Made by a program: the position numbers and the translations under genes. Positions 1-40,267 of a DNA stretch of 40,267 nucleotides are shown here, piece after piece (positions within the stretch are counted from its first letter, which is position 1; every line of letters starts with the position of its first letter). The stretch is from a virus. Below the pieces are notes generated by a model. That model worked only from the letters and a program-made list of their open reading frames with translations, had not been told where the DNA came from and did not search any database. The stretch lies in the IMG/VR virus record IMGVR_UViG_3300035670_010986, positions 1 to 40,267 of that record; one strand, given 5' to 3'.

Positions 1-435
1 TGCGACCTCACGCTCATCGAAACCATGCCGCTCGGCGAGGTCGCGGACGACCGCAGCGACCATTATATCCCGCTGCACCAGTTCATCGCCCCGCTCCGCG
101 CCGCACACGCCCTCTATCCGATCGACAAGCGCACCGGCGGTCCCGCGCGCTATTTCGCGATCGAGGACAGCCCGGTGACCCTGGGCCTCATCACCCCGCT
201 CAGCGACAATTTCTGCGCGACGTGCAACCGCATCCGCCTGACGGTCGAGGGGCGCGTCTATATGTGCCTGGGACAGGATGACCATGTCGACCTGCGCGCG
301 GCGCTGCGCGAAGGCGGCGACGTCGACGGCTTGATCGACCGCGCCCTCGCTGGCAAACCCCGCGCGCACGACTTTCGCATCGAACGCGAATCCACACCGG
401 CGGTCGCGCGTCATATGAGTGCAACGGGCGGCTGA
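1..435 (+). CDS. moaA: GTP 3',8-cyclase MoaA, C-terminal part (5' end outside window)
   Basis: MoaA is a radical-SAM enzyme that, with MoaC, turns GTP into cyclic pyranopterin monophosphate, the first step of molybdenum cofactor synthesis in the cytoplasm. The reading frame is open from base 1, so the gene begins before the window. Visible are the ETMPLGE segment and the C-terminal cluster-binding motif with cysteines spaced C-x2-C-x13-C (CATCNRIRLT...YMC), which in this family holds the second 4Fe-4S cluster and contacts GTP. The chain ends in a Gly-Gly, as MoaA usually does; that tail is needed for activity in the family. Host gene, 30 bp upstream of nadK. Confidence 0.95.
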   Translation, partial: CDLTLIETMPLGEVADDRSDHYIPLHQFIAPLRAAHALYPIDKRTGGPARYFAIEDSPVTLGLITPLSDNFCATCNRIRLTVEGRVYMCLGQDDHVDLRAALREGGDVDGLIDRALAGKPRAHDFRIERESTPAVARHMSATGG

Positions 436-465
436 CGCGGCGGCCGCGAGGGGGAACCGGACATC

Positions 466-1236
466 ATGTTTCGCAAGATCGCGCTTGTCGCATCGAACGC
501 GCCCGCCGCAATGGAGGCCGAGGCCGAACTGCGCCCGCTCTACGACTTCGTCGACATCGGCGAGGCCGATCTGCTGATCGCGCTCGGCGGCGACGGATTT
601 CTGCTGCACATGCTCCACCAGCTGCTCGACCAGCGCCGCAGCCTGCCCGTATTCGGGATGAACCGCGGCACGATCGGCTTTCTGATGAACGAGTTTCGCG
701 TCGAGGGGCTGCTCGACCGCGTCGCCGCGGCGCGCCCCTATCTGATCCACCCGCTGTCCGGCGACATCGTGACGGTCAGCGGCGAGCGCCACATATTGCC
801 CGCGATCAACGAGATTTCGCTGCTGCGCGAGACGCGCCAGGCCGCCAAGCTGGAGGTGATGATCAACGAGCGGACGATGCTGGAGGAGTTGGCCTGCGAC
901 GGCGTGCTCGTCTCGACCCCCGCGGGATCGACCGCCTATAATCTCAGCGCCAACGGCCCGATCCTGCCGCTCGATTCGGCGATGCTGGCGCTCACCCCGA
1001 TCAGCCCCTTCCGCCCGCGGCGCTGGCGCGGCGCGCTCGTGCCCGAATCGACGAGCATCCGCTTCAACGTGCGCGAAGCGGCCAAACGCCCGGTCAGCGC
1101 GGTCGCCGACCAGCGCGAGATCCGCGACGTAAAGACCGTCCTCGTCACCACCGACCGCAGCCGGCCGCTGACCCTGCTGTTCGATCCCGACCAGGGCCTC
1201 GACGAACGCATCGCGATGGAACAATTTATCGTTTGA
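466..1236 (+). CDS. nadK: NAD kinase
   Basis: Phosphorylates NAD+ to NADP+ using ATP or polyphosphate; cytoplasmic and essential in most bacteria. The 256-residue length is typical of the short alphaproteobacterial form. The GGDG motif (LIALGGDGFLLH, about residues 38-49), the MNRGTIGFLMN segment and the STPAGSTAYNLSANGP motif that binds NAD are all present. It follows moaA by 30 bp, probably co-transcribed with it, and ends 60 bp before the tRNA gene. Chromosomal host gene, not part of the prophage. Confidence 0.95.
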   Translation: MFRKIALVASNAPAAMEAEAELRPLYDFVDIGEADLLIALGGDGFLLHMLHQLLDQRRSLPVFGMNRGTIGFLMNEFRVEGLLDRVAAARPYLIHPLSGDIVTVSGERHILPAINEISLLRETRQAAKLEVMINERTMLEELACDGVLVSTPAGSTAYNLSANGPILPLDSAMLALTPISPFRPRRWRGALVPESTSIRFNVREAAKRPVSAVADQREIRDVKTVLVTTDRSRPLTLLFDPDQGLDERIAMEQFIV

Positions 1237-1296
1237 GGGCTTGCAAAATCCGGCAAGCGGCGGCAAAGGAGCGCCTCGCCCGCCACGGCGGGATGT

Positions 1297-1371
1297 TCCT
1301 CGGTAGCTCAGCGGTAGAGCAATCGACTGTTAATCGATTGGTCGCAGGTTCGAATCCTGCCCGGGGAGCCA
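1297..1371 (+). tRNA. tRNA-Asn (anticodon GTT), integration target
   Basis: The 75-nt gene includes an encoded CCA. The acceptor arms TCCTCGG (1297-1303) and CCGGGGA (1361-1367) pair with one T-G wobble; discriminator G1368 and CCA 1369-1371 follow. The anticodon loop ACTGTTAAT holds GTT at 1329-1331, and the T arm GCAGG-TTCGAAT-CCTGC is canonical. Its last 18 nt (1354-1371) are the start of the prophage direct repeat, so the intact gene is kept at the left junction and a 3' fragment sits at the right junction (40169-40186). Confidence 0.96.
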
Positions 1372-1452
1372 CTTTCTTGTTTCACAAGCTTTCATAGGGT
1401 TCCGAAACCCTTGCTTTTACGGGGTTTCCCGAGGCAAGGATGTTTCATGTTG
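1354..1452 (+). repeat. attL: 99-bp direct repeat
   Basis: Identical base for base to 40169-40267. It begins with the last 18 nt of tRNA-Asn, including CCA, and continues 81 bp downstream through the tRNA terminator and an inverted repeat CCTTGC...GCAAGG (1409-1441). The base before the repeat differs (A at 1353, C at 40168), so the left edge is exact. The right edge cannot be fixed because the window ends there. The strand-exchange point lies somewhere inside. Confidence 0.95.
1396..1418 (+). terminator. Intrinsic terminator of tRNA-Asn, inside the att repeat
   Basis: Stem AGGGTT / AACCCT around a CCGA loop, followed by TGCTTTT. It lies 25 bp after the tRNA. Because it is inside the duplicated att sequence, the tRNA keeps a terminator after integration and a second copy sits at about 40211-40233. 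Confidence 0.6.
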
Positions 1453-1472
1453 TTTCAAGCAATTGCAGGAAA

Positions 1473-1539
1473 TGCCCCGCCAAGTCGGGGCACCATTCGG
1501 GGCACTGAGGGGTGCTCCAGGTGTATTGGTGGGGGCACC
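1473..1539 (+). promoter_or_regulatory. Putative integrase arm-type sites, left end (GGGGCACC)
   Basis: GGGGCACC occurs at 1487-1494 and 1532-1539 and GGGGCAC at 1499-1505; the first two copies are 12 bp apart. Reverse-oriented partial copies are TGCCCC at 1473-1478 and GGTGCTCC at 1511-1518. The same doublet with the same 12-bp spacing occurs at the right end (40091-40110). The position just inside attL and before the integrase gene fits arm sites for integrase 1, whose N-terminal domain is of the arm-binding type. The role is inferred. Confidence 0.6.
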
Positions 1540-1553
1540 GGAATCGGGTCGCC

Positions 1554-2777
1554 ATGGCGCTGACCGACGCCGCCTGCAGAAAGGCGATTCCCGGCGATCG
1601 CGATCGCAAGCTTTCCGACAGTGGCAGTCTTTACCTGCTGATCAAGCCCACTGGCACGAAATCGTGGCGGTGGAAGTTTCGTTTCGGCGGGAAGGAGAAG
1701 CAGCTGGTGCTCGGCCGCTATCCGGAAATGTCGCTCGCGCAGGCGCGCCTGGCGCGCGACGGCGCCCGCGCCCTGGTCGCCGCGGGCACCGATCCGACGC
1801 TCGTCCGGAAACAAGAGAAGGCGAAGGCGCGCGAGGAGCAGCTGCACACCTTCGAGATCACGGCCCGCGCTTGGCACGCCGAGCGCAAGGTGACGCTGGC
1901 GCCGCGTTACGCCGATCAAATCCTCGACCGCTTGGAGGCGGACGTGTTTCCGCAGTTCGGAGCGATAGCGATCCGGCAGGTCACCGCGCCGATGGTGCTC
2001 GCCGCGATCCGCAAGATCGAGGCGCGGGGAGCGAAGGAAATGGCGCATCGCGTCCGGCTGCACATTTCGGACGTCTTCGTCTGGGCGATCGCCTCGGGAC
2101 TGGCCGAGGGCGATCCGGCGGCAATCATCCAAAAGGCGCTGAAACCGCGGACGAAGCGGTTGCGTCACGCCCTGGTAAATATCGTCGACGCCCGCGCGCT
2201 ACTAACCGCCAGCCGCGAGGCGGCGTCGACCTGGTGGGCGACGAAGCTGGCGTCGCAGCTGCTTGCGTTCACGGCCGCGCGGCCGGGCGTCGTGCGGATG
2301 GCGGAGCCGGCGGAGTTCGAGGATCTCGACGGCGAGCAGCCGATCTGGCGAATCCCGGCGTCGAAAATGAAGCTGACGCGCGAACGCAAGGAGGACGTGA
2401 CCTACGAGTTCGTCATTCCGCTGTCCCGGCAAGGGGTGACGATAGCCAAGGCGGCAATCGCGAACAGCCTAAGCCGGCGCTGGCTGTTCCCGGGATATGG
2501 CGGCGGCCATCAACCGATCAGCGATTCGACGCTGAGCAAGCATTATCGCGACCTCGGCTACGCGGGCCGGCACGTCCCGCACGGCTGGCGCGCGACCTTC
2601 TCGACCATCATGAACGAACTCGCGGCCGAAGAGGAACGCGAAAAAGATCGGGAGATCATCGACATGATGCTCGCGCACATCAAGGAAGGCGTGGAGCCGG
2701 CCTACAATCGCGCCGCCTATATGCCGCGCCGACGCGAGATCGCGCAGGCCTGGGCGGACATGCTGATGCCCGCCTGA
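1554..2777 (+). CDS. Tyrosine-family integrase 1 (DUF4102/P4-type)
   Basis: Site-specific recombinase of 407 residues that would join attP and attB at tRNA-Asn and, with an excisionase, reverse the reaction. An N-terminal arm-binding DUF4102 domain (LSDSGSLYLLIKPTGTKSWR) is followed by a core-binding domain and a C-terminal catalytic domain. Catalytic residues read as R243 (TAARPGVV), a Lys near 273, H343 and R346 (HVPHGWR), H375 (LAH) and the nucleophile Y384 (AYNRAAY). The ATG at 1554 was chosen because it opens the conserved domain; an in-frame upstream ATG (1512) would run through the putative arm sites. It lies just inside attL and points inwards. Integrase 2 shares its HVPHGWRA signature. 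Confidence 0.93.
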   Translation: MALTDAACRKAIPGDRDRKLSDSGSLYLLIKPTGTKSWRWKFRFGGKEKQLVLGRYPEMSLAQARLARDGARALVAAGTDPTLVRKQEKAKAREEQLHTFEITARAWHAERKVTLAPRYADQILDRLEADVFPQFGAIAIRQVTAPMVLAAIRKIEARGAKEMAHRVRLHISDVFVWAIASGLAEGDPAAIIQKALKPRTKRLRHALVNIVDARALLTASREAASTWWATKLASQLLAFTAARPGVVRMAEPAEFEDLDGEQPIWRIPASKMKLTRERKEDVTYEFVIPLSRQGVTIAKAAIANSLSRRWLFPGYGGGHQPISDSTLSKHYRDLGYAGRHVPHGWRATFSTIMNELAAEEEREKDREIIDMMLAHIKEGVEPAYNRAAYMPRRREIAQAWADMLMPA

Positions 2778-2796
2778 CCGCGGCGGGAGGCGTCGC

Positions 2797-3558
2797 ATGA
2801 ACGCCCCCACCCGCAGCCTGGGCGAGATCCTCGGCAACCTTCCCGCCACCAAGTCCCGCCGCACCGGCCAGCCGGTGTGGCGCAACAGCTATTATGTCGG
2901 GCAGATCGAGCACCGCATATGGCGACCGCTCAATCGCGGCGACAGGCGCGGTTCGAAGCGCTGGATCGGCGCAATGCTTCAGTGCGCTCGCGAATTTGAA
3001 AGGCGCACACGACGAGCTCGACAGCAGCAGAACCCAGGCGTCCGCAACGGCGCGATCGGCGAGATCGGCCTTGCGGTCCTTGAGGTGCTGTATAATCGTT
3101 TCGTCGACTATAAGACCGGCCGACTGGATCCGGCGATCACGACGATCGCCGAGGCCGTCGGCCACAGCTATGCGGCCGTTCACACCGCGCTGCGTCGCCT
3201 TCGCGACGCCGGCTTCCTTCACTGGTTCCGCCGCAGCGAGCCCATCCAGGACGCAGAAGCGGCTGGCCCCCAGGTACGCCAGGTCAGCAACGCCTATGTC
3301 CCGTGGATGCTGCCGCCAATCATCGAACGAATGGTACGGAACCGCCTCGGCAAGGCGCCTACTCCCGACGACGCCGAGTGGGCGGCCGAGCAACGCGCCA
3401 AAGAATGGCAGGCCATGCTCGACGAAATGAGCTCGGCCGAATTCCACGCGACGACGTGGACCGGCGACAAGCTTGCCGGAGAAACCCTCGCCCGCATCGC
3501 GGCCTTGTTGGACAAGGAGCGCGAATCGTCGAGGACTGTAGAAACCGGGGGAATATAA
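2797..3558 (+). CDS. Winged-helix protein, possible replication initiator
   Basis: A 253-residue basic protein with a helix-turn-helix/winged-helix segment at about residues 109-147 (ITTIAEAVGHSYAAVHTALR then a GFLHWFRR wing) and a long Arg-rich N-terminal half. Proteins of this look accompany integrases in mobile elements of sphingomonads and relatives and are often annotated as replication protein A-like; that name is recalled from family style, not searched. It follows integrase 1 by 19 bp with a good GGGAGG ribosome site, so the two are probably one operon. It is the only plausible replication initiator in the element. It could equally be a transcription factor controlling integration. 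Confidence 0.6.
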   Translation: MNAPTRSLGEILGNLPATKSRRTGQPVWRNSYYVGQIEHRIWRPLNRGDRRGSKRWIGAMLQCAREFERRTRRARQQQNPGVRNGAIGEIGLAVLEVLYNRFVDYKTGRLDPAITTIAEAVGHSYAAVHTALRRLRDAGFLHWFRRSEPIQDAEAAGPQVRQVSNAYVPWMLPPIIERMVRNRLGKAPTPDDAEWAAEQRAKEWQAMLDEMSSAEFHATTWTGDKLAGETLARIAALLDKERESSRTVETGGI

Positions 3559-3824
3559 ATATTCCGAATGAGGAGTGCCTTCGGCACGCGCCTATCGATC
3601 CGTCACCCCGCCCCTACCGCATGAACTCCTACTCCGACGTTACCGCCGGCCGCACCGTCGTGTCGGCCGGCTGCGCCGGCCTGTGGCTCGGCAGAGGCCG
3701 AGAGCAAGGGCCGTGCCAGCCTTCAGGCGCCGCTCCGGCACCATCTGATGCGCGTTGACGGACCGCCGGAAATGGCGCATTCATCGCGAGCTAGGTGGGC
3801 CCGCGTGCGTCGTCATTCGGATCT
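3559..3824. other. Non-coding stretch between convergent genes
   Basis: No convincing gene is visible; a 45-codon frame from the ATG at 3621 has no ribosome site and no recognisable motif. The stretch holds a perfect palindromic arm pair GAATAT-AA-ATATTC (3551-3564) overlapping the end of the winged-helix gene, a short GTGCC-TTC-GGCAC hairpin (about 3575-3587), and a stronger GGCCGG-ctgcg-CCGGCC hairpin (3665-3681). These may end the integrase 1 transcript. It is also the seam where the two integrase modules meet. Confidence 0.5.
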
Positions 3825-3857
3825 CGGACGGGGCGGCCGCTATCGTCGCCCCGTCCG
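3825..3857 (-). terminator. Hairpin after integrase 2
   Basis: Perfect 11-bp inverted repeat CGGACGGGGCG (3825-3835) / CGCCCCGTCCG (3847-3857), directly abutting the integrase 2 stop codon. It has no T-tract on either strand, so it may work as a pause or mRNA-end structure rather than a full intrinsic terminator. Confidence 0.5.
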
Positions 3858-5036
3858 TCAGCCGACCAGCATCTCGCCCCACCGGTTCATCAGGTCGCGC
3901 CGCCGCTGCAGCCGCTCCGCCCGGTTGTACGCCGCCTCGACCTTGTCCTTCGGGCTGTGCGCCAGCGCCGCGTCGATCGCGGCCGACCAGGTCTCGCCCA
4001 TCTCTTCATTCAAAATCGTCGAGAAGCTCGCCCGCCAGCCGTGCGGAACGTGCCGCCCCGCGAAGCTGGTCCGCCCATAGAGCGCGCGAAGCGTCGCCGC
4101 GCCGATCGGCCGCGCGCGATCGCGGCCCGGAAAAACCAGTTTAGATCTGCACGCATGTTTTCGGGCCGCGCGCAGAACCTCGGCCGCCGCCGGCGACAGC
4201 GGCACCAGGTGCGCGAAACGATCCTCGTTCTTCTTTGCCCGCGACAATTTCATGCGCGCCGCCGGCACCCGCCAGATCGGCGCGTCGCCATCGAGGTCTT
4301 CAACCTCGTCCCATTGCATTCCGCGCACCGCGTCCAGGCGCACCGCCGTGAGCGCGAGCAGCTGCGACGCGCCCAGCACGGCCGGCGCGACCTCGAGCCC
4401 GGCGCACTCCTCGAGGAGCTGGCGGCAATCGTCGATCGACACTAGCGCCGGGTGCGGCGTCGCAAGCTTTCCGCCCTTCATCGCGCGGCCGAGCTGGGCC
4501 GCGGCGTCCTTCGTCTTATGGCCTTCGGCAATCGCGAAACCGAAGATCGCGGAGAGGCGCTGGCGAAGGCGGCCGGCGCTCTCGAGGCAACCGCGCGCCT
4601 CGACGTCGCGGACGAGCTCGAGCAGCTCGTTCGGCTCGATCGACCCGATCGGCCGCGCGCCGATCGCCGGGAAGACATCGCGCACCAGGCTGGCGAGCAC
4701 GTCTTCGGCATGCGCCGGCGACCAGCGCTCGAGCTGGTGCGCGTGCCAGGCGCGCGCGATCGGTTCGAAGCTGTCGCCGCGATCGGCTTTCTTCCCCGGG
4801 TCGACGCCGGCGAGCAGTTGCTGCTTCGCGAGCTCGCGCGCGGCCCGCGCCGCCGGCAAGGCCATGTCGGGCCAGCGGCCGAGGACGAGCAGCTTCTCGC
4901 GGCCGCGCCACCGGTACTTGAGCCGCCAGCTCTTCGCGCCCGTCGGCGTGACGAACAGGAACATGCCCCCGCCGTCGGACAGTTTATAGGCGCGCACCTG
5001 CGGCGCGGCGGCTTTCACCGCCCCGATCGTCAACAT
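3858..5036 (-). CDS. Tyrosine-family integrase 2 (DUF4102/P4-type)
   Basis: A second complete tyrosine recombinase, 392 residues, with an N-terminal DUF4102 arm-binding domain (KLSDGGGMFLFVTPTGAK) and an intact catalytic set: R233 (ALTAVRLDAV), K263, H332 and R335 (HVPHGWR), H360 and Y370. The start at 5036 has GGAGAG six bases upstream and opens the conserved domain; the frame extends to 5216 but that part is regulatory repeat. It converges on the integrase 1 operon. No stop or frameshift is seen, so it may be active, yet no matching attachment repeat for it was found in the window. It could be the phage's older integrase or part of a nested element. Confidence 0.92.
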   Translation of the reverse strand: MLTIGAVKAAAPQVRAYKLSDGGGMFLFVTPTGAKSWRLKYRWRGREKLLVLGRWPDMALPAARAARELAKQQLLAGVDPGKKADRGDSFEPIARAWHAHQLERWSPAHAEDVLASLVRDVFPAIGARPIGSIEPNELLELVRDVEARGCLESAGRLRQRLSAIFGFAIAEGHKTKDAAAQLGRAMKGGKLATPHPALVSIDDCRQLLEECAGLEVAPAVLGASQLLALTAVRLDAVRGMQWDEVEDLDGDAPIWRVPAARMKLSRAKKNEDRFAHLVPLSPAAAEVLRAARKHACRSKLVFPGRDRARPIGAATLRALYGRTSFAGRHVPHGWRASFSTILNEEMGETWSAAIDAALAHSPKDKVEAAYNRAERLQRRRDLMNRWGEMLVG

Positions 5037-5064
5037 TCTCGTCTCTCCACGAAACCGCGCAAAT

Positions 5065-5185
5065 CCGCCATTCGGCCGGAGTGAGTGTCGCGGATAATCC
5101 CTCCCCGCCATTCGGCAGGGCGAACGAAGCTTTTCCACGGCTCTCGGCACACGTCCGGAAGGCCGATACCCCCAGCGATACCCCC
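5065..5185 (-). promoter_or_regulatory. Repeat-rich region upstream of integrase 2 (arm-type sites)
   Basis: Two kinds of direct repeat precede the integrase 2 start. CCGCCATTCGGC occurs at 5065-5076 and 5105-5116 (40 bp apart). GATACCCCC occurs at 5165-5173 and 5177-5185, read on the minus strand as GGGGGTATC twice with a 12-bp period. The 12-bp spacing equals that of the GGGGCACC doublets of integrase 1, so these are likely arm-binding sites of integrase 2 with diverged sequence. The function is inferred. Confidence 0.5.
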
Positions 5186-5218
5186 ATTTTGGGCGCGGCT
5201 TTGGCGTCGATATCAACT

Positions 5219-5254
5219 TGGGGTAGACCCCATGTTGTCTCGGGGTCGACCCCG
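5219..5254. promoter_or_regulatory. Twin palindromes GGGGTMGACCCC
   Basis: TGGGGTAGACCCCA (5219-5232) and CGGGGTCGACCCCG (5241-5254) are near-identical dyads whose centres are 22 bp apart, about two DNA turns. They sit between the last late gene and integrase 2. They could be a dimeric regulator's operator pair, or tandem hairpins ending late transcription; there is no T-tract. Confidence 0.4.
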
Positions 5255-5256
5255 AT

Positions 5257-5433
5257 CTAGTCAGCCAACCTTACCGGGTTCGGACCCGGCCACGCCTTGG
5301 GGCAAGCGTCGCGATTATGCTTCGCGATTCCGCAGTAGGAGCACCGCAACTCGTTTCGGCGTCCCTGCCCGCCATGCGTTCTTGGGCAGTATCCGTCCGG
5401 GTGGTTGCGCGATCCGCAATAGCTGCAGCGCAT
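5257..5433 (-). CDS. Double CCHC zinc-knuckle mini-protein
   Basis: A 58-residue protein. It carries two exact C-x2-C-x4-H-x4-C zinc knuckles: C3, C6, H11, C16 (CSYCGSRNHPDGYC) and C31, C34, H39, C44 (CSYCGIAKHNRDAC). Such knuckles bind single-stranded nucleic acid in other families. Small proteins beginning MRCSYCGS are recurrent next to lysis genes in tailed phages, but I know of no assigned role. It starts 3 bp after the spanin-like gene and is the last gene of the late operon. Confidence 0.8.
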   Translation of the reverse strand: MRCSYCGSRNHPDGYCPRTHGGQGRRNELRCSYCGIAKHNRDACPKAWPGPNPVRLAD

Positions 5434-5436
5434 GAT

Positions 5437-5967
5437 CTAATCGGCCGGCGCCGGCGACGTCGCCACGCGAGACTGTTCGAGCGCCCAGGCCTGCAGCGCG
5501 AGCAGCTGGTCGGTGTTGTCCTGGGCAGCCTTCAGTCGGGCAGGAAGCTCGTGACAGCCGGTGCCCGCATAAGCTCGGCAGGTGGCGTCGGCGACGCCGG
5601 ACAGGTCAACGTCGCCGGCACCGCGGGAATCGGCTTCAGCGGCGCTTTCGAGCAGGCGGCGATAGCGAGCATCGGCAGAAGCGCGAGCAATTTGCAGTTC
5701 ATGCAATTTCCTTTCGGTGATGGAATCGCGCTCGGCCTTCACGCGCGCGACATTGGCGGCGGCTTCCCTCGCGAACTCGAATGCCGCGGCGCGATAATTG
5801 GCGATCGTCTGATGATGCGCTGCGCGCTCGGCCGACGCGAGCTGGCGCGCCTCGTCGCGCTGGTCGATCGCGCGATCGAGGCGGCACGACTGGACGCCGG
5901 CGGCGATCAGCGCCGCGAAGGCGACGCCGCCGAAAATCTTCGACGTCAGGACGGAAAACGGATTCAT
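5437..5967 (-). CDS. Rz-like inner-membrane spanin
   Basis: The 176-residue protein has one N-terminal membrane segment (FGGVAFAALIAAGVQSC, about residues 12-28) followed by a long charged, Ala-rich helix likely to form a coiled coil. This is the layout of Rz i-spanins, which disrupt the outer membrane in the last step of lysis. The start at 5967 overlaps the endolysin stop by 4 bp (ATGA). No nested Rz1 was identified; the upstream HEVAH lipoprotein (7182-7496) is an alternative outer-membrane partner. The call rests on topology and position rather than on a sequence signature. Confidence 0.65.
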   Translation of the reverse strand: MNPFSVLTSKIFGGVAFAALIAAGVQSCRLDRAIDQRDEARQLASAERAAHHQTIANYRAAAFEFAREAAANVARVKAERDSITERKLHELQIARASADARYRRLLESAAEADSRGAGDVDLSGVADATCRAYAGTGCHELPARLKAAQDNTDQLLALQAWALEQSRVATSPAPAD

Positions 5968-6626
5968 GGAGCGATCCCCTGCCCGCACGTCTTGCGATCG
6001 ATGTTGCCGATCCGGTGGGCCAGCCACCCCTTGTGAAAAGTGCGCAGCCTGGAATTGACGCGGATCAGGCGATCATACTCGGCGCGCTGCTTTGTATCGA
6101 GCCGGTCGAGCGTCGCGATGCACGCCGGCACTGAGCCCATTTTCTCCTGCAGCTGGCGATAGGCGCCGACGCTCGCGGGCCCGATGCGCCCGTCGATCTT
6201 CAGCTTCGCGCCGCCCAGCTCGTTCATGCTCTGCTGAAACCATCGGCTCGGCCGCGCCGGACCGAAATTGACCGCGCTGTCGACCAGCTCGCCGCCGACG
6301 GCCGGATCGGCGTTGACGATCGGCATGAAGCCGGGACCGACAATATAGCGCTTCAGGTATATCTCGTCGGCGCAGATCGTGATCGCGCCGGTGCAGTGCT
6401 TCGGGAAATATCGCATGTCGCCGCGATAACCCGCCGCCCGTGCCACCGCCTGCGTCACGCCGAAATTGGTTGGTCCGCCCGGATCGTTGCGGTTGTTCAC
6501 ATAACCGCCCTCATTGGCATAGACGCCCGCGAGGATGACCGCGATCGCGCCGGCGATCGCGCCGCCCTTCTTGACCGCGCCGCCTTTCGGCGCGACCGTC
6601 GGCGGGTCAATCGCCGCGCGCTGCAT
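5964..6626 (-). CDS. Endolysin, glycoside hydrolase 108 type, with N-terminal membrane anchor
   Basis: A peptidoglycan-cleaving lysozyme of 220 residues. The GH108 signature EGGYVNNRNDPGGPTNFGVT lies at about residues 39-58, with Glu39 the expected catalytic acid; the C-terminal half fits the peptidoglycan-binding domain usually fused to this family. Residues 17-36 (AVKKGGAIAGAIAVILAGVY) form a weakly hydrophobic Gly/Ala-rich segment, as in signal-anchor-release (SAR) endolysins, which are exported in an inactive membrane-tethered form. It overlaps the holin-like gene before it and the spanin gene after it. Confidence 0.88.
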   Translation of the reverse strand: MQRAAIDPPTVAPKGGAVKKGGAIAGAIAVILAGVYANEGGYVNNRNDPGGPTNFGVTQAVARAAGYRGDMRYFPKHCTGAITICADEIYLKRYIVGPGFMPIVNADPAVGGELVDSAVNFGPARPSRWFQQSMNELGGAKLKIDGRIGPASVGAYRQLQEKMGSVPACIATLDRLDTKQRAEYDRLIRVNSRLRTFHKGWLAHRIGNIDRKTCGQGIAP

Positions 6627-6873
6627 CGCGCATCTCCTCGAGCTTGGGCTGACGGACGGCCGCCGCGATCAGCGCACCGCCGTAAAAGACAATCGACAGG
6701 ATCATTTGCAACCGCACCGGCACCTGCGCAGCCAGCGGGCCGGGCAGGCTGTTCCACAGCAGCAGCAACAGGTTGGGATCGATCAGGAACAGGCTGTTGA
6801 CGAACAGGCCGACCGCCATCAGGCGCACCGACCATTTGCGCCAGACTAGGCGCAGGCGGGATTTCAGGGTCAT
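6607..6873 (-). CDS. Holin-like protein, two membrane segments
   Basis: An 88-residue protein with a basic N-terminus (KSRLRLVWRKW) and two hydrophobic segments (about residues 16-40 and 55-73), ending in a charged tail. Size, topology and position before the endolysin fit a class II holin that permeabilises the inner membrane at the time of lysis. The start at 6873 is preferred because AGGA lies nine bases upstream; an alternative ATG is two codons earlier (6879). It overlaps the endolysin start by 20 bp. Confidence 0.65.
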   Translation of the reverse strand: MTLKSRLRLVWRKWSVRLMAVGLFVNSLFLIDPNLLLLLWNSLPGPLAAQVPVRLQMILSIVFYGGALIAAAVRQPKLEEMRDAARGD

Positions 6874-6880
6874 GAACATC

Positions 6881-7003
6881 CTAGCTTTTCATCATCGCGC
6901 CAGCGAGCGCGGCGAGCACGGCGAACGGGACGAGCGCCGTCTTTATGTGGAAGAGAATCAGCAGCAGCAGGACGGCGCCTAGCGCCCGCGTAATCGGCGC
7001 CAT
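6881..7003 (-). CDS. 40-residue single-span membrane protein
   Basis: A mini-protein beginning MAPITRALGAVLLLLILF and ending MMKS, hydrophobic over almost its whole length. It overlaps the previous gene by 25 bp and ends just before the holin-like gene. It could be an antiholin, a pinholin-like peptide or an accessory lysis protein. No family is recognised; position and hydrophobicity are the only evidence. Confidence 0.5.
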   Translation of the reverse strand: MAPITRALGAVLLLLILFHIKTALVPFAVLAALAGAMMKS

Positions 7004-7185
7004 GTTCCGGCAATCCAGCCCGCCAGCTGGAGAAAGCGCTGCGACTGGCTGATCTGGATCGAGAGCCAGACGATCGACAGGATCGTGGCGATCGTCGGTA
7101 ACAGGTTCACGATCGACCCCACGACAATGAAATAGGAAAGGACGTCGGCAGCCGACTTGATCTGGTCGACCTGGTGCGAGCTCAT
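6979..7185 (-). CDS. Small membrane protein of the lysis cassette
   Basis: The 68-residue protein has an N-terminal amphipathic part (MSSHQVDQIKSAADVLSYF), a central hydrophobic stretch of roughly 30 residues (IVVGSIVNLLPTIATILSIV) and a basic C-terminus (WRRLRGR). It begins at an ATGA overlap with the lipoprotein gene. It resembles small holin/antiholin-type proteins, so this cassette has three membrane proteins before the endolysin; which one times lysis cannot be told. Confidence 0.6.
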   Translation of the reverse strand: MSSHQVDQIKSAADVLSYFIVVGSIVNLLPTIATILSIVWLSIQISQSQRFLQLAGWIAGTWRRLRGR

Positions 7186-7496
7186 TTGTGCCACCTCCCC
7201 CAGAAGCAATGCGCGACTTCATGGCCGATCCACTCGGGCCGCCAGTCCTTCGCCGGATCGACGATATGCACCTCGCAGCTCGCCGGGCGGACGATCGACC
7301 AACCCATCAGCTCGCGCCCGCCATCGACCTTCGCCGCCGCCGGTGCCTTGGTGCGCAGATCCGCGAGCGAAGGATGCGCGACGATCGTGATCGTCACCTG
7401 CGCTCGCTCGAACTCCTTGACGTCGAAGCTGTAGCTGTCGCTGCCCTGTCCGCACCCGGCGAGAGCGAAAGCGAGAATGAAGGCCGCGCGCTTCAC
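7182..7496 (-). CDS. Lipoprotein with HEVAH zinc-binding motif
   Basis: A 104-residue protein starting with GTG at a GTGA overlap with the tail-fibre stop. The N-terminus is a lipoprotein signal (VKRAAFILAFALAGC, lipidation at Cys15). The C-terminus reads IGHEVAHCFWGRWHK, where HEVAH matches the HExxH helix of zincin metallopeptidases, with further His and Cys nearby as possible ligands. The protein would face the periplasm. It may be a small peptidase or only a structural zinc site; it may also act as the outer-membrane lipoprotein partner of the Rz-like protein. Function unknown. Confidence 0.7.
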   Translation of the reverse strand: MKRAAFILAFALAGCGQGSDSYSFDVKEFERAQVTITIVAHPSLADLRTKAPAAAKVDGGRELMGWSIVRPASCEVHIVDPAKDWRPEWIGHEVAHCFWGRWHK

Positions 7497-8545
7497 GCGG
7501 CAGCCTCCAGCGCCGCGATCCGCACCTCCTGCGCGGCGATCAGGAACAGGGCGAGCTGGTCGGGGCGGATGCCGAAGCGCGCGCAAGCTTCGATCCCGGC
7601 ATCCTCGTCCGCTGGCCACGCATCGTGGCACAGAAAGCCATAGTGGCTGTCGGGTGGGGCGCCTTCGACAACGGGATCTATCAGCCCTTCATCGGCCATG
7701 ATCGCCCACACCGCCTGCGCGCGGACGCCGACATGGACGCGCGCGGCCTCGCCCTTCTGGGCGACCGAGGCGAGCCAGCGGAATGTGCCGATCTCGGCCG
7801 CGATCCGCTTTGCCGCCTGCAATTCAGCAGCCGACAGGCCGGTCGCCAGCCACTCCTTGTCGTCGGCGTCCGATGTCTGGATCGTGCCGTTTCCGGCATA
7901 GACGACCGACCAGCGAAAGGATGCAGAGCCGAGCGATTGGCTGTTGTCCGCGCCGGGGCGAAGCGTGCCGCCGGATTCGGCGATCAGCCTGTCGACCAGC
8001 GCGCCGCCCGAACGGGTGGCAATCGTCAGCGAACCGCTGTCCGCATCGGAAAGGATCGCCGACAGGCGCGCAGCCACCGTCGGGGTCGAGCCTGCGCGCG
8101 CGCCCATCTCGACAAAAACGGCCGCCGCACCGCCCGCCACAACGTCATAGTCGCGGAAAGCGCCAAAAACATTGGCCGACGTGTCCATCGCCTGCAATCG
8201 GAACGTCGGCGCATTGGTGCCGATGCCAAATCGCCCATTGGGATCGAGCCGCATCTTTTCGCTGCCGTCCAGACTGAATGTCAGCGAATAGACGCCCGAC
8301 GTCGTCCCGATGTCGAATGCGCCCGTCGTCACCCTGATGCGACCACCGTGGTCGCTGTCGTCGGTGTTGAACAACCTGACCGAAGTGCCTGCCGGGCCGC
8401 GCGCCTCGAAGTCGGACCCGTTCTTCCACAAAAAGCTGCCGCGAGGCGAATAGCCACCAGCCAGCGCGCCGGTGGCGATGACAACCTTGTCTCCCGCCGC
8501 TGGCGCGCCAATCAGGCCGAGATTCCATGCATCAATGTCAGGCAT
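7493..8545 (-). CDS. Tail fibre/spike with C-terminal S74-type intramolecular chaperone
   Basis: A 350-residue receptor-binding protein. The N-terminal and middle parts are Gly/Thr/Ser-rich beta-type sequence (GRFGIGTNAPTFRLQ is a typical fibre repeat). The C-terminal third (about residues 230-350), starting GNGTIQTSDADDKEWLA, resembles the endosialidase chaperone (Peptidase_S74) domain, which trimerises the fibre and then cuts itself off at a Ser-Lys dyad; the TSD...K positions are compatible. It ends in an EVRIAALEAA coiled coil. AGGAGA precedes the ATG. This gene probably sets host range. Confidence 0.8.
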   Translation of the reverse strand: MPDIDAWNLGLIGAPAAGDKVVIATGALAGGYSPRGSFLWKNGSDFEARGPAGTSVRLFNTDDSDHGGRIRVTTGAFDIGTTSGVYSLTFSLDGSEKMRLDPNGRFGIGTNAPTFRLQAMDTSANVFGAFRDYDVVAGGAAAVFVEMGARAGSTPTVAARLSAILSDADSGSLTIATRSGGALVDRLIAESGGTLRPGADNSQSLGSASFRWSVVYAGNGTIQTSDADDKEWLATGLSAAELQAAKRIAAEIGTFRWLASVAQKGEAARVHVGVRAQAVWAIMADEGLIDPVVEGAPPDSHYGFLCHDAWPADEDAGIEACARFGIRPDQLALFLIAAQEVRIAALEAAA

Positions 8546-8554
8546 TATGGTCTC

Positions 8555-8902
8555 CTATGCGGGCGGTGCCGGCCACGCGGGCGCGAAGGGGTCGGTTGTG
8601 GTGTCGGGCAGGTCGCGCAGCGCCTGACGATAGGGTTGCCATGCGAGACGCACCGCCTCATCGACGTCGGGAAGCTGCGTCCAGTCGCACGCGCGCAGCC
8701 GCTCGTCGCGCTCGACGCGAAGGCGTGCCTCGGCCTTGGCGACGCTTGGCACGAACGTCTCGGTCGCGGCCTCCCAGTCGGCGATCTCCGGATAGTCGGC
8801 AGGCACCTCCGCTTCGACGACGCGCCGCGTTTCCATCGCGCCGGGGTGCGCCGACAGGATGGCCGCCAACGTTCCGTCGGCGTCGATCACCAGCCAGTTC
8901 AT
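8555..8902 (-). CDS. Tail fibre assembly chaperone-like protein
   Basis: A 115-residue protein with N-terminal MNWLVIDADGTLAAI and a C-terminal module reading RLRACDWTQLPDV...YRQALRDLPDT. This module (XkdW / phage tail APC type) is common in small proteins next to tail fibre genes, where they help assembly or cap the fibre tip. It starts at an ATGA overlap with the tail-tip gene and ends 9 bp before the fibre gene. Confidence 0.75.
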   Translation of the reverse strand: MNWLVIDADGTLAAILSAHPGAMETRRVVEAEVPADYPEIADWEAATETFVPSVAKAEARLRVERDERLRACDWTQLPDVDEAVRLAWQPYRQALRDLPDTTTDPFAPAWPAPPA

Positions 8903-11900
8903 GAGATCGACACCGCGAAAGTCGAGCTGCCCATATCGAGCGTCGCAAAGCCGTCCTTCACCCACTCGAGCCGGAACTCGTATGATTTCGCCGACGTGGG
9001 TGCCGTCACATTGGCACTGCCGCCGGCCGATCCCGGCGTCAATTCGGGCTCGCTGCCGCCAGTGTTGCTCGCATAGCTGCCGGTGATGTCCGAGCCCGCC
9101 TGCGTCCACGATCCGCTGTCGGTGATGTTGCGGTAGAACAGCCGCGCAAGGATGCGGCACGAACCCTCGGTCGCCGCGCCATAGTCCGCCGACATCGACA
9201 AGGTGATCGTCGTCGACGGGAAGACGTTGAGCGTGATCGTGCTGCCGCTCGCGACGGCCCACGACGCGCCGGGCGTGCCGAACCCGCTCGTCTGCGCGCG
9301 CTGCGCGTCCGCGCCGGCGCGCGTTTTCGCCAGCGTCACGCGCCGCGTCGTCGTCTGACCGGCGTGCGTGATCGAGACCTCGAACGACGCCGCGTCGGCC
9401 GTGATGTCGTCTATGCGATAGGCACCGCCGCCAAGATTGGTCACCTGGCAATTGGTCACCGACGCACCGGGCCATGTCACCGTGCCGGTGACGTCGCTCG
9501 CACCGAGGCGCGCAGTGAGCTGGACGGTGATCGGCAGAATGCCGCTGTTCGGGACGCCGATCGAATTGCACGGGATCACGACGCTCGCGGGCGCCGCCGC
9601 AAGGTCGAGCGCGTCTGCGCCCGCAGGCCCATCGTGCCGAATCGGCGTCGACCAGCTCTCTCCCGCCACCAGCGTCCCGTCCAGTTCCTGCTTCACCTTC
9701 GACATCCACAAGGGATCGCTGCCCGCTGGCGGATCGTCATACCAGCCCGCCGGGATGCCGTTGCCGCTCGGTGCCGCGGGCGCCGCCGCAGCGCGCTGCC
9801 ACACGAACTCGACCAGCTTGCCGTCGGTCCCGTCGATGCCGTCGACGCCATTGGTGCCGGGGTCTCCCTGCGGGCCGGGAAGGCCCTGAATCGCCGCCTG
9901 AAGGACAGCGACCTTGTTCGCTGCGTCGCCCCAAAGTCCGGTGATCGTCGCCGCCGACGCCTCGGTATCCTGCGTCGTGTCGTTCCATGCGGGCGACAGG
10001 CCGGTCAGATGGGCGTTCAGCGCGTTGACCGCATTCGTCGCGTTCGTGCGCTCGGCCGCCGCGACGCCCAGCGCCGCCGCCTTCGCATCGAGCGCGACAT
10101 GATTTTCGATCATCGCCTTGTGCGACAGGACAAGGCCCGATTTCTCGCCCGCCGTCAGCCAGCCGTCAGACGCGATCCGCGCAACCTCGGCGGTCACCGC
10201 CGCTGCTGCCGCCAGCGCGTCGTCGATCCCGTCGCGCACCGGCTGCGACGGGTTCGGCGTCCATGTCATCGTCAGCAGATTGCCCGCGACCATGATCCGG
10301 TCGGCGCCTACCGACAGGTGAATGTCCTCGCGCCGCTGCCAGTATCGCCCGGCGCTGTCCTGCCACGTATCGCCGCCGGTGCTTTCCTCGATGCTCGGCG
10401 CCGCCGCCTGCACGAAAATCTTGCCGCGATTGAGCGGCGGGGACAGGATGCTCCACCACGCATTCGACGTTTCGGGCCACGTCGGCGGAGCGTTGCCGCT
10501 GCTCGCCGCCGTGTTCACATATTCCCACGTCGACCCATCCGGCACGCGAACGGTCATCCCTTCGCTATAGGTCGCGTCGGCGTCATATTCGGCGGTGCGC
10601 GCGCCCTGGTCGAGTTGCGCCGCCCAGCGCAGATTGTCGCGTTCCTCGACCGTCTGCTTCAGCGCCGGGGTCGGCGGCGGGGTCGCGGTGCGGCCCAGCG
10701 CGAAATCATGCTTGCCGGGCGTCTCGCCGATCAGCGTCAGCGTCACGATCATCCGCGCCGGATCGAAGCTCCGCGTCAGGATGACGGCATCGGTGTCCAG
10801 CCCCAGCTCAGGCAGGTCGAGGTGCAGGCACTCTCCGGGGCGATATTTGCGCAGGCGCGGCAGGCACGGCAGCGTGATCGGCTGCAACTCGCGGCTGTCG
10901 AGCATCTTATAGGCCGCCAGCTGTGCCGCCTGATCGCCGTCCTTCACCAGATTGAAAGGCCACTCGACCTTCTTTTCCTCGCCGTCCTCGGTGACATATT
11001 CGGCGATGGTCACCGCCTCGGCATCGGCGATCAGCTGCCATTCGTGCTCGGGCGAGATATATTTGGGGACGACCGTATTGAGCCGGTCGCGCCAGCTTGC
11101 CATCGCGGTGACGCTGTAATTCTCGTCGGCGATGTCGGCGTCGGTGATCGTGTCAAGCGCGACGCGCGGCGCAGAATAATGCCAGCTTATCAGTCCGTTC
11201 GCGAATACCGGCACGCCGCCGCCTGCCGCGCAAATCTCGCGCAGATTCTCCCATCGGTTGCCGGGTTCGTAAACCGGGCCGAAGATCGTCCAGCCGTTCG
11301 CATCGCAGACATTGGCCCAGCCCGCGATGCCGACCCAGTCGATGCCGGTTGCGGGCATCCCGATGCCCATGACCCGCTTGCCGTTCTGGTATCGGCCATA
11401 GGTATAGGTGCCCGCGTGCAGCGCAGCGTTCTGGGTCCACTCATAGGTGGACTCGACGCCCAGCCGGTGCGCGCCCGATCCGCCGGGAAATGTGCTGTCC
11501 TTGCGCGGGTCATAGGCCTTGACCCATTGCCCATAGGCGCCAAGGCGCGGCACGCCAGACGCGAATACCTTTCCGTCCTTGTCGAACTTCAGGTTCCATG
11601 CGATCGCCGCCTGTCCCGACAACTTCGACGAACTGCCCCAGCCCGGCGCGCCAGCAAAGTGCGGCGTCAGCGCCGATGCTTCGGGGCACGCGCCAAGCTG
11701 TGTCGCGGTGTAGAGAAAGCCGCTGTAATAGCTGCCGATCGCGCCCAGCTCGACGCGCGGGCTGATGCTCTGGACCGGCCCGCCGTGCGAATAGACGGTG
11801 ACCATCAAACGATAAGGGTTCGGCACCTTTTTCAGCGTCGCGCCATAACCGACATCGTGGCGGAGCACGCCGGCGAAATAGCCCTCGCCCATCACATAGG

Positions 11901-12135
11901 GCGACGGCGGATCGACCGCGATCAGGACGTTGGTCACCGAGCCCCGCGCGGGCGGCGGCTTGTAAAGCGCTTGCGCGCCGAGCGTCGCGAAACCAGCGGC
12001 AAGACCCGATGCGGTCGCGATCGTTCCCATCGTCGCGGCAAAGGCAGCCGTCCCGATCCCCGCGGTCGCGATCGTGCCCGCGACGAGTGCAACCGCGCCC
12101 GCAATCGTGCCGATAACTTTCAGCGCCCTAGACAC
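8899..12135 (-). CDS. Large tail tip / central fibre protein (gpJ-like)
   Basis: A 1078-residue protein in the place of lambda J, the host-recognition tip of the tail. The N-terminus has a Gly/Ala-rich hydrophobic stretch, the middle carries tail-hub-like beta sequence, and near 9830-9890 there is a short collagen-like Gly-X-Y run (GLPGPQGDPGTNG) that may form a flexible triple-helical stalk. The C-terminus is Thr/Ser-rich and Ig-like. The GTG at 12135 is chosen over the longer frame to 12192 because it gives the usual 8-bp overlap with the previous tail gene. A 1022-codon frame on the other strand is a shadow. Confidence 0.85.
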   Translation of the reverse strand: MSRALKVIGTIAGAVALVAGTIATAGIGTAAFAATMGTIATASGLAAGFATLGAQALYKPPPARGSVTNVLIAVDPPSPYVMGEGYFAGVLRHDVGYGATLKKVPNPYRLMVTVYSHGGPVQSISPRVELGAIGSYYSGFLYTATQLGACPEASALTPHFAGAPGWGSSSKLSGQAAIAWNLKFDKDGKVFASGVPRLGAYGQWVKAYDPRKDSTFPGGSGAHRLGVESTYEWTQNAALHAGTYTYGRYQNGKRVMGIGMPATGIDWVGIAGWANVCDANGWTIFGPVYEPGNRWENLREICAAGGGVPVFANGLISWHYSAPRVALDTITDADIADENYSVTAMASWRDRLNTVVPKYISPEHEWQLIADAEAVTIAEYVTEDGEEKKVEWPFNLVKDGDQAAQLAAYKMLDSRELQPITLPCLPRLRKYRPGECLHLDLPELGLDTDAVILTRSFDPARMIVTLTLIGETPGKHDFALGRTATPPPTPALKQTVEERDNLRWAAQLDQGARTAEYDADATYSEGMTVRVPDGSTWEYVNTAASSGNAPPTWPETSNAWWSILSPPLNRGKIFVQAAAPSIEESTGGDTWQDSAGRYWQRREDIHLSVGADRIMVAGNLLTMTWTPNPSQPVRDGIDDALAAAAAVTAEVARIASDGWLTAGEKSGLVLSHKAMIENHVALDAKAAALGVAAAERTNATNAVNALNAHLTGLSPAWNDTTQDTEASAATITGLWGDAANKVAVLQAAIQGLPGPQGDPGTNGVDGIDGTDGKLVEFVWQRAAAAPAAPSGNGIPAGWYDDPPAGSDPLWMSKVKQELDGTLVAGESWSTPIRHDGPAGADALDLAAAPASVVIPCNSIGVPNSGILPITVQLTARLGASDVTGTVTWPGASVTNCQVTNLGGGAYRIDDITADAASFEVSITHAGQTTTRRVTLAKTRAGADAQRAQTSGFGTPGASWAVASGSTITLNVFPSTTITLSMSADYGAATEGSCRILARLFYRNITDSGSWTQAGSDITGSYASNTGGSEPELTPGSAGGSANVTAPTSAKSYEFRLEWVKDGFATLDMGSSTFAVSIS

Positions 12136-12550
12136 GCCACGCCCCCGAAACCAGGTCGAACGAGAGGTCCAGAACGACCATCGCGGGCGCATCCTCGCGC
12201 CAGCCGATCAGCTTGTGCGGCCCCGCGCAGACGAATATCGCCCCGATCGCGTCCTCGCTCGCCAGCACCGCCAGATCGCCGGGCAGCATTTCCGCAGGCG
12301 CGATGCGGAGCAGCCCCGGCTGCGCGTCGAGCATTTCGGTCACATCGGCCCAGCCGCGCTCGGCCAGCGCGCGCCGCGCGCCGACAAGCGAGCGGATGCG
12401 CGGCAGCGGCGGCGGGCGGTGGCCCATCCTGACCAGATGGCTGCGCGCCAGATGGACGCACGACACCGCGTTCCGCCAGCTGAAGGCGCGCTTGCCATAT
12501 TTGCGTTTCGCCGCGTCGAGCGCGCGGGCGCGACGGATGAGGTCAGACAT
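12128..12550 (-). CDS. Tail assembly protein, DUF6950/NlpC-P60-like
   Basis: A 140-residue protein in the slot where lambda K and gene-transfer-agent relatives place an NlpC/P60-type peptidase. A Cys in AVSCVHLARSHL would be the nucleophile position, but an obvious His partner is not clear, and GDLAVLASEDAIGAIFVC resembles the second half of the fold. It probably sits in the tail tip, where such proteins open peptidoglycan during entry or have only a structural role. It overlaps both neighbours by 8 bp. Confidence 0.65.
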   Translation of the reverse strand: MSDLIRRARALDAAKRKYGKRAFSWRNAVSCVHLARSHLVRMGHRPPPLPRIRSLVGARRALAERGWADVTEMLDAQPGLLRIAPAEMLPGDLAVLASEDAIGAIFVCAGPHKLIGWREDAPAMVVLDLSFDLVSGAWRV

Positions 12551-13166
12551 AATCGACGTTCCTGCGATCCGCCCCGCGCCCGCCGCCGCTCGACCCGCCA
12601 TAGCCGCCATAATAGCCGCCGCTCGTCGATGGCGGCGCCTCGACGCCCCACGCCACCGGCGCGCCCAGCCCGGTGGCATTGTCGTGCCCCGTTTCGCCGG
12701 GCCAGATCGACTTGTGAAACGACGGCGACAGGCTGTTGCCGATGTTGCGCTCGAACAGTCGCTCGGCGGTCGAAACGATCGTCATCGCCAGCTCGCGCGT
12801 CTCGCGCCCCGCGGTCAGCGACGTCTGGTCGATCTGCCCGTCGAACAGCAGATCGGGCGTCCCGTCGAGCACGCCCGTCGCGCGGTCATATTCGGCCAGC
12901 CAGAAACGCACCCGGCTGCGCTGGAAACCCGGCTGCGACAGGTCGGCCGCCGCCGCGGTTCCCGACGGAATCATCGCCATGTCGAGCGCCGGGACTTCGG
13001 CCTCGATGCCCTCGCTCAGTTCGTCGATGCTCGCGATCGTGCCGAAGACATCGTCCTTCGACGTGAACAGCTCGGCGCCCCACTGGATGAAGCCGCCGTC
13101 GGTCAGCCGGATCGTCGCCGTCGGCAGCTCGATCTTGCAGAGGCCGGTGAGGGCGACCGTCCTCAT
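12543..13166 (-). CDS. Tail tip hub protein, DUF2163-like
   Basis: The 207-residue protein starts MRTVALTGLCKIELP and contains RFWLAEYDRATGVLDGTPDLLFDGQID, typical of the DUF2163-type distal tail proteins of alphaproteobacterial siphophages and gene transfer agents. It ends in a Gly/Tyr-rich tail (GGYYGGYGGSSGGG) followed by an acidic-basic end. The start at 13166 has a GGAGGAAG ribosome site and an ATGA overlap with the gene before it. Confidence 0.7.
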   Translation of the reverse strand: MRTVALTGLCKIELPTATIRLTDGGFIQWGAELFTSKDDVFGTIASIDELSEGIEAEVPALDMAMIPSGTAAAADLSQPGFQRSRVRFWLAEYDRATGVLDGTPDLLFDGQIDQTSLTAGRETRELAMTIVSTAERLFERNIGNSLSPSFHKSIWPGETGHDNATGLGAPVAWGVEAPPSTSGGYYGGYGGSSGGGRGADRRNVDYV

Positions 13167-13753
13167 GCCGCTTCCTCCAGCGTGAAGCCGATGCCCTCGA
13201 CCAGATTGCCGAGCCGCATCCCCCACGCGACATTTTCGATGAAACCCTGAACCATCGGCGTTGCCGCCAACACCGTCGCCCCGTCGAGCAGCGGCGCGCG
13301 GATCGGCGTCTCGATGCTCAGCGTCACATTGCCGGTGCCACCCACGATCGCGCTACCGACGACCTGGTGCAGAAAATAATCGCCGGCCGCGTCGATCAGC
13401 GTCAGCCAGTAACCCTCGCCGAACTCATAACCGGCAGTGCAGCCGCGCAGCGGCAGCACCGTGCCCGACGGATAATCGCCGTCGACCACCGGCGCGCCGG
13501 GCGAACCCTGCGACACGCCGAGCAGCGGCACCGCCATGCGCAGCCCCTCGCGCTGCGCGCGCACCAGTCGCGACGTAAACGCGCGCGCGACATCGGCCTT
13601 CATCAGCGGATAGGTGAAATCGAGCGCCCAGCGGCTGCCGGGCCGATAGATCGTCTGCACGGCAGCGCCGGTCGACGGCCGCGCGTGCAGGTCGAACGAA
13701 ATCACCCGCGGCGAACAGCTGTTCGGCGCGGGCGTCGATGGCAGGGTGATCAT
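13163..13753 (-). CDS. Minor tail protein between tape measure and tail hub
   Basis: A 196-residue beta-rich protein lying directly after the tape measure, where distal tail proteins are encoded. Segments such as RPGSRWALDFTYPLMKADV and PLLDGATVLAATPMVQGF suggest a tail domain. I do not recognise a specific family; the DUF2460 slot is the nearest by position, but its hallmark residues are not seen. The order TMP, this gene, DUF2163, NlpC-like, gpJ-like is the standard one. Confidence 0.65.
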   Translation of the reverse strand: MITLPSTPAPNSCSPRVISFDLHARPSTGAAVQTIYRPGSRWALDFTYPLMKADVARAFTSRLVRAQREGLRMAVPLLGVSQGSPGAPVVDGDYPSGTVLPLRGCTAGYEFGEGYWLTLIDAAGDYFLHQVVGSAIVGGTGNVTLSIETPIRAPLLDGATVLAATPMVQGFIENVAWGMRLGNLVEGIGFTLEEAA

Positions 13754-16174
13754 TCAGGCCAGCCGCCGCATCTGCCGCCGCCCCGCGCGCGACGCTGTCA
13801 CTCGCGCACTGCCGTCCATGATCGCCGGCGAGGCCTCCAGGATCTGCTGCCCGACCTTGAACCGGAACAGGCCGGTGGTATCGACAATCTCGAGAACGTC
13901 GCGCCGCCCGGCATCGCGCATCATCGAATTAAGCTCGCTGTTCGTCTTGACCTGCGAACCGCGCGGCATGTTCACCAGCTCGCGCCCGCGCTCGCCGACG
14001 ATCGCCAGCCCGCCGGGGTGAAAATTGGTGCCGTTGGCATAACCGGGCGTTTTGCGAAGGTTCGTCTGGATCGACTTTCCGAACAGCCCCATGTCGCCCA
14101 GCTTCAGGCCGACGCCGATCACCGCCTGCAAAATGTCCAGGAAGCTGCCGCCGCGGAGCGAGCTGGCGAGCCGGTCGAACGCCGACATCATGTCGGTGAC
14201 CATGTCCTGCATCGATTTGACCACCTGCACTTTCGTGTGCCCGGCCTTGTCGGCAAGCCTTTCCATCGTGTCGGAAAAGCGCTCGTTGACCCGTCGGCTC
14301 ATCTCCTCGATCGTCTCGCCGCCGGCGGTCAGCTCGATCTTGGTGTGATCCTCACCCGCAAGGGCGCCGATGATATCGCGGTGCAGCCCGGCATATTCGC
14401 GGCGCAGTGCATTGACCGCTGCTGCGTGTTGCTCGGCGCTGAGCTTGCCCTCCTTGTGAGCGGAGGCAAGATCAGCCATTTCCTTTTCGAAATTCTGCCT
14501 TTTCGCGACCTCCGGAAACAACCGGTCCATGATCGACTGCAGTTCATCGGCCGCTGCCTTCGCCTCCCGTGCGGCCTTGCCGATGCCGCCGACGGCCTTT
14601 GCCGCGCGCCCTGCCGCCGCCGATCCTGCATCCAATGCAGGAACATTAATCGTCGGCATGGAAATCTCGCGATTCTGCCGGATGGCCCGATCGAGACCGT
14701 CAAGCTGGCCCATTGCCTTTGCGTATTTTTCTTCAGCGGCTTTCAGTTGCGCGTTCGCTGGATCGATTACGCGCCCACGTCGGTAGAGCTCGACCATTGC
14801 CGAATCGGTCCCGCCACCCGCTCCGCGGCTGGATTGCGTGGCGGCTTGAATGCGCCGGTTGGATTCAGCCTGGGCAAGTGCAAGTGAGGCGCGAGCGTCT
14901 TTCAGCTTTGCAGCTGCCGATTGAAGCGACTGTGCCGCGCGAGCCCTGCTCGCTTGCATTGCCGCAAGCGTCGCGGAACGCTCTTTTCCTTGGCTGGCCA
15001 CCAGTTCCTCGGTGGCTTTGCGCTCGATTTCGATGGCCGCTTCCGTCCGGATCGACTGCAATTCTTTGGCCCGCGATGCAGCGGTGGCTTCGCGTGTGCG
15101 ACCCGTCAGCAAGTAATAGGCGGCGGCAAGGGCTGCGATCGCGGCACCAACGCCGGTTGCGATCATCAGTCCGCGCAGCGCGATCGCCAGCACGCGTGAT
15201 GCCGCCGCCGCCGCCCCGCTTGCCGTGACGGTGGCTGCCAGGCTGGCGCGATACGCCAGCAGCGCCGGCGCAAGGCGCCCTGCGAGCGCCGCGGTCACCG
15301 ATCCGATCCCGACAAGGACCGGTCCGAACGCCGCAGCCACCGCCGCGGCGATCAGCACGGTCTGCTGCATCTGCGGCGACAGGCTGGCGAACGCCTGCGC
15401 CACGCGCACGACCGCGTCGGTGATCGGCGGAATGATCGGCAGCAAAGCTTCGCCGAACGCATCGGCGGCCTGGTTGATCGCGACCGTCGCCTGTCGCCAC
15501 GGGCTCGCGTCGGCGGCAGCCTTCGCGGCACCGGCGAACTGCCGCTCGACCTCGGCCAGGATGATTCCCTGCGCCTTCGCGACCTGTCCGGTTTCGGCAA
15601 AGGCCTTGATCTGCGCCTTCTGCGCCGCGGTGAACTGCACGCCCACGCGCGTCAGCGCGGTGATCCCCTTGATTGGATCGTTGAGCGCCTTGCCCAGCAT
15701 GATCGCCGCCGCCTGCGGATCGCTGCCCATGCGTTGCGCCATGTCGATCGCCGACTGCTGCGCGCGGTCGAACACCTCGCCCGCGACATTGCCGAACGTC
15801 AACAGGTTCGCGGTCACCTTCGTCAGGATCACGTCGGCGTCGACGAGCGAGTTCATCTCGAGCGCGTCGGCGTTCTTCGCCAGCTGCTCGGCCGTGCGGC
15901 CCGCGATATTTCCCATCGACGCGATCGCCGCCTCGACCTGCGCGATCGCCGCGCGCTGATCGAGTGCGCCCTTGACCGCGACCCCGGCCATTGCCGCCAT
16001 CGGCAGCGTGACCGCCATCGACAATTGCTGGCCCGTATTGACCATGCTTTTGCCGATCTTCTCGATCTGTCTCGTCGCCTTTTTCAGATCCTTTTCGGCG
16101 ACGCTCAGCCCCGATTTGAACTCGCCGCTGTCGAGACCGAGCTTGATGAGCAGGGAGGCGAGCAGGCTGGCCAT
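13754..16174 (-). CDS. Tape measure protein
   Basis: An 806-residue protein that sets tail length and is ejected with the DNA. The N-terminus (LIKLGLDSGEFKSGLSVAEKDLKK) is the classic tape-measure opening, followed by long Ala-rich helices. There is a hydrophobic patch around residues 280-370 (IAAAVAAAFGPVLVGIG and VGAAIAALAAAYYLL), probably for insertion in the host membrane, and a C-terminal YANGTNFHPGGLAIVGERG motif common in these proteins. A GGAGGAG site precedes the ATG. By the usual scale of about 1.5 angstrom per residue the tail would be roughly 120 nm. Confidence 0.92.
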   Translation of the reverse strand: MASLLASLLIKLGLDSGEFKSGLSVAEKDLKKATRQIEKIGKSMVNTGQQLSMAVTLPMAAMAGVAVKGALDQRAAIAQVEAAIASMGNIAGRTAEQLAKNADALEMNSLVDADVILTKVTANLLTFGNVAGEVFDRAQQSAIDMAQRMGSDPQAAAIMLGKALNDPIKGITALTRVGVQFTAAQKAQIKAFAETGQVAKAQGIILAEVERQFAGAAKAAADASPWRQATVAINQAADAFGEALLPIIPPITDAVVRVAQAFASLSPQMQQTVLIAAAVAAAFGPVLVGIGSVTAALAGRLAPALLAYRASLAATVTASGAAAAASRVLAIALRGLMIATGVGAAIAALAAAYYLLTGRTREATAASRAKELQSIRTEAAIEIERKATEELVASQGKERSATLAAMQASRARAAQSLQSAAAKLKDARASLALAQAESNRRIQAATQSSRGAGGGTDSAMVELYRRGRVIDPANAQLKAAEEKYAKAMGQLDGLDRAIRQNREISMPTINVPALDAGSAAAGRAAKAVGGIGKAAREAKAAADELQSIMDRLFPEVAKRQNFEKEMADLASAHKEGKLSAEQHAAAVNALRREYAGLHRDIIGALAGEDHTKIELTAGGETIEEMSRRVNERFSDTMERLADKAGHTKVQVVKSMQDMVTDMMSAFDRLASSLRGGSFLDILQAVIGVGLKLGDMGLFGKSIQTNLRKTPGYANGTNFHPGGLAIVGERGRELVNMPRGSQVKTNSELNSMMRDAGRRDVLEIVDTTGLFRFKVGQQILEASPAIMDGSARVTASRAGRRQMRRLA

Positions 16175-16176
16175 TG

Positions 16177-16587
16177 CTACTCCTCCACCACTCTGATCCG
16201 GATCGCCCCGCTGCGCGCGGCTGCGTCCTGCAAGGTCGCGAGCATGTTCGCGACGCCGCGCTTCACGGGCGGGCGCGCCCGCGCCAGATAATCGTCACAC
16301 TTGGGCAGCTTGCCGATGCTTGCGAGCGCGTTCATCTCGGCTGCCATGTGCTGCAGCACGATGCGCTCCTCGATGTCGGACTGGTGGCGCCGCTGGTCGG
16401 CACGACACACGGCGGCAAAGCTCGCCGGCGTCTGCCGCCCAAAGCTCGCTTGGTCGCGGCCCGACGCAATCCAGGCGCCGAGCAGCCTCAGCCAGTCGCG
16501 GCGGCGGCTCTCCGCACCTTCCGGTTCGGCATCGCCTTCTTGGGAGGGTTTGCGTCGCCCGTGGCCCCTCCCCCATGATCGTTGGAG
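16177..16587 (-). CDS. Tail assembly chaperone, C-terminal part made by -1 frameshift (gpT-like)
   Basis: This frame is open from 16587 to 16177, has no good start of its own upstream of 16410, and continues the preceding chaperone in the -1 frame: after the shift it reads AEPEGAESRRRDWLRLLGAW and ends RIRVVEE. This is the lambda G/GT arrangement, in which the extension recruits the tape measure and tail tube during assembly. A -1 stop at 16588-16590 and the zero-frame stop at 16488-16490 limit the slip to 16491-16587, a stretch with a G-run and CCTCCCAAGAAG. Confidence 0.75.
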   Translation of the reverse strand, partial: LQRSWGRGHGRRKPSQEGDAEPEGAESRRRDWLRLLGAWIASGRDQASFGRQTPASFAAVCRADQRRHQSDIEERIVLQHMAAEMNALASIGKLPKCDDYLARARPPVKRGVANMLATLQDAAARSGAIRIRVVEE

Positions 16588-16952
16588 TCATCGTCACCTT
16601 CCGGGGTCGGCAGCGCCTGGACGATCGCCCAGCCAACAATGGCGGTCGCCTCGCCGATGCCGATCGCGGCGCAGATCAACCCGACCTCTTCGGTCGTAAT
16701 CTCGGGGTGCTCGCCGCGCAGCGCTTCTTCGAGGATCGTACGGATGTCGCCGAACTTGATCGCCTTCGCCGCCGCGATTGCCTTTTCGGGATTGTGCCGG
16801 TCGGTCTCGTCCAGGCGGACGAGGAACGGCGCGACGATCTCCATGAACGACTGGTCGTAGATCTCCTCGAGCGCGATCGCCGAGTTGAAGTCGAACCGCG
16901 CCGTCCACGTTTTTCCCAGCGCCTTGAAGCGCTTGCAGTCGAGCGTCGTCAT
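16488..16952 (-). CDS. Tail assembly chaperone (gpG-like)
   Basis: The 154-residue cytoplasmic protein is mostly helical (ARFDFNSAIALEEIYDQ) and ends in a low-complexity Asp/Gly/Lys tail (GDDDSNDHGGG). It lies between the tail tube and tape measure genes, the fixed position of the chaperone that keeps the tape measure soluble. A fraction of ribosomes probably shift to the -1 frame near its 3' end to make the longer product. It overlaps the tail tube stop by 1 bp. Confidence 0.8.
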   Translation of the reverse strand: MTTLDCKRFKALGKTWTARFDFNSAIALEEIYDQSFMEIVAPFLVRLDETDRHNPEKAIAAAKAIKFGDIRTILEEALRGEHPEITTEEVGLICAAIGIGEATAIVGWAIVQALPTPEGDDDSNDHGGGATGDANPPKKAMPNRKVRRAAAATG

Positions 16953-17389
16953 CAGGCGGCAGGCGCGATCGACGACGACGCAACCGGCTTCAGCGCGATA
17001 GAGAAAGTGCGCTTTTCGGCCTTCGGGTTCATCCGCTTCAGATTATAGAACAGCGCGTCGCCCTCGCAATAATAGGTGAGCGCGCCTTCCTTCAGCACGA
17101 TGCGGAACGGCAACGCGCCCTCGGCATCGTCGGCCGCCTGCAGGATGCCGTCGGCGGCCGAGTTGATCACATAGTTGCCGGTGATCGTGACCTCGACGCC
17201 TTCCTTCAGCGGCTCCTTCTTGAATTCCTTGTAATCGACCGTGTCGAAGTTCGAGGTTTCATAGAGCGCGCGCTCGGAGCCGGTGGGCAGCTCGGGGATG
17301 TCGTCGATCTCGGCGACGCGGGCAAGGCCGGCGCCGGTATCGATCCACAGCTGCGAGCCGTGGCCAGTGGTAACGTCGGAAATGGGCAT
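16952..17389 (-). CDS. Major tail tube protein
   Basis: A 145-residue protein whose pattern (TTGHGSQLWIDTG; IPELPTGSERALYETSNFD; KEGVEVTITGNYV; GALPFRIVLKEG) is typical of siphophage tail tube subunits, which stack as hexameric rings. The start at 17389 is supported by TAGGAGA seven bases upstream; a longer frame to 17440 is not supported. It sits between the tail completion protein and the chaperone. Confidence 0.85.
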   Translation of the reverse strand: MPISDVTTGHGSQLWIDTGAGLARVAEIDDIPELPTGSERALYETSNFDTVDYKEFKKEPLKEGVEVTITGNYVINSAADGILQAADDAEGALPFRIVLKEGALTYYCEGDALFYNLKRMNPKAEKRTFSIALKPVASSSIAPAA

Positions 17390-17400
17390 GTCGGTTTCTC

Positions 17401-17793
17401 CTAACCCTTGTGCCAGAGGATGAAGTCGACGCCGTCGCACTCGACGAAGCCGGTTTCGGTGTCGCCGCCCAGGTCGCGGACCTGGTCGACGTAGCTATTG
17501 TCGAACCACACGCCGCCGAACTCGCCGGCGGGAACGAGCGCAGCGATCACCGCCTCGCGCAGCGCGATGGCCTCAGTGCGGGTTCTGGCCAGGCATTTGA
17601 CCCGCACCCGCGACCAGCGGATGGAATCGGCGCCATCATGCGTTTGCGGACGTTGATCGGTGATCAGCTCGAGCACGATCGCCGGCAGCGGAGCGCCCTG
17701 CGGCCGCCGCGTCCAGTCGACGCGCTGTCCGACGAGGATGGACACCGCCGGCGCGCCGAGCAGGCGTCCTGCAATCGCATTTTCCCAGCTCAT
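17401..17793 (-). CDS. Tail completion/terminator protein (DUF3168)
   Basis: A 130-residue DUF3168-type protein, the family of tail terminators that cap the finished tail and join it to the head. Visible signature: LPAIVLELITDQRPQTHDG, then RVRVKCLARTRTEA and a final FILWHKG. Its 3' end is 11 bp before the tail tube gene. It overlaps the HK97 gp10-like gene by 4 bp. Confidence 0.8.
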   Translation of the reverse strand: MSWENAIAGRLLGAPAVSILVGQRVDWTRRPQGAPLPAIVLELITDQRPQTHDGADSIRWSRVRVKCLARTRTEAIALREAVIAALVPAGEFGGVWFDNSYVDQVRDLGGDTETGFVECDGVDFILWHKG

Positions 17794-18272
17794 CCCGCTT
17801 TCGCCGCCCTGCGCGCAATCTTCGCCGCCTGTTTCTCGACCGCCGGTCCCAGGCTGGCGACGATCCGGCCCGGCGTCGCGTCCTTCTCGCTATCCCACGC
17901 CGGCGTCATGAACGGATTTGCCGGCATGTTCGGCGTGCCGAGCTCCTGGATGAGCGCATTGCCGGCAACGCCGGGGTCGCGGTACGTCCCGCGCCCGGTT
18001 TTCCGCTGGATGATCATCGCGGGCTGTTCACTCGGATCGATGCCGATCTCGTACCAAAGGATGCCGTCGCGCATGCGCCCGGCCTTGGCCTTGATCGAAT
18101 CGGTCAGGTCGAGCTTGTCTTTCGGCGCGAACAGCTTGGCCTTGTCCCGGATCGGCAGCGCGCCGCTCCGCAACGCTTCCATCGCGGCGCGCCGGATAAA
18201 CTGCCAATCGCCGAGCTCGCGCAAAGCGGCCTCCGCCAGGCGCCCGCCCTCGACCTTGATCGTCATCGTCAC
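17790..18272 (-). CDS. HK97 gp10-like neck protein
   Basis: The 160-residue protein has the typical gp10 pattern: N-terminal IKVEGGRLAEAALRELGD, RSGALPIRDKAKLFAPKD, then YEIGID and a C-terminal PANPFMTPAWDSEKD with a helical Lys/Ala tail. The family forms the head-tail neck. The start is GTG at 18272, favoured by a GTGA overlap with the previous stop and GGAGG seven bases upstream; an ATG two codons later is the alternative. Confidence 0.85.
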   Translation of the reverse strand: MTMTIKVEGGRLAEAALRELGDWQFIRRAAMEALRSGALPIRDKAKLFAPKDKLDLTDSIKAKAGRMRDGILWYEIGIDPSEQPAMIIQRKTGRGTYRDPGVAGNALIQELGTPNMPANPFMTPAWDSEKDATPGRIVASLGPAVEKQAAKIARRAAKAG

Positions 18273-18643
18273 GGCGCTTCCTCCGGATCGATCTGCGGAA
18301 TGTCGGCGACGACAAGCAACTCGATCCCCTCGCGGCGGCCGACCTCGAGCGACGGCGCGACGATCGCGTATCGGTCACCGTCGAACTCGATGGCGTCGGT
18401 CGGCAGGATCGACGTAGTCAGCGCATCCCACCGCAGCCAGATCGACATCGGCTGACGCGCGTCCTTCTGAAAATGCTCAACCGTCTCGCGCCCCATCGCG
18501 GGTTTCACCGACGCCCAGCGCGCGCCGATCGGGGCAAATTCCCCGGGCACATTCTGCAATCCGTCGTGCGTCGGCGGCCCCTGGCGCAGGATCGTGACGC
18601 GCCGATCGAGCTGACCGCCACGGATCAATCCGCTCACAGCCAT
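18269..18643 (-). CDS. Head-tail joining (head closure) protein
   Basis: A 124-residue protein of the SPP1 gp16 / phage head-tail joining type, with the family opening LIRGGQLDRRVTILRQ and RWASVKPAMGRETVEHF in the middle. It plugs the portal after packaging and forms the interface with the tail. It overlaps both neighbours by 4-10 bp. Confidence 0.8.
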   Translation of the reverse strand: MAVSGLIRGGQLDRRVTILRQGPPTHDGLQNVPGEFAPIGARWASVKPAMGRETVEHFQKDARQPMSIWLRWDALTTSILPTDAIEFDGDRYAIVAPSLEVGRREGIELLVVADIPQIDPEEAP

Positions 18644-19206
18644 ATCCGGTAATTCGACAACATGCCCTCGACTGTCGCGCTCATCGGGATCTTCGCCGCG
18701 ACCGTCCCGACGACCGCCGTCTCGCGGAACGCGAAGATGTCGCTCGCATGATACAGCGCCGCGGCGAGCACCGCTGGCGGCGGATCGACATAGCCGACCG
18801 TCAGCGTCACGCGGATCGCGCCGGCGATCGCGCGGGCGATCGGCCAGGTCGAACCGAACGATGGACGAATCCCTGTGGCAAGATCCGCGCCCGCCAGTTC
18901 GTAGCTCCCGGCGTCGAGCAATTGCTCGGCGCCGGCGACGTCAGCATAATGAATCGAGACGATGTCGGTCACCGGCCCGATCGGCAGGTTCGCCAGATCG
19001 GCCCATTCGTCGGCGAGCAGCTCGACGCCTTGCGGCGCGAGGCGGATCGAGCACATCATTTCGATATGGTCGACCGCTGCCGCCGCGAACGCCTCGAGCT
19101 GCGCGTCATAATCGTCGCCATCGACGCGCACGAACTCCTTCAATGTCGCGAGCGCGATCGCCGGCGCTGCCGGCGGCGTCACCAATGTCGCCGCCGACCA
19201 GCTCAT
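18634..19206 (-). CDS. Head-tail connector (gp6-like)
   Basis: A 190-residue connector of the HK97 gp6 / DUF3168-neighbour class: ALATLKEFVRVDGDDYDAQL and a helical AAAVDHIEMMCSIRL segment are the standard N-terminal features, followed by DWADL-like and VTLTVGYVDPP strands. It forms the ring below the portal. It sits in the fixed slot between capsid-side genes and the head closure gene. Confidence 0.8.
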   Translation of the reverse strand: MSWSAATLVTPPAAPAIALATLKEFVRVDGDDYDAQLEAFAAAAVDHIEMMCSIRLAPQGVELLADEWADLANLPIGPVTDIVSIHYADVAGAEQLLDAGSYELAGADLATGIRPSFGSTWPIARAIAGAIRVTLTVGYVDPPPAVLAAALYHASDIFAFRETAVVGTVAAKIPMSATVEGMLSNYRIWL

Positions 19207-19613
19207 CAGAGCGCGACACCCGATTCGAGGAACTTCACGTCGAGCACCGTGGCGCTCGTCGCGATGCCGACGATCGTCGGATAATCGCCCGTCAGCAGAT
19301 CCGCGACCGGCGCAATCCCGCCCGGGGTGGCCGAAAGGTAATAGGCGATGCCCGGCGACAGGGCGGCGCCGATCGTGATCGGCCCTTCCGTATGGACCTT
19401 AAGCGGCTGTCCTGCCGCCGCGCCGTTGAGCGCGATCCCGCCCGGCGAACGCAAAGCGGCAGCCGCGTCGCAGTCGGCGAGCTTCCAGGTTCCGTCGGTC
19501 TCGTCCAGATAGACAACCTGTCCGGCGGTCACGGTCGCGCCTGCGGTGCCGTCGCGCGATTTTCCGCCATTCTCGCGAACGACGTTGGCGGCGGTAATGA
19601 TCAAATCGGCCAT
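19206..19613 (-). CDS. Capsid-associated beta protein, DUF2190/cement-like
   Basis: A 135-residue beta-rich protein opening MADLIITAANVVRENGGKS, with a VTAGQVVYLDETDGTWKLAD segment and repeated GI/GP strands (PITIGAALSPGIAYYLSA). This resembles small head-decoration or DUF2190-like proteins encoded beside capsid genes. Decoration proteins stabilise the expanded head; here the role is inferred from position and composition. Confidence 0.6.
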   Translation of the reverse strand: MADLIITAANVVRENGGKSRDGTAGATVTAGQVVYLDETDGTWKLADCDAAAALRSPGGIALNGAAAGQPLKVHTEGPITIGAALSPGIAYYLSATPGGIAPVADLLTGDYPTIVGIATSATVLDVKFLESGVAL

Positions 19614-19619
19614 GCTCGA

Positions 19620-19796
19620 TTATCCTTCCTTGGTAGGGGCCTTGGCGGCCGCGGTCTTTCTCGGCGCGCTCTCAACAGCGATCGCAAAACCGGCCTCGAT
19701 CAAGCGCCCGGCTTCGGCGTCCTCGAACTCGCGCTCGTCACCCGGCGCGAGCGAATAATCGGGACCGCTCAATCCGGTCAGCATCTTCAGCTTCAT
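19620..19796 (-). CDS. Small conserved head-region protein
   Basis: 58 residues (MKLKMLTGLSGPDYSLAPGD to a Lys/Ala-rich AAKAPTKEG end), preceded by a perfect AAAGGAG site. Short acidic proteins of this sort, with a conserved LTGLSGPDYSLAPGD-like opening, are common just after capsid genes in alphaproteobacterial phages. No function is known to me. It is separated from the capsid gene by an intrinsic terminator. Confidence 0.8.
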   Translation of the reverse strand: MKLKMLTGLSGPDYSLAPGDEREFEDAEAGRLIEAGFAIAVESAPRKTAAAKAPTKEG

Positions 19797-19839
19797 CGAT
19801 CATCTCCTTTGCGAGACGGGCGCGCCTGCGTCCGTCGCG

Positions 19840-19869
19840 AAAAGGGGGAAGGCCTTGCGGCCCTCCCCC
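19840..19869 (-). terminator. Intrinsic terminator after the capsid gene
   Basis: On the minus strand: GGGGG, AG, GGCC, loop GCAA, GGCC, TT, CCCCC, then TTTT. The arms pair with one internal mismatch pair. It lies 18 bp after the capsid stop, so most late transcripts should stop here unless read-through occurs. Confidence 0.75.
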
Positions 19870-19887
19870 GATGCGTTGCGCCAGCGA

Positions 19888-21177
19888 TCAGGCCGCCGCC
19901 ATGACAAGGTGCTTGACCGCCGTGCTGTCGACCAGGTCGCCGTCGAAGCGGATCAGACCGGCCATGCCGACCTTCGGCCAGAATCGTTCGCGCACCGTGC
20001 CGATCAGCGGCGATCCGACCTTGCGCACGACATAGCGGCTGAAATCGCCGAACAGCACCGGCTTCCCGTTCGCCGCGATCGCCGGGACATCGTCGTTGAC
20101 GCTGTAGGGCTTGCCGAGGATCAGGTCCGGCGCACCGACGCGAACGTCGCCCATCTGCCACAGATAGTTGCCGTCGCCATCCTTCAGCTTGCGGATCGCC
20201 GCCAGCGTCGTGTCGGCGAACATCCACCGGCACGACGGGCTGCGGCGATACGCCGCATTGACCGAATGCTGCAGGTCGATCAGCTCGTCCGCCGCGATCG
20301 CAGCCGCGGCCGCGGCGGTCTTGCCCAGCGCCGACGCCGTGACGACCCCGTTCGGATCGCCCGCGCCGTCGCCGACCGTCAGCTGGGTGTTCGCCAGGCG
20401 GCCGAGCCGCTCGCCAAGCTTGCGCGCGACGAACTGCTCCAGATTGAACGCCGAATCCTGGAGCAGCTCGAACGACAGCTTGAGCCACGGCGTCGCATAA
20501 ACATATGCGGAGAGCTGCACCTGGCCAAAGACCAGGTCGCCGCTATTGTCGTCGACCAGATCGGCGGCTTCGGCCAACGCCGCCGCGCTGTTCGCGGTGT
20601 CGTTGTTGGTCGGGATGTCGAACGGATTGCCCGAGCTGGTCACCATTTCGTCGGTGATGCCGGGATCATACATCGGACCCCAGTCCTTCATGACCTCGAC
20701 GATCAGCGACGCAAGCGTGGTCGGGACGGTATAACCGCCCGCCGCCGCGCTCCCCGCCGTCTGCGTGCGAACCTCGGCGAAACCGGCGCGCAGGAGCGTC
20801 CGCTGCTCGGGGGTCAGCCCGCTGACGTCGCCGCCCTCGCGCAGCATCGCAAAAAAGGCGTCGCGATACTCCACCTGCTGCTGGTCGGCCTCGCGCTGCT
20901 CGCCGCCCTCGCCGCCGTCCTGACCGGGAACCTCGATGTTCCCGCCGTTCGGGCGCTGCTGGCGCTGACGCTCTTCCATCGAACGCTCGGCCGCCGCGAC
21001 GCGCTCTTCGCGCTGGATCTGCTTGTCGAGCTTGTCGAGCTCCGCCATGATCGCGTCGTGGCGCTCCTCCAGCTCGGCCGCGCGGGCGTCGTCGGTGTTC
21101 TTGGTGATTTCGTCGAGGGCGGCGCGGGCGTCGGCGACGAGCTTGCCGCGCTTTTCGTACAGTTCCTGCAAGGTCAT
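19888..21177 (-). CDS. HK97-type major capsid protein
   Basis: A 429-residue precursor. Residues 1-75 form a charged coiled coil (the delta scaffolding domain, removed by the protease), followed by a Gln/Gly-rich linker and the mature HK97 fold from about residue 115 (AGSAAAGGYTVPTTLASLIVEVM; ending DSTAVKHLVMAAA). It builds the icosahedral head. GGAGA precedes the ATG. The gene is flanked on both sides by intrinsic terminators (21196-21217 and 19840-19869), an unusual isolation for the most highly expressed late gene. Confidence 0.93.
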   Translation of the reverse strand: MTLQELYEKRGKLVADARAALDEITKNTDDARAAELEERHDAIMAELDKLDKQIQREERVAAAERSMEERQRQQRPNGGNIEVPGQDGGEGGEQREADQQQVEYRDAFFAMLREGGDVSGLTPEQRTLLRAGFAEVRTQTAGSAAAGGYTVPTTLASLIVEVMKDWGPMYDPGITDEMVTSSGNPFDIPTNNDTANSAAALAEAADLVDDNSGDLVFGQVQLSAYVYATPWLKLSFELLQDSAFNLEQFVARKLGERLGRLANTQLTVGDGAGDPNGVVTASALGKTAAAAAAIAADELIDLQHSVNAAYRRSPSCRWMFADTTLAAIRKLKDGDGNYLWQMGDVRVGAPDLILGKPYSVNDDVPAIAANGKPVLFGDFSRYVVRKVGSPLIGTVRERFWPKVGMAGLIRFDGDLVDSTAVKHLVMAAA

Positions 21178-21195
21178 GATTTTCTCCTGGGCATG

Positions 21196-21217
21196 AAAAA
21201 GCCCCGCAAGGCGGGGC
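21196..21217 (-). terminator. Intrinsic terminator just upstream of the capsid gene
   Basis: Read on the minus strand: GCCCCGC-CTT-GCGGGGC followed by TTTTT. It is a textbook Rho-independent terminator 18 bp before the capsid start and after the protease gene. There is no room for a promoter between it and the capsid start, so capsid mRNA must come from read-through or from processing. Confidence 0.85.
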
Positions 21218-21279
21218 TGGAAGGGCGGTCAGCTTGGGCTGCCGCCGCCTCGGGCGCGGGCCCGGAAAAGGGGTCGATG

Positions 21280-21897
21280 TCAGATGCCGCGTTCGGCGTG
21301 CGCCTGGCGCGCCCGGCGCGCGGCGATCCGGCTCAAGGCGCCGGCCTTGTTGTGGCTGCGCTTTTCGGCGCGCGCAGCCTCCAACGATCGCAGCGCGACC
21401 TCGCTGTCGTCATATTGCGGCAGCGCCGAATAGGTGATCTCGTAAAGCTCGGCCTCCTCGATGCGCCGCTTCGGCGGATCGACCGTGTCGTCCCAATGCT
21501 GCTTCACCGCGCGGAAGCCGAACGACATCCCTGCGATATCGCCCCGGTCGATCGACACGGCGAGGTCGCGGCCGTCGGTTGTGTCGGGCAGCGCATTCTC
21601 GAAGGCCAGGCCCTTGCTGTCCTCGCGAAGCGACAGCGTCCCGGCCTTCATCCGCCCCATGATGCGGCCGAGGTCGTGGCTGTGGATCGCGATCACGTCG
21701 CGCTGCTGGAGCGATTTGGCGAAGGCGCCCGGCGCAAACTCCTCGGTCCACAGGTCGAGGATATTGGTCGGGGAATCGAAATTGACCACATATCCGCGTG
21801 CCGTCGGCGGCTCGCCTTCATTGACGACGGCGCGGAGTTCGAGGCCATCGGTCAGCGCGCGCTTCTCGCGCCCGTCAGGCGGGGTCGTTGCCGGCAT
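21280..21897 (-). CDS. HK97-family prohead protease
   Basis: A serine protease of 205 residues that cleaves the capsid delta domain during maturation. The conserved core is visible: RGYVVNFDSPTNIL, FAPGAF, then AIHSHDLGRIMGR with the catalytic His, and DIAGMSFGFRAV with the catalytic Ser (MSFGF). The start at 21897 is chosen because GAGGAG sits seven bases upstream; an in-frame ATG at 21921 has no site. It overlaps the portal gene by 23 bp, a common coupling. Confidence 0.9.
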   Translation of the reverse strand: MPATTPPDGREKRALTDGLELRAVVNEGEPPTARGYVVNFDSPTNILDLWTEEFAPGAFAKSLQQRDVIAIHSHDLGRIMGRMKAGTLSLREDSKGLAFENALPDTTDGRDLAVSIDRGDIAGMSFGFRAVKQHWDDTVDPPKRRIEEAELYEITYSALPQYDDSEVALRSLEAARAEKRSHNKAGALSRIAARRARQAHAERGI

Positions 21898-23137
21898 TCG
21901 CGGGCTCCTCTTTGTTGACATTTTTCGGCGCCGTCAGCACCGTGCCGAGCGGCACGGTCGCGCCCTGGATATAAAGCCTGGCCCCATGGCCACCCGGATC
22001 GGGCGGCCGATCCTCGAGCGCGCGCGCCTCGTCGGGCATAAGCTGTCCGGTCTGGATCGCGCGGGCGAGGCCCTCGACGCGGTCCTTGAATGCGCCGCGC
22101 TGCAGGCCATCGAGATTATGCTTCACTCGGCGCCGGCGATCACGCCACCCGAACAGCTTCAGGTTGAGCTCGTCCTCGAACGCCTTCGCCCACTGGCCGA
22201 TCAGATGCTTGGTCAGCGTCAGATCCTGCTGCTCGGTATTGCTGAAGGTGCCCTTCGACAGATCCTGCAGGAAAACCGGCGGCAACTGATAGACGCGCGC
22301 GATCTCCTGAATCTGGAACAGCCGCGCCTCGGTCATCTGGCCCTTGTCGGGGTCGGTGCCCACGGGCTTCAGCGCGTGGCCCGGCGGCATCGGGAAAAAT
22401 GGCGTTCCCGATTTTTTGGCAAGATCGACCGCCCGTTTGATGTCGGTCGCGGCGCGCTTGAATGCCTCGGCGCCGCTCGGCAGCGGCCCCTCGAGCGCGA
22501 GCGGGGGCATCCCGCCGCCGAGGAAAAAGCCGCCGGCGAAATCCGTCATCGCGATCGCCAGCGAGATTGCCTTGTTGCACCGCGCAATCGGGCTGATCGC
22601 CGACAGTTGGTCCGGCTTCAGCATGAACGGCGTGTCGATCACGTCGGCCGATGGATATTCACGCCCTTCAAACCGGTAGTATTTTCGGCCGTTCCTTCGC
22701 CCGACCGTCGTCTTCTCCGGGTCCATCGGCCAGATCCGTTCGACGCGCGGGCCCGTGCGCTCGATCCAGCTCATCCCGCGGCCGCCGGTGAACACCTGCT
22801 GCCAATGATATTGGCGCCAGGCGAAGCTCGACCAGTCCTCGTTCGGCGCGTCGTTGAGCAGGCGCGCCTCGTCGTCGTCCAGCCGCTCGCCGTTGGCGCC
22901 GGCGGCAAAGCTGTGGAGCGGAAGCGCCGCGAGCGTGCGCGACAGGAAGGCGACGGCCGCGAGCACCGCCGGCACCTGCAGCGCCGCCGCGATCGAAACG
23001 ACCGGCAAGGCGCCCTGCGCCTCGAGAACGCCGAACAGCTGCGCCAGCGCCGCCGGATTATCGAGGCCGATCAGCGTCTCGGACCGCGTTTCGATGGACG
23101 CATCGCGTCGGCCGAGAAGGTTGCCCCACCAGCCCAT
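21875..23137 (-). CDS. Portal protein (HK97 family)
   Basis: A 420-residue dodecameric channel subunit through which DNA is packaged and ejected. Typical motifs: SVAAALQVPAVLAAVAFLSR near the N-terminus, the ending of the stem (LFQIQEIARVYQLPPVFLQD) and KGTFSNTEQQDLTLTKHLI. The length is normal. Its start overlaps the large terminase stop by 1 bp (TGATG), and it overlaps the protease gene at its end. Confidence 0.93.
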   Translation of the reverse strand: MGWWGNLLGRRDASIETRSETLIGLDNPAALAQLFGVLEAQGALPVVSIAAALQVPAVLAAVAFLSRTLAALPLHSFAAGANGERLDDDEARLLNDAPNEDWSSFAWRQYHWQQVFTGGRGMSWIERTGPRVERIWPMDPEKTTVGRRNGRKYYRFEGREYPSADVIDTPFMLKPDQLSAISPIARCNKAISLAIAMTDFAGGFFLGGGMPPLALEGPLPSGAEAFKRAATDIKRAVDLAKKSGTPFFPMPPGHALKPVGTDPDKGQMTEARLFQIQEIARVYQLPPVFLQDLSKGTFSNTEQQDLTLTKHLIGQWAKAFEDELNLKLFGWRDRRRRVKHNLDGLQRGAFKDRVEGLARAIQTGQLMPDEARALEDRPPDPGGHGARLYIQGATVPLGTVLTAPKNVNKEEPANAGNDPA

Positions 23138-24891
23138 CAGTCGCCGTCTTCGTGCATGGAAAACTCCGGATCATCCCACGGCGACGTCGGCGCGGGCGCC
23201 TCGTCGCTCTGCATCGACACGCCGATCGCCGCGATCAGCGCGACCGGATTGTCGATCTTGGCTTCTTCGCGCGGCTTGCGCGGATAGACATTGTCCTTGG
23301 CGTCGGGCTGGGCCACGACGTTGTTGATCTGCCACTCCATCACCGGGCAGCCGCCGTGTGCGATGCGCTGCGACTTGATGAGGGCGTCGAGTTCCTTCAT
23401 CGGCTCGCTGAAGTTCAGCACCAGCGGCCGATATTCCAGTACCGGGAATCCCTCTTTCATCATCGTCGTCGCGAGATAGGTCGCCTGGTGCGGGTCGTAG
23501 GCGACCTGCTCGAGCTGGAAGCGCCCGCGGATCTGGCGCAGCATTTCCAGTATTTCGTCGTAATCGATGATGTTGCCGTCGGTGACCGACAGCAGATCAA
23601 GCGCATCCCACGCCTGATAGGCCGGGATTTCGAGCACCCGGTCGGCAGGGACGAAATAGAATCCCGTTCGAATATATGGGTCGTCGATCGTCGCCTTCGC
23701 GCCGAGCGGCAGGAAGAGCAGCTCGAGCGCGGCGATGTCGATCTTCGACGCGAGGTCGAGGCTGGCGACGCAGCGCCGCCCGCGCAGCTGCTCCAGTTCG
23801 ACCAGCCTGGCGCCGGTCGCCGGCAGGTTCGGATCGACGCAGCGCCGCCAGGCCTCGATATCGAAATATGCGGCTTTAGCAGCAACCCAAAGGTTGAGAT
23901 GCTTCGTCTTGAAAACGCCCGCTTTTCGCGGCGTCGAAATCGCGTCCCGCTGCCGGGCGAGCAGGAAGTCGGCCGACACCGACACCCCGAAATTGGGGTT
24001 CGCCTTGCGAAGCGCCGCCTCGGACTTCCAGTCGTCGCCCTCGTCGATCGTATATTCGACGAAGAATGTTTCGTCGTCGATCGGCGGGCCACCATTATGG
24101 CCGATGCCGGCGAGCTTCTCGCGTTCCTCTTGGACGTGCGCGTAACAGGGGCCGGCCAGATTGTCGCCGGCGGTGGTGATCAGCAGCTGCAATGGCTGGT
24201 CGCGCGCGCCCATGCCGGTGCGCATCGTGTCGACCTGCCCGTCGTCGGGGTGCTCGTGATACTCGTCGTGGATCGCGCATGACGGGCTTTGACCGTCGCC
24301 CGGGTTGCCGATGATCGTTTCGAACTTGCTCTGGTCGTCGACGCGGACCAGCGACCGCGCGTTCACATCGATGCCGAAACGCGCGACCAGCGCCGGCGTC
24401 CGCATCGCCATCAGGCGCGCGGGGCCGAAAACCTCCCACGCCTGCTTCTCGTTGGTCGCGCCCGAATAAACCTCGGCGCCGAACTCACCGTCGGCGCAGA
24501 GCATATAGAGGCCAATGCCCGCGGCCAGCGCCGACTTACCGTTCTTGCGCGGCACGACGACGGTCAGAACGCGGAACCGGCGCAGCCCGTCGCGCTTGCG
24601 AAGCCAGCCAAAGGTGCAGACGAGTATCCAGATCTGCCAAGGCTCGAGCCGCAGCGTCTCTTTCGATCGCGCCCATTTCCCCTTGCTATGCGGCAGCCGC
24701 TCGATGAACCGGCAGACACGCGACGCCTTTTCGACGTCGAACCGGTATGGAAATTCCTTCTTCTTCTCACGCTTCAGCTCAGCGAGGAACCGCTTCGCCT
24801 GAAGCCGGATCGACTTGCACGCCGGGATCTTGCCGCTCGTTACGTCGCGGGCATAGCCCTTCGCGATCTCGGCATAGGGACGCGCTTCCAC
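23137..24891 (-). CDS. Terminase large subunit
   Basis: A 584-residue packaging motor with an N-terminal ATPase and a C-terminal nuclease. Walker A-like VVPRKNGKS lies at residues 112-120 and the Walker B SCAIHDE at 204-210; nuclease aspartates D379 and D385 sit in ASLDLASKIDIAAL. Residues 263-270 read IGHNGGPP, a short motif seen scattered in many alphaproteobacterial proteins, here lying between the ATPase and nuclease. The start is GTG with AGAGGT upstream. Follows the small subunit gene by 9 bp. Confidence 0.94.
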   Translation of the reverse strand: MEARPYAEIAKGYARDVTSGKIPACKSIRLQAKRFLAELKREKKKEFPYRFDVEKASRVCRFIERLPHSKGKWARSKETLRLEPWQIWILVCTFGWLRKRDGLRRFRVLTVVVPRKNGKSALAAGIGLYMLCADGEFGAEVYSGATNEKQAWEVFGPARLMAMRTPALVARFGIDVNARSLVRVDDQSKFETIIGNPGDGQSPSCAIHDEYHEHPDDGQVDTMRTGMGARDQPLQLLITTAGDNLAGPCYAHVQEEREKLAGIGHNGGPPIDDETFFVEYTIDEGDDWKSEAALRKANPNFGVSVSADFLLARQRDAISTPRKAGVFKTKHLNLWVAAKAAYFDIEAWRRCVDPNLPATGARLVELEQLRGRRCVASLDLASKIDIAALELLFLPLGAKATIDDPYIRTGFYFVPADRVLEIPAYQAWDALDLLSVTDGNIIDYDEILEMLRQIRGRFQLEQVAYDPHQATYLATTMMKEGFPVLEYRPLVLNFSEPMKELDALIKSQRIAHGGCPVMEWQINNVVAQPDAKDNVYPRKPREEAKIDNPVALIAAIGVSMQSDEAPAPTSPWDDPEFSMHEDGD

Positions 24892-24900
24892 ATATTACCT

Positions 24901-25404
24901 CTAGAAATCGTCGAAGGCGCCGGCCTCGGTCTTGTGCCCGCTGGCGATCCGCAGCGCCGCGGCGGGATTGAGCATCAGCTCGGACAGCAGCGACTGCGCA
25001 TGGCGCATCGCGTCGGACAGCATCGCGGCCTCGGGCCGCGCCCGGACCATGCGGGTGACGACCAGGCGGTTGCCGACCTTCTTCGCGGACTCGGTCGTGA
25101 AGGTGTCGCCTTCGGTTTCAAGCACCGCCTGATACCGCTGAATCTGCTCCAGCCGTTGCGCGAGCAGCGCGACATGCTCCGAATAATGGACGCTCGCGCG
25201 CTTCTGCTCCTCGAGGATCTTCGCGATCGACGCGAAATGCAGCTGCGCCAGATCGGACAGGTGCAGCGGCGCGATCATCGGCGCGTCGCTCGGGTCGGTG
25301 CCGACCGCGATCTCGCGATCCTTGCGCACCGTCCCCGCCAGCGCCTTCAACGCCGGCGCCTTCCGCTTGCGCCCGGCCCCGGGCCGGGGCCCGCCGCTAC
25401 CCAC
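24901..25404 (-). CDS. Terminase small subunit (P27 family)
   Basis: A 167-residue DNA-recognition subunit that binds the packaging site and hands it to the motor. The opening GGPRPGAGRKRKAP is the basic AT-hook-like start of P27-type small terminases, followed by helical segments (LHLSDLAQLHFASIAKI; HVALLAQRLEQI). It begins with GTG. Together with the HNH protein and large subunit it makes the HNH-TerS-TerL cassette of HK97-like cos phages. Confidence 0.85.
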   Translation of the reverse strand: MGSGGPRPGAGRKRKAPALKALAGTVRKDREIAVGTDPSDAPMIAPLHLSDLAQLHFASIAKILEEQKRASVHYSEHVALLAQRLEQIQRYQAVLETEGDTFTTESAKKVGNRLVVTRMVRARPEAAMLSDAMRHAQSLLSELMLNPAAALRIASGHKTEAGAFDDF

Positions 25405-25507
25405 CGACGCCCTCGATGGAACAAACCCGCAACTTTTTCCCCTTTGAATTCGACCACGTAAAAATTTGATTTGGGCGGCGGTTTCCGGGGGTCGGGGTTG
25501 GAGAGAT
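25405..25507. other. Gap between HNH and terminase genes, candidate cos region
   Basis: A 103-bp AT-richer gap with no gene. In HK97-like phages with an HNH-TerS-TerL cassette the cos packaging site commonly lies here. Visible are A/T runs (TTTTTCCCCTTTG, TAAAAATTTG) and a G-rich stretch (TTTCCGGGGGTCGGGGTTGG). No clear dyad was found, so the cos call is an inference. Confidence 0.35.
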
Positions 25508-25828
25508 TTACCCTCCCCTCCCCCAGCGCCCGCGAATGCGTTCGGCCTTAGACTTCTCGTCGTGGCACGGGTGACACAGACCTTGCTTGTTGCCTCGGCT
25601 GTCGCTGCCGCCCCATGCCAGCGGAACGATATGATCGATCACGTCGGTGCGGACCTGCTTACCTTCCGCCAGGCACTTCCTGCAGAACGGCTCCTCGGCG
25701 ATGACTTCAGCGCGCTCGCGCATCGCGGCGCGCCCGCGCTTGCGGCGATCCTTGTAGAGCCGCGGCCGCTCCCATGCTTCTCGCTCGCGCCATCCATTGG
25801 GACGGAACACGGGCGGACGGCTGGGCAT
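25508..25828 (-). CDS. HNH endonuclease
   Basis: A 106-residue nuclease with VIDHIVPLAWGGSDSRGNKQ followed by CHPCHDEK, and an upstream CRKC pair: the four-Cys zinc plus DH..N..H catalytic arrangement of HNH proteins. In HK97-like phages the HNH protein next to terminase stimulates cos cleavage by the large subunit. The start MPSRPPVFRP at 25828 is chosen because its ATG overlaps the Gam-like stop (TGATG). Confidence 0.9.
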   Translation of the reverse strand: MPSRPPVFRPNGWREREAWERPRLYKDRRKRGRAAMRERAEVIAEEPFCRKCLAEGKQVRTDVIDHIVPLAWGGSDSRGNKQGLCHPCHDEKSKAERIRGRWGRGG

Positions 25829-26355
25829 CAGCTGGTCGCGCCGATCGTCCCGCCCTGCTGCACGCGCTTGACGAAGACAGTCTCGCTGCCTTCGACCCGA
25901 CTGAAGCCGAGCTTTGCCAGATCCTTTGCATGCGCGCCATCGATCGACTTCAGCACCGCGGCGCGATCGATGCTGATCGTGGTGATCACCATCTCGTTCG
26001 CCCACGGCTGCTTGGCCAATCGCTCGGTCACCTTGGCGACATCGCCCGCGATGCCGAGCATCGCGCGCGATTTGCGGCTACCGATCTCGCAGCCGCCGAG
26101 CGTCATCGACTTGCGCTTGCCGCCAGTGAGCGCCGGACCGGCCTCAAGCCACCATGCCTGCAACCTGGCGACGATCGCGTCGCGCTCGGGCAGGAACGGC
26201 GCGATCATAGCGTCGGCCTCGGCGTTCACTTGGGCCAGCTCGGCGCGGCGCGCCTCCTCGACCTTGGCGATCTCGCCGTCGAGCTCGGCAAAACGCTCGA
26301 GCAGCTTCGTTGCGGCATTCACCGACCGGGGCGCGCGAACGGCCACCATGATCAA
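25828..26355 (-). CDS. Gam-like host-nuclease inhibitor
   Basis: A 175-residue protein resembling Mu Gam, a Ku-like dimer that binds double-stranded ends and blocks exonucleases. Visible are a long helix (LLERFAELDGEIAKVEEARR; AEADAMIAPFLPERDAIVARL) and a C-terminal GFSRVEGSETVFVK strand. The pattern fits the family but it is short of diagnostic residues, so moderate confidence. It would protect linear phage DNA before packaging or on infection. Confidence 0.7.
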   Translation of the reverse strand: MIMVAVRAPRSVNAATKLLERFAELDGEIAKVEEARRAELAQVNAEADAMIAPFLPERDAIVARLQAWWLEAGPALTGGKRKSMTLGGCEIGSRKSRAMLGIAGDVAKVTERLAKQPWANEMVITTISIDRAAVLKSIDGAHAKDLAKLGFSRVEGSETVFVKRVQQGGTIGATS

Positions 26356-26672
26356 TCCTCCACGATCAGTAGCTCGATCACAGCTACAAAGCGCGGCATC
26401 GGCTTGTTGAGGCGCCGGTTGAACCCGAGCACCGCATCGGCGACGATGCGTCCCGGCAGCCGGAACTCCAGCTCGCGCATCTGATCGACCAACGCGGTCC
26501 CCGCCGCCATCGCCTCGGCGCCGAGATATTCGAAGCAGAGTTCGTCACGGGTGCCGGTGAAATTCGCCGATGCCCATGGCTTGCTATGATGCCAGAGCAG
26601 TCGGCCATGACCGTCGGCCAGGCGCATCAGCGCGTCGGCGACGTCGGCATTGGGCTCGACGTCGCCAATCAT
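26352..26672 (-). CDS. Hypothetical protein of the late leader
   Basis: A 106-residue protein (MIGDVEPNADVADALMRLAD to IELLIVED). The middle reads HHSKPWASANFTGTRDELCF, with beta-strand character. No family is recognised. It overlaps both neighbours by 4 bp, which supports it as a real member of the operon. The longer frame to 26792 would overlap the previous gene fully and is rejected. Confidence 0.65.
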   Translation of the reverse strand: MIGDVEPNADVADALMRLADGHGRLLWHHSKPWASANFTGTRDELCFEYLGAEAMAAGTALVDQMRELEFRLPGRIVADAVLGFNRRLNKPMPRFVAVIELLIVED

Positions 26673-26842
26673 CGCCGCTCGAGCGCCTTGAAATCGAGGG
26701 ACGGTGCCCGATCCGCCAACGCCGCCTGCAGCTTGCGCGCTTCGGTCAGCTCGGCGTGAACCTTCCGCAACCAGCGCCGCGTCACGACGCAATCGCGTTC
26801 GTCACGATCGGCCTCGCGCTTCAGCGCATCGAGGTCGATCAT
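26669..26842 (-). CDS. Small helical hypothetical protein
   Basis: A 57-residue charged, helical protein (MIDLDALKREADRDERDCVV ... SLDFKALERR). Coiled-coil-like with a central VTRRWLRKVHAEL. No family recognised. Tightly packed between two operon genes. Confidence 0.6.
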   Translation of the reverse strand: MIDLDALKREADRDERDCVVTRRWLRKVHAELTEARKLQAALADRAPSLDFKALERR

Positions 26843-26852
26843 GCCCACGCGC

Positions 26853-27068
26853 TCAACCCGCCGCCACGCGGCCGCGGCGAAACGCATCGCGCATCTTCTG
26901 CCCGATCATGCTTGCCCGCTCCTCGAGCGCATCGAAATGCGCCGGCGAACGGATGCCGCCACGCACATCGCGCAGCAGCTCGTCGAATTCGGACAGCTGA
27001 TCGTCGAGCAGCTCGGCGATCGTCGGCTGCGCGGGCGCGGTGATGATGCGAAGAGTGCCGGTCGCCAT
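26853..27068 (-). CDS. Small hypothetical protein, first gene after the late leader
   Basis: A 71-residue protein starting MATGTLRIITAPAQPTIAEL, with an acidic DDQLSEFDELLRD centre and a basic RRGRVAAG end. The ATG at 27068 has GGAGGAG nine bases upstream; the in-frame ATG at 27092 lacks one. It is the first gene downstream of the leader hairpin (27126-27161), so its transcription depends on passing that hairpin or on a promoter between them. Confidence 0.6.
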   Translation of the reverse strand: MATGTLRIITAPAQPTIAELLDDQLSEFDELLRDVRGGIRSPAHFDALEERASMIGQKMRDAFRRGRVAAG

Positions 27069-27125
27069 CTCGCCGTCTCCTCCCGGAATCACACGATTTA
27101 ATGTGCGCCAGGCCTATAAACGGGT

Positions 27126-27161
27126 AGCGCCCGCACCTCAGGGACCAGGGGTGCGGGCGCT
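27126..27161 (-). terminator. Leader hairpin before the late operon
   Basis: Perfect 12-bp stem AGCGCCCGCACC (27126-27137) / GGTGCGGGCGCT (27150-27161), 12-nt loop. On the minus strand it is followed by ACCCGTTTATAG, so the T-tract is weak. Its place between the 27244-27426 gene and the first late gene suits a terminator or attenuator controlling the late operon. Confidence 0.6.
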
Positions 27162-27179
27162 TTGGGCGCAATTGTTGCG

Positions 27180-27226
27180 GGGTCGTTTTTGACCGATATG
27201 GTGACGAAATGGCAGGGTCGTTTTTG
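27180..27226 (-). promoter_or_regulatory. Direct repeat CAAAAACGACCC in the late leader
   Basis: The 12-mer (minus strand CAAAAACGACCC) occurs at 27180-27191 and 27215-27226, starts 35 bp apart, within the 175-bp non-coding leader. It lies just upstream of the leader hairpin. It could be a binding site for one of the two regulators encoded next to it, an antitermination site or part of the late promoter. The role is inferred. Confidence 0.5.
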
Positions 27227-27243
27227 CGTCGCTGCAGAAAAAC

Positions 27244-27426
27244 TCACGCGGGCCGCACGCAAACGCCGGGCAACAGGCTCCGCTCGCGCCCTTCGGTAAT
27301 CCAGATGATCAGCAGATAATCGCCATGGTCCAGATCGGCGACGACGCCCACGGGGCCGCCACTTTTCAGCCGCACAAAGGATCCGGGGGCCAGCAGGGGG
27401 GTATGGTCGCTCGCGCGCCGCTTCAC
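27244..27426 (-). CDS. Small beta-rich hypothetical protein
   Basis: A 60-residue protein if it starts at GTG 27426, one base after the previous stop; it reads LLAPGSFVRLKSGGPVGVVA then DLDHGDYLLIIWITEGRERS. The pattern suggests a small SH3-like or Tudor-like barrel. A longer frame to 27498 overlaps the previous gene by 70 bp and is less likely. No function recognised. Confidence 0.55.
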   Translation of the reverse strand: MKRRASDHTPLLAPGSFVRLKSGGPVGVVADLDHGDYLLIIWITEGRERSLLPGVCVRPA

Positions 27427-27427
27427 C

Positions 27428-28072
27428 TCACAGCAGCCCCGCCTGCGCTGCCGCCAGGTCGGCCGCATCGACGGCCTTGCACGCCCGCTGCATTTCATCC
27501 GGCCATCGGTCGAGCGCCGCGATCAGCATCGCTTTCGCCGTCGCATTGCGCATCCCGAACCGCCGCGCCGCGACGCTGACGCCCAAATCCTCGGTAATAA
27601 TCGCCAGCACGACGCCGGGTCGCTTCAGTGCACCGCGCCAGCGCGAATAGGCGATCTCGGCCCGCACCCGCCCCAACGCCTCGAAAAACACCCCGCCGCC
27701 GCGGCCCTGGTCGACGCGCGTCTCCAGGCTGACCGTCGCCGGCACAACTTCGCGCACGATCTGCGCATGCACGCGCGCAATCTCGGCCGCGCACGCCAGC
27801 TGGTCGGCATCGATCGCGCCTGCCATGTACAGGCGCGCCAGCGCGCCCTGGACGGTGCGCGCGGCGCGTTCGTGCGTTTCGGGGGTGCCTTCGCGCTTGT
27901 GGCGCCAGTCGGCGCCCAGATTGGCCTGCGCCTGGCGCAGCTTGCGCTCTTCGCGCGCCTGCGCCGGATGACGGCGCGCATAATCACTGTTGATCTTGTG
28001 ACGGGCGGCGATCGCCTGCTGCTCACGCGCTTTTTTATCGCGGGCCACCCGGCCCGTCACCCGTCCCGTCAT
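27428..28072 (-). CDS. Putative late-gene regulator with C-terminal HTH
   Basis: A 214-residue protein. The N-terminal third is very basic (RVARDKKAREQQAIAARHK), the middle is helical, and the C-terminus reads LGVSVAARRFGMRNATAKAM, a helix-turn-helix like those of sigma-region-4 proteins and of phage late-transcription regulators. AAGGAG seven bases before the ATG at 28072 decides the start. Immediately upstream of the late leader, it is the best candidate for a protein that switches on late genes. The family assignment is inferred from shape. Confidence 0.6.
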   Translation of the reverse strand: MTGRVTGRVARDKKAREQQAIAARHKINSDYARRHPAQAREERKLRQAQANLGADWRHKREGTPETHERAARTVQGALARLYMAGAIDADQLACAAEIARVHAQIVREVVPATVSLETRVDQGRGGGVFFEALGRVRAEIAYSRWRGALKRPGVVLAIITEDLGVSVAARRFGMRNATAKAMLIAALDRWPDEMQRACKAVDAADLAAAQAGLL

Positions 28073-28451
28073 CTGGCGCTCCTTCGTCGGCGTCCTCGGC
28101 ATAGTCGAGCGCCGCGGGCGGCAGCAGCGTCGCTTTTAGGGCGGTTTCGCCCGATGGATCGACCGTCCAGCCCAGCGCGCGCAGCTGGCGGATCGCCTCG
28201 GCCTCGGTTTCGGGCAGCATCAATCCGCGCGTGCCGGGCCGCCGCAGGATCAACCCGTCGCGCGCCAGGCTGCGGATCGCGCGCCGCACCTTGCTGCCAT
28301 CGATGTCCAGCGCGCGCGCGATCTCGCCCTGGCTCGGGGACTGGCTCCAGCGGCCGATATACTGGCGGATGAAATCGAGGACGAGCAGCCGCTGGCTGAC
28401 CATCGTCGCGGAAAGCCGCGGCGGCCGAAAGTCGTCGGGTCGCTGATCCAT
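28035..28451 (-). CDS. Winged-helix transcriptional regulator
   Basis: A 138-residue protein with a LexA/MarR-like winged-helix domain at residues 17-75: LVLDFIRQYIGRWSQSPSQG, then EIARALDIDGSKVRRAIRSL and the GLILRRPGTRG wing. The C-terminus is acidic and disordered (EDADEGAPDDGTGDGPG). It overlaps the previous HTH gene by 38 bp, so both are co-expressed. It likely regulates the late genes or its own divergent promoter region (28452-28591). Confidence 0.75.
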   Translation of the reverse strand: MDQRPDDFRPPRLSATMVSQRLLVLDFIRQYIGRWSQSPSQGEIARALDIDGSKVRRAIRSLARDGLILRRPGTRGLMLPETEAEAIRQLRALGWTVDPSGETALKATLLPPAALDYAEDADEGAPDDGTGDGPGGPR

Positions 28452-28591
28452 ATGAACGCCCTACCCCTGCGGGAAAGAACATAGGGTGAATAGCGCCAAA
28501 AACCAACGGTAAAGGCGCATCCCGAATTCTGGCTTTCTGGCTTTCCCGATCGCGCGGCGCTATGGTCGCGCCGGGCTGGGCGAGGGTGACG

Positions 28592-29062
28592 ATGACCGAA
28601 GACGAAGCAAAACGGCAGATCAGCCTGCAGGACTATGAAAGCGAAAGCGCCGAGGCGCAGGCGCGCATCCAGTATCAGGTCGATTATTCGAAAACCTTGC
28701 TCGGCGGATTGATGGTCGCCAACGGGGGTTCGATCATCGCATTGCTGACCTTCATCGGCAATTCGGGCGACAAGATCGAACCCGCGCGCATGTCATGGGC
28801 GTTCGCCTTTTTTGCCGCCGGGCTCGTTTGTGTCTTCCTCGCCTATATTGGCGCCTTCCTCTGCCAGTTCTTCTATTACAATGGCGCTCAGTTCGCGGCC
28901 TGGAATGCGCAGCGCGCCGCTCTGGGCGGCGAAGAAGTCTATGACGTCGCGCGGCAGATGAAAATCGGCGCGATCGCGATCTTCGCCGCCATGGCTTTCG
29001 CAGTTCTCGGGCTGGCCGCCTTCATTTGCGGCAGCGTCGCGGCGCTGGACGCGCTGACCTGA
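28592..29062 (+). CDS. Three-span membrane protein, isolated moron-like gene
   Basis: A 156-residue protein with a short cytoplasmic-looking N-terminus (MTEDEAKRQISLQDYESESA) and three hydrophobic spans (about residues 40-60, 71-98 and 128-153). It stands alone, plus strand, between a divergent regulator and a convergent HIRAN gene (2-bp gap). This is the layout of prophage accessory genes expressed in the lysogen, for example superinfection exclusion proteins; the role is inferred. The start at 28592 follows GAGGGTGACG; 28562 is an alternative. Confidence 0.7.
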   Translation: MTEDEAKRQISLQDYESESAEAQARIQYQVDYSKTLLGGLMVANGGSIIALLTFIGNSGDKIEPARMSWAFAFFAAGLVCVFLAYIGAFLCQFFYYNGAQFAAWNAQRAALGGEEVYDVARQMKIGAIAIFAAMAFAVLGLAAFICGSVAALDALT

Positions 29063-29064
29063 CG

Positions 29065-29409
29065 CTAATCCGCCGGCACGAAATCCCGCGCGCCGATCGC
29101 GCCGTCGCCGGTCAGCGTGACGGCGATCGTCACCCCCGACACGCCGCGGTCGCCCGCGGACACCGTCGCGATCGCCGCCCGCGCGCCCTTGCCTTCGTCG
29201 ATCAGCGCGCAGCGTAGCCAGCTGTCGCGCGGGATATATCCCAGCGTCGCGCCGTCGCCGTCGACGACGACGATCGCGTCGGCGTCATAAGGATTGCCAT
29301 TTTCGCGCAGCAGCTGGGCGACGTCGCCCTCGGCCGCGCGGCCGATCGCCGCCTGATAGCTGCGCGCGCCTGCCAGGCGGACCGGATAGGATTTTTCGGG
29401 TTTGGGCAT
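29065..29409 (-). CDS. HIRAN-domain protein
   Basis: A 114-residue protein consisting of one HIRAN domain: SYPVRLAGARSYQAAI, then ENGNPYDADAIVVVDGDG and LGYIPRDSWLRC are the family hallmarks. HIRAN domains bind 3' ends of single-stranded DNA at damaged or stalled forks in Rad5/HLTF-type helicases; stand-alone versions are common in phages and mobile elements. Its ATG overlaps the thermonuclease stop (TGATG). Confidence 0.85.
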   Translation of the reverse strand: MPKPEKSYPVRLAGARSYQAAIGRAAEGDVAQLLRENGNPYDADAIVVVDGDGATLGYIPRDSWLRCALIDEGKGARAAIATVSAGDRGVSGVTIAVTLTGDGAIGARDFVPAD

Positions 29410-29750
29410 CAGCGGCGCCTCGGCCAGACGACGGCGAACCCGCCCGCCAGCAACGCCTCGGACAGATCGGCTTCGCCAACCCGGCACCGCGCGACGATCC
29501 GCCCGAACCGGTCGCGCGGCTGGTGGCCCTTGATGCGCGGATCGGCATCGATCGCCCGGCAGTGAACCTTCTGCCCGGCAATCATCCGCCGCAGCGCCGC
29601 CGTGGCCTGCGCCGCGCCCGGTGCGCCACGCTCCGGCGCATCGATCCGCGCCAACCGCACGCGGCCGCCCGCGTCGCGGATGTTGGAGCAGCGAAGCGTG
29701 TCGCCATCGACGGGGACGGCGGCGAGGCAGAGGAAGGACACGAGAGCCAT
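29409..29750 (-). CDS. Thermonuclease (SNase family), probably exported
   Basis: A 113-residue small staphylococcal-nuclease-like enzyme. After a short hydrophobic start (MALVSFLCLAAVPV) comes DGDTLR, VRLARIDAPE, and DRFGRIVARC, matching the Ca-binding aspartates, the catalytic Arg-Glu and the second Arg of the family. It would degrade DNA and RNA in the periplasm or outside. The hydrophobic start lacks a classical signal cleavage site, so the location is uncertain. It belongs to the repressor operon. Confidence 0.85.
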   Translation of the reverse strand: MALVSFLCLAAVPVDGDTLRCSNIRDAGGRVRLARIDAPERGAPGAAQATAALRRMIAGQKVHCRAIDADPRIKGHQPRDRFGRIVARCRVGEADLSEALLAGGFAVVWPRRR

Positions 29751-29808
29751 GGCCGAACATTAGGTGACACGACGGCCAATGGCCAGTCATCACGCGATGG
29801 AGGAGCGG

Positions 29809-30249
29809 TTAATTGCCCCTGCGCAGTTCGCGTATCTCGGCGAGCGCGCGCTGCTTCTCGGGACTGTCTTCCATTCGGCTCCACGTCCGCTCGGCCCGGT
29901 CGAGCGCGGCTTTCCCCTCTTCACGCAGCGCGCCGAAACATAATTCTTCATAGTGAGGATAGAAGATGCTGTCGTGATCGGCGATCTGCACAAAGCCACC
30001 GTCATAGAAGAACGTCGAAAACCCCGAATAGGCGCCATAGCTGTTCTTGCCATTCACCTCGCCACAAACAAGCTTCTTGCCGGGATAAGCCTTCATGCCC
30101 CTGAATTTCGCCGAATCGGGATCTTTCAAAGTCGCCGCGACCGCGGCTTTTGCATCTGCGATCAGTTGTTCCTTAACGGACGGCTCTTTGGCGCAACTGC
30201 CGAAAGCCGCCCCCGTCAACGCAACCAGAAACAGCCTTAAATCAGCCAT
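29809..30249 (-). CDS. Lipoprotein of unknown function in the repressor operon
   Basis: A 146-residue protein. N-terminal MADLRLFLVALTGAAFGSC gives a lipobox-like site with Cys19; then helix (KEQLIADAKAAVAATLKDPD) and SAKFRGMKAYPGKKLVCGEV, NGKNSYGAYSGFSTFFYDGG. The DPDSAKFRGM...CGEVNGKNSYGAYSGF pattern recurs in bacterial lipoproteins of unknown role. Its start overlaps the Cys-rich peptide's stop by 8 bp. Confidence 0.75.
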   Translation of the reverse strand: MADLRLFLVALTGAAFGSCAKEPSVKEQLIADAKAAVAATLKDPDSAKFRGMKAYPGKKLVCGEVNGKNSYGAYSGFSTFFYDGGFVQIADHDSIFYPHYEELCFGALREEGKAALDRAERTWSRMEDSPEKQRALAEIRELRRGN

Positions 30250-30430
30250 TACAGGCGCATCCCGCGGGCTTGGTGCATCGGCTCGTCGCCGGGATGCAAC
30301 TATCGCCGCAAGCCTTGCCCTTCTTGCATATTTTGCAGCAGCTCGCCGCCATCGCGGTTCCGCAAAGCGGCGCGTCCCCCGCAATCGGCGCGAGGAGGGC
30401 CAGTGCGAGCGCCATCGCGATCTTGCTCAT
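30242..30430 (-). CDS. Cys-rich exported mini-protein
   Basis: A 62-residue precursor with a signal peptide (MSKIAMALALALLAPIAG, cleavage probably near TAMAAS) and a mature C-rich part CCKICKKGKACGDSCIP then CTKPAGCAC, nine cysteines in about 30 residues. Similar small CCK-C-KGK-CGDSCI peptides are widespread in Proteobacteria; likely disulfide- or metal-rich in the periplasm. Role unknown. Encoded 4 bp after the upstream lipoprotein stop. Confidence 0.75.
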   Translation of the reverse strand: MSKIAMALALALLAPIAGDAPLCGTAMAASCCKICKKGKACGDSCIPATSRCTKPAGCACNG

Positions 30431-30434
30431 GGCC

Positions 30435-30899
30435 CTATTCCCCAACCGATTTAGGACAGCTATCGATGCCCGCCTTCGCGAGGGCCGCGCATTCCCAAAC
30501 TGCGCGATCCAAGCCGGAAATCCGGTTGATGCTATACTGAAATACCTTCGTTTCGACCTCCAGGTCGGTCATCGGCATTGCCGTCGCAGCCATGCTGGGG
30601 TCCGTCCAAGCCATGACCTGACAAAATTCGCGCCCACCGCAATGCTCTTTGGCGGATGTTCGCCAATCCGCCGGGTCGCTTTCCGGATCGACGATCATCG
30701 CGAACACGCCGTCGCCTCCGATAAACCGGAACTCTGCTGAGGGCTGGTCCGCAACATCACCTTCAGTTGAAGGAAGCGATGCGCCCGCCGATGCTGTCGT
30801 AACCGGCTTCTTGTCCTCGCCCTCCGCCGCATCGGGTGGCGAACAGGCTGTAAACGCCAAGAGCACACCCGCGCCGACCGCCAAGAAAATTCCTCTCAT
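30435..30899 (-). CDS. Lipoprotein, second of the repressor operon
   Basis: A 154-residue lipoprotein: MRGIFLAVGAGVLLAFTAC with lipid-accepting Cys19, then a disordered Ser/Thr/Glu linker and a globular part with FRFIGGDGVFAMIVDPESD, CGGREFCQVMAWTDPS. A GGAGG site precedes the ATG. It follows the repressor by 19 bp. No function recognised. Confidence 0.75.
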   Translation of the reverse strand: MRGIFLAVGAGVLLAFTACSPPDAAEGEDKKPVTTASAGASLPSTEGDVADQPSAEFRFIGGDGVFAMIVDPESDPADWRTSAKEHCGGREFCQVMAWTDPSMAATAMPMTDLEVETKVFQYSINRISGLDRAVWECAALAKAGIDSCPKSVGE

Positions 30900-30918
30900 A
30901 CCGCCTCCCCCTTCCCCT

Positions 30919-31329
30919 TCATCCCCGGCCCCCTGCGAATTTCCGCACCGGCGAATGCAAAGTCGCCGGCGTCGGCGCCGGCGTCGATGGTATGTCCTCA
31001 TTGTGATCGGCCAGCGAGCGAATCAGTTGACGCACTAAAGCGCGATCGCGCTCGGAAAGACGATTCAGAAGTTCCAAGTCCTCCCTGTCTCGCGATGTAA
31101 GTGCTTCATCCGGATGATCGCTCTCAGGGTTATCCGTTTCGCCGGTGAGATATGCCGACGTCGTTTTCAACTCGCGGGCGATCCGGTGCAAATGGACCGA
31201 GGAGGCCGACTTCCCGGTGATAAGCCCATTGATTGTGGGCTGCGTTAAACCGACCCGCCGAGCGAGTTCCGCTTGGCTCAAGCCCAGCCGCGCCAACTGG
31301 CTGCGAATCCGGTCACCCAGCGACATCAT
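30919..31329 (-). CDS. CI-type repressor (XRE-family HTH)
   Basis: A 136-residue protein with an N-terminal XRE HTH at about residues 5-62: RIRSQLARLGLSQAELARRV, GLTQPTINGLITGKSASSVH. The rest is a linker and a helical dimerisation part (LLNRLSERDRALVRQLIRSL); there is no LexA-type autocleavage domain, so induction may not depend on RecA in the lambda way. Two start codons are possible, 31329 and 31326, and neither has a ribosome site. It heads an operon of secreted proteins, so these are expressed in the lysogen. Confidence 0.88.
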   Translation of the reverse strand: MMSLGDRIRSQLARLGLSQAELARRVGLTQPTINGLITGKSASSVHLHRIARELKTTSAYLTGETDNPESDHPDEALTSRDREDLELLNRLSERDRALVRQLIRSLADHNEDIPSTPAPTPATLHSPVRKFAGGRG

Positions 31330-31414
31330 CGGTAACGTCTATAACTTTGCCTATATCGGCGGGATAATGTTCTTCCTATTGACTCGGGATAGAGAGGGCT
31401 ATAGGCCTTCCAAT
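31330..31414. promoter_or_regulatory. Switch operator region between repressor and Cro-like genes
   Basis: The 85-bp divergent gap holds dyad-like sites with CTAT/ATAG half-sites: TATAACTTTGCCTATA (31340-31355) and CTATTGACTCGGGATAG (31376-31392), plus GCTATAGGC near 31399. A rightward promoter may be TTGACT (31379-31384) with TATAGG (31400-31405), spaced 15 bp; the leftward -10 may be TATAGA (31343-31338, minus). Both start codons lie within about 15 bp of these and lack ribosome sites, which suggests leaderless transcripts. All inferred. Confidence 0.5.
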
Positions 31415-31750
31415 ATGCCCGATTCATCCTCTCCATTGCAGGCTCTCCAGCAGGCGACCAAGGTTGTTGGCGGACAAGCTGCACTCGGTCGGCTCTGCGG
31501 CGTCGTGCAGCCCTCGGTTTGGGGCTGGCTGAACAGAATCGGCCGTCTCCCCGCAGAACACGTCCTGAAGGTCGAAGCCGCCACGGGCATTTCGCGCCAC
31601 GATCTGCGCCCCGATATCTATCCCCGCGACGCCGTGCCCCCCACGGTCCCAGGAAGCGGCATTGCGGGATCCGGCGCGGGAAGGGAATCGCCCCTCTCCT
31701 CCCGCGCCGATTCCCCCGTCCCCGATTCGCTGTCGGGCCTGACCCCATGA
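31415..31750 (+). CDS. Cro/YdaS-like HTH regulator
   Basis: A 111-residue protein opening MPDSSSPLQALQQATKVVGG, with the YdaS/Cro-type HTH QAALGRLCGVVQPSVWGWLN and AEHVLKVEAATGISRHDLRP. Such small proteins repress the lysogenic promoter and open the lytic path. The C-terminal 45 residues are low-complexity and probably disordered. The start is 10 bp after the candidate promoter. Confidence 0.85.
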   Translation: MPDSSSPLQALQQATKVVGGQAALGRLCGVVQPSVWGWLNRIGRLPAEHVLKVEAATGISRHDLRPDIYPRDAVPPTVPGSGIAGSGAGRESPLSSRADSPVPDSLSGLTP

Positions 31751-32277
31751 CCGCCCCCGTTTCGCCCGCTGCACCATCGCATCCGTCTAGCGGAGCACCC
31801 GACAATCGTCCCTTGCCGTCGGACGATCGTTCGGCAAGCGGCGGGTCCGCTGGTCGTGTGTTGGCGCAGCTCGGCCTCGATCCCGAATGCACGGCGGCGG
31901 TGCGTCGGTCCTTCGATTCGCTAACGGCGGCGATTGGCCTTCTTGGCTATCTTCCGGACATCGTCGCCCAGGCCTTTCCGGACGCTGTCGACGAAGCCGT
32001 CGGCGACCGAGCCGAGCAGCCCGTCGACGGCGGCGATCCCCTCTTCGTCGTCAGCTGTCGTCTCGCCGCAGGCGGGGCAAGTAAACTGACGGTCCTGCTT
32101 AAGCCGACCGAGGTTTACCTCGAACTGATGGCCGCAGTCGCAGCGGACCTCCAGGTTGACGTGGTCCAGGTCCATGGCTGGCCGATCCTTTCTGTTGCTG
32201 GTGCAGATGCAACAGTGAGCGAAGCTGCCAATGCACCGGACGCCGGTGGAGCCGCCCCAGCAGGGACGGATCGATGA
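31747..32277 (+). CDS. Possible early protein, overlapping an antisense gene
   Basis: A 176-codon frame starting at ATGA overlap with the Cro-like stop and ending at ATGA overlap with the CII-like start. Such junctions are the norm in this operon and support a real gene. Content: an Ala/Ser/Pro-rich N-terminus, then VRRSFDSLTAAIGLLGYLPD and LTVLLKPTEVYLELMAAVAA. Against it: the second half lies opposite a convincing minus-strand zinc-ribbon gene, so it could be partly a shadow. No family recognised. Confidence 0.4.
   Translation: MTAPVSPAAPSHPSSGAPDNRPLPSDDRSASGGSAGRVLAQLGLDPECTAAVRRSFDSLTAAIGLLGYLPDIVAQAFPDAVDEAVGDRAEQPVDGGDPLFVVSCRLAAGGASKLTVLLKPTEVYLELMAAVAADLQVDVVQVHGWPILSVAGADATVSEAANAPDAGGAAPAGTDR
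31921..32175 (-). CDS. Zinc-ribbon protein on the opposite strand
   Basis: An 84-residue protein with a clear zinc ribbon: VRCDCGHQFEVNLGRLKQDR, QFTCPACGE, i.e. C-x-C and C-x2-C pairs 20 residues apart. The rest is acidic then basic (KGLGDDVRKIAKKANRRR). AAAGGA lies about 10 bases upstream. The motif makes it likely to be real, though it would be the only minus-strand gene inside a plus-strand operon. Antisense overlap with the 31747-32277 frame. Confidence 0.6.
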   Translation of the reverse strand: MDLDHVNLEVRCDCGHQFEVNLGRLKQDRQFTCPACGETTADDEEGIAAVDGLLGSVADGFVDSVRKGLGDDVRKIAKKANRRR

Positions 32278-32747
32278 CCAAGTTCCGCCCGCCTCTCACC
32301 GTCGGCGACGCCATCATCCGTATCGCCGCGCAGCTCGACGGCGGGTTCCGCGAAATGGCGCAGGTCGCGAACCGCGAGGAGCGGACCGTGCGCAACTGGA
32401 GCGATCCCGACACGCCCGAATCCATCCCCGTCGATTGCGCGATCGCGCTCGACCTCGCCTTTGCCGCCGCCGGCGGCACCGGCACCCCGATCTTCGAAGC
32501 CTATGGATTTCAGCTCAAGGACGCGGCCGCCGCCCGCTTCGCCGATCAGCAGCAGCTGCTCCGCCTCGCCCAGTCTGTCGCCAAGGAAACCGGCGAGGCC
32601 AACACCGCCATCCTCGGCGCCGCCCAGCCCGACGCCAGCGCCGCCGACCGGCGCGCCGCGCTGGAGGAAATCGGCCAGGCCATCGGCGTGCTCAAGGACG
32701 CAATCCCGCTGCTCTCGGCACAGATCGCCGACGCCCAGCCGCCCTGA
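32274..32747 (+). CDS. CII-like regulatory protein
   Basis: A 157-residue protein: VGDAIIRIAAQLDGGFREMA, QVANREERTVRNWSDPDTPE then a helical DLAFAAAGGTGTPIFEAYGF. The pattern fits the phage CII/CP76-type regulators that activate lysogenic promoters. It is followed by two strong hairpins, so early transcription beyond it is probably controlled. Moderate confidence in the family. Confidence 0.65.
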   Translation: MTKFRPPLTVGDAIIRIAAQLDGGFREMAQVANREERTVRNWSDPDTPESIPVDCAIALDLAFAAAGGTGTPIFEAYGFQLKDAAAARFADQQQLLRLAQSVAKETGEANTAILGAAQPDASAADRRAALEEIGQAIGVLKDAIPLLSAQIADAQPP

Positions 32748-32761
32748 TCACCGAACGACCC

Positions 32762-32790
32762 CCCGCGCGCACGACGACATGGCGCGCGGG
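32762..32790 (+). terminator. First hairpin of the early attenuator
   Basis: Perfect 9-bp stem CCCGCGCGC (32762-32770) / GCGCGCGGG (32782-32790), 11-nt loop. No T-tract of its own; it stands 6 bp before a stronger hairpin and the two may act together. Confidence 0.5.
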
Positions 32791-32795
32791 CACTT

Positions 32796-32842
32796 GGGCC
32801 GGTCGGGCCTGTTTTCCCTGTTCTCCCCGACCGGCCCCTTTT
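32796..32842 (+). terminator. Strong terminator between CII-like gene and the main early operon
   Basis: Perfect 12-bp stem GGGCCGGTCGGG (32796-32807) / CCCGACCGGCCC (32826-32837) followed by CTTTT. It sits 49 bp after the CII-like stop and 72 bp before the next gene, like a phage tR-type terminator that needs antitermination to be passed. Confidence 0.75.
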
Positions 32843-32913
32843 CGTTTCCCCGCCCGCGCCGATCGCACCCGCTTTCGGCACCGGCCTTTTGCTGCCGTTC
32901 GAAAGGTGCCGCG

Positions 32914-33381
32914 ATGATGTGTTTCGTTCCGCCGCTCGACCCTGTCCCCGCCCCCGGCGCCTATATCGATCGCCGCCGCGTCGCCTCCGGCATGACCCGC
33001 GAACAGGTCGCCCAGCGCCTCGCCGCACTGCCTTACGCGATCGTCTCCCCGACGCCCGCCGACATCGCGCGCCTTTCCGACCGTATCGCCGCGGCCGAGC
33101 TGGAGGGACAGCATTTCACGAAGCCGCAGGCGGCCCTGCTGCGCCAGATCTTCCGCTTCGACGTCGATATCTATCTTCAACTGATCGACCTCGCCGCCGC
33201 CGGTCCCGGCTGCGGTCTCCCCGTGCCGCAGCTCTGCACCAGCTGCGCCTGCAGCTGGCACGTCCCCTGCGTCACCGACGCCGGCCCCTGCGCCTGGTCG
33301 GACAGCCAGGCGAACCGCTGCACCCATTGCGCCCCCGCGCCCGCGAACGCATCCGCGCCCGAACCGGAGCTCGCGCAATGA
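32914..33381 (+). CDS. Early hypothetical protein, HTH-like start and Cys-rich end
   Basis: A 155-residue protein. The N-terminal half has an HTH-like RRRVASGMTREQVAQRLAAL, the C-terminal third carries a Cys/His cluster (CTSCACSWHVPC, CTHCAPAP) that probably binds zinc. Start at 32914 with AAAGGT eight bases upstream; the next codon is also ATG. No named family is recognised; hypothetical proteins of this shape are usual in sphingomonad phages. First gene after the terminator pair. Confidence 0.65.
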   Translation: MMCFVPPLDPVPAPGAYIDRRRVASGMTREQVAQRLAALPYAIVSPTPADIARLSDRIAAAELEGQHFTKPQAALLRQIFRFDVDIYLQLIDLAAAGPGCGLPVPQLCTSCACSWHVPCVTDAGPCAWSDSQANRCTHCAPAPANASAPEPELAQ

Positions 33382-33707
33382 GCCTGCTTCCCGAATCGGT
33401 CGTCCCCGGCAACCTCCGCGCGTCGATCCGCGCCCAGCTCGCTGCCATCCCCCACGCCAAGGCGAATGAACAGGCCGACCTGATCGCCGATCTCACGGTT
33501 CACGCGGTCAAGGAAGCGATCGCAGCGATAGACCGCGTTGCCAGCCGCGGCCCGAACCTCGGCGTCCGCATGGCGGTGCTGTCCGGCGCCGTCTCGTCGA
33601 CGAAGAGCCTGCTCGACAACGTCGAACAGGCGCTGCGCTCCTACGCGGTCGAGGTCGGCGGCCAGATCTGGTCAGGCACCACGGACATCACGGGAGAGGC
33701 AAAATGA
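33378..33707 (+). CDS. Early hypothetical helical protein
   Basis: A 109-residue mostly helical protein ([40 protein letters not shown]). No family recognised. The ATGA junctions on both sides show it is translated with its neighbours, just before GapR. Confidence 0.65.
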
Positions 33708-33946
33708 GCGACGGCACCGTCAGCGACGACCAGCTACGCCTGTTCATCGAGCGTATCGAGCGGTTCGAGGAAGAGAAAAAGGGCATCGGCGACGATATTC
33801 GCGATACTTATAATGAAGCGAAATCGCAGGGTTACGACACAAAGATGATGCGCCAGATCATCCGTCTGCGCAAATTGCCCGTCCACGACCGCAAGGAAAT
33901 GGAGGCGATCCTCGACGTCTACAAATCCGCGCTGGGGATGGACTGA
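33704..33946 (+). CDS. GapR-like DNA-binding protein (DUF2312)
   Basis: An 80-residue protein typical of Gap[41 protein letters not shown], then [19 protein letters not shown] and [10 protein letters not shown]. In Caulobacter GapR coats overtwisted DNA ahead of replication and transcription and helps topoisomerases. The length is normal. A phage copy could alter host or phage DNA topology. The ATG overlaps the previous stop. Confidence 0.92.
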
Positions 33947-34368
33947 TGGCCCGCCGCCGCCCCGGACGCCTGCAGCGCATCGCCGCCTGGTTCGCTCGCG
34001 CCGACAGCGAACCGGCGTCGCGCCGCGACCGGGAAGACTGGGCGCCGGGCGACATGGCGCAGAATGTCGCCGCCTCGTGCTGGTTCGACCTTTCGGGCGC
34101 CCCCTCCCCCGGCCCCGCCAAGGGCGACGTGTACCGCGTCGTCGAAGTGCGGCTGACGATCAACCCCCGCTCCGGCGGCTATGACCGCTTTCTCCTGCTC
34201 TCGCATTTCGGGGAGCGCCTCTACGTCGCCCGCCATTTCCGGAAAGTCACCCCGCGCGCCGACGCCGCGCGCGCGGCCGATGCTGCGTTTGCCGAAACCC
34301 TGCGGCCGACCCCCGCTCCAGCCCTACCCCTTCCGCTTGTCGCTCGCCTGAAAAGGATCCTCTCATGA
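33946..34368 (+). CDS. Hypothetical early protein before ParB
   Basis: A 140-residue basic protein ([20 protein letters not shown]) with a middle beta part (VYRVVEVRLTINPRSGGYDR, FLLLSHFGERLYVARHFRKV). No family recognised. TGATG overlap with gapR and ATGA overlap with the ParB-like gene. Confidence 0.6.
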   Translation: MARRRPGRLQRIAAWFARADSEPASRRDREDWAPGDMAQNVAASCWFDLSGAPSPGPAKGDVYRVVEVRLTINPRSGGYDRFLLLSHFGERLYVARHFRKVTPRADAARAADAAFAETLRPTPAPALPLPLVARLKRILS

Positions 34369-36344
34369 CCAGTCGAACCTTCACCCATGCCGAGCTTCAC
34401 AAGTCCGAACTCAACGTCCGCACCAATGCCGAGGATGCCGAGGCGACCGCGGCGCTCGAAGCGTCGATCGAGCGCGTCGGGCTGATGCTGCCGCTGCTCG
34501 TCCACCCCGCCGGGCTGGACGCGCCGACCCCTTGGGGCGTGCTCGCCGGCGGCCGCCGCCTGCTCGCGATCGGGCGGCTGATCGCGGCGGGCAAGCTCCC
34601 CGCCGACTGGCCGATCCCCGCCAGGCTCGTCGATGGCCTGCCCAATGCCGAGATTACCGAAATGTCGCTCGGCGAGAATCTCCTGCGCCGCGACCTTCGG
34701 CCTTACGAGGTCCACGCCGCGATCGCCCACGCTTTCGCCCAGGGCGACAGCGTCGAAACCATCGCCGAAAACCTCGGCCAGGAAAGGGACTGGGTCCGCC
34801 GCCAGCTGCGCCTCGGCAAGCTCGCCGAGCCGGTCTTCGCGGCCTATGCCGCCGGCGATCTCTCGTTCGAACAGGCGTCGGCCTATGCCGCGACCGAGGA
34901 CACGGCGCTCCAGCTGTCGGTTTATGAGGCGCTGCGCGGCGAGCACAGCTATCACCACAACGCGGCGCGGATCCGCGCCGCGCTCAAGGTCGGCGATCGC
35001 GAGGCCGCGCGCCTGCTGCTCTTCGTCGGTGAAGCCGTCTATGTCGGCGCCGGCGGCATGATCGAGCCCGATCTGTTCGCCGACGGCCGCGACGCGCGCG
35101 TCCGCATCACCGACGAACCGCTGCTCCGCCGCCTGGCCGAGGAACGCTTCGCGGTCGAACGCGAGCGCGTCCGCGCGATCGCCAGCCGCCCCGACTTGCG
35201 ATTCGTCGCGCAGCCGCCGCAATTTTCGGGACGCACCGACCAGGCGCTCGAGATCGCGCTCGACCCAGGCAAGCTTCCCGCACACCGGTTCCCGACCGAC
35301 GCGATCGTCGCGACGATCGACGTCGACGACCATGGCCATCCGGTCACCCGCCTCTGGTGGGCGAACCGCACCGCCAAGGGCACCGGAGAAAAGCTCGGCG
35401 AGCGTGCCGCGGGCACGCCGCCCAACACCGCGGTGATGACGCCAAAGTCGGGCGAGGCTTTCGTCGGGCCCGACAGCGCCTATGCCCAGAACGGCCGCGC
35501 GATCGCGCGCGACGAATATGGCCTGACCGCCGACGGGCTGCAGCTTTTCCGCTCGCTTCGCCGCGCGCTGCTCCGCCGCCTGCTGATCGAACAGGGCGGC
35601 ACCGTCGCGCGCGACTATCTCGTCTGGTCGCAGGCGCGCGCGCTCGTCGGCCACGAACTCCCGGCACAGACCGGCGCTCGCGCGATCGCCGGCGAATGGC
35701 ACGACGGCGCCGATCGCGCGCCGCCCGGCCTGTTCGAGGGCTATGCCGGCGACGTTCCCGCCGAAAGCGACTGGATTGCCTGGGTCGACATGCTGAAGGC
35801 GCAGCCCTTCATGACCGAGAAGGATCCGGCGAAGAGCCTGTCGCTCTTCCTCGAGCTCGACCAGCCGGCAAAGGACAAGAGCGCCGCGATCGTCGCCGGC
35901 ATGGCGCTGCTGCGCTCGGCCGACACGCCGGGCTGGCGGATCGCCGCGCACGATGTTCTCGCCCACGCCTGCGGCGTCGACGCGAAAACGCTGCGCAGCT
36001 GGTGGACGCCGACCGCCAAATGGATCGGCTTGTTCGGTCGCCTCTACCGACTCGGCACCGCACAGCGTTTCGTCGACGCCGCGACGCACACCGGCTTCAT
36101 CCGCCTCAAGGATCCCGACCTCACCGACGCGACGCTCACCGCGCTCGATCCCGCTAACCACCGTGACCCCGACGCGCGCGACCACGCCGAACGCTGGCTG
36201 CCCGATCTGCTCGCCTTCGGCCCCGGTCCTGCGCCCCCGCCCCCGGCACCGGCGGCCGACCCGGCCCGTGAACAGCGCGAAAAGGTCAAGAAACAGCTGA
36301 AGGGCCGCGCCAACGCCGCCCGCGTTCGGGAGGCCGTCCAGTGA
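34365..36344 (+). CDS. Large ParB/Spo0J-like protein
   Basis: A 659-residue protein. The N-terminal ParB-nuclease fold is evident: ELNVRTNAEDAEATAALEAS, then GVLAGGRRLLAIGRL and NAEITEMSLGENLLRRDL (about residues 14-110), followed by an HTH region (DSVETIAENLGQERDWVRRQ). It is much larger than chromosomal ParB, with a long helical C-terminus of unknown role. No ParA is encoded, so it is unlikely to be a classical partition protein; plasmid and phage ParB-like proteins of this size are often implicated in regulation or DNA processing. Longest gene of the early operon. Confidence 0.88.
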   Translation: MTSRTFTHAELHKSELNVRTNAEDAEATAALEASIERVGLMLPLLVHPAGLDAPTPWGVLAGGRRLLAIGRLIAAGKLPADWPIPARLVDGLPNAEITEMSLGENLLRRDLRPYEVHAAIAHAFAQGDSVETIAENLGQERDWVRRQLRLGKLAEPVFAAYAAGDLSFEQASAYAATEDTALQLSVYEALRGEHSYHHNAARIRAALKVGDREAARLLLFVGEAVYVGAGGMIEPDLFADGRDARVRITDEPLLRRLAEERFAVERERVRAIASRPDLRFVAQPPQFSGRTDQALEIALDPGKLPAHRFPTDAIVATIDVDDHGHPVTRLWWANRTAKGTGEKLGERAAGTPPNTAVMTPKSGEAFVGPDSAYAQNGRAIARDEYGLTADGLQLFRSLRRALLRRLLIEQGGTVARDYLVWSQARALVGHELPAQTGARAIAGEWHDGADRAPPGLFEGYAGDVPAESDWIAWVDMLKAQPFMTEKDPAKSLSLFLELDQPAKDKSAAIVAGMALLRSADTPGWRIAAHDVLAHACGVDAKTLRSWWTPTAKWIGLFGRLYRLGTAQRFVDAATHTGFIRLKDPDLTDATLTALDPANHRDPDARDHAERWLPDLLAFGPGPAPPPPAPAADPAREQREKVKKQLKGRANAARVREAVQ

Positions 36345-36460
36345 CCGATATTCAGGCTCAAACCCTCGCCGCGATGCTGCTCATCAGCCTCGCCCTGCAG
36401 TTCGTCCAGCTGCGCTTCCTCTATCGCATCCGCCGCCGGTTGCGGCGGCGCCTGCCATGA
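36341..36460 (+). CDS. 39-residue membrane mini-protein (GTG start)
   Basis: A mini-gene starting GTG in a GTGA overlap with the ParB-like stop and ending in an ATGA overlap with the next gene. It reads TDIQAQTLAAMLLISLALQF then VQLRFLYRIRRRLRRR: one membrane span and a strongly basic tail. The double overlap is the main evidence that it is real. Confidence 0.65.
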   Translation: MTDIQAQTLAAMLLISLALQFVQLRFLYRIRRRLRRRLP

Positions 36461-36714
36461 CCTGCACCCCGGTCAAGCTCGCCGACGGATCGCGCGCGAT
36501 CATCTGCTCGGGCCGCCGAGCGCGTCGCCGCTGCTGCGGCTGCGGCAAGCCCGCCGACCTGCTCTGCGACTGGAAGGTCAAGGGCAAGGTGTCGGGAACC
36601 TGCGACACGCCGATCTGCTCGCTCTGCACCCACGTCCCGGCCCCCGGCAAGGATCTCTGCCCCACGCACCGCGACCAGTGGCTGGCCCGGCAGGCCGGAA
36701 AGGCCGCGGCATGA
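36457..36714 (+). CDS. Cys-rich zinc-binding protein
   Basis: An 85-residue protein with CCGCGKPADLLCDW, CDTPICSLCTHV and CPTHRDQW, a pattern of paired Cys/His that should bind two zinc ions (ring- or treble-clef-like). Such small zinc proteins are usual in early operons of phages and could bind nucleic acid or host proteins. ATGA on both sides. Confidence 0.75.
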   Translation: MTCTPVKLADGSRAIICSGRRARRRCCGCGKPADLLCDWKVKGKVSGTCDTPICSLCTHVPAPGKDLCPTHRDQWLARQAGKAAA

Positions 36715-36962
36715 TCCGCGCCTTCTTCCCCGATCTTGGGTCGCCCTGCCCCAAATGCGGCGCCCGCCCCGATCTCGCCTGTTCGCATCGTCCCGTCGAC
36801 GACCAATGGACGGCCCCCGAACAGCACGACGAAACCGACGGCCGCAAGCTGCAGAAGGATCAGCCGCGCGCATACGGCAACCGCACGATCGTATCGAGCG
36901 GCGGTCAGTACCGCATCGCGATCGCGCGCCAGGCCGGGCTGCAGAAGGAGTCGCAGTCGTGA
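36711..36962 (+). CDS. Small zinc-ribbon-type protein
   Basis: An 83-residue protein with CPKCGARPDLACSH at the start, a half zinc ribbon (C-x2-C, C-x-H), and a beta-rich RTIVSSGGQYRIAIARQAGL end. It is followed by GTGA. No specific family recognised. Confidence 0.65.
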   Translation: MIRAFFPDLGSPCPKCGARPDLACSHRPVDDQWTAPEQHDETDGRKLQKDQPRAYGNRTIVSSGGQYRIAIARQAGLQKESQS

Positions 36963-37138
36963 TTTTGCCGCCTCCGCCTCCGCCTCCGCCCGGCTGGCTC
37001 GATGGTCCCAGGGGTCTGCTCCGCGCGCTCGCGATCATGCTCGCCGGCTGCCTTATCGGCGGCGGCCTCGCTGCCATCCAGAATGTCGCCCAACCCGCCG
37101 CGCAAGCGGCGCCAACGTTTCAACCCGAAGGAGAGTGA
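36959..37138 (+). CDS. 59-residue membrane mini-protein with polyproline start
   Basis: A GTG start in a GTGA overlap. The sequence opens ILPPPPPPPPGWLDGPRGLL and then has one membrane span (LAIMLAGCLIGGGLAAI). Proline runs with eight prolines may stall the ribosome and need EF-P. It is 2 bp before the repeat protein gene. Confidence 0.65.
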   Translation: MILPPPPPPPPGWLDGPRGLLRALAIMLAGCLIGGGLAAIQNVAQPAAQAAPTFQPEGE

Positions 37139-37140
37139 CG

Positions 37141-38118
37141 ATGACCAAGCATGAAGGGGCTACGCCGGCCAGCGGCGCGAGTTTCGATTTTACCTCGATC
37201 ACCGAAGTCCGGCTCGCGCCCGGCAGTCACAAGACGGCCGAAGAAGGCCTGTGCTTCATGGAAATGGTCGCCTGGTTCGCGGGCGAAAAGCACAGCGACA
37301 GTCCCGCCTGCGCCTCCCCGGTGCTCGGCCGATACGGCATCGTTATCAACGACAATGCACCCGACGAGCTGCGCGATCGGCTGCTGAAGCCGTTGGTCCC
37401 GATGATCGCGGGCACGCGCGGGACGTGGCAGGAGGAAGCCAACCGCGCGAAGTTCCTCGCGATGTGGGGCGTCAACAAGATCGCGCCCGTCTATTTGCGC
37501 GCGCTGGGTGAATTTTTCGGACCGGCCCACCGGGCCCGTCTCGATGCCTGGGCATCGCAATGCGAGGCGGCGCGCAGCGACGCCGAGCTCGAGGCAATCG
37601 CTCGGGCCGCTCTGGCCGATCTGGCCGATCTGGCCGATCTGGCCGCTCGGGCCGCTCGGGCCGCTCTGGCCGATCTGGCCGCTCGGGCCGATCTGGCCGC
37701 TCGGGCCGCTCTGGCCGATCTGGCCGCTCGGGCCGATCTGGCCGCTCTGGCCGATCTGGCCGATCTGGCCGCTCGGGCCGCTCGGGCCGCTCGGGCCGCT
37801 CGGGCCGCTCTGGCCGATCTGGCCGCTCGGGCCGCTCGGGCCGCTCTGGCCGATCTGGCCGATCTGGCCGCTCGGGCCGCTCGGGCCGATCTGGCCGATC
37901 TGGCCGCTCGGGCCGCTCGGGCCGCTCTGGCCGATCTGGCCGATCTGGCCGCTCGGGCCGATCTGGCCGCTCGGGCCGCTCTGGCTCGCGATCAGGTTCT
38001 CGAACTGATGGTCGAGGGCCTTCGCCAGGCCATCCTGATCGGCCCGCACGAGGGCTTCGATGTGATCGTCGATCTCCACGCGCGCCATCAGGCGCTGCGC
38101 GAACTGGTCGCCGCGTGA
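37141..38118 (+). CDS. Repeat protein with 43 three-residue units
   Basis: A 325-residue protein. Residues 1-145 form a conserved domain (EEGLCFMEMVAWFAGEKHSD, CASPVLGRYGIVINDNAPDE, ANRAKFLAMWGVNKIAPVYL) of a family of unknown function known from phages, plasmids and actinobacteria, where it is often followed by Ala-rich repeats. Residues 154-282 are 43 units of the form ARA, ALA or DLA. The C-terminus (VLELMVEGLRQAILIGPHEG) is a normal helix. The repeat probably forms one long helix. ATG is 2 bp after the previous gene. Confidence 0.85.
   Translation: MTKHEGATPASGASFDFTSITEVRLAPGSHKTAEEGLCFMEMVAWFAGEKHSDSPACASPVLGRYGIVINDNAPDELRDRLLKPLVPMIAGTRGTWQEEANRAKFLAMWGVNKIAPVYLRALGEFFGPAHRARLDAWASQCEAARSDAELEAIARAALADLADLADLAARAARAALADLAARADLAARAALADLAARADLAALADLADLAARAARAARAARAALADLAARAARAALADLADLAARAARADLADLAARAARAALADLADLAARADLAARAALARDQVLELMVEGLRQAILIGPHEGFDVIVDLHARHQALRELVAA
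37600..37986 (+). repeat. 43-copy 9-bp minisatellite
   Basis: In-frame tandem units GCTCGGGCC (ARA, 18 copies), GATCTGGCC (DLA, 17) and GCTCTGGCC (ALA, 8); the last unit ends GCT. The units differ at two positions only; the fourth combination (GATCGGGCC, DRA) does not occur. On the minus strand the same tract reads as Gly-X-Y triplets (GQI, GPS, GQS), collagen-like. Copy number is likely to vary by slippage or recombination without loss of frame. Confidence 0.95.
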
Positions 38119-38600
38119 TCGATCTCTTTACCTGGTCGGCCGAAGCGCATGCGGCCGTCTCGGATCGGCGGGGCTTCGCCCCGCCGATCCAGCGCCGCTG
38201 CGCGGCGGATTCGATGTGGGCGCCGAGGCAACCCTCTCGGCCTCGACGCCTTCATCGCACCCGCCGCAAGAACAACCGGACACCGAAGGGCGCTGTCTAT
38301 GTCGGCCGCCCGACGATATGGGGCAATCCATTCGCCGATCGCGCGAAGATCGGCCACAAGCGCAGCGTCATCCTCTTTTCCGCCTGGCTGCGCGGCGACT
38401 GTTCGCCCCGGGTGTTGAAGGCAGCGGGCTTCACCCGCGCCGAAATAGCGACACTCGAACGCCGCCGCGCTGTCCTGCTCGAACGGCTCCCCCGGCTTGC
38501 GGGCAAGGATCTGCAATGCTGGTGCCCGACCAGTTCGGAATGGTGCCACGCCGATGTGCTGCTCGAGATCGCCAACGCCAGCCAAAGGGGCTGTGCATGA
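38115..38600 (+). CDS. DUF4326-family protein
   Basis: A 161-residue protein whose C-terminal two thirds fit DUF4326: NRTPKGAVYVGRPTIWGNPF, then QCWCPTSSEWCHADVLLEIA. Its function is unknown to me; it occurs mainly in phages and plasmids. The GTG at 38115 overlaps the previous stop (GTGA), but the first 33 codons contain two perfect hairpins and are not part of the domain, so ATG 38214 is an alternative start. Confidence 0.8.
   Translation: MIDLFTWSAEAHAAVSDRRGFAPPIQRRCAADSMWAPRQPSRPRRLHRTRRKNNRTPKGAVYVGRPTIWGNPFADRAKIGHKRSVILFSAWLRGDCSPRVLKAAGFTRAEIATLERRRAVLLERLPRLAGKDLQCWCPTSSEWCHADVLLEIANASQRGCA
38162..38207. repeat. Two adjacent perfect hairpins (REP-like)
   Basis: A 13-bp perfect stem GGATCGGCGGGGC / GCCCCGCCGATCC with a TTC loop (38162-38190), then CGCCGC-tgc-GCGGCG (38193-38207). 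No T-tract. They are inside the start of the DUF4326 frame and could limit its translation, stabilise upstream mRNA or be a REP-like insertion. Confidence 0.6.
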
Positions 38601-39127
38601 CGCCGCAACCCGTCTCGATCCGACAGCCCGAGATCGATGCGCTCGTCGCCGGATCGATGACCGTACTGATCCGCCCGATCGGGCGCCTCGCCTCGGCCGA
38701 GCACGGCGCCCTGCTGTGGGTGCGCGAGCCCTTCCACCTGCCCAAGGCGCTCGACGTCCACAAGCCGACGCGCGCCGTCGCGCTCGGCGCGACCCCGATC
38801 TTCGCCACCGACCATTCGCCGGCCTGGTTCGCCCACCATTGCGCGCGCACCGTCGGCCGACGCCGCATGGCGCGCGAGATGCCGAAAGCATGGCACCGCC
38901 AGCATCTGCGCGTCATCGCGATCGAACAGCTGCCGCTGCACGACGTCGCCACGGTGGATCTGCGCACCGCGGGCTGGCGCAGCCGCAGCGCCTTCGAGAT
39001 CCGCTGGGACGCCGACGCCCGCTTCGGCGGCTACCGCGGCAACGAGGCCAATCTCTACACCGCCAACCCGCAGGTGCTGCGGATCGTCTTCGAACGCATC
39101 GCCGCGCCGCTGCCAAAAGAGGAGTGA
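38597..39127 (+). CDS. ASCH/PUA-like protein
   Basis: A 176-residue protein: QPEIDALVAGSMTVLIRPIG, HGALLWVREPFHLPKA then a C-terminal RVIAIEQLPLHDV. The small beta-barrel with LWVREP is the feature of ASCH/PUA-type domains, which bind RNA or modified bases, and of phage proteins annotated as morphogenetic. Start overlaps the DUF4326 stop (ATGA). The role here is unknown. Confidence 0.65.
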   Translation: MTPQPVSIRQPEIDALVAGSMTVLIRPIGRLASAEHGALLWVREPFHLPKALDVHKPTRAVALGATPIFATDHSPAWFAHHCARTVGRRRMAREMPKAWHRQHLRVIAIEQLPLHDVATVDLRTAGWRSRSAFEIRWDADARFGGYRGNEANLYTANPQVLRIVFERIAAPLPKEE

Positions 39128-39130
39128 AAG

Positions 39131-39283
39131 ATGCGCCGTCCGCCCACCGCTCACACCGTTCCCTGCCCCATCTGCGGCCACCGCTTCCGCGGCAGGAAGG
39201 GGCTGCGGGATCACGACAGCGTCGTGCATCGGACATCCGCGCTTCGTCGCCCTGCCCCCCGCACCTTGGAGACCTTTGCATGA
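39131..39283 (+). CDS. C2H2 zinc-finger mini-protein
   Basis: A 50-residue protein with one perfect C2H2 finger: CPICGHRFRGRKGLRDHDSV plus VH, spaced C-x2-C-x12-H-x4-H, the classical eukaryote-like form. It should bind DNA or RNA. It begins 3 bp after the previous stop and ends in an ATGA overlap with the next gene. Confidence 0.8.
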   Translation: MRRPPTAHTVPCPICGHRFRGRKGLRDHDSVVHRTSALRRPAPRTLETFA

Positions 39284-39864
39284 TTCCGCCGTACCCCCTG
39301 ACGTGGCCGGACGGCCTGCCCCGCACCGAAAAAAAGGTGTCGAGTCAGTTTCGGACGTCGCTCTCCGCGGCGATTGCGAACGTGAAGAAGTCGCTGGCTG
39401 CTTTCGCGAGCGATACCAACAAGGCCGTCACCGAGATCGCCGTGACTAGCAACGTAGCGGGAATAACGTTCGAGCCGCCGACCGATACTGGTGTGGCCGT
39501 CTGGTTCGACTGGGAGGGGCAGCAGCGGTGCATCGCCGTCGACCGCTATCCGAAGGTCGAGGACAATCTCCAGGCAATCCACCACATCCTCGAAGCGCGC
39601 CGCACCGAGATGCGGCATGGTGGCCTCCACATCGTGCGACAGACATTCAAGGGGTTCGTAGCGTTGCCGGCGCCCGAAGGCGCGCGACCGTGGCGCGACG
39701 TACTCGGACTCGTCGGCGCCATGGGATCGATCACCCCGGCAGACGTGAAGGCGGCCTATCGCACCAAGGCGCAGGAAGCCGATCCCGATAAGCCAGGCGG
39801 CAGCAAGGATCGAATGAACGAGCTGACGCGCGCGCGCGACGAAGCGCTGGCGGCGATCCAATGA
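39280..39864 (+). CDS. DnaJ-like (J-domain) protein
   Basis: A 194-residue protein. The C-terminal 60 residues read DVLGLVGAMGSITPADVKAA, YRTKAQEADPDKPGGSKDRM then NELTRARDEALAAIQ, a J-domain-like hairpin where the HPD motif appears as DPD. J domains stimulate host DnaK; the altered HPD may weaken this. The N-terminal half is a phage-specific domain (VWFDWEGQQRCIAVDRYPKV). Similar DnaJ-like proteins occur in phage and plasmid early regions. Confidence 0.8.
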   Translation: MIPPYPLTWPDGLPRTEKKVSSQFRTSLSAAIANVKKSLAAFASDTNKAVTEIAVTSNVAGITFEPPTDTGVAVWFDWEGQQRCIAVDRYPKVEDNLQAIHHILEARRTEMRHGGLHIVRQTFKGFVALPAPEGARPWRDVLGLVGAMGSITPADVKAAYRTKAQEADPDKPGGSKDRMNELTRARDEALAAIQ

Positions 39865-40061
39865 GCGCCCCGGCCCCGCCCGGCCGCATCCTCGGTATCG
39901 CCGATGTGCAGCGCGAGACGAGTTTCAGCCGCACGACGATCTGGCGCCGCATCCGCGACGGCAATTTCCCGAAGCCGATTCCGCTCGGCGGTCGCCGAGT
40001 CGGCTGGCCCGAGCGCGAGATCGAGGCGTGGAAGGCGAAACTGATCGCCTCCAGCCACTGA
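39861..40061 (+). CDS. AlpA-family excisionase/regulator
   Basis: A 66-residue MerR-like DNA-binding protein: ILGIADVQRETSFSRTTIWR, RIRDGNFPKPIPLGGRRVGW, EREIEAWKAKLIA. AlpA proteins activate integrase genes or act as excisionase (directionality factor). The gene lies just inside attR beside the GGGGCACC doublet, which fits an excisionase working with integrase 1. Start in an ATGA overlap; last gene of the early operon. Confidence 0.88.
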   Translation: MSAPAPPGRILGIADVQRETSFSRTTIWRRIRDGNFPKPIPLGGRRVGWPEREIEAWKAKLIASSH

Positions 40062-40068
40062 TTATCGA

Positions 40069-40110
40069 TGCCCCGTCCCCCGACAAAGAGGGGGCACCGT
40101 ACGGGGCACC
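40069..40110 (+). promoter_or_regulatory. Putative arm-type sites, right end (GGGGCACC)
   Basis: GGGGCACC occurs at 40091-40098 and 40103-40110, again with a 12-bp period, plus inverted TGCCCC at 40069-40074. They match the left-end cluster (1473-1539) in sequence and spacing and lie between alpA and attR. The stretch CCCCC-gacaaaga-GGGGG here could also end the early transcript. Confidence 0.6.
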
Positions 40111-40168
40111 AAATAGCCGATCCGAAACAGAAACAACACAATCTTAGGGGGTTATCAATGCTTTCCAC

Positions 40169-40267
40169 ATCCTGCCCGGGGAGCCACTTTCTTGTTTCAC
40201 AAGCTTTCATAGGGTTCCGAAACCCTTGCTTTTACGGGGTTTCCCGAGGCAAGGATGTTTCATGTTG
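40169..40267 (+). repeat. attR: 99-bp direct repeat
   Basis: Identical to 1354-1452. It carries an 18-nt tRNA-Asn 3' fragment (40169-40186, with CCA) and a second copy of the tRNA terminator (about 40211-40233). The window ends at the 99th base, so the repeat may continue further to the right. Confidence 0.95.

Follow-up and report, generated by a model that had tools for sequence, protein, structure and literature searches.

A 9-bp in-frame repeat tract in a phage early gene, and relatives that carry other alanine-rich repeats in the same position

The question raised by this locus is why an early gene of a phage carries 43 nearly perfect copies of a 9-bp unit within its reading frame, and whether these copies matter as protein, as DNA or in neither way. 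We analysed the whole of a 40,267-bp IMG/VR virus record (the window), whose genes include an integrase, a CII-like regulator, a terminase, a portal, a tape measure and AlpA, indicating a temperate tailed phage. The preliminary description had assigned the tract to a phage early protein, and the gene does sit in the early region of this phage.

The repeat gene and its tract

The features at and around the repeat gene are as follows.
34365 to 36344, plus strand: ParB-like gene, upstream of the repeat gene in the same early region
37120 to 38088, minus strand: antisense open frame of 322 codons with a Gly-X-Y run, probably not a gene (Pfam Collagen, PF01391, 2.5e-18)
37141 to 38118, plus strand: repeat gene of 325 codons, with GGAG before the ATG, made up of an N-domain, the Ala-rich repeat and a C-terminal segment
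37141 to 37599, plus strand: conserved N-domain, predicted all-helical (G-x-H...G-x-C-x-M-E...H-S-D-x-P-x-C...N-D...R; family alignments, AlphaFold)
37600 to 37986, plus strand: in-frame tandem repeat of 43 x 9 bp, ARA/ALA/DLA units (TRF, unit count, predicted helices)
37987 to 38115, plus strand: conserved C-terminal segment (RDQVLELMVEGLRQAILIGPHEGFDVIVDLHARH...)
38115 to 38600, plus strand: DUF4326 gene, next after the repeat gene and overlapping its stop (Pfam PF14216, 4e-19)

The ParB-like gene is faced by an antisense frame of 654 codons (34221 to 36185, minus strand), and such frames are common in the window. Immediately upstream of the repeat gene, a run of CCGCCT hexamers (36968-36990) codes for a stretch of Pro residues in a putative small membrane protein.

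The tract occupies 387 nt, and 42 of its 43 units fit G[CA]TC[GT]GGCC exactly, the last one ending in GGCT; the coordinates, the count and the three unit types reported for this minisatellite thus hold. The units are ARA (18), DLA (17) and ALA (8), and the TRF score of the tract was 529-627, compared with 61 for the next-best array in the window. The fourth possible type, DRA, is missing from the window and from the relatives L009, L010 and L011, where 7.1, 5.6, 2.5 and 3.4 units, respectively, were expected (P = 3e-6, 8e-5, 0.01 and 0.005). It does occur in L075, a very distant possible family member (hhalign probability 26%, E 0.0007), with 6 units against 5.5 expected, and is therefore not excluded by the protein pattern. 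The order rule noted earlier, ALA followed by DLA, stood in the window (7 of 7 non-terminal ALA units; shuffle P = 0.0004) and failed as a general grammar, since the order is broken in L009, L010 and L011. The rule is therefore local to the window, where it probably came from duplication of a block of about 45 bp (TRF period 45). Given the broken order in relatives and the DRA units in L075, we rejected the unit grammar as a code.

Comparison of the N-domain between the window and L009, L010 and L011 revealed 68-69% amino acid identity and 48-57% identity at 4-fold sites, which is near saturation. Protein that is kept while 4-fold sites diverge is a hallmark of purifying selection on the sense frame, and the gene is real. 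In the N-domain, the Cys, Glu and Asp are invariant, and the His and Ser nearly so. The C-terminal segment is also conserved, with 70% identity in L003 despite a wholly different repeat there. The DUF4326 gene adjoins the repeat gene in L003, L009, L010 and L011 as well, and a ParB-like gene lies near it in the latter three. A survey of gene neighbours for function returned early DNA-metabolism genes, including RecT-like annealing proteins, exonucleases and DNA methyltransferases, and no constant partner except DUF4326, in the close clade only.

Database searches with the protein gave no match in Pfam (E<=1, which covers the DUF6745 domain, PF20530) or NCBIfam, and only 'unknown' groups in PHROGs. 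A PDB fold search with the N-domain gave no match, and the viral matches were uncharacterised; neither these searches nor Pfam/NCBIfam revealed an initiator or DNA-binding domain. AlphaFold predicted a confident all-helical N-domain (pLDDT ~90 or more over residues 21-150), followed by two long helices (147-217 and 222-298) with a low-confidence tip (pLDDT under 50), and a confident returning C-terminal arm. The helix proposed earlier for the tract is thus borne out by prediction, with an uncertain tip. The two tract arms may form a helical hairpin stalk, which we hold with less certainty because the prediction is of low confidence within the tract.

The tracts of relatives and of other phage proteins

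An alignment search of IMG/VR identified 59 loci of this family. Nearly all of them carry an Ala-rich tandem repeat after the N-domain (~48-79% Ala), and the units range over ARA/DLA, AAWD/AARD, AYAS, VADA, ESAAR, ATYANAAAAA, DLAL/DLALDL and others. The DNA units in L002-L005 and L012-L066 differ from that of the window. In the family tracts, the repeat lags that lead at the DNA level are multiples of 3 nt, and codon choice hardly varies inside a single tract, which is what expansion and turnover of the tracts as DNA would produce. A single Ala codon, often an uncommon one in the flanking sequence, is used throughout at least 13 tracts; all 25 Ala codons of the L023 tract are GCC (flanks 10/29), and 67 of 73 in the L014 tract are GCT (flanks 0/27). 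On the N-domain tree of 56 members, the unit class changes at least 24 times, with classes assigned by eye. These comparisons indicate that the family keeps the position and composition of the tract but not its sequence.

Some relatives contain many Gly (L042, L040) or have non-Ala units, so not every member can be described as a single helical rod. The member at L053:3028-3861 carries a two-residue Leu/Asp/Ala repeat (DLALDLDLAL), and its AlphaFold model resembles that of the window protein in outline although the tracts are unrelated. In each of two near-identical pairs, L062/L065 and L024/L026, the only differences lie close to a contig end, which makes the pairs uninformative, and our search found no near-identical relative of the window. 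Among host genomes in the order of the Sphingomonas genome of L008, the N-domain was present in 2 of 399 and the 9-mer unit in none of 399; a relaxed unit was found in none of 398 genomes of the phylum. A search of named phages returned a single record, which is unannotated.

The same three 9-mers occur in the window (43 units), L009 (~40), L010 (~15) and L011 (33+), in different orders. The comparison of copy number that had been suggested therefore gave different counts of one unit. When the window unit was relaxed by one or two bases, it matched DUF6745 proteins, in which codon-homogeneous arrays of [AD]A[RLQMIS] triplets lie between an N-terminal segment and the DUF. Because these arrays spell the same kind of triplets with many different codon sets, the identical 9-mers of the window and L009-L011 are best read as a sign of shared origin. 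Their persistence beside saturated flanks possibly reflects exchange between phages or slow unit turnover.

Hypervariable triplet or 4-residue repeats were seen beside the DUF in L112-L191, L074, L083, L091, L094, L107 and L108, the 4-residue units of some members being SSLG, NLGD and QVRS. The near-identical phages L147 and L148 carry 31 and 50 triplets, respectively, with a gap of 171 nt (19 nine-base units) between flanks that are 100% identical over the compared 900 nt upstream and 2,400 nt downstream; both are metagenome assemblies, in which a collapse could mimic a deletion. Internal AARDAWDAW triplet arrays were also observed in two DUF7666-like proteins, L087 (reached with the same relaxed unit; sub-threshold Pfam match) and L097 (assigned by eye, no Pfam match). 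Across the tract units of DUF6745 and related loci, the residues that vary are often encoded by codons one base apart (W/R/G = NGG; L/R/Q = CNG; I/R = ANA; D/A/V/G = GNC), so that unit types differ at single bases.

Explanations of the tract

On balance, we think that the tract is probably a frame-safe, length-tolerant and Ala-rich spacer in an early protein, likely helical and driven by slippage or recombination. Strand slippage or unequal recombination would add or remove 9-bp units and leave the reading frame intact, and selection would maintain an Ala-rich, soluble, mostly helical segment of low complexity, whose exact sequence would be irrelevant. With less certainty, the two arms may pair as a hairpin stalk whose tip shifts as units are gained or lost; the tip would then move with unit number, so that the length could change while the contact between the N-domain and the C-terminal segment stays undisturbed.

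A serious rival, though an unlikely one in our judgement, is that the tract is neutral filler without a role, in which expansion-prone, GC-rich DNA of Ala codons occupies an interdomain slot that tolerates any soluble in-frame insert. Mutation-driven expansion would indeed yield the wholesale replacement of units and the codon homogeneity described above. However, almost all relatives have a tract in spite of very deep divergence, where drift should often have lost it, and the Ala-rich composition persists where the DNA is unrelated.

Less probable again is that several unrelated phage protein families have in common a site for a repeat cassette that can be expanded and exchanged, with the array DNA passed between phages and genes, or regenerated, independently of its flanks. 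If so, the same protein would differ in length and surface pattern from one phage to the next.

We also doubt, slightly more strongly, that the array acts as DNA, as a site of exchange or recombination or as a set of binding sites inside a gene whose protein merely tolerates it. Sites within a coding gene do exist, the lambda ori inside gene O being an example. A DNA role would suit the identical 9-mers of four phages whose N-domain 4-fold sites are only 38-57% identical, the presence of GCTCGGGCC/GCTCTGGCC in the DUF6745 gene of L074 as well, and the recombination and methylation genes among the neighbours. Yet there is no common site sequence, because the DNA units elsewhere in the family are entirely different and the codon sets of the DUF6745 arrays vary.

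That an assembler made the repeat or its copy number is very unlikely. Contigs do end in or just before the tract in 16 of the 59 family loci, where 0.9 were expected, and in or just before the array in 37 of 80 DUF6745 loci; the tracts thus account for many broken phage contigs. As assemblies break there so often, short-read copy numbers are unreliable, length differences between metagenome assemblies may reflect collapsed repeats, and the exact count of 43 in the window may be wrong. Against an artefact, the same unit is present in L010 and in L009 and L011, prophage records that by their IMG/VR names seem to come from isolate genomes; all of these have an unbroken reading frame, and the longest exact repeat inside the window tract, 71 nt, is resolvable by 150-nt reads.

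The preliminary description had reported a Gly-X-Y run in a 322-codon antisense frame and had taken it for a probable by-product, and both statements agree with our results. The third codon of the unit, GCC, becomes GGC (Gly) on the antisense strand, and the first two become Ser/Ile and Pro/Gln, giving 42 triplets. The frame is open because this GC-rich phage seldom uses TTA, CTA or TCA; upon synonymous resampling of the window gene it had no stop in 62% of draws, and antisense frames of 659 and 1069 codons face other genes of the window. Despite the open codons and the Pfam Collagen match, we rejected an antisense gene for a collagen-like protein as extremely unlikely, since openness is expected from codon usage, the frame is not conserved, with 2-4 stops in L009, L010 and L011, and most family members have no Gly-X-Y run.

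Comparison with known systems

In-frame coding repeats are well known. What appears new in the literature searched is that a conserved position in a phage protein has had its repeat unit replaced again and again, and that at least two otherwise unrelated phage families, perhaps three, carry arrays of the same kind; the search found no paper on the repeat-gene family and none containing 'DUF6745'. If length or pattern matters, these genes would offer a natural system for asking how functional variety in phage proteins arises from repeat DNA.

The nearest working parallel is the poly-psi domain of NeuO from prophage CUS-3, a coding VNTR in an enzyme whose copy number varies by slippage (PMC3046976). 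Functional forms of NeuO differ in length only, and catalytic efficiency increases linearly as repeats are added; with a unit of 7 nt, most changes turn the gene off, and the repeat consists of N-terminal, disordered Lys/Arg heptads (PMC3046976). Both genes have a tandem repeat inside the reading frame, whereas the window repeat is 9 nt, always in frame, internal and Ala-rich, in a protein with no assigned activity. The DUF6745 proteins share the codon-homogeneous, Ala-rich triplet arrays and the contigs that break in them, but their flanking domains are unrelated to the window protein and some carry 4-residue units. In the Alacoil, an Ala-rich antiparallel coiled coil, the small Ala would permit tight and register-tolerant packing of helices; the window family has no solved relative, and pairing of its arms is inferred only. 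The collagen triple helix (PF01391) resembles only the antisense strand of the window, in a Gly-X-Y frame that on present evidence is not a gene. The window tract differs from lambda O-type iterons in that its DNA unit is not conserved among the relatives of the window protein.
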